Part shown: piece after piece, positions 1-64,000 of the stretch
Layout of the letters: the number at the start of each line of letters is the position of its first letter
Position numbering within the stretch: position 1 is the stretch's first letter
Assembly (NCBI GenBank): GCA_029961685.1
Contig: JARWKL010000002.1
Span: forward strand, 32,580,908 to 32,644,907
Direction of reading: 5' to 3'
DNA: 64,000 bases
Source of the DNA: Aristolochia californica
Lineage: Eukaryota; Streptophyta; Magnoliopsida; Piperales; Aristolochiaceae
Notes under the pieces: model-generated
Database searches by the model: none
What the model was told of the DNA's origin: nothing
Seen by the model: the letters and a program-made list of their open reading frames with translations, nothing else
Translations under genes and position numbers: made by a program

Positions 1-590
1 GGAACTGCGTACCTGATTCTTTGCAATATCCATTTAGATTGGAAATTTGCAAGGCACATGGCAGATACAAAATCTTCTCTTTGTCTGCTTGAGTTGCAAT
101 ATATGTTGAATATGCTCAGTAACTATCCATTCTGGAAGTAGACTACGAAACCTGGTAAAATATTCATGGAGATTTCCTTCATGCTTTGTCCTAGATATCT
201 CTTGAAATATGTCTAAAACCTTTTGAAGATTCTTTGTTGCATGATTCTCAGATGAAGAATATAATAGAAAACATGTATCCTAGATATCCTTTGTTGTACT
301 CGAGTGAATGAAATAGTTGGCAACTACTTCTTCAATGCTATTAATCAACCAACCTATAATCAAGACACCTTCCTTCAACCACATATGATAGGAAGCATCA
401 TCAACATAAGTAGGTGGCTGGTCCAAGTGTCCATCAAGGTCCCTTTTAATCAGAAACCATTTAATAGAGTGAGACCAAGACACATAGTTGTTCAAACCCT
501 TGAGAGGAATAGCGGTGATTCTCAACGATCATGTTTACTTAAATAAGCATAATTCAAGGCAGAAGATGAATTAATTAAAATTTCTGCCAT
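1..590 (-). pseudogene. Copia C5 gag remnant
   Basis: Minus-strand N-terminal part of a Ty1/copia Gag. The frame from 525 to 280 reads through a conserved plant copia gag opening (IPLKGLNNYVSWS, then WLKEGVLIIGWLINSI), the UBN2/Retrotran_gag type. After a stop near 279 the same protein continues towards base 1 in broken form (SSENHATKNLQKVLDIFQ). It would form the virus-like particle shell. It lies just downstream, in element orientation, of a primer-binding site and LTR at 700-1202, so this is the 5' end of a minus-strand copia element whose rest lies left of the window. No full-length frame remains. Confidence 0.8.
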
Positions 591-701
591 TGAAAGTAAA
601 AGCACAAGAACATCCCTTTAAAGAGGACACACAAACACACTTTTGACTAACCCTATAACCAAAGGATTAGCCTAATATGAACCACGTCAACCCATGATAA
701 A

Positions 702-712
702 ACCCGATACCA
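702..712 (-). promoter_or_regulatory. C5 primer-binding site
   Basis: On the minus strand this reads TGGTATCGGGT, a decayed match to the usual copia site TGGTATCAGAGC, which is complementary to the 3' end of initiator tRNA-Met. It sits between the gag leader and the LTR, as expected for a minus-strand element. Confidence 0.6.
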
Positions 713-1202
713 AATATGGAAATCGTCCCCAAGATCTTTCAAGTTTGATGGAAACGTGAGCCGTTGCTTAGAAAAGCAAGAACCTTGGTATGGTGAAGAT
801 ACCAAAAACGGGGATGAAAAATCCGTTTGATAAGTCGGTTTTGAACGCCACAAGGAAACCTTGATAAGTTCAGAAAAGTGAATAACTCACAATATGAATA
901 ATCATAAAAAAATGTCTTAAATCTGTGTACCAGGTCCTCTATTTATAGTGGAGGACGTGGTAGACTCCTAATTACATTCAAATTCTAACTCTTAAAGATA
1001 AACCTATCATGATAAGGTAACTCAATGTAAACTAGAGATCTAACATAACTCAAACTCTAACTCTCTAAGATAAGCATATCTTGAAAAGATAACACAATCT
1101 ACTAGAGATCTAATTTAACTAAAATTCTAACTCCTTTTTATGAGGACTCTTCTTGGCATGGTGGGTCCCACCATCTCGTGCAACCATGGTGGGTCCCACA
1201 TT
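713..1202 (-). repeat. C5 5' LTR (copia)
   Basis: LTR of the minus-strand copia C5. Its outer edge ends CACATTGTAACA at 1202, matching the edge of the C0 LTR at 12740. A TATA box (TATAAATA on the minus strand, 940-947) lies inside a short inverted context CCTC...GAGG, as in other copia-type LTRs here. The inner edge is not sharp: a TG occurs at 717 but the LTR body is diverged. Confidence 0.6.
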
Positions 1203-1279
1203 GTAACAGAATAAAACCAGCCCACGTCCAACTTGTGCAACCATGGTGGGCCCCACAATGTAACAGAGTAAAACCAGCC
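1170..1279. repeat. Tandem duplication at LTR-host junction
   Basis: Two copies, roughly 50 bases each, of a block running from the last part of the C5 LTR (GCAACCATGGTGGG) into flanking sequence (TAAAACCAGCC). One copy ends near 1219 and the other near 1279. The unit spans the LTR/host boundary, so it formed after insertion. Confidence 0.6.
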
Positions 1280-1284
1280 TTTGT

Positions 1285-3018
1285 TCACATCATTACCCCC
1301 CTCTTGAGAAGGATTTGCCCTCAAATCCTCACCAGGGTCGACCTTACTCAATTGTTGCAACCTCACTTGATCCTGATATACTTGTTTTGGTGTCATCGGA
1401 ACTAAAGTGATTGTCCACTCATGGTGCACGGATGAGTACTTGTTGGTGAAGCTATCATGCTGCACACGTCTATCAAATTGCCATGGTCTTCCTGAGATGA
1501 GATGTCCAGCTAGCATTGGTACCACATCGCACAATACCTCATCCTCATATTTATCGATTCAAAATAGTACAACAATCTGCTTCATAACCCTTATTTCTCC
1601 ACTATCATTTAACCATTGCAGTTTGTATGGACGAGGGTGCTTAAGAGTTGTGAACCCTAGCTTTTCAATCATGTAAGTACTAGCAACATTAGTGCAACTA
1701 CCACCATCGATAATAACACTACATACCTTGTCTTTCACGTGCAGCCAGTGTGAAAGATATTCTCCCGTTGTACTTCTGCTTCCACTTCTTTAGCTTGTAA
1801 GCTTAAGGCTTGTCATGTGACTAGTCCAAGCATATCACCATTATCTGCCCTGAACTTCTCATCTCCTATGGGAGCGTCCTCTAACGGTGGCATGTCATCT
1901 AGATCAGCTTCATCTTCGGAATCAATTTCACCATTTTCCTGAATCACCATAACTAGCTTGTTTGGACATTGGCTAGCTATGTGTCCTCTCCCCTGAAATT
2001 TGAAACATTTAATCTCACTAGAATTAGTCAAAATAGGGGCTGATTTACCTTGACAATCCATGGTAGTGGTGGCTGTTTTGGGCTCATGTTTGGCCTTGAA
2101 GGTTGACGTATTTTCTTACTAAGTTGGGTAGTTTGACCTCTAGGTGCTGCATTCGAATTCTCTAGTCTTGGCCGTGTACCACCCCTCTTGAGTTGCCTCT
2201 CAACTTTGATTGTCATATTCACCAAATCCTCCAATTCAACATAATAGTGTATCTCGATTGTGTTAGAAATCTCTCAGTTTAAACCATTAAAAAATATAGC
2301 CATTTTCGTCTCTCGATCGTCCTCCACATTGGCTCTAATCATAGCCATCTCTATCTCTTTATAATACTCATCAATTCTTCGGTAACCTTGATAGTGACCT
2401 TGTAACTTGAGGTACAAATCCCGATAGTAATGACTGGGTACAAATCATCGTCTCATCACTCTCTTCATCTCATCCCAATTTTCAATAGGACTTTCTCCAT
2501 TTTGCCTCCTAATGATGCACAACTGGTCCCACCACACAATAACATAATTAGTAAATTCAATTGCAGCGAGTTTTACCTTCTTTACTTCGGAGTAATTGTG
2601 ACAACCGAACACCAACTCCATCTTCTTTTCCCACTCGAAGCATGCTTCAGGATCACCTTTTCCTTGAAACGCAGGAATTTTCAGCTTGATACATCCCAAG
2701 TTGTTATCTACCCAGTTCTTAGATTCTCTATCCCAGCCATATCTTCTATGGCTGCCCACTAACTTCCTATCAGACTCCTCTAAATTGTCACCTTCAAATT
2801 CTCCTATATCCTCAACTTCCCTTCGGTGCAACTTATTCCTCCTTGGGTTGTTCGGAACAAATGATGGTTACCCCCGTTGTGTTCTCTCTTTTGCCCTATC
2901 CAACCTCCCACGTATATCTTCTAACTCCGCCCTCATCATCCGTCACATCTCCCTTATTAATGCTTGCATTTGCAGATTCAGAAAACCGGATGATGAAATC
3001 TCTTGATCTTGCAACATG
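1285..3018 (-). pseudogene. Gypsy G9 gag-protease remnant
   Basis: Minus-strand Ty3/gypsy Gag and protease region, broken by stops. Starting at an ATG near 3017, the capsid part (2831-2445) shows LKIPAFQGKGDPEACFEWE and VKKVKLAAIEF. A basic linker follows (2234-2028), then a zinc knuckle near 1995 and, at 1534-1330, a segment typical of the region after the protease (DVVPMLAGHLISGRPWQFDR). The knuckle reads CFKFQGRGHIASQC, so the second cysteine is Phe and zinc binding would be lost. The frame ends around QEGGNDV next to the C5 LTR. No RT is visible, so the element is truncated or was gag-protease only. Confidence 0.8.
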
Positions 3019-3581
3019 ATTGAAATCTGAAAACAAGGTTAGAATAATATGCAAAAGAGAATGGCTCCAGTAATTAGGGTGAATAATTCAAAAACATTTC
3101 TACTTAATGGATAATTACAAACACAACATGAATAAGGAAAATTTCTAAACAAATTGCAAACCCCTACTTAGGGTTTTATGGAATTAAAGAGTTAATAAAT
3201 TCAGCAACAAGAGGATATAGAAACCAGGATTTAAGAGAAGTTTTCCATTTTTTATAAAGAAATTTATAGCATATAAAAACCATCAAAACAAGGCGGCAAT
3301 GTAATATTTCAAAAAAAAATTCAAAATCAACCATGAATTTGGCCAATTTGATCTCGATTTTACATATACTATGGAATTGATCCTAAAAACTATTTAGAAT
3401 TGATTCTTACATGATAATTAATGATTTCAGACAATTAAAAATACATTTAACACACTTATCTGATGTAGGGCCTTGCAAGAATATGCAAAAAAAAATCTCC
3501 TTTACCTCCTCTTATGGCTGGAATTTTGCCTCCTTTGCATACTTCAACACTTTTGAGAAGCTTTAATTTAAGATAATCCCT
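3019..3581 (-). other. G9 untranslated leader
   Basis: AT-rich sequence between the G9 gag start and its primer-binding site. I see no coding content. Position and composition fit the 5' leader of a minus-strand gypsy element. Confidence 0.5.
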
Positions 3582-3593
3582 GCTCTGATACCA
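3582..3593 (-). promoter_or_regulatory. G9 primer-binding site
   Basis: The minus strand reads TGGTATCAGAGC exactly, the site complementary to initiator tRNA-Met. It follows the presumed LTR end and precedes the gag leader. Confidence 0.8.
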
Positions 3594-3863
3594 TCTTAGA
3601 TTCTAGGGTTCCATCAATAGAAGATCTAGGTTTAAAGAGAAGAAGAAGAGAAGAGAAAATAAGGCAAAGAAGAGAGTAAAGAGAGGGAGCGAGTAGGCTA
3701 CAGTTAGGGTTTTTCTAAGGGGGAAAAAAGAGCACGTCCTTGGCTCTCATTTCCCTAGTACATGTGATGAAAAGAAGTACTCAAACTTAAATATAATTAG
3801 ACCCTATGCCACGCCTTGTCCTCTTTGGCTCGATATCAATATGAAAGAGTCCTAAATTCTACA
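3594..3863. repeat. LTR-like segment between two opposed primer sites
   Basis: The left part, next to the G9 primer site, is purine-rich on the plus strand (AGAAGAAGAAGAGAAGAG), as at the end of a minus-strand LTR. The right part ends TCCTAAATTCTACA immediately before a plus-strand primer-like site (TAGTATTAGAGC, 3864-3875). That ending resembles the LTR at 37531-37806. I read this as two abutting LTR remnants in opposite orientations but cannot place the boundary. Confidence 0.4.
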
Positions 3864-3875
3864 TAGTATTAGAGC

Positions 3876-5100
3876 TAAGGATTTAGGACTCCCACATTGA
3901 AGTGATGCTTAAGTACCTTTGAAGGTTTTATGCAAGGTGTTCTTGATGGAAGAAATTCTTCCATAGAAAGATAAGTGATTTCTAATTGTTTTTTTCCATA
4001 CATTCATACAATGTGCTGAGCCCTTATTCTCTATAGTACATCAAGAAACAAATGGCTTTCATATGAGAAGTTTGGAAAGCTAATACTTTGTGTTTAAAGG
4101 ATATTATGACCTTGATCTTCTTGCACTCAAATATTGCAAGTTGATCAATATCAGTTGCCTACAAGGTTATGAAGACCTATTGATTATGAAGTTGATGGTT
4201 ATATGATGGAACAATGATATGAAACTTGCATGAGACTTAGCTTGATCTCTCATTATTCAAGACCACTAGTTTACTTGATTTTTTTGGATTAAATCAACCT
4301 TTTTAATGATTTATGGTACTCGGATTCTTCAAACATAAAGAAATTGTTTGTGGGACTTTTTCGAGCTCAAAGAGCAGTTGGTTTTGGTGATTTACGAATT
4401 TTGGAAATTGCTAATTCCTTCTATAACCCTTTAAGACTTAATGAGAAATTTCATTTCCTATAAGATATTTGGAAATGAGTAAAGGTGTCCTTTTAACTGA
4501 TAAATATGACACCTATGATAAGTAAAAGTTAAGCCAAGCTAGGGAGAAGAACCAGCCATGAGTTCTTGATTTTATTAAGAAAGAAAAGAGATTTGAATTG
4601 ATATTGAATGAGTAATTCATCTACTCCACTTAAGGTATGATTTTGGTTTGTTTGGAGCCTGATTTAGTGGATAATATAGCGGATAAGAACTTATATTTAT
4701 TTGAAAGTGGCTGGTATTTGAAAGAAGGTTGTTCAAATTTGATTACGAGTACTATTTTAAATTTTGAACTATGGATTTTTCAAAAAACTTGAGCCTCCCA
4801 AGATTGAGATATCAGTTTGAATGCAAGTTCGAATTTTTTTGAACCCTTAAAGGTTCATCTTGGGTTAAAATTCCGATTGGGAAGAAAAATCTCATACTCA
4901 GGTTACCAATCTTTTTGGACAGCATATCATTTCTTTAATTGGTTCACAAGCTTTACAAAGTGACCTTACTTTAGTCCCAATCAGCTCTTAAATATTGGAT
5001 TATAGCAATTGTGCCATCTTAATTGGAATTTTAATTTGATTGGATTTATTTTGGACTTACAACTCTTCTTGTTTGTGCTTTGCTAAACATTTTTTAAATT
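3876..5100. other. Non-coding, probably LARD interior
   Basis: AT-rich sequence without a recognisable reading frame, following a plus-strand LTR end and primer-like site. This matches the interior of a large non-autonomous LTR element. I see no conserved domain on either strand. Confidence 0.35.
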
Positions 5101-5102
5101 AA

Positions 5103-5206
5103 AGTGGTGTTAGTCAACTTGAATCAGGAGATGAACGTCAGGCGCATTACTCAGTTCATCTCCTGACATCGTTAGTGGTGCACCAACGCCTGATTCATGT
5201 TGATGA
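5103..5206. repeat. Imperfect inverted repeats
   Basis: CAGGAGATGAAC at 5125-5136 is the exact reverse complement of GTTCATCTCCTG at 5154-5165, with a 17-base spacer. A second, looser pair (GAATCAGG ... CCTGATTC) surrounds it. It could fold into a hairpin. Its relation to any element end is unclear. Confidence 0.6.
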
Positions 5207-5760
5207 ATCAGAAGAATCCAAAGAAACTTTACATTCGTGTTTTTGCAAATCATCCAGCTGAAGCAAACGGGACACATCGTCGCGGGAGGCAAAAAAAAAA
5301 TTCTTTCTCTCCCGGTCGTTTCTCCCTCTCAATCTCCATCTCTTCTCCTTCTCATTTTGTCTCGACATCTCCGTTGCAACACGCTGCTGTACTTTCTGGC
5401 CTCCCGACACCAAACATCATCTTCGTCGCCTCATTGCCTCCTTCGCAGCCCTTGCAGTGCCCCCTTTCCCTATTGGAGTGCCTTTGTTGCAGCGCCTGTG
5501 GCAGAGCGTTGTCTCCGTCACAGGGCCACCTCCATCGTAGAGCCTCCATTGCAGCCCTCACAGTGCCCCCTCAGGGCCGCCTCCGTCGTAGAGCCCCTGT
5601 CACAGCGTTGTGAGGAAGAAGACGTCGATTTAATTTTTCCTAAGGTAGGAAAAATTAAACCACTAGTTCTACCCGAGTCATGGACCGGACCCGCCCGAGG
5701 TCAGCCGAGTTTATCCGGGTCGACTCAATTTAAAAAAAAATTATATTATTGTGAAAATAT
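5207..5760 (+). other. GC-rich module with palindrome and CGAGTC motifs
   Basis: GC-rich stretch open in several frames on both strands; the low-complexity Ser/Pro/Ala/Arg translations match no family I know. It ends with an inverted repeat around TTTTTCCTAAGGTAGGAAAAA (5636-5656), then repeated CCGAGT/GGGTCGACTC words and a poly-A. The same order recurs at 15080-15200 and, on the minus strand, at 52490-52700. I therefore treat it as a module of non-autonomous LTR elements, not a gene. Confidence 0.45.
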
Positions 5761-6042
5761 ATTATTAATACTACATAAAAAATTCATCTTGTGTTATTAA
5801 TAAAAAAATATTTTAATTTATTCATTATATTTATTTTTGTTAAATTAAGCCATTTTTATAATTAATAAAACCAATGGTTTTAAATTTAGCAGAAAAATAT
5901 TATTAATTAATGATACATAAAAATATATAGTGTGTTAAAGTTAGAATTTGATCAATTATTTTTGTTTAATCATTCATTTTTATGTTAAAGTATATCATAT
6001 GCTATTAATAAATTAATTCTTTTTGTTTAATCATTCCTTTTT
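5761..6042. other. AT-rich spacer with short duplication
   Basis: Very AT-rich and non-coding. A block containing TTTTTGTTTAATCATTC occurs twice (about 5963 and 6019), a tandem duplication of roughly 57 bases. The second copy runs straight into the G2 coding remnant. Confidence 0.5.
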
Positions 6043-6291
6043 ATGTTCAAGCACTTCAAAGGCAGCATCCCTCTTCACATTTCGTCTTTACCACCCATGG
6101 AAGACGGGCAGCTTTCTCTCATGCCAACTAAAATTCTAAACGCTCATCAAAATCAGCAATGTCGAGAAGTGTTAGTTCAATGGTCACACTCCGACACCAC
6201 CAATGCAACTTGGGAGGACATCGATGTATTTCAGCAGGTTTACCCCACATTCGAGATTGCGGACAACCTCGTTTTCAAAGGAGGGGAGTGA
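6043..6291 (+). pseudogene. Gypsy G2 integrase C-terminal tail
   Basis: 82-codon end of a Ty3/gypsy pol. It shows the chromodomain-like tail VLVQWSHSDTTNATWEDID followed by FEIADNLVF, which in this lineage precedes the 3' LTR and is thought to guide integration to chromatin. It stops at KGGE in a purine tract (6277-6291) that would prime plus-strand DNA. Everything upstream of the tail is missing; AT-rich DNA abuts it directly. A one-base shift would let the frame run into the LTR as DVVDSIAQRV, like related elements. Confidence 0.8.
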
Positions 6292-6717
6292 TGTTGTGGA
6301 TTCGATAGCACAACGAGTCATCCAGAGCCAACACGGATCAGTTGGTGACTCAGTGGAGCAGTGAAGGACATTAGGCATTACATGTTTCCTTTATGTCTTT
6401 ATTTCATGAATTATAGGTAGGAAAGCCTTTAAGGGCATTATTGTAATAATTGAGATATCGAGTCTCTTGGCTTTAAGAGGCTATCGAACGTAATGGGAAT
6501 TAAGGAGAAAATTATTCAAGGATCTGAGTTCTCCTCTAATGAGCCAAGGGTCGGCGTTCCCCTGTAACCCAAGGTACATGTATCCCTTCGAAGAGCCTAA
6601 TTACCCCTCTTCCCCACTCACATTCCGGCGTTCATCCTCCCTCCAGTAGATCTCCCAATTTCCCTTTTGTTCCCTTCTGTTTCATCCCTTCAATCGTGTT
6701 GGAACATAAGCTCAAGC

Positions 6718-7130
6718 TGTTAGGATCCTCACGAGCCATGGATCTTGTCACCCTCCTCTCATCTCTTCCTTCCATTACCTTGCTTGACGTTGAGATGGAA
6801 TGAGAGATTGATGGGTATTGAATTTTGGAAAGGAGAATTGGGGGAAAAACGGAAGAGAGCTTGAAGGAGCTCTTGACCGGTTTATCTAATTTACTCTAGC
6901 TAAAGTAGACTCAATTCATAATTCTCATTACCCTAGCCGTCCCATTAAATAGGGTTGAGGACGTCCAAAACACTAAAGACCTCTTGGGTCAATGGTTCAA
7001 ACCAATAAATGCTAAACCAACCCAAACCAAAGACAAAACCAAACCAAGAAACAATTACATGAAAATTGAAAAACACATTCATTAATTCCTATGCATGTTG
7101 GTAACTCGTGATGCTATAGAGTCCATAACA
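6718..7130 (-). repeat. G3 3' LTR
   Basis: On the plus strand it reads TGTTAGGATCC...TCCATAACA, so both ends carry TG/CA. In element orientation its last bases encode the conserved gag opening MEGRDERRVTRSMARED (ATG at 6775). Its first bases continue the pol frame as DVMDSIASRVTN. It is the partner of 11524-11936. Confidence 0.95.
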
Positions 7131-7146
7131 TCACCCCCCTCCTGGA
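7131..7146 (-). promoter_or_regulatory. G3 polypurine tract
   Basis: The minus strand reads CCAGGAGGGGGGTGA directly before the LTR start TGTTATGG. This is the normal plus-strand primer position and is also coding (QEGG-D) for the end of pol. Confidence 0.85.
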
Positions 7147-8479
7147 GAAAGAGCTTGTCCTCAAGCTCGAAGGAAGGATATAAGAGTCGAAATGCTGATA
7201 GTGGCTCCCATGTGGTGTCACTGGGGTCGACATCTGCCCACTAGACAAGAATTTCCCAATCACCTTGAATGTGGCATGCTTGTACTACCTGAACTGGAAT
7301 AGAAAGGACACTGCCCACATGTAGTGGCGGCAGTGGAGTGTGCAGTAGGGGCGAGTCACCCTGGAAGGGCTTCAATTGGGAGACGTGAAATACATTGTGG
7401 ATCTTTGATTCCGGTGGTAGCTGCAAGCGGTATGCCACGGGCCCAATTTTGTCCAATACCTGAAATGGACCATAATATTTTGGAGACAACTTATGGTGCT
7501 TGGATGCAGTCAGGGACAGCTGGTGGTAGTGTTGAAGCTTTAACCATACATAGTCTCCAGGGAAATAAGATGCCTCCCGGTGCTTCTTATCATAATAGCG
7601 TTTCATAGAGTGCTGGGCCTTCTGTAGATGAGTACGTACCTCAGTGAGCATAGTGTCTCTTTCAGCTAACGCTTGGTCCAAAGTAACGACTTTGGATGCC
7701 CCAGGTTCATATGGTAACAGACGAGGTGGATCTCTACCATAAACTACCCTGAAAGGAGTAGTTCCCAGTGTTGTGTGGTAAGATGCGTTATAGCAAAATT
7801 CTGCCCATGAAAGCCATTTCACCCACCTTCTAGGTGCGTCCCCCACAAAATAACGAAGATACATTTCAATCGTGCGATTGACAACCTCTGTTTGTCCGTC
7901 CGTATGTGGATCATATGCAGATGAAAATGCCAATTGGGTGCCATGTAATTTGAATAATTCCTTCCAAAAGATACTGGTAAAAATGGCATCCCTGTCACTG
8001 ATAATGGATGAGGGAATTCCATGTAATCGGACAATGTTGTCCATAAATAATTGAGCGACCTGAGCAGCAGTATATGGATGCGCCAAAGCAATGAAGTGAC
8101 CATATTTTAAAAACCGACCAACGACCACGAATATCACAGATTTACCTGATGAAATGGGAAGTCCAGCAATGAAGTCCATGGAAATGTTGGACCAGATTTG
8201 AGATGGTAGTTGCAGAGGTTGACGTAGGCCGGCCGGACTTAAAGATTCAGCCTTGTTTCGTTAACAAATCTGACAAGCAGCTACATAATCAGCAATTGTG
8301 CTCTTCATGCCCTTCCAGTAAAAGTCCCGACTGATTCGGAAATATGTTTTCTGTCGACCCTCATGTGTGCTATCATGGATAGATGACAAGATGGTGTGAA
8401 GAAGTGCAGATGTATTATGCAAAAAGATCCTGTTTTTGTAGAGTATGAGACGATCCTGAATCATCCAATGAGGAGCTGC
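7141..8479 (-). pseudogene. G3 integrase with chromodomain tail
   Basis: The zinc-binding N-terminus has HDSTH and CQIC (HHCC). The catalytic core follows: [15 protein letters not shown] and GQTEVVNR supply the D, D and E. Then come the GPY-type region ([21 protein letters not shown]) and a chromodomain-like end (W-ADVDPSDTTWEPLSAF, FELEDKLF). The long frame 8179-7241 (312 codons) is open. A stop separates the CQIC knuckle from it (8260-8262, QRNK expected) and another TAG at 7238-7240 replaces the Gln of VQW. The protein would insert element DNA into the genome. Confidence 0.93.
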
Positions 8480-9801
8480 TGTCCCCTATTGAATATCCTG
8501 ATATAATGACATGAGATCCGGATATTGATTTACTTCCTCACGAATAGAATCCAATACCAGTGAACGTGGGTGACTTATAGCATAAATTTGTGTGGCTGAA
8601 TGATCCCGACGTGATAAAGCATCAGCCCCCAAATTCGAACTACCTGGGTTATAGTGAACCGTAAAATCGAAGCCCATGAGTTTAGTTAACCAATGCCGCT
8701 GTGGGGATGTGGTGAGGCGCTGTTCAAGAAGATACTTGAGGATGCAATGATCTGTACGAATGAGAAACGGTCGTCCCTAGAGATAAGGTCGCCAATGTTG
8801 GACAGCCTTGGCTAACCCAATCAATTCCCTCTCATATGCACCTAACTTATGGTGGTGTTGTCCCAACTGACGGCTGAAATAAGCAATGGGGTGTCCCAAT
8901 TGTTGTAACACTGCCCCTATACCGCCCCCGGATGCATCACATTCCACCACAAAGTCTCCCTCAAAATCTGGTAATTGTAGGACTGGCGCTGAGGCTAAGG
9001 CCTCCTTTAACAGGTGAAAGGCCTGTTCCGCTGAAGAAGACCAGCGGAAGGCATTTTTTTTTAGTAGGTTGTTGAGTGGTGCTGCTATCTGGCCATAAGA
9101 TTGGATAAATTTTCTGTAATATCCTGCTAGGCCCAAAAATCCCTTTAATGTTGTGATGGAGGTGGGAATCAGCCAATCTGTTACTGCTTGTATCTTGTTC
9201 TGGTCAACTTTCACGCCCACAGCTAATATGATGGGGCCCAAAAAAATGCCACCTCAGATGTACCCATAGAACATTTTGATTTATTCAAAACTAAATGATG
9301 AGAGCGTAGAATGGTAAATACCTGATGGAGGTGGTGGAGATGTTCTTCCCAATTTTTGCTGTAGACCAGAATGTCATCAAAAAAGACTAACACATAGTTG
9401 CGCAAAAGTGATGAAAACACCTCATTCATGAGGGCCTGAAAGGTGGAGGGTGCATTGGAGAGACCAAAGGGCATGACAAGGAATTCAAAATGACCGTGAT
9501 GTGTGCGGAACGCAGTCTTCTCTACATCCGTCGGGTGAACTCTTATTTGATGATAGCCCGATTTTAAATCTAATTTGGTAAAAATTGTACCACCATGTAA
9601 CTCATCCAGCAACTTGTCCACGACTGGAATGGGGAACTTGTCCTTAATTGTTTGCAAGTTGAGTTGCCTATAGTCGACACAAAATCTCCATGATTTATCC
9701 TTTTTATGTACTAGTAACACTGGTGAGGACAAAGGAGATCGACTGGGCTGGATCACACCCTGAGCGAGCATATGCATGCACTGTCGTTCTATTTCATCTT
9801 T
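8480..9801 (-). pseudogene. G3 reverse transcriptase-RNase H
   Basis: RT at 9777-9223: [22 protein letters not shown] and the catalytic [10 protein letters not shown] are intact. The frame breaks at a seven-T run near 9240 and resumes with the RT thumb and RNase H (VECDASGGGIGAV, YERELIGLAKAVQHW). A TAG at 8774-8776 interrupts RNase H (Y-L-stop-G), which resumes to LSRRD at about 8600. An in-frame TAA at 9799-9801 separates RT from the protease frame upstream. This is family-typical gypsy pol, inactivated by at least three lesions. Confidence 0.92.
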
Positions 9802-10583
9802 TTATATATGCGGGTAACGATAATGCCGCACCACTACTGGATCAGTTCCCAACTTTAAATGAATGCGGTGATCGCAATGACGCACTGGTGGTAGACCCGT
9901 AGGATCATTAAATAAATCCGCAAATGTTGTAAGTAAAGGAGCTAACTGATCATCACCAGTGTGCTGAAGCTGTAGAGTGTGCAGTGCGTTAGGTACCTGT
10001 GCCACAATACCTTGTAATGTAATCTGACCCTGTGGTGCTGAAAATGTCGTAGTCCGAGCCTGAGAGTCCCATAATATAGGTCCTAATAACTGGAGCCATT
10101 TGACCCCGAGCACCAAATCAAATCCAGCCAATGGAATGACTAGTAAATCTGCCTGAAATGAATGCCCCTCAATGGTGAAAGGGGTGTTAGCACATAACCC
10201 CACACTTGCAATTTTAGTCCCATTGGCCACTGAAACTGAGTGTCCTCTTTGTTGTTGAATTGCCAATCCCAATTGTTACATGGCTGGTTCACTGATAAAT
10301 TAGGTGTGCTGCCCGAATCGACTAAAGCAAGTAGCATGAGATGATGTAACCTGGCCTTTACCTGCATGGTATTAGAACTACGCAGGCCATGCATGGCATG
10401 GATGGAGAGCTCTGGTTCTTGCTGTACCTTTTCAACAAATTCATTTTCAAGAAGCTCTTCTGAATCTTCTTCCAACAGTTCAATACTGAATAAGCGTTTA
10501 CAAGTATGTCCTGGCAGGAATTGTTCGTCACAATTAAAACATAGGCCCTTTGCCTTTGTAGCGTCCATTGCCTGTTTAGTCAA
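9802..10583 (-). pseudogene. G3 zinc knuckle and aspartic protease
   Basis: The first frame (10583-10140) has a CFNCDEQFLPGHTC knuckle and the protease active site LVDSGST. A short indel just after the active site (around 10270-10310) shifts the frame. The protease continues in 10272-9802 with SVSVANG, IEGHSFQADLLVIP and FDLVLGVKWL, then the linker into RT. Protease would mature Gag-Pol in the particle. It overlaps the gag stop by four bases in another frame, so an ancestral frameshift or readthrough arrangement is possible. Confidence 0.9.
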
Positions 10584-11581
10584 AATTTACGTGGCATAGT
10601 GTGTGGAGGCACATTGGTAGCCTCATCTGCTCGGTTAGGGGCAGAGGACCCAAAACGTGGACCAAATGCAATACCCTGTATTCTGTTGTTCCAAAATGGT
10701 TTTCGGTGTAAAGACTCTTTAAGAACTCTCTGTTTGTGTTCCACAGCTCTGGCATAATTCATTGCTGAGTCCAAATCTGTCGGACCAAGTAATTCCACTT
10801 CCAATCTAACCGCCTCTATCAATCCAGCATTAAAAATCTGAACATGTAGGTGAGGAGGAACAAATTCACTAGCTCGGGCCAACCTTTCTTGGAACGTTTT
10901 TTGGTAAACTTCTAAGGTGCCTGTCTGTTTATAGTTGATCAATTCCCCCACTAGGTTGCTGCTAGCTGGAGGTCCAAACCTCAACTGGCATGCATGTTTA
11001 AAGTGCAGCCAATCCTGAATGGAATGGACATTTCGGTAGTGATGGAACCACATGAGCGCTTCATCGAGCAGGTGGTAGGCGGCCAAAGTAACCTTGTCCA
11101 TTTCCACCGTTTGTTGATGATAGAAGAATTGTTCACATTTAGTGAACCACAGTAAAGGATCTTTAGAGCCATCATATGTAGGAAAGTTAAGTTTAAAGTA
11201 CCTTGGAACCGTTGATGGTCCTTGTGCGTGAGTCGCCATGGAAACCATTGGTTGGCACAGGGGTGGATTTGGTGGTGGCGTGAATTGTTGGTGAGGTACT
11301 GGTTGTGGTTGAAAATTGGTTGCTGGTGGTGGCGTTGGTGCTTGAAGTGCAGCAAGTTGTCGGATGATGGTTTGGAGAGATGATTCCAATGTTTGTAATG
11401 TATTATTGATGTGAGAAATTTCAGTACCTTGAAGAGTGGATCGTTGTTGAAGTTCTGAGAGTACTTGACGTATGTCCTCTGGAGAAGAGGAATCACCGAG
11501 GGTGGACCTGTCTGATACCACGTTGTTAGGATCCTTACAAGCCATGGATCTTGTCACCCTCATCTCTTTTCTTCCTTCCAT
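10580..11581 (-). CDS. G3 gag, starting inside the LTR
   Basis: Open frame of 333 codons. The ATG at 11581 lies 58 bases inside the 5' LTR. The frame then crosses the LTR end (…DPN) and the primer-binding site (N-V-V-S-D) before the usual Gag body. That body has a coiled-coil-like stretch, a Pro/Gln-rich linker and the capsid domain FKLNFPTYDGSKDPLLWF ... YHLLDEALMWFHHY ... FGPPASSNLVGELI. The same LTR-encoded opening MEGR..RVTRSMA occurs in G3b and G5, which argues that this start is real. Gag would package the RNA. The frame ends just before the zinc knuckle. Confidence 0.85.
   Translation of the reverse strand: MEGRKEMRVTRSMACKDPNNVVSDRSTLGDSSSPEDIRQVLSELQQRSTLQGTEISHINNTLQTLESSLQTIIRQLAALQAPTPPPATNFQPQPVPHQQFTPPPNPPLCQPMVSMATHAQGPSTVPRYFKLNFPTYDGSKDPLLWFTKCEQFFYHQQTVEMDKVTLAAYHLLDEALMWFHHYRNVHSIQDWLHFKHACQLRFGPPASSNLVGELINYKQTGTLEVYQKTFQERLARASEFVPPHLHVQIFNAGLIEAVRLEVELLGPTDLDSAMNYARAVEHKQRVLKESLHRKPFWNNRIQGIAFGPRFGSSAPNRADEATNVPPHTMPRKF
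11510..11520 (-). promoter_or_regulatory. G3 primer-binding site
   Basis: The minus strand reads TGGTATCAGAC, a match to the initiator tRNA-Met site, three bases from the LTR end. It is also translated as part of the gag frame. Confidence 0.85.
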
Positions 11582-11936
11582 TACCTTGCTTGACGTTGAG
11601 ATGGAATGAGGGATTGATGGGTATTGAATTTTGGAAAGGAGAATTGGGGGAAAAACGGAAGAGAGCTTGAAGGAACTCTTGACCTGTTTATCTAATTTAC
11701 TCTAGCTAAAGTAGACTCAATTCATAATTCTCATTACCCTAGCCGTCCCCTTAAATAGGGTTGAGGACGTCCAAAACACTAAAGACCTCTTGGGTCAATG
11801 GTTCAAACCAATAAATGCTAAACCAACCCAAACCAAAGACAAAACCAAACCAAGAAACAATTACATGGAAATTGAAAAACACATTCATTAATTCCTATGC
11901 CTGTTGGTAACTCGTGATGCTATGGAGTCCATAACA
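11524..11936 (-). repeat. G3 5' LTR
   Basis: 413 bases, with TGTTAGGATCC and TCCATAACA at its plus-strand ends. It carries the gag start codon at 11579-11581 and differs from the 3' LTR at about a dozen positions. Confidence 0.95.
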
Positions 11937-12459
11937 CAAGCCCACACGACCAAGGAAGGCCCACATATCTAAGATTATTATAAGATGGCCCACACCACCA
12001 AGGAAGACCCACAAGTTGGGCCCAAACCCATAAGAAGTAGGACCCACATCAGTTTCAAGATGAAGAAAGACTCACAAAAGTATCTTATCATATGGTCACG
12101 TCAAAGAAGAGTTTTAGTTTGAGTTATGTTTGTCTTTTATCAATATTGAGTTATTTAATTATGCTAAGACTTATCTTTAAGTGTTAGAGTTTGGGTGTAA
12201 TTGGGACAAGGGTAGTTTTATTGTAATTGGACTCTACTACCTTCCTCTATTATAAATAGAGGTTCATGTACTCTAATTACAACAAGTTATTGATGTCAAT
12301 GAAGTACTTCACTTTTCCATAAATTCAAAAAATCGTCAACATAGGTCGACCGAGCAGAGCTAGACGACCTGGTTTTGATTCAGAATTGCAAGAAGGGGTC
12401 TCTTCTGGTTGAATCACCCGGTTCATGGTCAGAGACCACAACACATATCATATAACACA

Positions 12460-12592
12460 ACTTACTCATTGATAGGCCTTGGAGAGAATATTATGATACT
12501 TAAATGGAGCCCAAGGAAGAGGTTTGCTTTATAAGAAAAATGGCCACTTCGACTTAGAAGGTTTCTCATATGTGGATTGGGCTAGATCACCT
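12460..12592 (+). pseudogene. Copia C6 RNase H fragment
   Basis: Plus-strand fragment homologous to the C1 RNase H region: ALERIL-YLNGAQGRGLLYKK, then GHFDLEGFSYVDWARSP. Three in-frame stops stand where Trp, Gln and Arg are expected (TGG to TGA, CAG to TAG, CGA to TGA). It lies between the G2 LTR end and the C0 LTR, so it is the older host sequence into which G2 had inserted. Confidence 0.75.
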
Positions 12593-12740
12593 TGTTGAAT
12601 TTAGGATCCCTTTTCCAATATTCAAAACAAGAGAAAGGAGAAAGAATAAGAAGAAAAGGGAAGAAAAACTCTCAGGTAGAGAGAATCCTTAGGGTGGGTC
12701 CCACCAGCTCGTGCACCATGGTTGGTCCCACATTGTAACA
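12593..12740 (-). repeat. C0 3' LTR remnant
   Basis: Starts TGTTGAATTTAGG and ends CACATTGTAACA next to a pyrimidine tract (CTCCCCCTC). On the minus strand that tract is the C0 polypurine tract. At 148 bases it is much shorter than other copia LTRs here, so it is internally deleted. Its outer end matches the C5 LTR. Confidence 0.7.
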
Positions 12741-13610
12741 CTCCCCCTCAAACTGGGGGTGAGAAAACATCTTAAATGCCCAGCTTGCTGTAGAAAGTAT
12801 AAATAATCTTGTGAGTGACCAGCTTGGTGCGAATATCTACAACTTGACTTTGTGATGATATATGCCTTAGAGATATAAAACATGTTTGGAACTTTTCTTA
12901 TATAAAATGGCAGTCCGCTTCAATATGCTTTGTTCTTTCATAGAAGACTAGATTTTATGTAATGTGTATTGCTATTTGATTATCACAATATAGATCTATC
13001 AGAGCTTCTTTGTAGAATCCCAATTCAGTGAGAAGAGATCTTATCCATAGGAACTCACTAACAGTGTGTGCCATGGCTCTTTATTCTGCTTCTGCACTAG
13101 ACTGTGCTACTACATTTTGCTTCTTGTTTTTCCATGTAACCAAATTCCCTCCAACCAATGTACAAAATCCCAAAGTAGATTTTCTGTCATCCGGGGATCC
13201 GACCCAGTTTGCATATGAGAATCCTTCTATATTGAAGTGACCATGGTTTTTATAGAGAAGTCCTCTTCATGGAGTTCCTTTCAGATATCGTAGTATCCTT
13301 TTAAGTGTTTGCCAATGACTAAGTTGTGGCTTGTGCATGTATTGACTTACCACACTTACTGCATATGATATTTCCGGCCTTGTTACACACAGGTAAATAA
13401 GTGTTCCTACTAGTCTTTGATATTTCCCAATATATACATCATGTCCAGTGCATCCACATAATTTTGTATTTGAGTCCATAGGAGTGTCTACTGGTTTGCC
13501 TCCCATCATTCATGTCTCCTCTAGTAGATCAAGGGCATACTTCCTTTGGGATAGCACAATCCCATGTCTGGATAGTAATACTTCAATACCCAAAAAATAT
13601 TTGAGTAGTC
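12741..13610 (-). pseudogene. Copia C0 RNase H and pol end
   Basis: Minus-strand 3' part of a copia pol. At 13509-13267 it reads GKPVDTPMDSNTKL, YQRLVGTLIYL, RPEISYAVSVVSQYMH and RILRYLKG, the connection/RNase H region. Further RNase H sequence in several frames runs down to about 12850. Before the Met of this frame a TGA sits at the position corresponding to the C1 stop near 21578. The gene is cut at 13610 by G1 and resumes at 19196. Confidence 0.9.
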
Positions 13611-13876
13611 TGTTATGGACTCATTAGGTGTTTATTTGTAATTTTTATTCATTAGGGGTTTATTTGTAATTTTTATTCATTAGGGGTTTATTTGCAATTT
13701 CTACTCATTAAGGGTTTATTTGTAATTTGTTGAAATTATGGCCTTTGGCATGTTTTCCCTAACTCCCTAAAGTAAGCATTGAGAAAAATAGAATTAAACA
13801 GGTCGGATTCTCCCTTAGAGGTCTAGGTCAGATTCTCCCTTTGAGGTCCCTTCCTCCCCACGTAGGAAGAAATCGT

Positions 13877-14285
13877 TGTTATGCACACAATAACATTATT
13901 ATTTTAGTTGCTTTCTTTAATTTACTTTATTTATTTCAGTTTTAGGCCACATGGGTATTTTTGGAATATTTTATTTATAGGGGTATTTTTGTAATATTTT
14001 ATCTTAAACCCTAACAGGGTGAACCCTATTTAAGGGGTAATGAGAAAGGGAGGCATTGAAGTATTAAGAATTAGGTTAAATCTAGCGTAAAGAGGCTTGA
14101 GATCACCTTCTTGATCTCGAGGTTAGGGTTTTCCTCAAAAACCCACGTATTCTCTCATCCTCCATTGATCTTTGTCTTCCCCATGTCTTCCTACTATCCC
14201 TATAGTAATGCCTGGAAGACCCGTAACGCGTGGCAGATCCCAGATCCTCCCAAGGAATCCTTGTGTCAGATCCAGGACCGTAACA
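13877..14285 (+). repeat. G8 5' LTR
   Basis: Starts TGTTATGCACAC and ends GACCGTAACA. It contains CCCTATTTAAGGGG, a possible TATA region. It is nearly identical to 15328-15742 except for short indels. Confidence 0.88.
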
Positions 14286-14299
14286 ACTGGTATCGGAGT

Positions 14300-15327
14300 G
14301 GGAACACAATGGGTTATTCTATATCCCAAGTAAGATGGATTGCTATGGGTAAGGAATTGGAAGAAATAGGATAACAATTAGATGCTTCCATTTAACGCTA
14401 TGCAAGGGAGGAACTCGCTACTACAACAAAACAAGTCACACGACCTCAAATCTTTGACCACATATGCGCACAAGAGGTAGCAGAAGCTATCATGGACGGG
14501 CAGAACAGCCCATGGCCGAAAAAATAAAAAAATTCGCCTCCGTTACCGACCGAAGTCCCTATAGCAGAGGCAGACGCTAATGAGGAAAAAGGCACGACAT
14601 TAGAAATTTTCAAATTTTCCCCGCAGGGAGATTCAAAGCCGCACAACGGGGATCACGATTTGGGGCATTTGGCAGGGTTTTCTGCCAAGACATCGTAATC
14701 AATCCTCCCCTGCTCACGGCAAGCCACACTCCGTTTCACACGGGAGAGGAAAACTTTTCCAGCCATTCTGATCGGGAAATATTTTTGAGAGTCTGTCTAG
14801 GCAAATTTCCAAGCAGCGAAGCCTCCAAGGGCTGTTGTTCACCGCAGGAGCAGCAGGAGACTCCGTCGGCGAAATTTCCGCCCTATTTGGGTCCGTGAGG
14901 ACTGAGCGACCGTCGCCCACCTTTGTCGGTGGCTTGAGGGAAGGAGCAGCTGTTGACAAGGTTCCTGCACTTACCGAAGGCCACTATGTTTGGAATCCGC
15001 AAGAGGATACGGCAGGGTTCCGATTTCCGAAGACCTATTGGCGAAATTTTCGTCGAAGGCAGAAGATGGCTTCCGATTCAAATTTTCCTAAGTTAGGAAA
15101 ATTTAATCAGCGCATGAAGCTGAGTCACGCGCCGGACTGGGGTTCCTAAACCGAGTCAACCCAGGCTAACTCTGACCGAGCCAAAAAAAAAAAAACAACT
15201 CCAATTTTGGGCGTCCAGAAGGGGGGTCATAGTTATCGCGGATGCTACTTCGACACCGGTGGAGATGTCGGCATACAGACACTACTTCCGAGCTTGAGGA
15301 CAAGCTCGTCTTCAGAGGGGGGTGTAA
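14300..15327 (+). other. G8 interior, unrecognised GC-rich sequence
   Basis: No protein family recognised. Short open frames exist on both strands but none exceeds about 100 codons. Near the 3' end are an inverted repeat AAATTTTCCTAAGTTAGGAAA (15081-15101), CCGAGTCAACCCAGG at 15158 and a 13-A run. The same arrangement is seen at 5630-5760 and, inverted, in C3. Part of the interior may be captured host sequence. Confidence 0.5.
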
Positions 15328-15742
15328 TTTTATGCACGCAATAACATTATTATTTTAGTTGTTTTCTTTAATTCACTTTATTTATTTCAATTTTAGGCCA
15401 CTGGGGTATTTTTGGAATATTTTATTTATAGGGGTATTTTTGTAATATTTTATCTTAAACCCTAACAGGGTGAACCCTATTTAAGGGGTATGAGTAATGA
15501 GAAAGGGAAGCATTGAAGTATTAAGAATTAGGTTAAATCTAGCGTAAAGAGGCTTGAGATCACCTTCTTGATCTCAAGGTTAGGGTTTTCCTCAAAAACC
15601 TAGATATTCTCTCATCCTCCATTGATCTTCGTCTTCCCCATGTCTTCCTACTATCCCTATAGTAATGCCTGGAAGACCCATAACCCGTGGTAGATCTCAG
15701 ATCCTCCCAAAGAATCCTTGTGTCAAATCTGGGACCGTAACA
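15328..15742 (+). repeat. G8 3' LTR
   Basis: Partner of 13877-14285. It begins TTTTATGCACGC (a mutated TGTTATGCAC) and ends GACCGTAACA. 415 bases. Confidence 0.88.
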
Positions 15743-15764
15743 TTTATCCGGTGGTTGATCCGAA

Positions 15765-16277
15765 ATGGGGCATAACATTTTGGTATCAGAGCGGACCACC
15801 CATGGCGATTCATTTTCCTTGGAGGATTTGCATCGATATATGGTGGAACAGCATCCAGTTATGGAGAAACAGCATCAGGCCATGGCGCAGGCCATGGAGG
15901 AAATCAAGACGGTCATGTACGCTGTGAATGATAATTTACAGTGGATCATACGTCAACTAGATGAGGAAGCGGGTCGTGGTCAGACGCCACCGGGAAGTAG
16001 TTCCACTCTTCTGGCCAAGCACCACCATTCCCGCCTGCCCCCAACCCCACCACTTCTATGCCATCAAACTCTGCCCCCACCTAGGGCTCCTCTGCGCCCA
16101 TTACAACTTTCGTCCGCCAAAATGCCAATTCGGGAGCTCTTGGTCACAGAAAAGGTCCCCCAAATTCCCACACCAGACGGCGGTGACCCCAAATTGTGCA
16201 CACTGGAGACATTTTTCCCCACCCCTGTCTCACGGGAAGCCATACCTCTTCCTGCACAACGGACGCTTCCAGTCTGA
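15765..16277 (+). pseudogene. G1 gag N-terminus
   Basis: 171-codon frame. The ATG lies in the last bases of the 5' LTR and the frame crosses the primer site: MGHNILVSERTTHGDSFSLED aligns by eye with the G3 opening (NNVVSDRSTLGDSSSPED). A helical, Gln/Glu/Met-rich stretch follows (MVEQHPVMEKQHQAMAQAMEE, NLQWIIRQLDEE), the pre-capsid region in related Gags. Then comes a Pro-rich segment that diverges. The capsid domain never appears, so gag is truncated where the foreign sequence begins. Confidence 0.75.
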
Positions 16278-16842
16278 AGGATCGCAAACTCGAAAAAGCT
16301 TTCCGAACTCCCAAAATCAAAAGGCAGGGACCCAGATTTTGGGAAATCGAAAGACATTTCTGCCCAAATCTAGTCGATACAGGCTGATTTGGGTTCGACC
16401 TCCCAAATCCCCTTCTCACGGCTAGCCGCACATCTTCCCACACAGCAGACGAAAGTATTCCCATTTGCCTCGGTCATGGCAAATCAATTCGACCCTCCCT
16501 CCTCTATCTCCGACAATGTTATGCCCCATCCAAAATGGGGCATAACAGACAATCTACCAGCACCGGCAGAAACAAGAGTCCACCGGAAAATGAGGAAGCA
16601 TTGTCAAAAACTTGTCCGGTGGGGTGCGACTTCCGAATATCACCTCCCACTGCAATCCCCCTCTCAGCAGAACTGAGGGAACCCAACTTCCAAATTGGGT
16701 GGGCGTGGCTCAGAAACATTTTTCAGGGGGAATTGGCTTCCGGCCAACAACTATCAGTTTCAATCTCCTTCTCGGCAACCCAGTGGGGCACCCTCATCCA
16801 TGCAATCGTGGGGCATTGTCAAAATGGCAGCATCGATTCGAC
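16278..16842 (+). other. G1 unassigned segment before PPR piece
   Basis: Moderately GC-rich sequence that I cannot assign. It contains repeated CCCAAATC/GGGAAT words and the 31-base palindromic insertion at 16517-16547. From 16535 onward it is open in the frame that continues into the PPR-like part, but those first 100 or so residues look like no family I know. Confidence 0.4.
16517..16547. repeat. 31-base palindromic TG...CA insertion
   Basis: Arms TGTTATGCCCCAT and ATGGGGCATAACA with a 5-base centre, flanked by GACAA on both sides (16512-16516, 16548-16552). The right arm is identical to the last 13 bases of the G1 5' LTR. It has the signature of an integrated LTR-type end pair but no interior. 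Its ATG (16535) starts the 422-codon fusion frame. Confidence 0.85.
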
Positions 16843-17803
16843 ATCTCTGGTTTTTTATAGATTGGTCAAGGCAGGTTCTCAGCCAAACTCTGTAACTTAT
16901 TCATGTTTCCTTCATGGTCTTTGCAATGCTGGTCGTCTTAAGGAAGCATATGATATGCTCATTGACATGAGAAATAGAGGTGTTTGTCCTAACGTTCAAA
17001 CTTACACTGGTTTGATCTCTGGGTTGTTTAGAGTGGATTACTTTGAATTTCCTATTGGCTTGTTTAACAAGATGTTACAAGATAGTGTGGTTCCTCACCT
17101 AGTCACTAATAATGCTCGACAGCCATGGTATGAATTACTAGTCATACCTATTTGGTTTGAGCTTCTGTTTTCAATCATGATTCCACTTTCTATCAAGGTT
17201 TCTCTCGATTCAGTGACGAGTTTATATGCAACATTTATAGACTGGGATGATGAGATGTATGATACGGACACCAACACTCCTTCCCATGTTGTAAATACAT
17301 CAATCTGTGAGGATTTGGGACCAGTGGAGTACATTTTGCCTATTGTTAATGCTTGTTCTGAAGTTTATAGAAAGTTAGGTAGCTTTCATTTTCTCTGTAA
17401 GCACGGCTTGGATGGAACTCACCCTAGAGCTGACGGAAATGTTGACCTACTGACTAAATTTTGCAGTTCTACTGCTGGTATATATACTTCTCTTGGAATT
17501 CATAGTGAGAGTGAGCTTGCAATGACATGTGGAGCTATTGCAAAAAGGTTAGACCACGATAGATTTGGATTGGATGGGGAATTTGTTCAACATATAATAG
17601 AACAACTTCCTGAGGCCCACTCTTGTTGCCAGTATTATATGAGGAGGACTTATTTAGGGTCCCACAGTGATGACTTGCTCAGAAAATCTAAGAAGCAGTG
17701 CAATGAGGATTTGTTTAATGAACCGAGAGTTCCTCCTCCTTGTCAACCTTTGAGCAGCAGGCTTCCACCAGAGCTGGTTGGTGATGTTATTCAGGCATGG
17801 TAA
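16535..17803 (+). CDS. Fusion ORF: PPR-like plus MBD9-like
   Basis: 422-codon open frame within G1. Residues 1-4 (MGHN) come from the palindromic insertion and repeat the G1 gag start. Residues 5-102 are unassigned. Residues 103-190 are pentatricopeptide repeats. Residues 190-270 are unassigned and hydrophobic at first. Residues 270-422 resemble a plant MBD9-like chromatin protein, ending PPELVGDVIQAW before a stop. The frame is long for this AT-rich DNA. It is probably an accident of captured exons kept in frame, but an expressed chimera cannot be excluded. No upstream promoter other than the G1 LTR is evident. Confidence 0.55.
   Translation: MGHNRQSTSTGRNKSPPENEEALSKTCPVGCDFRISPPTAIPLSAELREPNFQIGWAWLRNIFQGELASGQQLSVSISFSATQWGTLIHAIVGHCQNGSIDSTSLVFYRLVKAGSQPNSVTYSCFLHGLCNAGRLKEAYDMLIDMRNRGVCPNVQTYTGLISGLFRVDYFEFPIGLFNKMLQDSVVPHLVTNNARQPWYELLVIPIWFELLFSIMIPLSIKVSLDSVTSLYATFIDWDDEMYDTDTNTPSHVVNTSICEDLGPVEYILPIVNACSEVYRKLGSFHFLCKHGLDGTHPRADGNVDLLTKFCSSTAGIYTSLGIHSESELAMTCGAIAKRLDHDRFGLDGEFVQHIIEQLPEAHSCCQYYMRRTYLGSHSDDLLRKSKKQCNEDLFNEPRVPPPCQPLSSRLPPELVGDVIQAW
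16843..17105 (+). pseudogene. Captured PPR gene fragment
   Basis: About 88 codons with the 35-residue PPR rhythm: VFYRLVKAGSQPNSVTYSCF, LHGLCNAGRLKEAYDMLIDM, RGVCPNVQTYTGLISGLF, then GLFNKMLQDSVVPHLVT. PPR proteins bind organellar RNA and usually have many repeats; only about two and a half are present. There are no targeting peptide and no further repeats, so it is a gene piece carried by G1. PPR genes are usually intronless, so this piece does not tell whether capture was through RNA. Confidence 0.85.
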
Positions 17804-18070
17804 TTACTATTTTGTTTTTATGACGTAGTAGAGCTAGAAGAGCTTATATCCTTTGAGGAACTTAAAAAAAAAAAACTCGGTTACCCATGGTTTGATGATC
17901 CAAACTATCTTGAAAAAGTTGAAAAAGAAATACAGCAAGAAAAATACCTTTCCATGCAGGGCAGTGAGTGCCCTGGCTTGTCCACTTCTTCGTCTACTTG
18001 TGAAGCTGGAATTCCTCCCAAGGATTATCTCAATGATTCAATTATTATGATTGAAGTGGAGTCCAACACT
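17347..18070 (+). pseudogene. Captured MBD9-like gene fragment
   Basis: Reads ACSEVYRKLGSFHFLC, DRFGLDGEFVQHIIEQLP, PLSSRLPPELVGDVIQAW. After a stop it continues in another frame as ISFEELKKK..LGYPWFDDPNYLEKVEKEI. From memory these match the conserved C-terminal half of plant methyl-CpG-binding-domain protein 9, a chromatin factor with PHD and DDT-type regions. The segment expected after VGDVIQAW (an EFLWRF-type helix) is missing, and the intervening bases GTAATTACT...GTAG resemble a short retained intron or deletion scar. Family assignment is moderate; another DDT-domain chromatin protein is possible. Confidence 0.55.
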
Positions 18071-18703
18071 AAAGCTGCTCATTTGAAAAAATTGGATCAT
18101 GCCCCTAAAAATCTTCAACTCTTTAGGGCCAAATGTTTGGCTTATGTCTCTCTTGGTGTGGCTAATGCAGGATATGCTGGAGTCTTCCATGTTGCAGGTC
18201 CATTCCCTCCGAGTAGTGTCCCCAATCCAGAGATTGACTTAATTGAGCCTACTGTGACTGGTACCCTCAATGTACCTAAGGCATTTACTGAGGCACATGT
18301 GAGACAAGTTATTGTTGTTTCTTCTCCCTTTGTTGTTCCTATGCCAACAGCATGGCCAAAGGATACAATCATGGATGAGACTTGATGGTCAGACAAAGTA
18401 TACTACAGAACAACTGGGAACTGGTACTGCCTTGCAAAAATAGCAGCCGCAAGTGAAGCTTTGGAGTATGGATAGAAACACAACATCCGGCGCATAGTTG
18501 ATGTCCGAGATGTTGCTAAAGCTCTTCTCCTTATCTATGCAAGATCAGACGCATCTAGGAGATCCATATGTGGCCCCCATGCAATACGGGCACATGATTT
18601 AGTTGACAAGTTACTGAGCATGTTTTCACAGTATAATTATCCTCAAAATTTTGTCAATGGTGGTGATGATATTTGTCTGAGCTTTGAGAGGGTGAAGAGT
18701 TAA
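18071..18703 (+). pseudogene. Captured cinnamoyl-CoA-reductase-like fragment
   Basis: NAD(P)-dependent short-chain reductase of the CCR/CAD-like family. It begins around AAHLKKLDHAPKNLQLF, then GVFHVAGPFPPSSVPNPEID, EPTVTGTLNV, a stop at 18384, and in the next stretch CWSDKVYYRTTGNWYCLAK with the catalytic YxxxK. After ALEYG a block of perhaps 60 residues is missing, then RRIVDVRDVAKALLLIYA and AHDLVDKLLSMF. The Rossmann glycine motif is absent at the N-terminus. The junction with the MBD9-like piece is in frame near EVES. No introns are seen, which favours capture from spliced RNA. Confidence 0.8.
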
Positions 18704-18896
18704 GGATGCTAAATATATATATATAAATAAAATAAAAAATAAAAATTTGCTCCTCTGCTAGGTTGCTCTACTTTTGTACTCCAGCGCGCTGCCGCTGATA
18801 CTGAGGTTGCCACTTTACATGGACCTAGCCGTCGGCACGGATATGCCATTCTACATTCAAGCTTAAGGGCAAGCTCGTTCTCCAGGAGGGGAGTAA
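18704..18896 (+). pseudogene. G1 pol tail and purine tract
   Basis: A short AT repeat is followed by the last codons of a gypsy pol: the DNA reads TTCAAGCTTAAGGGCAAGCT (FKLKGKL), then CTCCAGGAGGGGA. This corresponds to ELEDKLFLQEGG in related elements. The purine tract abuts the 3' LTR at 18897, confirming that G1 kept both ends of the parental element. Confidence 0.75.
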
Positions 18897-19190
18897 TGTT
18901 ATGGACTCATTATGGGTTTATTTTTAATTTCTATTCATTAGGGGTTTATTTTGAATTTCTACTCATTAGGGGTTTATTTTTAATTTGTTGAACTTATGGC
19001 CTTTGGCATGTTTTCCCTAACTCCCTATATAGGGACGTGAGATGAATGAAGAAAGTAAGCATTGAGAAAATTAGAATTAAACAGGTCGGATTCTCCCTTT
19101 GAGGTCCAAGGTCAAGCCTCCTTCAAGGCCGAATCCCTTCCTCCCCACGCTGGAAATCGTCCGGTGGTTGATCCAAAATGGGGTATAACA
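18897..19190 (+). repeat. G1 3' LTR
   Basis: 294 bases, TGTTATGGACTC to GGGGTATAACA. It contains three copies of the CATTAGGGGTTTATTT block. An ATG at 19178 (MGYN) marks the LTR-borne gag start. Confidence 0.9.
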
Positions 19191-19195
19191 TAGTC

Positions 19196-20412
19196 CAAGA
19201 TCCTTTTTCTTGAATTCAGCACATATGTTTTCCTTTTTTTTCTGGATGTCCTCGGAATCACTACCAGCTAAAATGATATCTTCAACATATACAACTAGAA
19301 TTACCTTACCTCTCGGTGTGTTTTCAATAAATACTGAGTGATCTCCAAAGCATCTGTAAAAGCCGGCCCGTATGAGGGCTTGACTAAATTTCTCAAACCA
19401 TGCCTAAGGGGACTGCTTTAGACCATTCAAATATTTTTTGAGGCGCCATACTGACTCCCCCTCAACCACATACCCAGGTGGTTTTGCATATAAATTTCTT
19501 CTTTAATATCCCCATTCAGAAATGCATTTTTCACATCAAGTTGAAATATCGACCATGATGAATTAGCTGCCAGAGATAATAATATACATATTGGGGTTCA
19601 TTTTTGCCACTGGAGAGAAGATTTCTTCATAATAAATTCTATCACATTGAGTATAAACTTTGGCAACCAGTCGATCCTTTAGTCGTGCAATTGACCCATC
19701 CAGATTATGTTTGATAATGTAAACCCACTTTCAACCAATGTGTTTTTTATTTGTTGGAAGAGGAACCAATGACCATGTCTGATTGTCATTAAGTGCCTTC
19801 ATTTCTTCATCCATTGTTGCCTTCCACCCTGGATGTTGTAGAGCCTCTTGATAGGACTATGAAATAGATATGGAGGAAATAGAAGAAAGAAACTGACAAC
19901 ATAAAGGTGAGAAGTGATGATGAGACACAAAATTTGAAATGGGATGAGAAGTAGAAGGTCTAGAGCATGGTCTAGGTTCTTTCCTTATAGAAATAGGACA
20001 AGTATCACATTGAGGGCCAAAAATAACTGGGGGTGAAGGACTTACCTCTGTTGGATTTGTTAACTCGGCAGGTGTGGTGTCGGGCACATGCTCTAGGGGT
20101 TGAATAATCTCAGTATGACGGGGCACAACCAGTCGAGGGGAACCTGGTACTGAGGACAGACCAGGAGGAGCACTATCAGAATAAAATGAGGAGTCTTCAA
20201 AATATATTACATCCTTGGAAACAAATAAACGTTGAAGAGTGGGACTATAACAAACATAACCCTTTTGTGTGTGAGAGTATCCCAAGAAGATACACTTGAT
20301 AGATTTAGGATCAAGTTTGCTGTGTCTAGGAAATGAATTATGAACAAAGCAATGACATCCGAAGACTGTCAAAGGTAGTGAAAATGAATCATCATTTGGT
20401 AATAATCTAGAG
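19196..20412 (-). pseudogene. Copia C0 integrase end and RT
   Basis: The frame 20372-19857 has VFGCHCFVHNSFPRHSKLDP and KCIFLGYSHTQKGYVCYSP, the conserved region after the copia integrase. It continues to ISNFVSHHHFSP. Lower down, with frameshifts, the RT follows (HPGWKATMDEEM, GSIARLKDRLVAK, then towards KDLGLLKYFLG at 19195/13605). It joins the 13610 end exactly once G1 and one TAGTC are removed, and the 26199 end once C1 and one TAGAG are removed. Confidence 0.9.
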
Positions 20413-20808
20413 TGTAGAATTTAGGATCTCATGAAAGGAACTTTAGATCAACAAGAAAGAAGAAGAAGAAGAAGAAGAAGAGAGAAGGAGAAGAGAAGAA
20501 GAAGAACGTGGAAGAAGAGAGTTCGGATTAAGGGAGAAGAGGGTTGCGTCAAAAAGAAAAATGAGGGCTGGACGAATTTGTGGAAAGAGAGGAGAGTGCT
20601 TTAGTGCCCTACCTCTTAGCCAATGCCTTTATTTATATTTTACAATACCCTTAGGGCTACAACTTGATAAAACAAAAGACATAAAAGGAACACATATTTA
20701 CACTTCTATGCCATCTTTATGGAAAGTACCATATTTTACACATATGCCACTCCTTTGACGTGTGGGCTTCTTGTCTTGAGCTCATAGGCTTGAGCCCATC
20801 TTCCAACA
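20413..20808 (-). repeat. C1 3' LTR
   Basis: Plus-strand ends TGTAGAATTTAGG and TCTTCCAACA. It contains a GAA microsatellite (20456-20485). The adjacent ATCCCCCTCAAGTTGGAGG at 20809 is, on the minus strand, the purine tract. Confidence 0.93.
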
Positions 20809-20875
20809 ATCCCCCTCAAGTTGGAGGAGAAAAGACATCATAAATACCCAGCTTGCCACATATAAACGATAGGAT

Positions 20876-21577
20876 TTAAGATGTAATGGGTTTAGTGAGA
20901 ATATCAGCTACTTGCTCTTGAGATGACACATGTTTGAGAGAGATTATTCCTGCTTGAAACTTCTCCCATATAAAATGACAATCCACCTCAATATGTTTAG
21001 TTCTTTCATGAAAAACTGGATTTGAAGTGATATGAATGGCAGCTTGATTATCACAATGCAGATTCATGGATCCCTTTTTATAAAAACCTAGTTCGGTAAG
21101 AAGGGTCCTAATCCATAAAATTTCACTAACGGTATGGGCCATAGCTCTGTATTCTGCTTCGGCACTAGATTTTGCAACCACATTTTGCTTCTTACTTTTC
21201 CATGTAACCAAGTTTCCCCCAACCAGAGTAGAATATCCTGATGTAGATTTTCTATCATCAGGAGATCCAACCCAATCTGCATCTGAGAAGCCTTCTATGT
21301 TGAAGTGCCCATGTTTTTTATACAGCAATCCTCTTCCTGGAGCTCCTTTTAGATAGCGTAATATTCTCTCTAAAGCCTGCCAGTGGGTAATTTGTGGTTT
21401 GTGCATGAATTGACTCACCACACTTACAGCATATGATATGTCTGGCCTAGTTACCGTGAGATAAATCAGTTTTCCCACAAGTCTTTGATATTTGCCAATA
21501 TCAATATCTTCTTCATTTGTGGCACATAATTTTACATTTGTATCCATAGGTGTGTCAACTGGTCTACAACCCTTCAT
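20876..21577 (-). CDS. C1 RNase H
   Basis: 233-codon frame: RPVDTPMDTNVKL, YQRLVGKLIYL, FSDADWVGSPDDRKSTSGY, KSKKQNVVAKSSAEAEYRA, LHCDNQAAI and ADILTKPI, the complete copia RNase H with its conserved acidic residues. It degrades the RNA strand during reverse transcription. In an intact element it is fused to RT; here a TGA separates it from the RT frame, in the sequence ETTGAATGAAGG-like context (E-T-stop-M-K-G). Confidence 0.92.
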   Translation of the reverse strand: MKGCRPVDTPMDTNVKLCATNEEDIDIGKYQRLVGKLIYLTVTRPDISYAVSVVSQFMHKPQITHWQALERILRYLKGAPGRGLLYKKHGHFNIEGFSDADWVGSPDDRKSTSGYSTLVGGNLVTWKSKKQNVVAKSSAEAEYRAMAHTVSEILWIRTLLTELGFYKKGSMNLHCDNQAAIHITSNPVFHERTKHIEVDCHFIWEKFQAGIISLKHVSSQEQVADILTKPITS

Positions 21578-22882
21578 TCATGTTTCTTCAAGGAGATCCA
21601 AGACATATTTCCTTTGAGACAATATTATCCCATGTTTGGATTGAAGAACTTCTATACCCAAAAAATATTTAAGCATACCAAGGTCTTTAGTCTTGAATTC
21701 CTGACATATCATCTGTTTCACCTCTTGTATGCTCAAAGCATCATCACCGGTTAAGATAATATCATCCACGTATATGGCCAATAATATTTTCCCTTTGATC
21801 GTATCTTTATAATATACGGAATGATCAACTGAGCACCGATGAAAACCAAACCGTAGGAGTGTTTGACTAAATTTATCAAACCAAGCCTGAGGGGACTGCT
21901 TAAGCCCATATAAAGACTTTTTTAATCGGCATACTGACTCCCCCTCAACCACATAACCAGGTGGTTGAACCATATAAATTTCCTCACTGATATCACCATT
22001 TAAAAAAGCATTTTTAACATCCAACTGATAGACGGGCCATGAGGAGTTAGTAGCAATAGATAAGATGATGCGTACCGAATTCAATTTTGCAACAGGAGAG
22101 AAGGTCTCCTCATAATCTATCCTATAGCACTGCGTATAGCCCTTAGCAACCAGTCGAGCTTTAAGACGAGCAACCGATCCATTCGGATTATGTTTCACTG
22201 AAAAAACCCATCGACAACCAACCGGTCTTTTACCTTTCGGGAGTAATGTTAAGTACCAGGTTTGGTTTTCGAATAAGGCGTGCATTTCTTCATCCATAGC
22301 CGCCTTCCATCCTGGATGTCTCAGGGCCTCCTGATACGACTGCGGAATGGAACTAGAAGAAAGGGATGCAAGAAACTGAAAACACTCGGAAGACAAGCGA
22401 TGGTGAGACATAAAATTTGAGATAGGATGCGAAGTAGTACAGGAGCGACGTTCTTTTCTTAAAGCAATAGGCCGAGTATCAAATTCAGGCCTATACATAG
22501 GAGGAGAAGGACTTACCTCGGGTGGATCCGACAACTCCACAGGTGAAGTTACGGCCGGTGCATCAGGGGATGGATCCACTTCAAGATTGAACGGCACAAG
22601 CGGACAAGGAGTAGTAGAAGGACAAGTCCATCCTGGAGGAGCATCATGGGAGGAGTAGAAGGGAGTGTCCTCAAAGAAAGTCACATCCCTAGAGATAAAC
22701 ATCATCTGAAGGGTAGGATTGTAACAGACATAACCTTTCTGGGTGCGAGAGTATCCCAAAAAAATGCACTTCATAGACCGAGGATCAAGTTTATTTTTAT
22801 GTGGAGATGTAACATGAACAAAACACGTACATCCAAACACTTTCAAAGGAAGAGAAAAAGGATCTTCACCATTAAATAACAC
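21578..22882 (-). CDS. C1 integrase C-terminus and RT
   Basis: 434-codon frame. It opens with the post-integrase region (FGCTCFVHVTSPHKNKLDP, IFLGYSRTQKGYVCYNP), then a variable linker, then RT: WKAAMDEEMHALFENQTW, RWVFSVKHNPNGSVARLKAR, YQLDVKNAFLNGDI, LYGLKQSPQAWFDKF and the catalytic YVDDIILTG. Domain content and spacing match copia. It ends LLEET before the TGA. Confidence 0.93.
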   Translation of the reverse strand: MLFNGEDPFSLPLKVFGCTCFVHVTSPHKNKLDPRSMKCIFLGYSRTQKGYVCYNPTLQMMFISRDVTFFEDTPFYSSHDAPPGWTCPSTTPCPLVPFNLEVDPSPDAPAVTSPVELSDPPEVSPSPPMYRPEFDTRPIALRKERRSCTTSHPISNFMSHHRLSSECFQFLASLSSSSIPQSYQEALRHPGWKAAMDEEMHALFENQTWYLTLLPKGKRPVGCRWVFSVKHNPNGSVARLKARLVAKGYTQCYRIDYEETFSPVAKLNSVRIILSIATNSSWPVYQLDVKNAFLNGDISEEIYMVQPPGYVVEGESVCRLKKSLYGLKQSPQAWFDKFSQTLLRFGFHRCSVDHSVYYKDTIKGKILLAIYVDDIILTGDDALSIQEVKQMICQEFKTKDLGMLKYFLGIEVLQSKHGIILSQRKYVLDLLEET

Positions 22883-22925
22883 AGAGTAAGGAGTTTTATG
22901 ATGAAGGACTGATGAAAGTAACCTA

Positions 22926-24752
22926 TTAATGAGAAAGCATGCTGTAAGTATAGCATGAGGCGGGTACCTTCACGGAGTAGAGGAGGCCCCGAGCAACTTC
23001 AAGAAGAAGAATATTCTTCCTTTCAGAAACACCATTTTGTTGAGGAGTATAGGCACATGATGTTTGATGAATAAGCCCATTACTCTCACAAAATGATTTG
23101 AAGTCATGAGACATGTATTCCTTAGCATTATCAGATCTAAGGGTTTGAATTTTCTTCCCAAATTGTGTCAAGACCATAGCATGAAAATTTTTAAACAAAG
23201 GAAGAATTTCGGAACGCTCTTTAAATAGAAATAACCAAGTCACTCGAGTAAAATCATCAACAAAAATGACAAAATATTTAACTTGGGAAATATTTGAGAC
23301 ACATAACGGGCCCCATACATCAGAATGTATTAGCTCAATCGAAGAAGTACTTGTAGTTGTAACACGAGGAGAATATGTACTCCCGACATGTTTACTTAAT
23401 TGACAAACCTCACAACTGATATTAGAAAGTCCTTTTAAAGATGGAACCAAAGAACGAAGTGAAGGGGTAGACGGATGACCAAGTCGGTTGTGCCAAAGTT
23501 GGGCCTCAGATATAGTGGACGATAATGCAGCTAATGGTGGAAGAGTGAAGTAGTACAAACCCCCCTTTTCATGGCCGCCACCAATCACCCGTTTCGTAGT
23601 GAGATCCTGAAAGACACAAGAAGACGGTGAGAAGGTGATAGAGCAATTTAATTGTTTGGTCAATTGGCTAACCGAGAACAAATTTAAAGGAAATTGAGGA
23701 ACAAACAAAACATCTTGAAGGGGAATAGATGATGTAAGAGAGGAGGAACCTTTTCCAAGGACCTTGGTTTGGGTACCATCAGCAATAGTAATGAATTTAT
23801 GAGGATAACAAGGAGATAAGGACTGCAACAAGTGTTTGTTACCTGATAGATGTTCGGAGGCCCCGGAGTCAATGATCCAAGAGGAAGAGGAAGAAGAGGA
23901 AGAAAGCATACCTAAGGAAATAGTAGATGATTCCATGAAGGACTTCATTTTCTGAAATGCAGCATAGTCCTCAGCCATAAGAGTCACATTTCCGGATGAT
24001 GATTCAGCCTTATCTTCATTTTTCTCAACGTTAACTGAGACTGGGTTAGCTGTGGCCCAATCAGGCTTGCCATGAAGTTTCCAGCATGATGCCACAAGGT
24101 GGTTCTGACGGCCACAATAAGTGCAAAGTTGAGGCTCAGTACGGAAAGAATCCTGACCCATTCTACCACCTCTATTTTCAGCCCCTCTCATAGTTCGACC
24201 CCCTCTCATATTTCTGCCCCATCCTCGGGATGAGGAAGATGTTCCCCGATTGCCAGAGAACGTCGCTGATGGAGCATCACTAGTAGAAGGAGGGGATGGA
24301 TCCAGTATCCAAAGTAATGTAGCACTAATATCATCGAAGGATGGAAGAGCAGAAGAACTTAGAAGTTGAGTTTTGGCCACCTCAAGGTATGGTTTAATAT
24401 TCGATAAGCAAATGGTTGCTGCCAAAGCTTCTCTTTGTCGTCCTTGAACGGCAATATCAGTGGAATATGGCTGAGCTAGTTTCCATTCTTGAAGAAGACC
24501 GCGAAATCGTGCCAAAAATTCGTGAATATTATCTCCATGTTTCGTATGCAGCATGTTTTGTAAGACATCATATATTTTTTGTAATGAAGCAGTGCTTGAG
24601 TAAAGCTTGGCACAAGTGTCCCATATGTTCTTGGCGGTTTCCAAGTGGACCACATTGTTGGCCACCTGCTTTTCCATGCTATTAATGAGCCAACTTATCA
24701 CCATGTTATCATCCTTAACCCCACTTGTGGTAGGACGCATCTTCTTCATCAA
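22926..24752 (-). CDS. C1 Gag, protease and integrase core
   Basis: 608-codon frame. Gag body (UBN2-type: WLINSMEKQVANNVVHLETA, LQNMLHTKHGDNIHEFLARF), Gly/Arg-rich stretch, zinc knuckle CTYCGRQNHLVASC, protease WIIDSGASEHLSG, GAG_pre-integrase LWHNRLGHPSTPSL with CEVCQLSKH, integrase catalytic SDVWGP and SDNAKEY, then QQNGVSERKN (the catalytic Glu). A frameshift near 22945 separates it from the RT frame. The first Gag codons are upstream in another frame (24909-24720, starting MEIGYNSNKS). Confidence 0.93.
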   Translation of the reverse strand: MMKKMRPTTSGVKDDNMVISWLINSMEKQVANNVVHLETAKNIWDTCAKLYSSTASLQKIYDVLQNMLHTKHGDNIHEFLARFRGLLQEWKLAQPYSTDIAVQGRQREALAATICLSNIKPYLEVAKTQLLSSSALPSFDDISATLLWILDPSPPSTSDAPSATFSGNRGTSSSSRGWGRNMRGGRTMRGAENRGGRMGQDSFRTEPQLCTYCGRQNHLVASCWKLHGKPDWATANPVSVNVEKNEDKAESSSGNVTLMAEDYAAFQKMKSFMESSTISLGMLSSSSSSSSWIIDSGASEHLSGNKHLLQSLSPCYPHKFITIADGTQTKVLGKGSSSLTSSIPLQDVLFVPQFPLNLFSVSQLTKQLNCSITFSPSSCVFQDLTTKRVIGGGHEKGGLYYFTLPPLAALSSTISEAQLWHNRLGHPSTPSLRSLVPSLKGLSNISCEVCQLSKHVGSTYSPRVTTTSTSSIELIHSDVWGPLCVSNISQVKYFVIFVDDFTRVTWLFLFKERSEILPLFKNFHAMVLTQFGKKIQTLRSDNAKEYMSHDFKSFCESNGLIHQTSCAYTPQQNGVSERKNILLLEVARGLLYSVKVPASCYTYSMLSH

Positions 24753-24909
24753 TCAGAGGAGGAAAGTTAACAACATGGCTCAAGAGGTCTCGAGTAATAA
24801 GAACCCTCCGAACCGATTGTGACCAGCTCATGTAATTGGAGAGATCTCTAAGGGGAATTTTAGTAATACAGAGTATATCACTCTTATTACTATTGTATCC
24901 AATCTCCAT
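24715..24909 (-). pseudogene. C1 Gag N-terminus, frameshifted
   Basis: Begins at the probable true gag ATG (24909) and reads ITKIPLRDLSNYMSWSQSVR and DEEDASYHKW before a stop caused by a one-base shift near 24720. It overlaps the start of the 608-codon frame. Leader sequence follows upstream. Confidence 0.8.
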
Positions 24910-25795
24910 GATGAGGCAAGTAAAATATGGAGGTCAAGGGAAAAGGCCTTCTTCAAAGGACAATTACTCTATGTAATTTGAAGAACCCATAGACCAAATC
25001 AATCACCAACAAAAGAGAACAAGAACCAATTTCTTTCACAAGGGCAAGCACCAAATTATCAACAAATTTGTGCCATTAGAAAGTGATAATAACATACAGC
25101 CATCACTCAACTTCTCTTGTATTCATAAGAACAAAGATAAGAAAGTAGATGCAACCGATTATGCCTTAATCCAAACTCCAACACAAACGATCAATAGACA
25201 AAAAGTTAGAGAAGATTTAACGACAAACCAAGACACTTGGAAGAGATTTATCTTTAACTCATGGGAGACTCCAACGTAAGAAAAAATTCAATTGTTGAAG
25301 TTAAAAAAAACGGAACTACAAAGGGTAAATGGTTGTTGGCATTTCATCAAACATATAATGGGCATCCAACAATATAACACAAACCCATGAGCAACCTAAA
25401 GTAGGAGAAGATACATCAACATGTGCTGGAATTCTACCTCAAATGAGATGGATCCAAATTACATAAAGGTAATTGAATTTCCCCCATCAATCTTAATAAG
25501 ATGCAAACAGCAAATGGTCTTGATCACTCTTGTAATTGATTTACAAGGAGTCAAGATTATAACATCAATTTAGTCATAGAAATAAATCTTTGCAACATAA
25601 AAAGATTTATTTTGACTTGATGTGACTCCAAATTCAAGAAGTAAAGAAAAACAGTAAAAAGGAGTGTAAATAAGAAAAGGAAACAAAAAAAAAAAAAATA
25701 AGAAGATGATGAACTTATCTCTTTATGACTGAACTCCTTTTACAACTTCTTGAACAGATTTCATAATAACTCCATGAAGAGATCCTAAACTCTTT
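24910..25795 (-). other. C1 untranslated leader
   Basis: AT-rich, non-coding sequence between the gag start and the primer-binding site. I see no feature beyond A-rich runs such as the one at 25685-25699. Confidence 0.6.
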
Positions 25796-25807
25796 GCTCT
25801 GATACCA
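25796..25807 (-). promoter_or_regulatory. C1 primer-binding site
   Basis: The minus strand reads TGGTATCAGAGC exactly (initiator tRNA-Met), abutting the 5' LTR. Confidence 0.92.
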
Positions 25808-26198
25808 TGCAGAATTTAGGATCTCATGAAAGGAACTTTAGATCAACAAGAAACAAGAAGAAGAAGAAGAGAGAAGGAGAAGAGAAGAAGAAGAACGTGG
25901 AAGAAGAGAGTTTGGATTAAGGGAGAAGAGGGTTGCTTCAAAAAGAAAAATGAGGGCTGGAAGAATTTGTGGAAAGAGAGGAGAGTGCTTCAATGCCCTA
26001 CCTCTTAGCCAATGCCTTGATGTATAGTTTTACAATACCCTTAGGGCTACAACTTGATAAAACAAAAGACATAAAAGGAACACATATTTACACTTCTATG
26101 CCATCTTTATGGAAAGTACCATATTTTACACATATGCCACTCCTTTGACGTGTGGGCTTCTTGTCTTGAGCTCGTCGGCTTGAGCCCATCTTCCAATA
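25808..26198 (-). repeat. C1 5' LTR
   Basis: 391 bases, TGCAGAATTTAGG to TCTTCCAATA (terminal CA mutated to TA). It is nearly identical to 20413-20808; the GAA microsatellite is shorter. Confidence 0.93.
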
Positions 26199-26203
26199 TA
26201 GAG

Positions 26204-26365
26204 TAAGGAGATTTATTACCAAGAATGGAAGATGGTAGATGATTTATAATAAAGCAAGCCATAAGGACTGCATGAGACCAATAAAAGTATGGAACTTTCA
26301 TGCCATATAATAAACCTCAAGCTACCTCAAGAATATGACAATTTTTCCATTTGACTACACCATTT
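26204..26365 (-). pseudogene. Copia C0 integrase fragment
   Basis: Reads NGVVKWKNCHILEVA, a stop, GLLYGMKVPYFYWSHAVLMA and CFIINHLPSSILGNKSPYS. This is the C-terminal half of the copia integrase core and joins the C0 frame at 20412. On the right it is cut by the G7b LTR around 26365. The next upstream piece of the same integrase is at 37262. Confidence 0.85.
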
Positions 26366-26797
26366 TGTTGAGTGTAGCCAGGTTTAGGGTTTTTCTTTTC
26401 AACTGATGGTTATTCCCCTTCTTTCTCCTGGTTTAGGGTTTTTCTTTTCTTACATCTGGTATGGGTCACAGTGCACATGCCACGACTTCAAGCCAGGTTT
26501 CGACCTGGATGGAGCCAGCATTGCTCAAAATAAAAAACAAAAAAGTTGTTTAAAGTTTTCTTTGAATTCCATATCATCTTGAATCATCTCCATCAGAGCT
26601 CGGATGAGAGAGTTATACCCAAATTACGAAACAATGTCAAAACAGTTCAGAATCGCCCAATTAACTTCGGTTTGCACTTAACGCTTCCATTTGCATCCTA
26701 AATCAAAATATAAGAATAATGAGTATATTTACGCACCAAGTAATTATAAAAGCCTAATCATTAAGGGATAAATATATGATATTTTGCATTCTCATCA
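26366..26797 (-). repeat. G7b 3' LTR, truncated
   Basis: Matches the first part of the Athila/Tat-type LTRs at 43537 and 55913 in reverse: CTCATCA at 26791-26797 is the LTR start TGATGAG, followed by the purine tract AATTCCCCCACAG. The far part of the LTR is missing where it meets C0. Confidence 0.8.
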
Positions 26798-28902
26798 AAT
26801 TCCCCCACAGTTCGTTTTTGCTCGTCCTCGGGCAAAACTCAAATTCACTTTCCCAAAAGCACCAAGGTTGTAACGCCATCAATAAAACACAACCAAGCTC
26901 TTCAAAACTCATAACATATCATGAACAAACATTCTTAAATAACTTACAATTATTTAATAAGAATTTTCATTCATAGATGGAGTAAACTAAATAAGTAGAC
27001 CCTCACATAAATAAACACTTGACTCTCATGTGTTTGAGGGGTATGTGTTTCTCTCAAATTCATTCCAATGAAAATGATCTACCATAGGCGTGCATATCTT
27101 CTCATTCTCCACCACTCAGATCACATGCATAACATAAATCATAAGGACTTTTCTAGGGTTGTAACGGTGTTTAGGATCAAGGTGGGAAATATTTGGGAAT
27201 GTAGCTCAAAAGCCATCAAAACTAGTGGAGCAAAAATGAATCAACTCAAGCTCGAATATATTTGACAAGTAAAATCAATCACTCTACTCAGCATCTTCTT
27301 CAATTTGTATCTATCTCATAAAAATAGACCCCTTTCTTGGAATTTTAGTAGGAATTATGAACACGGACAATTTGTAGCTTTAAAAGAATTATGAACACAG
27401 ACAGTTTGTAGCTTTAAAAGCCATTCCCTCCATCACTTCCTTTCTTCTTTACTTTTTCTCTTCACCCATTTTTTTTACTAACAATGAAACTCATGAATTG
27501 AGGATGAAAACATGTTCCATTTCACCAATCATGGCCATACCACAAATCCAGATACCCCCACACTTATTTCTTGCACACCCATACAAACCATAATGATGAA
27601 CAATGCTCGACTAGCTCTACGGCTTGGGTAATTTTTTTTTTGTTTTTTTTGTCAAGTTTAAAGCATGTAACATGGGTTCACAAAAACAAAACGAATAAAG
27701 CTCAAAGGTGTTCAACAAAAAGGAAAAAAATTAATTACAAAGTAGGCTATTTGGCTTATGTAGCTTATAACAAAGAGGGCCTTAATCATGTTCATGTATG
27801 CATGTGTCAATGTGACCTCAAAGAGAATCAAGTGAAGTTCTAGAGAAACAAATCAATGGAAGATTATTTCTCATGACAGAAAATAGTGAGACTGATATGG
27901 ATGTGTCAGTCTAAAGGCTCAAAATCACATTGACTTTTGTCTACCAAATTTAGTCACTACCATCCTCAAAGAAAATAACTAGACTAATTCATTCTCAGTT
28001 GGAACATTACTGATTCAATCATGTTATGAATCTTTCAAGAGCTTAATTTAATCTTGCTCATGACATACACAACAATAAATCATTAAAAACCACAAAAAAC
28101 AAAGATTTTTCTTTAAAAATCAGAATTGAAACATAACCTAAATCCCCTCCCCCACACTTAGAACTTACATTGTCCCCAATGTAAGGTGAAATTTAAAGAG
28201 AAGGCGCAAATAAAAAAATATAAATGCAAAAATGAAGAGAAAAAGGAACAAACTCCCCTTGGATTACCTCCCAAGTAGGGCCTTTGTTTATTGTCATTGG
28301 CTTGACTCAATGATTCCATAATTATGGGTCATCCTACACATAGTATTTGGCATCACTCTTGACCTTATCTCTTTGAGCCCTAGAAAAACCAGGAGGTAAC
28401 ATATTAATAACCAAATAATTTAAAATATTTGCATACCAAGGTAATGTCACACTCGCGGCGAGCAATTGCTCATCAAGGAATGTTTCCTAGAAATGAAGGT
28501 CATCTTGCACATGCTTTTCTTATTGCGGTGCACTAATTTTACTGAAGATGATCACTGGTAACGTTCCTCCATCTCCAAGGAACATGTACTTGAGGTGACT
28601 GGGGAGAGGATTCAAATCTGGACTAGGAGCCTGCAAAACAGAGGTTAAAGGCCTCTCATTAGAAATTGGTAACTCAACATAAAGAACGTTACCTGATTGT
28701 TGTAATTGTGGAATATCATTCAATGCTGCAACAGTTTCCTACAAATCAAAACTCAAGGCTAACTCCTCATTCTCTTTCTCAAGATGCTTACTAATGGAAA
28801 CTTCCAATTCATCTTTTCTATCAAGGAAAAAAATTTCCTGTGCGAAAGGATCAATCACATCAATAGAATAAACATGGTTAGAAACACCAGGATATTTCAT
28901 GG
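26798..28902 (-). mobile_element. G7b interior, 3' half
   Basis: Minus-strand 3' half of the non-autonomous Athila/Tat-type family. From the LTR outward: purine tract, about 1.3 kb of non-coding sequence, then a degraded coding strip (28300-28860) that joins the start of the RT region directly to post-RNase-H sequence. It is cut at 28902 by the C2 LTR in the codons DAM-KYPG. Confidence 0.8.
28300..28860 (-). pseudogene. G7b pol remnant with RT deleted
   Basis: In element orientation it reads AQEIFFLDRKDELEVSI, NDIPQLQQSGNVLYVELP, LPSHLKYMFLGDGGTLPVII, then EKHVQD and SVTLPWYANILNYLV and RAQRDKVKSDAKYYV. The start of the RT region is fused straight to the segment that normally lies between RNase H and integrase. 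The same junction occurs at 54480-54780, so the deletion predates the spread of the copies. Confidence 0.8.
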
Positions 28903-29328
28903 TGTTGAATTTATGGAAAAGTGAAATACTTCATTGTCATCAATAACTTATTGTAATCAGAATACATGAGCCTCTATTTATAATAGAGGAAGGTAGTAGA
29001 GTCCAATTACAATAAAACTACCCTTGTCCCAATTACACCCAAACTCTAACACTTAAAGATAAGTCCAAACATAATGATAACAGACAAACATAACTCAAAC
29101 TAAAACTCTTCTTGGTCGTGATTCTAAGATAAAAATACTTTTGTGGGTCCTTCTTGATCTTCCAACTGATGTGATACGGATGCCAGCTCATGGTAATCAT
29201 AGTGAGTCCTACTTCTTATGGGCTTGGGCCCATCTTGTGGGCCTTCCTTGGTCATGTGGCCCATCTTATAATAATCTTAGATATGTGGGCCTTCCTTGGT
29301 CGTGTGGGCTTGAGCTTATCTTCCAACA
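28903..29328 (-). repeat. C2 3' LTR
   Basis: TGTTGAATTTATGG to TCTTCCAACA. On the minus strand it has the TATA region TATAAATAGAGG (about 28974-28985). Same family as the solo LTR at 6697 and the C4 LTR at 59606. Confidence 0.9.
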
Positions 29329-29681
29329 CTCCCCCTCAAGTTGGGGGTGAGAGAACAACATGAACTCCCAGCTTGTTGCAAATGATGTGAAGAATATTTT
29401 TGTATAAAATGGCACATCTTCCAATATGCCTTCATCTTCCAACATTCCCCCTCACGCTGTTGCGTCCTTCCATGAGGCCCTGTGGTATTATATAAGTGAG
29501 AGTAAAATCACTCCTAGACTATACGCCTTTGCTTCATACTCCAGTCCTAATGCTGAATGTAGGGCACACTCCGTCTTCTATCGGTAGTGTCTCTATCGGT
29601 ATTGCTATGAAGTGTCCACCACCATGTCCCTCCACAAGACAACGACTCTCAAGTGGTAGGAGTCCTAAAAACCATTAAGGT

Positions 29682-29721
<40 letters not shown>

Positions 29722-29730
29722 GGGGGGGGG
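29682..29730 (+). repeat. Poly-G run
   Basis: 39 consecutive G, an A, then 9 G. The matching place in C3 has no such run, so it is a local expansion or an assembly artefact. Confidence 0.9.
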
Positions 29731-29752
29731 ACAACATAGATGTAATAATAAT

Positions 29753-29925
29753 TCCTCCGTCATGGTTTCCTAACCGTGATATTTTTTGACAGGTATCCTC
29801 CGTCATGGTTTCCCAACCGAGATATTATTTTTTACATGGCTCATCATAGTTTCCCAACTGTGATATTTTTTGATAGGGTATCCTCCGTCATGGTTTCCAA
29901 ACCGTGATATTTTTTTATGGGGTAA
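29753..29925. repeat. Tandem array in C2
   Basis: Four units of about 43 bases with the core TCCTCCGTCATGGTTTCC and GTGATATTTTTT. A related array with longer units sits at the same place in C3. Confidence 0.85.
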
Positions 29926-30886
29926 AATAAATGATGATATGAGGCCACCTCTTCTTCAATAATAATGTCCCCAAAGAGACATAATAGCAGTAGCTATATA
30001 TAACACGATCATCTTCCAGCACATATAACATGAACCAAATAATAAAATTGTAAAAGAACCCATGAAATAATCCAATACAAAAATTTATTCTTAGATGCAC
30101 AAGCTTCATCTTTTGTGCTCCCCCTTTCTTGACTATTTTGGTCACATAAACTTATTCGCAACATATGAAATAAAATACCTCTTTCTTGTATTTCTTCTAC
30201 TTCTCCCCCTCAAGCTGGGAGGTAATGGCAATGCTCTCAGCTTGAACCAAATATCATAGATGTAGCAATAAGCCCAAATAACAGAGATGTAAAAATAATC
30301 CCTCAAACCATGGAGAAGTGAAATATTTTCCTGATATATGAACTCAAAATGTGACTCAAAACAATGGGCATAAATTCTAATTTTTCAATACAACATAATA
30401 CCAGCATGACCTTTGATTCTTACAATGCGAATATATCTTTAAATATAGGTCAGATTGACATAAAATTTTATTCTTCTGAAACTATAACATCTCTTCATAA
30501 AATATAATTATCAGAAAACAAATAATCGGATAGATTTTGGTCTCTGTCATCTGGCCGAAGTACGTATAGTTTCTCCTTTTTTTCTAGAATGACCATTGAC
30601 TATTCCAAGATCAATATCTCCTTATAAAAAACTCATACCAAGAATTGGTTGAATAGGTAATAAAATACACTTACATATATTTATTTTGATATATAATTCT
30701 CCACATAAAGTCTCTTTATTGAGAGAAAAAAATACCTCAGAAATTGAGGCTTTCTGCTGCCGCTTGAACCTCTTTTTCTATCTGACCTTTGCGGCTTCAA
30801 ATATTGATTTCTCTTTGTAGATAACTCAGATAAAAAATTTGTTGAATAGGTAAAATAATAGACTTACAAATATTTCGTTTGATATA

Positions 30887-31277
30887 TGTAGAATTTAGGA
30901 TCTCATGAAAGGAACTTTAGATCAACAAGAAAGAAGAAGAAGAAGAAGAGAGAAGGAGAAGAGAAGAAGAAGAGCGTGGAAGAAGAGAGTTTGGATTAAG
31001 GAAGAAGAGGGTTCCGTCAAAAAGAAAAATGAGGGCTGGACGAATTTGTGGAAAGAGAGGAGAGTGCTTCAATGCCCTACCTCTTAGCCAATGCCTTTAT
31101 TTATAGTTTTATAATACCCTTAAGGCTACAACTTCATAAAACAAAAGACATAAAAGGAACACATATTTACACTTCTATGCCATCTTTATGGAAAGTACCA
31201 TATTTTACACATATGCCACTCCTTTGACGTGTGGGCTTCTTGTCTTGAGCTCGTGGGCTTGAGCCCATCTTCCAACA
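30887..31277 (-). mobile_element. Solo LTR of C1 family
   Basis: 391 bases, TGTAGAATTTAGG to TCTTCCAACA, flanked by ATATA on both sides (30882-30886, 31278-31282). It is very similar to the C1 LTRs. No internal sequence, so a solo LTR inside C2. Confidence 0.92.
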
Positions 31278-31632
31278 ATATATATTTCTCCATATAAAGT
31301 CTAGTTCTTGATAGCAATAAATACCTCGGAATCTAAAGATTGTTGTTACTGCTCGAACCTTTTTGAAATCTGACCTTCGCTCATTCAAATATTGATATCG
31401 CTCTTTAGATAACTCAGATTGGAACAAATCATTTTTCCTTGGAAATTAGACTCAAATATCTTTCTATAAAAATATATTTTTCAATATGAAAAACTACGTA
31501 GAGAGGTTAAAAATGCAAAGAAAATTATGGGTGTAGGGACTGAAAAAATAACTACGAACCTTGACCTAGGGTTTAGGGTTTAGATAAAAGGATCACATTA
31601 CCTCCGTGAGTTGACCAAGTCAACTCACAGAA
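31278..31632 (-). other. C2 leader region
   Basis: Non-coding. It repeats motifs seen at 30640-30880 (TATATTTCTCCATATAAAGTC, CTTTAGATAACTCAGAT) and matches the C4 leader at 60055-60390 on the opposite strand. It includes a short inverted repeat GAGTTGACCAAGTCAACTC (31609-31627). Confidence 0.6.
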
Positions 31633-32011
31633 TGATATGAACTCCATAGCATCTAGAGTAACTAGTAGACGTAGACGGTAGCTTATGTAATTTCCAGCTT
31701 TTTTCAATTAATAGGTATTGATGTAATTTCCTTCAAACTTATGGCCCTTTCGTTGGCCTTTGTTGGTGTGCGTTCCCTAATCTTTATAGGGACGTCGACT
31801 GATGAATGAAAGCAAGTATTGATCAAACTCAGAAGTAGACGAGATCTGATTCTCTCTCTGATGAGGTCCAAGGTGGAGTTTACTTCGAAAGCTCATTAGT
31901 TTATCGAAATTGGTCGTTCAAAGAATCCTAAAGCCTCCCTAACGAAGTAGTCCAATCTGGAATCGAGGGGAGATTGTCGGGTGACACGATCCATGGCGAG
32001 GGAACTCAACA
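31633..32011 (+). repeat. G4 5' LTR
   Basis: TGATATGAACTCC (TG kept, rest mutated) to GGAACTCAACA. An ATG at 31993 begins the LTR-borne gag frame (MARELNN). Confidence 0.9.
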
Positions 32012-33120
32012 ACTTGGTATTAGACAGGACCACCATCGGTGATTCCTCCTCTCCAGCTGATTTGTGCAACTCCATTGAAGAGATTTGGCTTGAATCCCAA
32101 GCACTTCAGAATGAGAATGCAGCCATCCAAACCGAATAAATGCAAGAAATCAAGGAGGCTATTCTCCAAATTAATATGCGCCTCGGTGAATGGGTTCCAT
32201 GGGATGCTCCTCTACCTGGAAGTTCCAACAGACATTTCGATCAGTCACCAATGCCTCCACCCCCAATGCCTCCTTTGCTCCCAGCTCATCCAATTCCAGG
32301 GGAGACTCACGAGTACAACCATTCCACCATGCCCAGGTATACCAAACTCGATTTCCCAATGTATAATGGGTCCTCGGACCCACTAATGCCGTGAATCCTC
32401 TTGAAAGAGAGGGGTGCCTTCGGATTGCAACGGTGTGACCAAGTTTTTTGGAACCAACGAACCCAGCCCGAGGACAGGGTTCCTTTAGCTACCTTTTTTA
32501 CATGCTCGACGAAGCACAGCTGTGGTATCACCAATTTAATTATGAGCATCATGTGTATGATTGGGAAATTTTTAAAAATTACTGTATGTTGAGGTTTGGT
32601 CCACCAACACACAACAATCCTCTCGGGGATTTGGTCAATCTCAAGCAAATAGGTTCCATCGAGAATTATCAGAAACACTTTCAGGAAAGGCTTGCCCGAG
32701 CCAGTCAGTTGGTGCATCCCAGTCAATATGTTCATTTGTTTACTGTCGGCCTAGTTGAGGCACTTCGTCTAGAAGTGGAATTACATGACCCCCCATCTTT
32801 AGCACATGCTATGAATTTGGCACGTACACTGGATGCCAAGCAAAGAATTATGAAAGGATCCCTGGGGCGTGGAATTATGAAAGGATCCGAGTGGCACCAG
32901 GTGCCCCACCACCCCACAATGCCCCTCTACCCCAAGGGCCACCTCCTTCCCATACATCAGAGACTACCAAGTCCACACCCCCACCACAATATATTCGACG
33001 CCTTTATAAATCATAAATGGACCAGAGAAGGGCTCAAGGGTTGTGTTTTAATTGTGATGAAATATTCCTGCCGAGGCACTTATGCAAAAGGTTGTTTTGG
33101 TTAGAGGTGGAAGATCCATA
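31993..33120 (+). pseudogene. G4 gag
   Basis: Starts in the LTR and crosses the primer site as LNNLVLDRTTIGDSSS, parallel to G3. Stop at 32137, then frameshifts around 32395. Capsid parts: MPRYTKLDFPMYNGSSDP, FYMLDEAQLWYHQF, RFGPPTHNNPLGDLVNLK, FQERLARASQLV. It ends near the knuckle CFNCDEIFLPRHLC in another frame (about 33041). It would encode the particle shell protein. Confidence 0.88.
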
Positions 33121-33780
33121 GGATATCACACAAACAGTAGAGGAGGAAGACACTGAAGTGGAAGAACCAACAATTTCCATTCACGCCATGATGGGATTAC
33201 ACATCACCAACACTATGCAGGTCCACACTGGCATCCAAAACCTCAAGTTACTTGCACTGGTAGACTCAGGCAGCACCCACAATTTCCTCAGCCAACCAGC
33301 AGCCCAACAGTTGGGCTTGCCACTTCAAAAAAATTCTGGCATTTCAGTCTCTGTCGCTAATGGGGAAAAGGTTACCAGCATGGGGTTATGTTCAGCAGTG
33401 ACATTTGTTATTGAAGGACACACCTTTGAGGCAGATTTTTTGGTCATACCACTTGCTGGGTTTGATTTGGTATTGGGAATTAAATGGTTGCAGCAGTTGG
33501 GTCCGATTTTATGGGATCTCAAGTCCCTTACTATGAGTTTTATGCAAGCTCACCAACAACTCACATTACATGGCACGCATGGCAAGTTACCATGCACTCT
33601 CCAGAATATCAAAGTTATGGACTTCGATCGCTATCATTTAAACGCACTCCTGACAGAATTTGTTGACTTATTTTAGGAGCCCGCTGCACTTCCACCCATA
33701 CGAGCTTGTGATCATCGTATCCATTTTAAGTTAGGCACAGAGCTAGTAGTGGTGCGTCCATACCGCTAACCACATTTTCA
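33121..33780 (+). pseudogene. G4 aspartic protease
   Basis: 172-codon frame 33158-33673: ISIHAMMGL, active site LVDSGSTHNFLSQPAA, SVSVANGEKV, IEGHTFEADFLVIPLAGFDL, GIKWLQQLGPILWDL. It ends at a TAG where LFQ is expected (CAG to TAG), followed by a linker with another stop (PYR-stop-PH). Catalytic residues are intact. Confidence 0.9.
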
Positions 33781-35090
33781 GAAAGATGAGATAGAGCGCC
33801 AATGTCAACATATGTTAGCTCAAGGAATTATTTAGCCCAGCCACTCACCATTTTCGTTGCCAGTGTTGTTGGTCAAAAAACATGACTACTCTTGGCGCTT
33901 TTGTGTAGACTACAAAGAGCTCAACACTCATACGATAAAGGATAAATTTCAAATACCAGTGGAGGAAGAACTATTGGATGAGTTACATGGGGCAGAATTA
34001 TTCACTAAGCTGGACTTGAAATTCGGCTACCATCAGATTTGGGTACACCCTGACGATGTTGAAAAAACTGCATTCCGTACGCATCATGGTCATTTTGAGT
34101 TCTTGGTTATGCCATTTGGGCTGTCCAACGCCCCTTCCACCTTTCAGGCACTTATGAACGAGGTATTTCGCCCATTCTTACACAAATATGTTCTAGTATT
34201 CTTTGATGATATATTAATATATAGTAAGAATTGGGAAGAACACATTCAGCACTTGCGCGAAGTATTCAACCTCCTGCATTCCCATCATTTATTCCTCAAT
34301 AAATCCAAATGCGCTATGGGTACCCCAGAGGTCGCTTATTTGGGTCATGTCATCTCAGTCTCTGGGATTAAAGTGGACACCAGCAAAATACAAACAGTGA
34401 TTGTTTGGCCTACTCCACATTTCGTCACGGCTTTACCGAAGCTTTTAGGCCTGGTCGGATATTACAGGAAGTTCATTCATGACTATGGCCAGATTGCGGC
34501 GCCGCTTAACAACTTAATTAAGCGTAATGCCTTCACATGGTCGGCGATAGCAGATTCCTCTTTTCAGTAGTTGAAACATGCTATAGCCTCTGCACTGGTT
34601 CTCCAACTACCAAATTTTGAAGAACCATTTTTTATTGAATGTGATGCGTCCAGAGGGGGCATTGGCGCAGTCTTACAACAACACAGTCATCCCATAGCAT
34701 ACTTCAGCCACCACCTTGCCCCGCACCAACACAAATTAGCTGCGTATGAAAGGGAACTTATTGGCTCAGCCAAAACCATTCAACATTGGAGGCCCTATCT
34801 TTGGGGTCGCCACTTTGTGATCCGGACCGACCACTGCAGTTTGAAATACTTGTTGGAGCAACGTATCACTACATCCCCACAACAACATTGGTTTCAGGTG
34901 GAGTACAAACCCAGCCACCTTAATAGGGGGGCAGATGTCCTATCTCGCCGAGATATGTTGGAACCACATCTACATGCTATCAATTATCCCCGGGTTCTTT
35001 TGCTCGATTCAATCAAAGTTGAAATTCAGTATCATCCAGAGCTTATGGAACTGTATCAAAAAATTGATCAACGCACTATGGACAGCAGTT
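33781..35090 (+). pseudogene. G4 RT-RNase H
   Basis: RT 33857-34567: [48 protein letters not shown], all catalytic acids present. The TAG at 34568 (Gln expected) splits it from RNase H, which runs from 34571 in an open frame: IECDASRGGIGAVLQQ, YERELIGSAKTIQHW, LSRRD. In between, about 16 residues after QQHW (the LTKLMGFDF-type segment) are missing. Confidence 0.92.
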
Positions 35091-36425
35091 GGGAAATTCA
35101 GGACCGCCTCATATTATATAAGAATCGCATTTATCTCCATCACACTTCTGCACTACTCAGCAGCATTATATCTTCCTTTCACGACAGCACTCATGAGGGC
35201 CAGCAGACGACATATTTTCGTATTAGTCGTGATTTCTATTGGAGGGGCATGAAATGTATGATAGCTGAATATGTATCTGCGTGCCAAGTTTACCAACGAA
35301 ACAAAGCAGAATCCTTACACCTTGCAGGCCTGTTGTAACCTCTTCAGCTACCTTCACAGGTATGGGCAAATATTTTCATGGATTTTATAGAAGGCCTTCC
35401 AAACTCTTCCTAAAAATCTATTATTTTTGTAGTGGTGGATAGGTTTTCCAAATATGGGCACTTCCTTGCCCTGGCGTATCCTTATACGGCAACACATGTC
35501 GTTCAGATTTTCATGGACCAGATTGTCCTCCTGCATGGCTTACCACAATCCATCACAAGTGACAGACATGCAATATTCACAAGTACCTTCTGGAAAGAAC
35601 TATTCAAATTATAGGGCACCAAATTGGCTTTCTCGTCTGCATACCACCCTCAAACAGATGGCCAAACTGAAGTGGTCAACCGCACTATTGAGATCTATTT
35701 GTGACGTTTTGTGGGGGACACTCCCAAACGTTGGGTACACTGGCTAGCCTGAGCAGAGTATTGTTATAATACCTATTACCACACAACACTGGGCACCACA
35801 CCCTTCAGGGTGGTATATGGGTGCAACCCCCCTCGTCTCTTATCTTATGAACCGGGTTCATCTCGAGTAACGATGCTAGACCAGGCTTTGGGGGAACGGG
35901 CTACTATGCTTGCACATGTCAAAGTTCACTTGCAGAAAGCTCAAGACACTATGAAGCACTATTATGACAAGGGTCACCATGACCTTTCTTTTTCTCCGGG
36001 AGATTATGTATGGATTAAACTTCAACCTTACCGCCAACTTTCCATTATAGCAGCCAAACGCCACAAACTTTCTCCCAAATATTATGGCCCCTTTCAGGTG
36101 TTGGCTCGTATTGTTAGTGTTGCTTATCGTCTAAAACTCCTACCAGACGCCAAGATCCATGATGTCTTCCATATCTCTCTCTTGAAGCCATTTTGCAGAG
36201 ACTCACTAATGCTTCGCACACCCTTGCCACCAGTTCACGAGAGTCGTGCTCTTCCAACCCCACAAAATGTATTGCCTACTCACAAAGTCCAGGGATTGTG
36301 GGAGATTTTAGTCCAGTGGGCTGACACAAATCTACTAGTAGCCTCCTGGGAACCACTCGAGGAATTCCGGGCCCTCTACCCCACCTTTGAGCTTGAGGAC
36401 AAGCTCTTTTTTCAGGAGGGGGTGA
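35091..36425 (+). pseudogene. G4 integrase and chromodomain tail
   Basis: HHCC region HDSTHEGQQTTYF ... ACQVY; the last Cys of CQIC is Tyr. Core: [23 protein letters not shown], broken by stops at 35335, 35413, 35612, 35701 and 35749. The open end 35810-36442 has [29 protein letters not shown] and LVQWADTNLLVASWEPLEEF, FELEDKLFF. A shift just before the LTR makes the frame end WTP instead of DVMDS. Confidence 0.9.
36414..36425 (+). promoter_or_regulatory. G4 polypurine tract
   Basis: AGGAGGGGGTGA directly before the 3' LTR. Confidence 0.85.
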
Positions 36426-36803
36426 TGTTATGGACTCCATAGCATCTAGAGTAACTAGTAGACGTAGAGGGTAGCTTATGTAATTTCCAGCTTTTTCAAT
36501 TAATAGGTATTGATGTAATTTCCTTCAAACTTATGGCCCTTTCATTGGCCTTTGTTGGTGTGCGTTCCCTAATCTTTATAGGGAGGTAGGATGATGAATG
36601 AAAGCAAGTATTGATCAAAATTAGAAGTAGATGAGATCATATTCTCTCTCTGACGAGGTCCAAGGTGGAGCTTCCTTCGAAAGCTCATTTGTTTATCGAA
36701 ATTGGTCGTTCAAAGAATCCTAAAGCCTCTCTAATGAAGTAGTCCAATCTGGAATCAAGGGGAGATCGTCGGGTGACATGATCCATGGCGAGGGAACTCA
36801 ATA
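36426..36803 (+). repeat. G4 3' LTR
   Basis: TGTTATGGACTCC to GGAACTCAATA (CA mutated to TA). Partner of 31633-32011. Confidence 0.92.
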
Positions 36804-36811
36804 TAGAACCT

Positions 36812-36823
36812 GCTCTGATACCA
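36812..36823 (-). promoter_or_regulatory. C2 primer-binding site
   Basis: The minus strand reads TGGTATCAGAGC exactly, abutting the C2 5' LTR. Confidence 0.9.
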
Positions 36824-37261
36824 TGTTGAATTTATGGAAAAGTGAAATGCATCATTGACATCAATAACTTTTTGTAATCAGAGTACATAAACCTTTATGT
36901 ATAATACAGGAAGGTAGTAAAGTCCAATTACAATAAAACTACCCTTGTCCCAATTACACCCAAACTCTAACACTGAAAGATAAGTCCTAACATAAATAAA
37001 TAACTCAATATAGATAAAAGACAAACATAACTCAAACTAAAACTCTTCTTTGACGTGACCATAAGATAAGATAATTTTGTGAGTCCTTGATCTTCCAACT
37101 GATGTGATAAGGATGACAACTCATGGTAATCATTGTGGGTCCTACTTCTTATGGGCTTGGGCCCATCTTGTGGGCTTTCCTTGGTCGTGTGACCCATCTT
37201 ATAATAATCTCAGATATGTGGGCCTTCCTTGGTCGTGCGGGCTTGAGCTTATCTTCTAACA
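36824..37261 (-). repeat. C2 5' LTR
   Basis: 438 bases, TGTTGAATTTATGG to TCTTCTAACA. Its outer end meets C0 integrase sequence directly, without the G7b sequence that flanks the other LTR. Confidence 0.9.
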
Positions 37262-37530
37262 GAAACATATTCTTTGGCATTATCACACTGGAGAATTTTT
37301 ATTTTCTGACCAAATTGTGTGAGTACCATAGCATGAAATGACTTAAAACTAAATGGTATCTTAGAACGCTCCTTAAATATATACAACCAAGTGTGAAATC
37401 ATCAATAAATGTAATAAAATATTTTGCTTGAGAAATGTTGGAGACACTCAAGGGTCCCCAAACATTAGTATGAATTAAAGAAAATAGAGTAACACTTTTG
37501 ACTTATGGACAAGGAGAGTATGTACTCCTT
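37262..37530 (-). pseudogene. Copia C0 integrase core fragment
   Basis: Minus strand DNAKEYVS, then sequence parallel to C1 23105-23390: the integrase stretch covering the second catalytic Asp and the part before it, back to a TYSP-like motif. It continues, after a gap of roughly 60 bases, the fragment at 26204-26365. It is cut at 37530 by another LTR. Confidence 0.8.
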
Positions 37531-37806
37531 TGATGAAATCATCTAAATTGAGTTGAATTATCTTTGGTAAGTGTACATAAATTCTATCACTCCTCCACTA
37601 TAAATAGAGGAGCTTGTATTCATAATAATATCATCAAAGCAAGGAGTTCTCTCCTCTCAATCTCTCGTGTAGAGTTCCTTCTCCTTCTCCTTCTTCTTTT
37701 CTTCTTCTTTCCTCTCTACACGAGAGCTCTCTCTCTCCTTCTTGTTTTTTTTCTTTCCCTCTCTCACCTTGATCAAGATATTATTAATGGGGTCCTAAAT
37801 TCAACA
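37531..37806 (+). repeat. Non-autonomous element 5' LTR
   Basis: Starts around TGATGAAATC and ends TCCTAAATTCAACA, followed by the primer-like site TGGTATTAGAAC (37807-37818). A TATA box TATAAATA lies at 37599-37606 and a long CT-rich stretch downstream (37670-37765), as in a transcribed leader. The exact start is inferred from where C0 homology ends. Confidence 0.65.
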
Positions 37807-38191
37807 TGGTATTAGAACATCAAATTTAGGATCCTCACATCAAGGTAATGCTCTAAGAAGATATGATCAAAGCCACTTAAAGAAGGCACCTTACGAAGCA
37901 AGATTGAAGCTCATGAGCTATGTTTTTTTTTTGTTTCTGATATTATTAATTTATGCTACTGGTTTTCAGATGTTAGAAGATGGTTTAGAGATGTGTTTAT
38001 GAATGCTTCATTTTATAAGATTATATAAATATATGCATCTTGGATTAGAAGAAGTTACCAAGGCAGTTTTGTCGCTTTTGAAAAATCTTTGACCGAGACC
38101 AGTTTATATTGAAATTTTTATATAAAGAATTATAATTCTGTGGGAATTCCCTGATAAAGAAGATTTGTGTTGAGCCTATCATGAGTGATTA
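37807..38191 (+). other. Interior of the 37.5 kb LTR element
   Basis: Non-coding, AT-rich. It is interrupted by G5 at GATTA and resumes at 43487-43536 before the G7a LTR cuts it off. No domain seen. Confidence 0.5.
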
Positions 38192-38610
38192 TGTTATGGA
38201 CTCCATAGCATCACGAGTTATCCACAGGCATAGGAATTAAATTATGTCAATTTACTTTTAATGTAATTTCATTTGGTTTGGTTTGGTTTAGATGTAATGT
38301 GGCATGAACCACTTGACCTATGGGTCACTTTTGTAATTCCATCCTCAATCCTATTTAGGGGGATGTCAAGGGAAGAAGAAAGCAAGTATTGAGAAAATTA
38401 GAGTAAACAGGTCAGATTCTCCCTCAGAGGTCTAGGTCGGATTCTCCCTCTAAGGTCCAAGTTGAGCTTCCTTCAAAACTCCATCATTCTATTTGATTTC
38501 CATCATTCCACGTTCCAAAAACAAGAATCCTCTTCCAGTGTCAAGAACAACCATGGAGGGAAGAGAGGAAAGAAGGGTGACTCGATCCATGGCTCGTGAA
38601 TAACCTAACA
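38192..38610 (+). repeat. G5 5' LTR
   Basis: TGTTATGGACTCC to TAACCTAACA, 419 bases. ATG at 38553 begins MEGREERRVTRSMARE, followed by a TAA (the 3' LTR has GAA there). Confidence 0.93.
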
Positions 38611-39600
38611 TCTTGCTATCAAACAGGTCCACCCTTGGGGATTCCTCTTCCCCTAAGGATTTGAGGCAATTAGTTGAAGATAATCGGCAGAGGACAGACC
38701 TTCAGGCTCAATCCCTAGAAGAAGTGTGTTAGACAACCTCTGACCTGCGTGAGGACATAAAATCCATGGATGCTGCCATCCAAGCTCTCCTCTGGTGACA
38801 AGATGACTATGGTACACGAGCACAACCACCGGCAGCCTACTCTCCACTGGCCGACCACCATCAATTCCACCGACCACCTCCCCCACAACCACCAATGCGT
38901 CATCACAATCCCCATTTGGGGCCTGTCGCTCAGGGACCAAATAAGGTTCCCAAGTATTTAAAACTTGACTTTCCTACATATGATGGGTCTAAGGACCCCT
39001 TGATTTGGTTAGCCAAGTGTGATCAGTTCTTTTATCATAAAAAAAACACCTACGGATGAGAAAGTTTATTTTGCGCCCTATCACATGCTCGATGAAGCGC
39101 TTCTATGGTACCACCAATTCCGAAATGACCAATTGGTTCAGGATTGGGCAACCTTTAGGCAGTCTTGCATGATGAGGTTTGGTCCTCCAACTAGTAGCAA
39201 TCCATTGGGTGAATTAATCAATTACAAGCAAACTGGATCACTAGAAGTGTATCGAAAGACCTTCATGAAAGGTTAGCCCGAGCAAACCAGTTTGTCAGTC
39301 ACACCCAGTATGTTCATATTTTTACTACAGGTTTGACAGGAGCTTTGAGACTGGAAGTTGAATTACATGGTCCTACAGATTTGGACCACGCTCTGAATTT
39401 AGCCAAGTCAATTGAGCACAAGCAGCGGTTTCTAAAGGAGTCACTGATCAGAAAACTAACTTGGCCAGGAAGGCCCAATGCCACTGTGCCAACCCCTTAT
39501 TATGGACCTCCACGTTCTGGAGCCAGTGCAGCCCCACGCCCAGACAACTCTAACTCGGCTCCACCTGCTCCTTACTTCAAAAATATGAACAGATAGGAAA
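38553..39600 (+). pseudogene. G5 gag
   Basis: LTR-borne start, then across the LTR end as NILLSNRSTLGDSSSPKDLR (the primer site TTGCTATCAAAC is decayed). Stops at 38601, 38729 and 38796. Capsid: PKYLKLDFPTYDGSKDPLIW, PYHMLDEALLWYHQF, RFGPPTSSNPLGELINYKQ. A shift after YRKTF, then LTGALRLEVELHGPTDLDHA. It ends before the knuckle at 39600. Confidence 0.88.
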
Positions 39601-40265
39601 TGGATCAGAGAAAGGCCAAGGGCCTTTGTTTTAACTATGATGAACAATATGTATATGGTCACCATTGCAAAAAATTATTCAGTATATGTCTGTGGGAGGA
39701 TGGTGACGACATACTACCAGAGGAGGAGATTGTGGAGATAGACCAAGAGGGTCCAGAGATTTCCCTTCATGCCATGACTGGTCTATGCAGTTCTAGTACC
39801 ATGCAGTTTAAATCCCAGTTACATCATCTAAAGTTACCGGCTTTAGTTGACTTGGGTAGTACACATAATTTCATCAGTCAGCCGGCGGCAGAGCAACTTG
39901 GGTTAGTGGTCCAGCAATAGACTGGCCTTTCTATATCAGTAGCCAATGGGGCTAAAATTAATAGTGTGGTTATATCTCCAGCCACACACTTTGATATTGA
40001 GGGACACACATTTATTGCATATTTCCTGGTGATTCCACTTTTAGGATTCGATTTGGTACTGGGAATTAAATGGCTACAACTGTTGGGGCCAATACTATGG
40101 GATTTTCAAGCTCTGACCATGTCCTTTACAGAGGACCACCGTCAGATTATATTGCATGGCACCCAAGCACCAGTGCCCTACGCACTATAGGGTGTTCAGG
40201 TCCAGACCACGGCCAACTGTAAGTTAACTCAATTACTTACAGACTTTGAGGATATCTTTTAGGAC
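39600..40265 (+). pseudogene. G5 zinc knuckle and protease
   Basis: The knuckle reads CFNYDEQYVYGHHC: the second Cys is Tyr. The protease active site reads LVDLGSTHNF, so the Ser of DSG is Leu (TCG to TTG). A TAG at 39918 (Gln expected) and further stops at 40188 and 40261 follow. Remaining signatures: SVANGAKI, IEGHTFIAYFLVIP, FDLVLGIKWLQLLGPI. Confidence 0.9.
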
Positions 40266-40369
40266 CCTACTGCTTTATCGCCAATTAGGCACTGTGATCA
40301 CCGTATCCGTTTGAAAATGGGCACTGAGCCTGTAATGGTGCGTCCTTATCTTTACCCCACTTACAGAAG

Positions 40370-41650
40370 GATGAGATTGAAAGGCAGTGACAGAAAATGC
40401 TAGCCCAGGGTATTATTCAGCCCAGTAGGTCTCCTTTTTCCTCATCGGTATTACTGGTATGCAAGCATGATAAGTTATGGAGGTTTTGTGTTGATTACAG
40501 GCAACTCAATGCGCATACCGTTAAAGATAAATTTCCCATCCCAGTGGTGGAAGAGTTGCAAGATGAGCTACATGAAGCTACTATTTTTATCAAACTCGAT
40601 TTGAAATCTGGCTATCATCAAATCCGAGTTCACCCATCAGATGTGGAGAAAACAGCATTCCGCATGCATCACGGCCATTTCGAGTTCCTCGTAATGTTAT
40701 TTGGTCTCTCAAATGCGCCTTCCACCTTCCAGACCCTCATGAATGAGGTATTTTCCTCTCTCTTGAGGAAATACATTTTGGTATTTTTCGACGATATTTT
40801 GGTCTATAGCAACAGTTGGGAAGAGCATCTTCAGCGCCTTCACCGGGTATTTTCTCTTATCCACTCACATCATTTGGTTTTAAATCAGTCCAAATGTTCT
40901 ATGGGAACTTCCGAAGTGGCATACTTGGGCCACGTTATTTCAGCAGTTGGGGTGAAAGTAGACCAGAGTAAGATATAGGCCGTCACAGATTGGCCTCCTC
41001 CCACATCCATTACAGCCTTAAGGGGATTTTTGGGCCTAGATGGGTATTACAAAAAATTTATTCGCAGCTATGGCCAGATTGCAGCTCCACTCAACAACCT
41101 ACTCAAGAAAAATGCCTTTACCGGGTCAGAGACAGCGGCTCATTCCTTTCAGCAATTGAAAGAAGCCTTATCATCCGCCCCAGTTTTGCAGCTACTCGAC
41201 TTCAATGAGTCATTTGTTGTGGAATGTGATGCTTCGGGGGGCGGTTTTGGTGCAATGTTACACCAACAGGGACACCCAATTGCTTATTTTAGCCGCCAAC
41301 TTGGCCAACACCACCACAAGTTAGCAGCTTATGAGAGGTAATTGATCGGATTAGTGAAAGCTATACAACATTGGTGGCCTCATCTCTGGGGAAGCCCATT
41401 TCTGATTCGTACTGAACATTGCAGCCTCAAGTATCTGCTTGAGCAGTGCCTCACTACCTCACCGCAACAGTATTGGTTAATTAAACTTATGGGGTTTGAC
41501 TTTACTGTAGAGTATAAAACTGGGAGTTTGAATGTGGGGGTTGATGTTTTATCTCGCCGAGACATTCCAAAGCCGCAATTACATGTCATAAGTCAGCCTA
41601 GAGCTCTCTTGTTGGATTCTATACGGGAAGAGGCACAACAATACCCAAAA
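40370..41650 (+). pseudogene. G5 RT-RNase H
   Basis: RT 40397-40975: [33 protein letters not shown]; catalytic acids intact, but MPFG is MLFG. TAG at 40976, then FLGLDGYYKKFIRSYGQIA and RNase H VECDASGGGFGAM. TAA at 41339 replaces the Glu of YERE, then LIGLVKAIQHW and LSRRDI. Gene order and spacing are normal. Confidence 0.92.
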
Positions 41651-43043
41651 ATTATAGCTTTATATCATGAGATTCAACAGGGAACAGCTGCAACCCATTG
41701 GATGGTTAAGGACAACCTGGTCCTCTACAAAAATATAATCTTTCTACACCACACGTCCCCACTGATTCATAGCATTTTAGCCTCCTTCCATGACAGTACA
41801 CATGAGGGCCAACAAAAAACATATTTCCGGATCAGTCGGGAATTTTATTGGAGGAGCATGAAGCGCAGTATAGCCAATTATGTGGCGGCTTGTCAGATTT
41901 GTCAACGGAATAAACTTGAATCATTAAGTCCAGCTGGGTTGCTCCAACCACTTCAGCGGCCGTCACAAGTCTGGTTTGATATTTCTATGGACTTCATAGA
42001 TGGACTTCCCTCTTCGTCAGGAAAATCCGTTATCTTTGTAGTGGTTGATCGTTTCTCAAAGTATTGGCATTTCATCCCTCTGGCGCATCCTTACACTGCA
42101 GCTCAGGTCGCTCAGCTCTTTATCGATAATATTGTCCGCTTACATGGGATGCCAAATTTCCATTACCAGTGACAGGGATGCCATCTTTACCAGTACATTC
42201 TGGAAAGAACTATTCAAGCTGCAGGGCACAACGTTAGCATTCTCTGCAGCCTACCATCCGCAGACTGATGGTCAGACATAAGTCATCAATAGAACAATTG
42301 AAATGTATCTTCGTTATTTCGTGGGGGACTCACCTAAAAGGTGGGTTAAGTGGCTCGCTTGGGCTGAATTCTGTTACAACACCTCCTACCACAGCACACT
42401 CGGCACAACCCCATTCAAGGTAGTAAATGGTAGAGACCCACCCAACCTTTTATCATATGAACCGGGTGCCTCTAAGGTCGGCACTTTGGACCAAGCATTA
42501 GCTGAAAGAGACACCTTGCTCACTGAGGTGAGTACTCATCTCCAGGAGGCACAACATACTATGAAGTAGTATTATGACAAGAAGCACCGGGAAGTCTTCT
42601 TTTCTCCAAGAGATTATGTATGGCTGCATCTCCAACACTACAGGCAGTTGTCGCTAACAGCCTCCAAATACCACAAGCTCTCTCCAAAATATTATGATCC
42701 TTGTCAGGTTATGGACCTCATTGGTACAGTTGCCTATAGCTTGCAACTTCCGCCACAGGCCAAGATTCACAATGTGTTTCATGTCTCCCAACTGAAGGCC
42801 TTTCAAGGTGATTCTCCCTTGCTGCACACACCTCTACCCCACTACATGAGGCACATGTCCTTTCTCATCCAGCACTGGTATTACAAGTTCGCCACATTCA
42901 GGGTGATTGGGAGATCCTAGTGCAATGGGTTGATACTGATCCCAATGACATGACGTGGGAGCCATTAGCTGCGTTCCGCACCCCTACCCCTACATCGAGC
43001 TTGAGGACAAGCTCTTTCTCCAGGAGAGGGGTGATGTTAGTGA
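41651..43043 (+). pseudogene. G5 integrase and chromodomain tail
   Basis: HHCC HDSTHEGQQKTYF ... ACQICQRNK; core MDFIDGLP; a shift near 42160; SDRDAIF; then GQT-stop-VINR, where TAA replaces the catalytic Glu codon (42279-42281). Stop at 42567, then [26 protein letters not shown] shift near 42830 precedes the tail (DWEILVQW, FELEDKLFL equivalents). Just before the LTR, GATGTTAGTGATGTTATGG contains a 7-base duplication. Confidence 0.9.
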
Positions 43044-43481
43044 TGTTATGGACTCCATAGCATCACGAGTTATCCACAGGCATAGGAATTAAATTATATC
43101 AATTTGCTTTTAATGTAATTTCAATTGGTTTGGTTTGGTTTACTTTGTTTGGTTTGATTTAGATGTAATGTAGCGTGAACCACTTGACCTATGGGTCACT
43201 TTTTTAATTCCATCCTTAATCCTATTTAGGGGGACATCAAGGGAAGGAGAAAGCAAGTATTGAGAAAATTAGAGTAAACAGGTCAGATTCTCCCTCAGAG
43301 GTCTAGGTCGGATTCTCCCTCTGAGGTCCAGGTCGAGCTTCCTTCAAAGCTCCATCATTCTATTTGATTTCCATCATTCCATGTTCCAGAAACAAGAATC
43401 CTCTTCCAGCGTCAAGAAAAACCATGGAGGGAAGAGAGGAAAGAAGGGTGACTCGATCCATGGCTCGGGAAGAACCTAATA
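43044..43481 (+). repeat. G5 3' LTR
   Basis: 438 bases, TGTTATGGACTCC to AGAACCTAATA. Longer than the 5' LTR because the GGTTTGGTTT stretch (about 43128-43160) is expanded. ATG at 43423 keeps an open MEGREERRVTRSMAREEPN. Confidence 0.93.
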
Positions 43482-44565
43482 GATTACTTATTGAAATTTC
43501 ATAAATATGATTTCTTATCCTTTATGCTAAACCTCTTGATGAGAATGAAAAATGTCATATTTTATTCCCTTCATGTTTAGGATTTTATAATTATTTGGTG
43601 CCTAAATATACTTTTTATTCTTATATTTAGATTTAGGATGCAAATGGATGCATTAAATGCAAAACAAAGTTAATTGGGCGATTCTGAACAGTTTCGACAT
43701 TGCTTGGTAATATAAGAATAAATCTCTCATTCAAGCTCTGATGGAGATGATTCAATATTCTATGGAATGCCAAGAAAAATTTCTACAACATTTATGTTTT
43801 GACTTTTGACCGATACTGGCTGCATCCAAGTCGACACCGGACTTGAAGTCACAGCACGTTCACCGTGATCCAGACCGGATGCACAAAAAAAAAACCCTAA
43901 ACTGGGAGAAAGAAGGGAAATAAAAAGGAGAGAAGGAGTTCAGCGCCCCTAACCTCATTTTCTCTTCTCCAGCTTATCCTCTCTCTTTTCACTAGTTTTT
44001 TTCTTCAGATTTCTTCAAAGCCCTCTATGGCTAAAGTTTCAGACTTGGTCAAAGGAAATTGAAGCCATCAGAATCAATACTACTGTGAGATCTGATTTGT
44101 TTTCATCATTCAATTTATGTTTTGAGTATCTGATGTTCTTCTGTAATTTTCCTTCATGATTGTCTCGTCTAATCACTAAGAGGCCTACTAGTTTATTACT
44201 TGTTGCAATCTACTGCTAGGTTAGATATCAAATCTGTAATTGTTTGATCCCTCTAACCTGAGAAGCAATCGAGATTTGATGATTTACTGCATCAGGAATT
44301 ATTAGATCTTGAGAAGAACGTTGGACTAAATTAAATGTAGCCTCTTGTGCTTGTGTTTTTTAGCTTCATTGACCTCTCTAATTCTTAAGGTTACTGCTAG
44401 ATTAAACCTTTAGCTCTTGTCTTGGGTTTTTTAGTAGTTAGGATTAATTATTTTTTAATTAACTATGAAAGGAGAGAGGAAGATAGTTCCAATGGTGAAT
44501 ACTCCAGTGTGAATTGATATATGCTTGCATTGATGATCAGTTGTTAAATTTTGATAGTGGATGTT

Positions 44566-45078
44566 TGTTATGGTCCTAGGTTAAGTACTTATGTCTTCCG
44601 CTCCTAACAGGCCGGTCTTTTGGGTAGTATTGGCTAGGGGCTTAAATTTGGTATCAGAGCGGGCTCCTACGTCGCGAGTTCGAGTCCCGGGACGCGCAAA
44701 GGCCAGATTAAAATACTGGTAGGTCGCATCTAGGTATTATCGCGGTTATGCCAGTGTTGTTGCGCCACCGTGGTCGTCGGCTCGCGAAGGTGGGGTGTGA
44801 TGTTATGGTCCTGGGTTAAGTACCTAAGTCTTCCGCTCCTAACTGGCCGGTCTTTTGGGTAGTATTGGGTAGGGGCTTAACATTTCATGTTAAACACCTA
44901 GCCAATACTACTTAAAAGACTGGTCTCATCTAGGTATTATCGCGGTTGGGCCAGTGTTGTTGCGTTGTCGTGGTCGTCGGCTCGTGAAGGTGGGGTGTGA
45001 TGTTATGGTCCTGGGTTAAGTACTATGTCTTCTGCTCCTAATAGGCCGGTCTTTTGGGTAGCATTGGTTCAGGGCTTA
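44566..45078 (+). mobile_element. TRIM with three LTRs
   Basis: Three copies of an 80-base LTR (44566-44646, 44801-44882, 45001-45078), each starting TGTTATGGTCCT. Two interiors of about 154 and 118 bases both end GAAGGTGGGGTGTGA, the purine tract. The first interior has an exact primer site TGGTATCAGAGC (44649-44660) followed by a tRNA-like GCGAGTTCGAGTCCCGGGAC. The second lacks the primer site and instead holds an inverted LTR piece. The left end abuts ATGTT, one half of a target duplication completed at 48619-48623. Confidence 0.85.
44851..44919. repeat. Hairpin at TRIM LTR2 end
   Basis: 44851-44883 (end of LTR2) and 44887-44919 are inverted repeats: 33-base arms, about five mismatches, 3-base loop TTC. 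The second arm is an inverted copy of the LTR end that replaced the primer site. Confidence 0.85.
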
Positions 45079-46184
45079 TATCAGGATATTCAGTAAGGGA
45101 CAACAGCTAGTCATTGGACGATTCAGGATCGTCTTATCCTATACAAAAACAAGATTTTATGCATCACACGTCCCCACTTCTTCACACCATTTTGTCCTCT
45201 CCCCATGGTAGCACACATGAAGGTCGACAGAAAACATATTTCCAAATCAGTCGGGAATTTTATTGGAGGGGTATGAAGAGCACAATTGCTGATTATGTAG
45301 CTGCTTGTCAGATTTGTCAATGAAACAAGGCCGAATCTTTAAGTCCTGCTGGTCTACTACAACCTCTGCAGCTACTGTCTCAAATCTGGTCCAACATTTC
45401 CATGGATTTCATTGATGGCCTTCCAACTTAATCAGGTAAATCCGTGATATTAGTTGTGGTTGACCATTTTTCAAAATATGGTCACTTCATTTCTTTGGCA
45501 CACCCATATACTGCTGTTCATGTAGCTCTGTTATTTATGGACCACATTGTCCCATTACACGGAATTCCAGCATCCATTATCAGTGACATGGATGCCATTT
45601 TTACCAGTACCTTTTGGAAAGAATTATTCAAGTTACATGGCACCCAATTGGCATTCTCTTCTGCATATCATCCACAGACTGATGGACAAACCAAGGTCGT
45701 CAATCGTATGATCAAAATGTATCTTCGCTGTTTTGTGGGGCACTCACCTAAACAGTGGGTTAAGTGGCTTTCTTGGGCAGATTTTTTCTATAGCACCTCT
45801 TACCACAACACACTAGGAACTACTCCTTTCGGGGTAGTTTATGGCAGAGATCCACATCATTTGTTATCCTATGAACCAAGGGCATCCAAAGTGACCACTT
45901 TGGACCAAGCGTTAGCTGAAAGAGACGCTATGCTCACTGAGGTGCGTACTAATCTCCAGGAGGCCCAGCACTCTATGAAGTTCTATTATGATAAGAATCA
46001 CCAAGAGGTATATTATTCCCTAGGAGATTATGTGTAGTTAAAGCTCCAACACTACCGCTAGCTGTCACTGACTGCCTCCAAGTGCCACAAGCTTTCTCCA
46101 AAATATTATGGTCCATTGGCCCCGTGGCCTACCGCTTGCAGCTACCACCCGAGGCAAAGATACATAATGTATTTCATGTATCCC
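45079..46184 (+). pseudogene. Gypsy integrase, plus strand, G3 family
   Basis: Starts at TATCAGGATATTCAG, matching the G3 region between RNase H and integrase, and runs through SSPHGSTHEGRQKTYF ... ACQICQ, SDMDAIF (SDRD expected), GQTKVVNR (Glu is Lys), YDKNHQEVYYSLGDYV and KIHNVFHVS up to the N gap. Both the second acidic motif context and the catalytic Glu are altered, so it is inactive. It points opposite to the gag-RT half on the other side of the gap. Confidence 0.88.
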
Positions 46185-46284
46185 NNNNNNNNNNNNNNNN
46201 NNNNNNNNNNNNNNNNNNNNNNNNNNNNNNNNNNNNNNNNNNNNNNNNNNNNNNNNNNNNNNNNNNNNNNNNNNNNNNNNNNNN
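46185..46284. other. Assembly gap (100 N)
   Basis: Exactly 100 N, the usual placeholder for a gap of unknown size. Protein frames across it are meaningless. Confidence 0.99.
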
Positions 46285-46725
46285 GCCCGATTTCAAATCT
46301 AACTTGCTAAAAATTGTAGCACCATGTAACTCATCCAGCAACTCGTCCACCACTGGGATGGGGAACTTGTCTTTAATTGTATACAAATTGAGTTGCCTGT
46401 AGTCGACACAAAACCTCCATGATTTATCCTTTTTGTGGACCAGTAAAATAGGGGATGAGAAGGGAGACCTACTGGGCTGGATAACTCCCTGAGCGAGCAT
46501 ATTCAAGCACTGTCTTTCAATTTCATCTTTCTGTATATGTGGGTAACGATAAGGATGCACCACCACTGGATAGGTTCCCAACTTCAAACGAATGCGGTAA
46601 TCACAGTGACACACTGGTGGTAGACCAGTAGGGTCATTAAATAAATCCGCAAATGTTGTAAGTAATGGAGATAACTTACAATCACTAGTGCTTTGAATCT
46701 GGAAAGTGTGAAGTGCACTGGGCAC
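46285..46725 (-). pseudogene. G3b RT start
   Basis: Reads [56 protein letters not shown], then the gap. Unlike G3, the protease-RT linker is open here (HIQKDE instead of HI-stop-KDE), so this half-copy keeps the ancestral state at that site. Confidence 0.9.
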
Positions 46726-46796
46726 CTGTGCTTAATACCCTGCAAAGTAATCTGGCCCTATTGTGCTGTAAATGTCATAGTCCGAGCCTGAAAATC

Positions 46797-47297
46797 TCAC
46801 AATATAGGGCCTAATAGCTGAAGCCATTTTACCCTGAGAACCAAATCAAATCCTACCAAAGGAATGACCAGTAAGTCAGCCTTAAATGAATGTCCCTCAA
46901 TAGTAAAAGGGGTGGCTACACATAATCCAACACTGGCAATTTTAGCCCCATTGGCCACTGAAACCGAGAGACCCTTTTGTTGTTGGATTTCTAATCCCAA
47001 TTATTTCGCTACAGGCTCAATGATAAAATTATGTGTGCTGCCAGAATCAACTAAAGCAAGTAACTGGAGATGGTGTAACTTGGCCTTTACCTGCATGGTA
47101 TTAGAACTACGCAGGCCATGCATGGCATGGATGGAGAGCTCTGGGTCTTGTTGTTCCTCTTCAACAGTATCATCTTTAGGAAGCACTTCTGGACCCACTT
47201 CCCAAAGTTCTACACTGAATAATCTTTTGTCGGTATGTCCTGGGAGAAATTGTTCATCACAATTAAAACAGAGGCCCTTGGCCTTTCTTGCATCCAT
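46797..47297 (-). pseudogene. G3b zinc knuckle and protease
   Basis: Knuckle CFNCDEQFLPGHTD with the last Cys changed (position expected C reads D). Protease LVDSGSTHNFIIEPVAK, stop, then GLEIQQQKGLSVSVANGAKI, IEGHSFKADLLVIP, FDLVLRVKWLQLL. The stop lies between 47001 and 46998. Confidence 0.88.
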
Positions 47298-47308
47298 TTC
47301 CTATTTAG

Positions 47309-48279
47309 TCAAGAACTTACGTGGAAGATTGTGAGGGGGCACACTTGTAGACTGCTCTGCACTGTTAGGGGCAGAAGACCCAAAACGTGGCCCAGATGCA
47401 GTACCCGGTAGTCTGTTGGTCTTCGGCCTAATGATTCCCTTAGAACTCTTTGTTTCTGTTCCATAGCCCTGGCATAATTCATGGTTGAGTCCAAGTCTAT
47501 AGGACCAAGTAATTCCACTTCCACGAGAACCGACTCAGTCAAGCCCGCATTAAAGATTTGAACATGCAGGTGAGGAGGAACAAATTCACTCGCGCGGGCC
47601 AACCTTTCATGAAATGTTTTTTGGTACAATTCTAAAGTGCCAATCTGTTTATAGTTGATCAATTCCCCCACTTGGTTGGTACTAGCTGGAGGTCCAAACC
47701 TCATCTGGCAAGCATGTTTAAAATTTAGCCAATCCTGAGTCGAATGGACATTTCGGTAGTGATGGAACCACATGAGCGCTTCATCGAGCAGGTGGTAGGC
47801 GGCCAACGTGACCTTGTCCACATCCAACATTTTTTTATGATAGAAAAATTGTTCACATTTCGTAAACCAAAGTAAAGGAACGTTTGAGACATCATATGTA
47901 GGAAAATTGAGTTTAAAGTACCTGGGAACCGTAGTTGGTCCTTGTGAGTGAGCAGCCATAGGAATAGTTTCTGGGCGAAGTAGTGGGGGTGGTGTGCAGC
48001 CGGTGGTTGAGAGTTTGTTGCTGGTGGTGGCGCTTCCAATTGAAGTGCTGCAAGCTGGTGGATGACGGTTTGGAGAGAAGTTTCCAGTGTGTGCAATGAA
48101 TTATTGATGTTAGTAATTTCAGCACCTTGATGCGTGGACCTTTATTGAAGATCTAAAAGCACTTGACGTATGTCCTCTGGAGAAGAGGAGTCATCGAGGG
48201 TGGACCTGTCTGATACCACGTTGTTAGGATCCTCACTAGCCATGGATCTTGTCATATTCCTCTCTTCTCTTCCTTCCAT
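47309..48279 (-). pseudogene. G3b gag
   Basis: The LTR-borne start at 48279 reads MEGREERNMTRSMASEDPN and crosses the primer site as NVVSDRSTLDDSSSPEDIR. A stop near 48145, then frameshifted coiled region (NSLHTLETSLQTVIHQLAAL) and, in an open 216-codon frame from 47959, the capsid: YFKLNFPTYDVSNVPLLWF, YHLLDEALMWFHHY, RFGPPASTNQVGELINYK. Similar to G3 gag throughout. Confidence 0.88.
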
Positions 48280-48618
48280 TTCTTGCTTGACGTAGGGATA
48301 GATTGATGGATTGATGTAAAGAAGAAATTCGGAAAGGGGATTTGGTGAAAAAGGGGGAGAGCTTGAAGGAGCTCTCGACCTATTACTTTAATTTACTCTA
48401 GGCTAATTTGATAATTCAATGGTTACCTTTCATTAACCTAGTCGTCCCCTTGAATAGGGTTGAGGACGCCAAATACAATTCAGACCCTTGGGTTACTAGT
48501 TCAAGCCAAATAAATTGTAAACCAAATCCAAACCAAAATCAATTACATGAAAATTGAAAACCATATTAATTAATTCCTACGCCTGTTGGTAACTCGTTAT
48601 GCTATTGAGTCCAAAACA
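48222..48618 (-). repeat. G3b 5' LTR
   Basis: 397 bases; plus-strand ends TGTTAGGATCC and GTCCAAAACA. Primer site (minus TGGTATCAGAC) at 48208-48218. Confidence 0.9.
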
Positions 48619-48875
48619 ATGTTGACTTAGACCAAGGTTTTCTCTTTTGATTGATTTTGATTCTTTTAATTTAAGTTGTTTCTAATTTATTTTTCTTAAA
48701 AGTGTTTTCATTAAACTCAACGCCCCCCCCCCCCCCCCCCCCCCCCCTCCATCCTTATTCATGGAGCATAAAAGTAGACTAATCACTCTTCATGGTCGAT
48801 CCTTACACGCAATACTACAAATATTTTTAGGAGTATAGGTTTTATTTTTGGTTGCCTTCAACAGCTTACATATTT

Positions 48876-48891
48876 TGGTGTCATTGCCAGG
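48876..48891 (+). promoter_or_regulatory. G7a primer-binding site
   Basis: TGGTGTCATTGCCAGG, a decayed form of TGGCGCCGTTGCCGGG, which is complementary to tRNA-Asp and typical of Athila/Tat elements. Confidence 0.75.
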
Positions 48892-49129
48892 AAGTGATTC
48901 TAGTTGATTTTGTGCTTCTTGTAATCATTATTTTGTTCTAGAAATTTTTGAAAAAAAATATCGGTAGTTTTTCCTTGTTACGATTTTGGCAGAATTCTAA
49001 CTCGGAAGCCAAATTCCACTGTTTTCAAGGGTTTTTAGAATTTTTATTTTTTCGTTATTCTAGATTTTTCTTGATTTTTTTTTCATGTTTTATTAGAGTT
49101 CCCTTGATTGTTTATGATTGTAAATCGAT

Positions 49130-50500
49130 CTTCGTGATTTGCAATGCGATCCAGAAATAGAGAGAACTTTGTGCAAGTTAAGGAGAGAAGCTTGGAGAAA
49201 TTCTGAAGAGAATGATCTAGCTCTTGATTCCCCATTTGATAACAAACCTGATTTAGAGGAGGAGGAAGTCATAGTGGGAAATTGAACTTTGACAGAGCTT
49301 GCAGCCCCTGATTTGAATCAACCACCCTTATGCATAATGTTCCTTACTTTAGATGCTACTACTACATTTGAATTAAAATCTGGACTAATACATCTCTTTC
49401 CCATTTTTCATAGTCTTTCAGGTGAAGACCCTGTCAAGCATCTAAAGGAATTTCATGTGGTTTGCACGAGTATGAAACCCACGGGGGTGACTGAAGAGCA
49501 AATTAAATTATGAGCTTTTCTGTTTTCTTTGAAGGATTCACTAAGGATTGGCTCTATTATCTACCTTTGTGAATATCACCACATGGGATGAGATGAAGAG
49601 ATTTTTTTTGGAGAAATATTTCCCAACTTCAAGGGCGGCCTACATTCGAAAACAAATTTGCAGTGTAAGGCAGCATAACGGAGAGACCCTACACGAATAT
49701 TGGGAATGTTTCAAGAAATTATGTGCAAGCTTCCCCATCATCAGATTAGTGAGCAACTTCTTATCCAGTATTTCTATGAGGGCCTTCTACCCACTAATAG
49801 GAGCAAGATAGATGCTGCAAGTGGAGGAGCTTTGGTGGATAAAACTCCCAAGGCCACGAGAAACTTCATTGCAAATATAGCGGCCAATTGTCAACAATTT
49901 GGCACAAGGCTTGGCCTTCCATCTAAGAATGTTAATGAGGTAAATATTTCCTCCCTTGAACAACAAATTGCAAGTCTAACTTTTCTTGTTCGTCAAATGG
50001 TTGTAGGTAATACACAAATAGTGAAGGCTTGTGGGATTTATTAAGTAGTGGGGCATCAACGGATATGTGCCCAACTCTTCAAGAAAATCCCACTGAGCAA
50101 GTGAATGTGGCGGGTGGTTTTCCTGGACAACCGCAACGGAAGTATGATCCCTATTCAAACACTTATAACATGGGATGGAGGGATCATCCCAACCTTAGCT
50201 ATGGCAATCCACAAGTTAATCAGCCCGCGACTCAAAATCACCCCAAGTTACCAGCAATATAAGCAGCCATATCCCCCTAGACATCAACCTGGCCAAACTT
50301 CAAATTCTGTTATGTCTTTAGAAGATATTGTTAAGTCTATTGCCACAAACACTTTGAAATTTCAACAGGAGAGGAAACAATTTCAACAAGAGGCAAGGGC
50401 CAATATTCAAAGTTTGGACAATCAGATGAGTGAGATGACAACCGCAATTAGTCGGCCAAAGGAGCAAATTTGGAGAAATTACCCTCTCAAATGGTAGTAA
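49130..50500 (+). pseudogene. G7a gag
   Basis: Athila/Tat-type Gag with several stops and shifts: LDSPFDNKPDLEEEE, VKHLKEFHVVCTSMKPTGV, WDEMKRFFLEKYFPTSRAA, ETLHEYWECFKKLC, SEQLLIQYFYEGLLPTN, NVNEVNISSLEQQIASL. The knuckle that is CGICSLVGHPTDMC in G7c reads CGIY here and is followed by a stop. A Pro/Gln-rich C-terminus and a helical stretch (ARANIQSLDNQMSEM) follow. Confidence 0.88.
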
Positions 50501-51174
50501 ATCCAAGAGAAAATGCAAGTGCAATCTTTTTTAGAAGTAGTAAAGAGGATGAGATTCTAGTAGAGGCATCCCCTACATTGTCGGAGCAGGAAAAGAAGAA
50601 AAATGTCATTTTAGACAGGAACGTTCCCAATGATGATGACGTACCTAAGCGTAAGTTTCCACCTCTTTTTTATTATAAACCAGTTCCTCCTTTTCCTAAG
50701 GCTTTGGCAGATTCTAGAAAAGATGAGCAAATTAAAGATTTATATGAGACTTTTCGTAGACGTGAGGTAAATATTCCACTTTTAGATGCTAATAAACAAG
50801 TGCCTCATTATGCTAAATCCCTAAAAGAACTATGCACAATTAAGAGGAAACATAAAATTAAAGGATGTGAGAAGGCGAGAGTAGGGGAGAATATTTCTGA
50901 AATTATACAAAGAAAACTCCATGCGAAGTGCAAAGATCCAGGTATGTTTACTATCCCTTGTACGTTAGGTACCACCATATGTGAGAAGGCCATGATAGAT
51001 TTAGGAGCTTCGATTAATGTCATGCCATATTCTATATATGCTTCTTTAAAACTTGGACATTTGAATAAAACAGGTCTTGTGATTCAATTGGTTGATCAAT
51101 CTAATGCCTATCCTAAGGGTGAAGTTGAGGTTGTTATTGTGCAAGTTAATGATTTGATTTTCCCTACTGATTTC

Positions 51175-51566
51175 TATTGATTTTCAAGACTCCACGAATT
51201 TAGCTCATGTAGAAAAAGGAAAAGAAACCCATTGGGAGAAAACTGGAGGAAGATGGTTTATGGAATTGATTATTCCTAACCCCTCCCCCCCCCCCCCCCC
51301 CCCCCCCCCTCCGAGCTCTATTTATAGATTTATGAAACTACTATATTACAATAATACCCCTGAACTTAGGGTTTATGGTTTTAACCCTGGAACTTTAGCT
51401 TAATTACATCAATGTCACCTCTATGAGATGACCCTTTATTTACCATCCTGCCATCAATGTATGTGGGCCTATGAGCCTTCTCCTTGATCTATGGACCTTG
51501 AGCCCATCTTCTATATCTCTTGGATCCATGGGTCTTCCTTGGTCTTATGGGCCCTGTCTTCCAACA
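51175..51566 (-). repeat. C3 3' LTR with poly-C expansion
   Basis: TATTGATTTTCAAG (TG mutated to TA) to GTCTTCCAACA. A run of 25 C at 51285-51309 is absent from the other LTR, which has CCCTCCCTC there. Minus-strand TATA box at 51319-51326. Confidence 0.9.
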
Positions 51567-51859
51567 CTCCCCCTCAAGCTGGGGGTGAGACAACAGCATG
51601 AACTCCTAGCTTGCTGCAAATGATGTATAGAATCTTTCTTGTACAATATGCCTTCATCTTCCAACACTCCCCCTCATGCTGGTGCTCTCGTTCATGAGGC
51701 CCAGCTGGTATAATATCTGTAAGAGTAAATCACTCCTAGCTGCTAAGACATTGCTCTGAAGTGTCCACCTCCATCACCATGTCCCTCCACAGGACAACGA
51801 TTCTCAAGTGGTAGAGTAATATATGATATTAATGGGGAGAAGTAACATAAATATAATAA

Positions 51860-52235
51860 TAATTTCCACCAACATGGACTTCCAACCACAAAAATTTAAT
51901 ATTTTGGATGGGGATGAAGTTCCTCCTTCATGGACTTCCAACCACAAAAAAATTGATATTTTTTACGGGGATGAAGTTCCTCCGTCATGGACTCCCAACC
52001 AAAACAAATTGATATTTTTTATGGGAATGAAGTTCCTCCGTCATTGACTCCCAACCACAAATAAATTTTATATTTTTTACAGGGATGAAGTTCCTCTGTC
52101 ATGGACTCCCAACCACAAATAATTTTGATATTTTTTATGGGGACGAAGTTCCTCAGTCAATTTGATATTTTTGATGGGGATGAAGTTCCTCCGTCATGGA
52201 ATCCCAACCACAAATAAATTTGATACTTTTTTATG
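51860..52235. repeat. Tandem array in C3
   Basis: About seven units of roughly 57 bases (one shortened) with GGGATGAAGTTCCTCC, GTCATGGACTCCCAACCAC and TTGATATTTTTTA. It shares the core of the C2 array at 29753. Confidence 0.9.
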
Positions 52236-52489
52236 GGGACATAAATAAATAATGGGATGAGGCTACCTCTTCTTCAATAATTATGTCTCATCAAAAGAGA
52301 CGCAATAACAACAGCTGAAATGGGCTTGGCTTGGGCCCATTTAACATGACCCAAAATAATCCTTGTAACATCACCCATTAAATAATCCAATGCACATATC
52401 TAGACCAAATAATATTCTGACCAAGGAATCATCTGTCAATTCTTCAAATACTAATAATCCAGCCAGACATAAAAAATTTACCGAGGCAG

Positions 52490-53150
52490 AAAATAAGTGG
52501 CCCGAGTCAAGTTGACCCGGACCGAGTTGACTCGATCCGAGTTTGTCTTGGTTGACTCAGTCTGGCTAGTGCTGAAACAGTGCTCGGCTGGGAACTTGGG
52601 CATTGGCTTAACTCGGCCTCTCTGAATTGACTCGGGCGAGTCCATGTTGTGCCAGCGGGCCATAGTGTTGATTAATTCATGTTTCCTAACTTAATAAACA
52701 TGAAATGCTTGAACAGTGAAATATTCGTCTTCCTCCCCGGCTTCATTGGCGGAAACAAAGCTCGGCGGGAGCTTGGAAGGAAGTTTCCAACCCTCTTTCC
52801 CCCCGACGCAGAGAGGAAATTTAGAAGGAAAGTTTCCCACCCGACTTTGTCTTCTCTGGCAGTGGCGGGTCATCTTTCCCCGCGGTCGAATAGAGAACGA
52901 CGAAAAAAATGCAACAGCAATACATCTTCTTCCCAAACACCGACGCTGTGATGGATTTGGTGATGAAGAGAACTAGTTGGAAACCGTATTCTGGATGGAG
53001 TAAGTGGCTCGGGGAGAGAAGTTTTTTTCACAAGCTGTCTTCGTCTTCGAGCTCCAAAAAAATTGAAAGCAGCAGTAGCGGTGGTGATGGGAAGGCTTCG
53101 ACAGAGGACAGTAAGATGGACTAGTGTTTCTTCTCACGTTCATAGTGTCA
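52490..53150 (-). other. C3 GC-rich module
   Basis: In element orientation: GC-rich block (about 53150-52700), a decayed palindrome TTAAGTTAGGAAA (52683-52695), then many GAGTCAACTCGG-type words to 52496. Overlapping open frames on both strands look like composition effects. Parallel to 5207-5760 and the G8 interior. Confidence 0.5.
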
Positions 53151-53654
53151 TCATCTCAGACGACGGTGACGTTACCCTCCACAAAACAGACCTCGGCTTA
53201 ACGACAATAATTCCGCAATGGAATTATTTCCTCCAGAACAGAAATAATTCTAGTGCAAGCTTCCAACAAAGTGGTCGTGGCAGGTGGCGTAGACACTGCC
53301 AGTGAAGTTAAACGAGACGAGCGGTGAAGTTAAGCGAAGATGACAGCCAGTAGCAGCGAAAACACTACTTGGGAAGACGCCATGGATTAGCTCAAGAGTG
53401 AGGACAACATATTTGATACCAAGGGTAAGGTAGTTTATCGAGGTGGGAAGCATACAATACCTGTAGCAGATTAATGAGAGAAAAAAATTGAACTCGATCT
53501 CATCATACTCTAGCAGACAAATAAATCGAAGAAAGAAAACAGTACCATTGAAATAAACAACAAATTTCACCAACTAAAAAAAACAATATGAGAAAAGAAA
53601 AATAATTTGTTTCTGAATCTTGAAAAAACCATACTCTGAGTCCTGACAATCAAA
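53151..53654 (-). other. C3 leader, non-coding
   Basis: AT-rich sequence between the GC-rich block and the primer-binding site. Nothing recognisable. Confidence 0.45.
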
Positions 53655-53666
53655 GCTCTGATACCA

Positions 53667-54039
53667 TGTTGATTTTTAGGACTCCATGAATTTAGTTCAT
53701 GGAGAAAAAGGGAAAGAAACCCATTGGGATAACACTGGAGGAAGAAGGGTTATGGAATTGATTATTCCTAACCCTCCCTCTGAAGCTCTATTTATTGATT
53801 TATGAAACTACTATATTATAATAATACCCCTGAACTTAGGGTTTAGGGTTTAGGGTAACCCTAGAACTTTAGCTTAATTACATCAATGCCATCTCTTTGA
53901 GATGACCCTTTATTTACCATCCTGCCATCAATGTATGTGGGCCTATGGGCCTTCTCCTTGATTGTAGGCCTTGAGCCCATCTTATATATCTCTTGGATTC
54001 ATGGGTCTTCCTTGGTCTTATGGGTCCTGTCTTCCAACA
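53667..54039 (-). repeat. C3 5' LTR
   Basis: TGTTGATTTTTAGG to GTCTTCCAACA, 373 bases. A telomere-like GGGTTTAGGGTTTAGGG occurs at 53839-53855. Confidence 0.9.
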
Positions 54040-54340
54040 ATTTCTATGTGCTTGAAATGGAAAATGGTGACCAAACTGCTTCTATTTTCTTAGGGAGACC
54101 ATTCTTAAAGGCATCCAATACTAAGATAGATGTTCATAGTGGCACACTTGCCATGGAATTTGATGGTGAAATTTTTAAGTTTAACATTTATGATGCCCTG
54201 AAAAATTTTGGTGATGATAATCCTATTTATTCTATTGGTGTGATTGATTCTTTTGCAAATGAATTTTTGAAATTGATAGAAAAGATGAATTGGAAGTTGT
54301 CATTAGTAAGCATCTTGATAAAGAGAATGAGGAGTTAGCC

Positions 54341-54780
54341 TTGAGTTCTGATTTGCAATAAATTGTTGTAGTGCTGAATGATATTCAACAGTTACAGCAG
54401 TCAGGTAACGTTCTTTATATTGTATGACCAGTTTCTAACAAGAGGCTTTTACCCTCTGTTTTGTAGACTTCCACTCCAGATTTGAAGCCTCTCCACAGTC
54501 ACCTCAAGTACGTGTTCCTTGGAGATGGAGGAACATTACCAATGATCATCTTCAATAAACTTAGTGCACCACAAGAAGAAAAGCATGTGCAGGATGAACT
54601 TCATTTCCAGGAAACGTTCCCTAATGATCAATTGCTCACCGCAAGTGTGACATTACCTTGGTATGAGAATATTGCAAATTATTTGGTTACTAATATGTTA
54701 CTTTCTGGTTTATCTAGGCCTCAAAGAGATAAGGTCAAGAGTGATGCCAAATACTATGTGTGGGATGACCCATAATTATG
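54341..54780 (+). pseudogene. G7a pol remnant with RT and integrase deleted
   Basis: VVVLNDIQQLQQSGNVLYIV, LHSHLKYVFLGDGGTLPMII (start of the RT region), then directly EKHVQDELHFQETFPNDQLL, SVTLPWYENIANYLVTNM and DKVKSDAKYYVWDDP (normally between RNase H and integrase). A stop and the post-integrase spacer follow (the DNA GCTTGGGAGGTAACCCAAGG). RT, RNase H and integrase are all missing. Same junction as G7b. Confidence 0.85.
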
Positions 54781-55912
54781 GAAGCATTGAGTCGAGCCAA
54801 TGACAATAAACAAAGGCACTGCTTGGGAGGTAACCCAAGGGGAGTTCGTTCCTTTTTCTTTTTATTTCGAATTTATATTTTGGTTATTTGTGCCTTCTCA
54901 TTACATTTCACCTTAAATTGGGGAGAATGTAAGTTCTAAGTGTGGGGGAAGGAATTTAGGATGTGTTTCAATACTATTTTCAAAAAAAACAAAATCCAAA
55001 AAATAAAAATAAAAATCTTTGTTTTTTCCTTTTGTTGAATCCCTTTGAACTTTTTTTTTTGTTTTGTGAACCCACATTACAAGCTTTAAACCTGAAAAAA
55101 AAAAAAACTTACCCTAGCCGTAGAGCTAGTGGAGCATTGTTCATCATTGTGGTTTGTATGACTGTGCAAGAAATAAGTGTGGGGGTGTCTGCATTTGTAG
55201 TATGGCTATGACTGGTGAAATGGAACATGTTTTCATCCTCAATTCATGATTTCCATTGTTAGTGTAATTAAAAAAAAAAGGAGAAGAGAAAAAGAAAAGA
55301 AGAAAAGAAGTGATGGAGGGAATGGCTTTTGAAGTTAAAAACTGTCTATGTTCATAATTCCTCCTAAAATTCCAAGAAATGTCTATTTATATGAGATAGA
55401 TACAAATTGAAGAAGCTGCTGAGTGGAGTGATTGATTTTTCATGTCTTATATATTCGAGCTTAAGTTGTTTCATTTTTGCTCCACTAGTTTCGATGACTT
55501 TTGAGCTACATTCCCAAATATTTCCCACCTTGATCCAAAACCCCATTAAAACCCTTGAAAAGTCCTTATGATTTATTTTATGCATGTGATCTGAGTGGTG
55601 GAGAATGACAAGATATGCAAGCCTATTGTAGATCATTTTCATTGGAATGAATTTGAGAGAAACACATACCCTTCAAACACATGAGAGCCAAGTGTTTATT
55701 TCAGTGAGGGTCTACTTATTTAGTTTACTCCATCTTTGAATGAAAATTCTTAATAAGTAATTGTAAGCTTTTTAAGAATATTTATTCATGATATGTTATG
55801 AGTTTTGAAGAGCTTGGTTGTTATTTGTTGATGGCATTACAACCTTGGTGTTATTGGGAAAGTGAATTTGAGTTTTGCCTGAGGACGAGCAAAAGCTAAG
55901 TGTGGGAAATTT
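54781..55912 (+). other. G7a 3' untranslated region
   Basis: Non-coding, with A/T runs, ending in a purine tract near AAGTGTGGGAAA before the LTR. Homologous to 26798-28150 in reverse. Confidence 0.7.
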
Positions 55913-57161
55913 TTATGAGAATGCAAAATATCATATTTCTATCCCTTAATGTTTAGGATTTTATAATTATTTGGTGCCTAAATATACTCATTATTCTTAT
56001 ATTTTGATTTAGGATGCAAATGAAGGTGTTAAGTGCAAAAGGAAGTTAATTGGGTGATCCTGGATAGTTTCGATATCGATTCATAATATGGGCATAACTC
56101 TCTCATCCTAGCTCTAATGAAGATGATTCAAGATTCTATTAAACTCCAAGAAAACTTTCTACAACTTTTATTTTTTGAAGTTTGACCAATACATGCTGCA
56201 TCCAGGTTAAAATTGGACTTGAAATTGGATGCACAAAAAGAAAAACCCTAAACCGGGAGAAATAAGTGGAATAAAAAGGAGAAGAGTTTGGTGCCCCTGA
56301 CCTCATTTTCTCTTCTCCAGCTTTTCCTATATCTTTTCTCTAGTTTTTTTCTTCAGATTTCTTCATGGCCTTGCGTGGTTAAACTTTCAGACTTGGTCAA
56401 AGGAAATTGAAACCATTGGAATCAATACAACTATGAGATCTGATTTGTTTTCATCGTTTGATTTATTTTTTGAGTATCTGATGTTCTTCTGTAATTTGCT
56501 TTCATGATTGTCTAGTTTAATCACTAGGAGGCCTACTAGTTTATTACTCATTTCAATCTACTGCTAGGTTAGATGTCAAATCTGTAATTGTTTGATCTCT
56601 TTAACCTGTGAAGCAATTGAGATTTGATGATTTATTGTGTTAGGAATTATTAGATCTTGAGAAGAAGGTTGGACTAAATTAAATGCAGCCGCTTTTGCTT
56701 GTGTTGTTCAACTTCATCGATCTCTCTAATTCTTATGGTTGCTGCCAGAATAAACCTTTAGCACATGTCTTGGGTTGTTTAGTAGTTAGGGTTAACTGGA
56801 TGGCTTATTTTATAATTAACTATGAATGGAAAGATAGGAAGATAGTTCCAACTGTAAATATTCAAGTGTGAATTGATATATGCTTGCAACGATGATCAAT
56901 TGTGAAATTCCAATGGTGGATGTTGACTTAGACCAAGGTTTGTTGTTTTGATTGATTTCGATTCTTTTAATTTGAATTGTTTCTAAGCTATTTTTCTTAA
57001 AAGTGTTGTCGTTATAGTCAACCCCCCCCCCCCTCCCCCATCACTTTTCATGAGCATAAAAGTAGACTAATCACTCTTCGTGAGATCGATCCTTACTAGC
57101 ACTACTGCATATATTTTTAGGAGTATAGGTTTTATTTTTGGTTGCCTACGAAAGCACACCA
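55913..57161 (+). repeat. G7 LTR shared by two interiors
   Basis: Starts TTATGAGAATG (TG mutated to TT) and ends CACACCA. It is at once the 3' LTR of G7a and the 5' LTR of G7c, since a purine tract precedes it and a primer site follows. Confidence 0.85.
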
Positions 57162-57166
57162 AATTT

Positions 57167-57184
57167 TGGCTTCATTGCTGGGGA
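57167..57184 (+). promoter_or_regulatory. G7c primer-binding site
   Basis: TGGCTTCATTGCTGGGGA, close to the tRNA-Asp-type site TGGCGCCGTTGCCGGGGA; the differences are mostly C to T. Confidence 0.78.
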
Positions 57185-57439
57185 GTGATTCTAATTGATT
57201 TTTTTGCTTCTTGTGATCTTTATTTTGTTCTTGAAATTTAAAAAAAAAAACCGTTAGTTTTTTCCTTGTTACAATTTTGGCAAAATTCTAACTCTGAAGC
57301 CAAATTCCACTGGGGGTTTTAGAATTTTTATTTGTTTTCATGATTCTAGATTTTTCCTGATTCATTTTCCATGTTTTATTAGAGTTTCCTTGATTTTCTA
57401 TGATTGTATCTCAATCTTCTAATCAAGGTAATTTGTAGT

Positions 57440-58806
57440 GCGATCCTGAAATAGAGAGAACTTTGCGTAGGTTAAGGAGAGAAACTCGGAGGAATTCTGA
57501 AGCGAACGATCTAGCTCTTGATTCCCCATTTGATAGCGAATCTGATTTAGAGGAAGAGGAAGCCATGGTTGGAAATTGAACTTTAAAAGAGCTTGCAGCC
57601 CTTGATTTGAATCAACAACACTTATGCATAACGTTCCTACTTTAGATGCTACTAGTACATTTGAATTAAAATATGGACTAATACATCTCTTGCTATCTCT
57701 TCATGATCTTGCAAGTGAAGATCCTGACAAGCATCTAAAGGAGTTTTATGTGGTATGCATGAGTATGAAACCCACAAGGTGAATAAAGAGCAAATTAAAT
57801 TACGAGCCTTTCCATTTTCTTTGAAGGATTCAGCTAAGGATTGCCTCTATTATCTACCCTCCGGGAGTATTACCACATGGGACGAGATGCAGAGATTTTT
57901 TTTGGAGAAATATTTCCCAACTTCAAGGGATTTTAACATTTGGAAAGAAATTTGTTGTGTAAGGCAGCATAACGGAGAGTCCCTACACGAATATTCGGAA
58001 CGTTTCAAGAAATTATGTGCAAGCTGCCCCCATCATCAGATTAGCGAGCAGCTTCTTATCCAGTATTTCTATGAGGGCCTTGTACCCACTGATAGGAGCA
58101 TGATTGATGGTGCTATTGGAGGATCTTTGGTGGATAAAACTCACGAGGCCGCGAGAAACTTGATTGCAAATATGGCGGCCAATTTTCAACAATTTGGCAC
58201 TAGACTTGACCTTCCATCTAAGAATGTTAATGAGGTAAATATTTCCTCCCTTGAACAAAAAATTGCGAGTCCAACTGGTCTTGTTCATCAAATGGGTGTA
58301 GGTAATACGCAAACAACGAAGGCTTGTGGGATTTGTTCACTAGTAGGACATCCAACCGACATGTGCCCAACTCTTCAAGAGGACCCCACTGAGCAAGTGA
58401 ATGTGGCGGGTGGTTTTCCTAGACAACCACAAAGGAAGTATGATCCTTATTCGAACGCATATGCCATGGGATGGAGGGATCATCCCAACCTTAGCTATGG
58501 GAATCCACAACTTAATCAGCCTGCGACTCAAAATCACCCAAGTTACCAGCAATATAGGCAGCCATATCCCCCTAGAAAACAACCAGGCCAAACTTCAAAT
58601 TCTGGTTTGTCTTTAGAAGATATTGTTAAATCTCTTACCACTAATAATTTGCAATTTCAACAAGAGACAAGGGCCAGTATTCAAAGTTTGGACAATCAAA
58701 TGGATCAGATGGCAACCGCAATTAGTCAGCTAGAGGTGAAAAGTTCGAAGAAATTACCCTCTCCAATAGTAGTAAATCCAAGAAAAAATGCCAGTGCAAC
58801 CATTTA
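57440..58806 (+). CDS. G7c gag
   Basis: Open frame 57755-58804 (350 codons) plus a broken N-terminal part from about 57440. KEQIKLRAFPFSLKDSAKDC, LPSGSITTWDEMQRFFLEKY, NGESLHEYSERFKKLCASCP, EQLLIQYFYEGLVPTDRSM, intact zinc knuckle CGICSLVGHPTDMC, then a Tyr/Pro/Gln-rich tail and a helical stretch (SIQSLDNQMDQMATAIS). It is the best preserved Gag of this family here. It would assemble particles and bind RNA. Confidence 0.9.
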
Positions 58807-59605
58807 GAGAAGTGGTAAAGAAGTTGAGATTCCGGTAAAGACAGCCCTTGCATCGTCAGAGCAAGAAAAGGAGAAAAACGTTGTTGCAGATAGGAACGTC
58901 CCAATGATGATGGCATACCTAAGTGTATGTTTCCACCTCTTTCTGATTATAAACCAATTCCTCCTTTTCCACAGGCTTTGGAAAATTCTAGAAAATATGA
59001 GCAAAATAAAGATTTATATGAAACTTTTCGTTTTATGTGAGGTAAATATTCCACTTTTAGATGCTATTAAACAAGTGCCTCATTATGCTAAATTCCTGAA
59101 AGAACTATGCAAAATTAAAAAGAAACAAAAACATAAAGGATGTGAGAAGGGGAGAGAAGGGGAGAATGTTTCTGCAATTATTCAAAGAAAAATCCCTACG
59201 AAATGCAAAGATCCAAGTATGTTTACTATCCCTTGTATGTTCGGTAACATCAGATTTGAGAAGACCATGATAGATTTTGGGGCTTCGATTATTGTCATGC
59301 CATATTCTATAAATGCTTCTTAGAAAGTTGGACCTTTGAATAAAACTAGTGTTGTGATTCAATTGGCTGATAGATCTAATGTCTATTCTAAAGGTGTAGT
59401 TGAGGATGTTCTTGTGAAAGTTAATGATTTGATTTTCCCTGCTGATTTCTATGTGCTTAATTTGGAAAAAGGTGACCTAACTAATCCTATTTTGTTAGGA
59501 AGACCATTCTTAAAGACATCCAAGACTAAGATAGATGTTCATAGTGGCACACTTACAATGAAATTTGATGGAGAAATTGTTAAGTTTTATATTTATGATG
59601 CCATG
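58807..59605 (+). pseudogene. G7c protease region, cut by C4
   Basis: Continues gag in shifted frames: LLDAIKQVPHYAKFLKELC, MFTIPCMFGNIRFEKTMIDF, active-site region DFGASIIVMPYSINAS, stop at 59323, then VVIQLADRSNVYSKGVVEDV, FPADFYVLNLEKGDLTNPIL and LGRPFLKTSKTKIDVHSG. It ends in IYDAM where the C4 LTR begins at CCATG (59601-59605). Confidence 0.88.
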
Positions 59606-60042
59606 TGTTGGAAGATAAGCTCAAGCCCACATGACCAAGGAAGGCCCACATATCTAAGATTATTATAAGATGGGCCACATGACCAAGGAAGGCCCACAAG
59701 ATGGGCCCAAGCCCATAAGAAGTAGGACCCACAATGATAACCATGAGCTGGCATCCTTATCACATCAGTTGGAAGATCAAGGACTCACAAAAGTATCTTT
59801 ATCTTAGGGTTGCAACCAAGAAGAGTTTTAGTTTGAGTTATGTTTGTCTTTTATCTATATTGAATTATTTAATTATGTTAGGACTTATCTTTAAGTGTTA
59901 GAGTTTGGTGTAATTGGAACAAGGGTAGTATTATTGTAATTGGACTTTACAACCTCCTCTATTATAAATAGAGGTTCAAGTACTCTGATTATAATAAGTT
60001 ATTGAAGTCAATGAAGTATTTTACTTTTTCATAAATTCAACA
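59606..60042 (+). repeat. C4 5' LTR
   Basis: TGTTGGAAGATAAGC to ATAAATTCAACA, 437 bases, TATA box TATAAATA at 59963-59970. Confidence 0.92.
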
Positions 60043-60394
60043 TGGTATCAAAGGAGGTTCTGTGAGTTGACTTGGTCAACTCACAGAGGTAATGTGATCC
60101 TTTCTCTAAACCCTAAACCCTAAGTCTAGGTTCGTAGTTTTTTTTTTCTGCCCCTGTACCAGTAGTTTGCTTTTCATTTTTTACCTCTCTACGTAGTTTT
60201 TAATATTGAAAATTAAATATTGATGGAAAGATATTTGAGTCTACTTTCCAAAAAAACCAATTTGTTCCAATCGAAGTTATCTACAGAAAGATAACGATAT
60301 TTGTATGAGCAAAGGTTAGATTGCAAAAAAAGTTCAAGCAGCAGCAGCAATCTTCAGATTCAGAGGTATTTTTTTCTATCAAGAAGAAGACTTT
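59606..60394 (+). mobile_element. LARD-like element C4, 5' part
   Basis: 5' LTR 59606-60042, primer site TGGTATCAAAGG (60043-60054) and about 340 bases of leader before G6 cuts in. The leader has an inverted repeat GAGTTGACTTGGTCAACTC (60063-60081) and matches C2 in reverse. Its left flank CCATG equals the flank of C2 in G7b. Confidence 0.88.
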
Positions 60395-61257
60395 TGTTAC
60401 GGTCCCAGGCCATGGATTGAGTAACAGGGTGTGGGAATTGGAACTCCAGCACTGATGGTGTGTTGCTGGACTCGATATGGTGGTCTAAAACCCCCTTCTT
60501 TGATTGATCTTTCTCACTTGATCAAGCTCTCTCTTTATGAATGCAATATAGTGCTAGGCATAGCTTAAGAACCCAATTACTATTAATGTGAATGATATAG
60601 GAAAAGGGTTACCTTTTCTTGATCAAGGCAATTAGGGTTTCAACCCTCTTCTTGCTGCTGCTCGTGCTACGATGGTGGTCCTACCTTGGGATAGCCCTTG
60701 GCCAACGTTGGGGAGGCTCCTTCCCAGCTTCTTGTTGGGCGCCATGCTAGAAAGAGTCCTGCTTGATGCTGCTCATGGTGTAGGCTAGGCAATCCTTCAA
60801 CTCTGGCTCGTTAAGAGAGGTATGAGACCTTCTCTTCATTGTGTAGATGGGGAGAAGACTGAAGCCTCTCCTTGAACTCGAAAAAGAGGCAGGAAGCTTT
60901 CTCTCTTGCTCGGTATGGTTTGATGGAGGATGGAGAATAGTAATGATCAATGGAGGATGAAGGGATACGTGGGCTTTGAGGAAAACCCTAACCTCGAGAT
61001 CATGAAGGAGATCCCTAGCCTGTTTACCCTAACATTACCTAAATTCAATGCTTGATTTTTCTCTATTACATTACCCTTTAAATAGTTGACCTCCTAGGTG
61101 TTTTAGGGCTACAAGAATCACAATATTTCCCCTATGATGATACTTATTAAAAAATTAGAAATAAATCCTACTTAAAGCAATATAAATTTAACTAATGGAC
61201 TCAATGAGTTATTGCCTCCTTCGTTGTGTGACTCGGTGTGCTATTGAGGCCACAACA
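60395..61257 (-). repeat. G6 3' LTR
   Basis: Plus-strand ends TGTTACGGTCC and GGCCACAACA. In element orientation its end encodes SMAWDRN (ATG at 60413), comparable with the gag start of G3. Its beginning continues pol as DVVASIAHRVTQRRRQ to a stop. Confidence 0.88.
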
Positions 61258-62500
61258 TCTGCCTCCCCCTGGAGAAAGAGCTTGTCCTCAAGCTCAAAAG
61301 CTGGGTAGACCTGTTTGAAGATGTCCACACGTTCCCATGTTGCAGCCTCCGGTTCAGTGTTCGTCCACTTAACAAAAATCTCCCAATGGTCATTGAGCAA
61401 CCGTGTGCGTAACACCACGGCTAGTGTAAGAAAAATGTCTCCATTGTCAACCTGAGGGAGGAATGTAGTAGATGTAGGAGGTGACCTGGAATGTGGCTTC
61501 AAGAGGGAGACATGAAACACATCATGAAGCTTGGTCATGGATGGCAGTTTGAGTTGATATGCGACTGGCCCCACATGCCCAAGAATGGCAAAAGGCCCAA
61601 AAATTTTGGGAGAGAGCTTATGACGTGGTGGTCCTACAAGTGACTGCTGGTGGTATGGTTGGAGCCGTAACCACACATAATCCCATATCTCGAAAGAGAC
61701 CTCACGATGGCCTTTGTCGTTAGTTCTTTCATGAGTGCCTAATCAATCACGTCCACCCGGGTGGACCCTTGAGTATACGAGAGAAGGCGAGGGGGGTCCA
61801 GGCCATATAGAACCCTGAAAGGAGTTGATTGCAATGCGGAGTGGAATGAAGTGTTGTAATAGTACTCGGCTCATGGTAGCCATTGAACCCATTGTCTCGG
61901 ACGATCGCCCACCAAGCACCGTAGATACATCTTGATGGTACGGTTAACCACCTTGGTCTGCCCATCTGTCTGCAAATGATAGGCAGAGGAGAATTTCAAT
62001 TTAGTCCCACTCAAACGAAAGAGTTCCCGCCAAAAGGTGCTCATGAAAACCGCATCTCGATCACTCACAATCGATTCCGTTATGCCATGTCAGCGGACAA
62101 TCTACTCCAGGAAAGTCTGTGCAACCCATGTAGCTGTATAAGGATGAGCCAGTGGAATAAAATATCCGTACTTGGAAAACCTATCAACCACCACGAAGAG
62201 TACTGATTTGCCAAAGGACTGTGGAAGACCTTCAACAAAATCCATCGAAATATTGGCCCAAACCTGCGTAGGAAGGGTGAGAGGCTGGAGAAGACCGGCT
62301 GGACTCAAGTGCTCAGCTTTGTTGCGTTAGAAAACCTGACAGGCTACTACATAAGTCACAATGGAGTTCTTCATGGCTTGCAAATAAAAGTCTACCAGGA
62401 TTTTGTGCAATGTCTTTTGGATACCCTCATGGGTGCTATCATGGTAGGCAGAGAGAATAGCTGGAATCAACTCGGAAGTAGGTGGAAGAAATAGCCGTTG
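61209..62500 (-). pseudogene. G6 integrase and chromodomain tail
   Basis: From upstream: HDSTHEGIQKTLHKI, stop after [68 protein letters not shown] (catalytic Glu is Lys), shifts near 61970 and 61740, then LSPKIFGPFAILGHVGPVAY, KLHDVFHVSLLKPH and WEIFVKWTNTEPEAATWERV, FELEDKLFL. The last frame continues 48 bases into the LTR. Confidence 0.9.
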
Positions 62501-63400
62501 TTTGTAATAAATAAGTGAATCCCGGATGGACCACTTTGATTCCATTGTCCCCACTGAAATATTCCTGTGGAGCTCATGTAGAGCTGGAAGAGTGGCATAT
62601 GCATCTCTCACCAAGTCAAGGATGAGGAATCTCGGCTGACTGAGCGAATAGACCAAATGTTGATCTTCAAAACAACGCAACAAGTCATCAGCCGCCTTGT
62701 TCAATCTACCCTCACGGTAATCCACCAAAAATTCAAAACCCAACAACTTACTGATCCAGTGCTACTGTGGCGACATCGTGAGCCATTGTTCCAGTAGGAA
62801 TTTTAGGCTATATTGGTCAGTGCGGATAAGAAATGCCCGACCCCTATATATAAGGCCGCCAGTGTTGGACCGCCTTGGCCAACCCAATCAATTCCCGCTC
62901 ATATGCTGCCAGTTTGTGATGACAGACTACCAAATGTCTGCTAAAATACGCAATAGGATGTGTTAGCTACTGTAAGACAGCCCCAATGCCCCCTCCCGAA
63001 GCGTTGCACTCAACCACAAATAAGTCATCAAAATTTGGAAGTTGTCATATAGGGGCGGAGGCGAGAGCAGATTTGAGGACCTCAAACGACTGTGTGACCT
63101 CCTCGGTCAAGAGAAAGGAATTCTTCTTGAGGAGACTGGTCAAGGGTGTTGCTAAGGGTTCATAGTTCTGAATAAATTTGTAGTAGTAGCCTGCAAGACC
63201 CAAAAAAACTCGTAAAGTTGAGCAAGACTGGGGTTGTGGCCACTCATGAATAACCCAAATCTTCTCGGGATTAACCGTCCTCATGTGAGATAATGTGACC
63301 CAGATAAGCCACATGTGAAGTCACAAAAGAACATTTGGATTGTTTTAAATAGAGCTGATGTGCTCGTAACAATTCAAAAACAATCCTTAAGTGCTCTAAA
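62501..63400 (-). pseudogene. G6 RNase H and RT thumb
   Basis: FLGLAGYYYKFIQNYEPLAT and SLLKKNSFLLTEEVTQSFEV, a stop, VECNASGGGIGAV (the first RNase H Asp is Asn), then YERELIGLAKAVQHWRPY. A stop near 62760 and LGFEFLVDYREGRLNKAADD (LSR replaced by LLR) follow. Broken by several stops. Confidence 0.88.
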
Positions 63401-64000
63401 TGCTCTTCTCCGGACTTGCTATATATGAGAATATCATCAAAAAAACACAAGAACAAATTTCCGAAGATAGGGGCTAAATACCTCATTCATGAGAGCATGA
63501 AAAGTGGAGGGTGCAATCGATAACCTGAACGGCATGACGACGAACTCAAAGTGGCAATGATGTGTGCGGAATGTTGTCTTCTCGATATCAGAGGGGTGCA
63601 TCCAGACCTGATGATATCCCGACCGTAGGTCCAGTTTAGTAAATAACCACGAACCATGCAATTCATCCAGGAGCTCATCCACTACCGGAATCAGAAACTT
63701 ATCCTTTACTATTTGAGTGTTCAACTCCCGATAATAAACACAAAACCTCCATTTCCCATCATGTTTCTTCACAAGTAAGATGGGTGAAGAGAACGGGGAG
63801 TGACTGTGACGAATAAGACCCTATTGTAACATCTTCTGGCATTGTCTCTCTATCTCATCCTTCTAAAGGTGTGGGTATCGGTACGGACGCACTACCACCA
63901 CCTCAGAACCTGGTTTTAAATAGATCATGTGGTCACAATGCCTCAAGGGAGGCAATCCCGAAGGTGTATGGAAGAGGTCAAAGAAATCCTCAACCAGACC
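63401..64000 (-). pseudogene. G6 reverse transcriptase, partial
   Basis: [15 protein letters not shown] (CVDY expected), [40 protein letters not shown], then a one-base shift within [19 protein letters not shown]. Upstream to the window edge is the linker with a CQKML-stop-QGL-like stop. The gag-protease part lies beyond the window. Confidence 0.88.

Follow-up and report, generated by a model that had tools for sequence, protein, structure and literature searches.

A non-autonomous LTR element family in Aristolochia californica carries joined pieces of four host genes

RESULTS AND DISCUSSION

Architecture of the G1 element

The window analysed here, a 64,000-nucleotide stretch of the genome of Aristolochia californica (California pipevine), contains a non-autonomous LTR element, G1, at positions 13611-19190, with the target site TAGTC duplicated at either flank (13606-13610 and 19191-19195); all stranded features given below are on the forward strand. 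The empty target site of G1 resembles a related copia at 21568-21812. Both LTRs, the TAGTC duplication, and a primer site had been noted in a first-pass annotation of this DNA and are present, but the 5′ LTR is not contiguous. Its first part (13611-13876) is 92.7% identical to the 3′ LTR (18897-19190) over 232 sites (K2P 0.077), and its second part (15743-15777) matches the end of the 3′ LTR at 30/35 positions. Between them lies a nested LTR element, N2 (13877-15742), with its own LTRs at about 13877-14286 and 15327-15742 (94.9% identity between them), a degenerate target duplication (ATCGT/TTTAT), and LTRs similar to those of E2, a gene-carrying element discussed below. The primer binding site read from the sequence at 15782-15793, TGGTATCAGAGC, is presumably of the tRNA-Met type. 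G1 thus has the features of an LTR retrotransposon: paired LTRs starting with TG and ending with CA, a 5-bp target duplication, a primer site that follows the 5′ LTR, and a purine tract preceding the 3′ LTR.

The internal ends are less distinctive. A gag start claimed earlier finds weak support in a gag-like stretch at 15804-16009, which is 32% identical to a window element over 71 aa (E 4.6e-4) and has DNA matches in 25 of the 27 loci besides G1 in a 28-locus segment map. The claimed pol end likewise finds weak support, in a 3′ internal end with a polypurine tract (18848-18896) that is 85% identical over 61 nt to another window element; that element carries an RVT_1 domain followed by an integrase zinc-binding domain. 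Ty3/gypsy elements are defined by their own pol with reverse transcriptase before integrase, and no pol was found within G1; therefore, the earlier gypsy assignment stands for the ends only, which are gypsy-like. The leader at 16010-16810 is weakly similar to that of E2 and is common to both copy types described below (four-gene and PPR+CCR). It is interrupted in G1, and in G1 only among the copies compared, by a 31-bp palindromic insert (16517-16547) flanked by the duplication GACAA (16512-16516 and 16548-16552). An Rfam scan of 12000-22000 returned no matches at the gathering threshold.

Four host-gene pieces in one reading frame

The cargo of G1 consists, in order, of PPR, ALA2 (P4-ATPase), MBD9-like, and CCR-like reductase pieces, all in one orientation. 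The first-pass annotation had counted two or three host genes; the PPR, MBD9, and CCR pieces hold, and the ALA2 piece raises the total to four. The PPR piece (16811-17116; E 1e-22) has as its source an 804-aa PPR frame on contig C438, from which it differs by the loss of one 35-aa repeat (105 nt). The ALA2 piece (17114-17341) has a 30-nt in-frame deletion. The MBD9-like piece (17342-18081) is indeed MBD9-like (E 1e-114), although it corresponds not to the C terminus but to a central part of the 2175-aa protein, the FYRC region (aa 586 to about 846); a PDB search with it gave no matches. Its 54-nt in-frame deletion was considered as an alternative intron and dismissed, GT-AG being absent. The CCR-like piece (18078-18703; E 3e-73) covers aa about 41-180 and 221-292 of the reference protein P0001, with a 41-aa gap whose length comes from the protein alignment. 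Matches to the MBD9-like and CCR-like parts, on which the earlier reading depended, are therefore significant. The junctions proposed earlier at 16843, 17347, and 18070 give way to starts or breaks near 16811, 17114, 17338-17342, and 18078-18081. As had been suggested, the pieces are partly in frame: a single reading frame spans all four (16388-18703), with stops at 17801, 18383, and 18473.

Donor genes and missing introns

The donors of the four pieces are on separate contigs (C438, C68, C511, and C46/C24). One donor intron (374 bp, GT-AG) is absent from the MBD9 piece and two (1253 and 264 bp) are absent from the ALA2 piece; in the CCR piece, introns 2 and 3 of the C24 gene are missing. A sixth missing intron (354 bp, in ALA2) rests on a 9-nt exon remnant, which is thin evidence. 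Given the absence of five donor introns, the cargo came from spliced RNA for three of the four donors, in agreement with the earlier proposal. Among the genome matches listed, there is no gene locus where cargo pieces adjoin, and likewise no contiguous donor with introns of the kind that would contradict capture. The MBD9 breakpoints fall inside exons and the donors overlap by 3-5 nt at the G1 junctions (later mutations blur these overlaps), from which we infer template switching.

The C24 gene was dismissed as the direct CCR donor because a C46 paralog is nearer: in 15/16 type-B (four-gene) copies, identity is 87-90% to C46 and 81-83% to C24, and in copy L022 it is 86% and 78%, respectively. 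Since the C46 paralog is nearer to the G1 type, a single CCR capture common to G1 and the element E3 was also dropped, and the CCR sequences of G1 and of E3/E4 look like separate captures.

Amplification of the family and probable sharing of the ALA2 module

A genome-wide search for further copies, as the first-pass annotation had advised, gave at least 79 matches, with the MBD9 part at at least 28 places (G1 included) and the same piece order in many copies; the idea of G1 as a lone odd copy was dismissed on these many matches. The segment map of 28 loci contains 21 four-gene copies and 8 copies of a sister type that carries PPR+CCR without ALA2 and MBD9, one locus (L016) having both. Junctions are identical to those of G1 in all 16 aligned four-gene copies, one of which has lost 12 nt at its final junction; therefore, one founder was amplified. 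Exact target duplications were found by script at 6 further family loci and at none of the remaining ones. LTR values were left out for loci with no LTR pair in the stretch (L001, L020, L023, and L024) and for those where the script paired other repeats (L007, L016, L017, L019, L025, and L027).

Other A. californica elements carry ALA2+Ysc84+PYRB+VHS, PPR+CCR+sugar transporter, or PPR+CCR+enolase, and the LTRs of one of these multi-gene elements are 99.3% identical. In G1 and E2, which belong to two LTR families, the ALA2 piece has one and the same starting nucleotide: in 4/4 distinct E2 loci read, foreign sequence joins ALA2 at the G1 breakpoint. This coincidence points to gene modules probably passing between LTR elements. 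The G1 type and E2 also have K339T in common (K in 117/117 ALA2 proteins), and differences in ALA2 are shared between them 14:3, mostly synonymous; as evidence of module sharing, the common breakpoint is better than this ratio. Differences from the living gene are mostly synonymous as well (remainder dS 0.232, dN 0.057), such that E2 and G1 could both have obtained ALA2 from a locus since lost.

These comparisons bear on the possibility that all four pieces were taken up together in one event, from a chimeric host transcript or a chimeric gene that existed only briefly. Agreement of the junctions in 16/16 copies and maintenance of the reading frame would fit such an event, but the donors sit on four contigs, two adjoining pieces occur at no non-element locus among the matches listed, the PPR+CCR copies lack ALA2 and MBD9, and the ALA2 breakpoint recurs in an element with different cargo. 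We consider a single capture improbable, if the strongest of the alternatives.

Reading frame and selection

The founding deletions of the four-gene type (105, 30, 54, and 123 nt) are all multiples of 3, the 123-nt one being common to both types, as are those of the PPR+CCR type (231 and 81 nt; of 7 copies, only 5 show the 81-nt gap cleanly). The four-gene type is in frame across its three junctions, and in 8/8 PPR+CCR copies both pieces are read in a common frame. This frame count was made post hoc, and the PPR deletion may be repeat-driven, which weakens its weight. Gaps that are not multiples of 3 in PPR+CCR copies (43, 71, 10, and 38 nt in L009; 38 nt in L010 and L011) were left out of the founding events, a choice that favours the frame argument; the 38-nt gaps go with an additional segment of about that length towards the end, at the point where type A exits the PPR gene. 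Conservation of frame at each counted founding event points to a preference for translatable cargo RNA ahead of amplification.

It could instead be proposed, as for maize Bs1, that the chimera is a working gene under selection. The single frame across four pieces is compatible with this despite its three stops, as are the long open frames of other families (L043, 651 aa; L047, 721 aa) and two RefSeq models, P0153 (a one-frame reading of the type-A copy L013) and P0025 (a two-frame reading of copy L014). However, differences by codon position are.0747/.0686/.0606 among 16 copies and.0721/.0566/.0582 among five E3 copies, copy-copy dN/dS is.65-1.0, and stops and frameshifts vary from copy to copy. 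Purifying selection between copies, as expected of a domesticated gene, did not appear in the codon-position and dN/dS comparisons. The 16 copies have decayed neutrally, no current protein function of the G1 chimera is supported, and a working gene is very unlikely.

Slightly less likely still is an origin as processed pseudogenes, made by LINEs and nested within one another in an LTR element: the pieces are intronless, and L1-like retroposition has been proposed in dicots (PMC4838847), but neither poly(A) nor a target duplication was seen at the three junctions, and all pieces are truncated on both sides and share a single orientation and frame. The least probable account, serial uptake of the pieces as genomic DNA (Helitron- or Pack-MULE-like, or as filler DNA) with the LTR element a mere carrier, draws on the common capture of host gene fragments by those transposons (PMC13317346), but donor introns are precisely missing for three of four donors, MBD9 breakpoints fall within exons, the carrier shows LTRs and a primer site along with 5-bp target duplications, and where introns and TIRs or rolling-circle ends would be expected, the G1 cargo is intronless and its ends are LTRs.

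Proposed origin

On the sequence comparisons above, we propose, with a probability of about 0.82, that G1 is a member of a non-autonomous family whose cargo was assembled during reverse transcription, after which a founder amplified. Enzymes of a putative related gypsy element would have acted in trans, spliced host mRNAs would have been packaged together with element RNA, and reverse transcriptase may have switched templates at short overlaps, giving rise to the joined PPR, ALA2, MBD9, and CCR pieces. The probable source of the ALA2 module is E2 rather than the gene directly. In the founder lineages, the frame was maintained at every counted event during formation; the single founder was then amplified by retrotransposition, the family occupying at least 28 places with G1 counted, and the copies decayed neutrally (16 copies compared). 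We more tentatively entertain, at somewhat under even odds, a continuing RNA-based gene shuffling in A. californica, in which copy-choice recombination would occur between packaged element and host mRNAs, modules such as ALA2 would be handed between LTR families, and a translation filter would limit amplification to cargo RNAs with a kept frame, with decay of the copies afterwards.

Comparison with known systems

The nearest precedent is maize Bs1, reported as an LTR element in which exon-only segments from three host genes form a chimeric gene (PMC13317346, PMC4717578). Like it, G1 combines exon-only parts of several host genes within one LTR element, although the PPR donor frame is intronless and spliced origin is readable in the other three donors. 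The differences from those accounts are that G1 carries four genes and a sister element four or five, and that A. californica has many dispersed, neutral copies and several families with common modules in one genome. Intact maize LTR elements also contain host gene fragments, but a survey of 425 such elements reports, under its conditions, none with more than one standard nuclear gene (PMC2774510), whereas multi-gene cargo is recurrent in A. californica. A soybean TRIM is likewise a short non-autonomous LTR element with host exons lacking introns; it is described as acquiring one host gene (casein kinase I-like; PMC4717578), compared with several in G1. Pack-MULEs and Helitrons similarly move and shuffle host gene pieces but are DNA transposons, and Pack-MULEs are described as carrying introns along with exons (PMC4717578), whereas G1 is RNA-borne, with LTRs. 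Bs1 is the precedent, and scale and module sharing are what is new here.

Accounts of LTR gene capture, in the sources drawn on, describe one gene in one or few copies, with Bs1 as the multi-gene case. Because several multi-gene LTR families occur in one genome, one of them with near-identical LTRs, the steps of host mRNA packaging, template jumps, frame keeping, spread, and decay can be followed in living copies. Some RefSeq PPR gene models are element interiors. The A. californica elements offer a natural test of RNA-mediated exon shuffling, and indicate that LTR elements can recombine gene parts at a scale beyond the usual.

A four-gene cargo in a non-autonomous LTR element

G1 (13611-19190) is a non-autonomous LTR element of Aristolochia californica, flanked on both sides by the target site duplication TAGTC (13606-13610 and 19191-19195). 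When joined, its flanks match a related copia stretch elsewhere in the window (21568-21812) at 173 of 225 sites, and G1 therefore lies within an older copia element. The 3' LTR lies at 18897-19190 and the 5' LTR is divided (13611-13876 and 15743-15777) by N2, a short LTR element (13877-15742) in whose interior no gene piece was identified in a search made without Pfam. The 3' LTR and the 5' LTR segment at 13611-13876 are identical at 215 of 232 sites (K2P 0.077). Primer site and purine tract are both present, and domain and reading-frame analysis of the element found no pol.

A single frame (16388-18703) with three stops (17801, 18383 and 18473) spans the cargo, reading in order through PPR, P4-ATPase, MBD9-like and CCR-like reductase pieces. 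The PPR piece matches Pfam PPR_2 (E 1e-22), the P4-ATPase piece has PDB relatives (3e-6) and reaches 82% to P0035, the ALA2 of A. californica, and the MBD9-like piece has an FYRC match (2.1e-4) and 73-75% to the protein P0031. The CCR-like piece reaches 55% to P0001, gap counted in, and matches kavalactone reductase at 1e-18; the reductase motif claimed for it in the first-pass annotation was recovered as the stretch NWYCLAK, which we take to be the YxxxK motif. Elsewhere in G1, a 31-bp palindrome of two inverted LTR 3' ends is inserted (16512-16552, counting the GACAA on either side). This site is empty in the other copies compared, the exact pattern has no second occurrence genome-wide, and the form of the palindrome suggests that integrase inserted two U5 ends.

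Copies in the genome and in gene annotation

Searching the genome (659.6 Mb, 521 contigs; window at G000:C111:32580908-32644907) with the G1 interior, a scan that scored 40 of its 849 candidates, gave at least 79 matches. The further copies sought were found: four-gene copies with the MBD9 part (type B) occupy at least 28 places, G1 included, and sister PPR+CCR copies (type A) at least 8. Among 28 fetched loci, type B occurred in 21 and type A in 8, with both in L016. Junctions were common to all 16 uninterrupted type-B copies aligned, one of which has a 12-nt deletion at the last junction; type A carries about 80 nt of no recognised source between its PPR and CCR parts. LTR pairs diverge by K2P 0.057-0.108 in 11 type-B copies (G1 not counted) and by 0.057-0.086 in seven type-A copies, values that leave out 10 of the 28 fetched loci (no pair in the stretch, or other repeats paired). 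Two type-B loci on C478, L003 and L005, have the same target duplication (GGCGA) and are perhaps a segmental duplication.

With the PPR stretch of type A as query, at least 14 places were matched over almost its full length, along with shorter classes. Among the matches listed was a further PPR-derived class (query parts 133-399 and 396-839; for example G000 C2:25236395, C438:31327179, C438:23048980 and C221:33184690, among others), to which the RefSeq protein P0152, seemingly joining two kinds of PPR protein, may belong. All 395 residues of the RefSeq PPR model P0153 can be read from the type-A copy L013 in one frame, and all 429 of P0025 from L014 in two frames; therefore, part of the A. californica PPR annotation is element sequence. 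P0024, P0151, P0152, P0154 and P0156 were absent from the fetched loci at 96% identity, and P0027 was matched there just in part.

Capture through spliced RNA

The first-pass annotation proposed capture through spliced RNA and template switching, and absent introns bear out the RNA route for three of the four donors (MBD9, ALA2 and CCR). The MBD9 donor lies on C511 (P0031) and is matched in stretches at 94-100% identity; its 374-bp GT-AG intron is precisely missing from the G1 piece, and both breakpoints fall within donor exons. The G1 ALA2 piece lacks the 1253-bp and 264-bp introns of its donor on C68, and a third (354 bp) is missing only if the 9 nt GCTCGACAG (17114-17122) represent the preceding exon's end. 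Aligned to the CCR gene of C24, the CCR piece passes introns 2 and 3 without interruption; a paralog on C46, with exons likewise separated, is closer to it. The PPR donor is an 804-aa open frame on C438 without introns, making the PPR piece uninformative on splicing. Intron 2 of the C24 gene apparently begins with GC, not GT (L048, near 1925).

Probable sharing of modules among element families

Further gene-carrying families occur in the same genome. E2 occupies at least 17 places, four of them read at the DNA level, with ALA2 sequence that falls within aa 292-577 and lacks introns. One of these, L038 (LTR K2P 0.025, target duplication CAAGC), additionally carries Ysc84 (5.9e-6), aspartate carbamoyltransferase PYRB (3e-20) and a TOM1-like VHS piece (1.6e-27), and with a weaker RRM piece below the Pfam cut-off holds four or five genes; another, L039, carries ALA2 and QWRF (1.1e-26). 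E3 (five loci, L041-L045) combines PPR-E, CCR and Sugar_tr, which in L043 share a single frame of 651 aa; all five loci have an LTR-like 3' end, with the complete LTR pair beyond the fetched stretches. E4 (L047, a biased sample because it was picked for its long open frame) has LTRs 99.3% identical and a 721-aa frame that covers leader, PPR-E and CCR, with enolase (Enolase_C 5.2e-14) after it. The E4 LTR resembles that of G1, and the N2 LTR that of E2.

ALA2 is joined to foreign sequence at the same nucleotide, in the GCT codon of Ala in EARQ, in G1 and in all four distinct E2 loci read. G1 and E2 also share K339T, a position occupied by K in all 117 ALA2 proteins compared, with the product of the A. 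californica gene among them. Among differing columns, type B and E2 agree against the gene in 14, type B agrees with the gene in three and E2 with the gene in six. These patterns point to one ALA2 capture handed between element families, at a probability of roughly three in four. No such sharing was seen for CCR: the unrooted tree groups E3 with E4 (.994) and separates type B from E3/E4 and the genes (.994), with the gene and its paralog united at.751.

In the most likely mechanism, host mRNAs would be packaged together with element RNAs in one particle, where reverse transcriptase would switch template at short overlaps. The donors overlap by GCT at PPR|ALA2, GACTG at ALA2|MBD9 and TCTCA at MBD9|CCR; as a sign of template switching, overlaps this short (3-5 nt) are no more than suggestive. 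Types A and B derive from an earlier PPR+CCR element, given that the CCR gap is common to both and the PPR parts kept differ.

Reading frame and selection

The founding deletions of type B measure 105 nt in PPR (split by the aligner as 54+51 in one of eight copies), 30 nt in ALA2 (8/8 copies) and 54 nt in MBD9 (8/8), and a CCR gap of 41 codons is common to type B and type A (the latter via P0024). Type A has deletions of 231 nt (7/7) and 81 nt (5/7; aligned as 45+36 in one copy and fragmented in L009). Each of the three junctions of type B keeps the frame, and in all eight type-A copies PPR is read in the same frame as CCR. Frame was thus kept in 10 of 10 founding events (9 of 9 when the PPR repeat deletion is left out); at one in three each, chance gives about 5e-5 for the nine. 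This is a post hoc count of founding events only, and it sets aside copy-specific frame-breaking gaps.

Differences among the 16 type-B copies were.0747,.0686 and.0606 by codon position, and because third positions show no excess we read these copies as neutrally decaying. Copy-copy dN/dS was.65 (MBD9),.67 (ALA2) and 1.00 (CCR), of which.65-.67 could reflect slight constraint. For the remainder towards the donor, dN/dS was.84,.25 and.80, respectively; for ALA2 the remainder combines a high dS with a low dN, which is consistent with a constrained donor locus that had diverged, or with changes in the gene itself.

Comparison with known elements

In the portions of the literature consulted, Bs1 is the case with three host genes (PMC13317346), exon-only capture and extra frames are treated for TRIMs (PMC4717578, PMC7264820), and maize has 425 elements with gene fragments, none of which, under that survey's own conditions, held more than one standard nuclear gene (PMC2774510). 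A count of the word retrotransposon in the A. californica assembly paper (PMC11334207) gave 0. Among the papers listed by a literature search that most subscription journals fall outside, none concerned multi-gene LTR elements in Aristolochia, as judged by title and abstract start. The G1 system is a real case, known in principle and unusually rich. What it adds to known gene-transducing LTR elements is a multi-gene cargo in many copies, together with probable exchange of modules.
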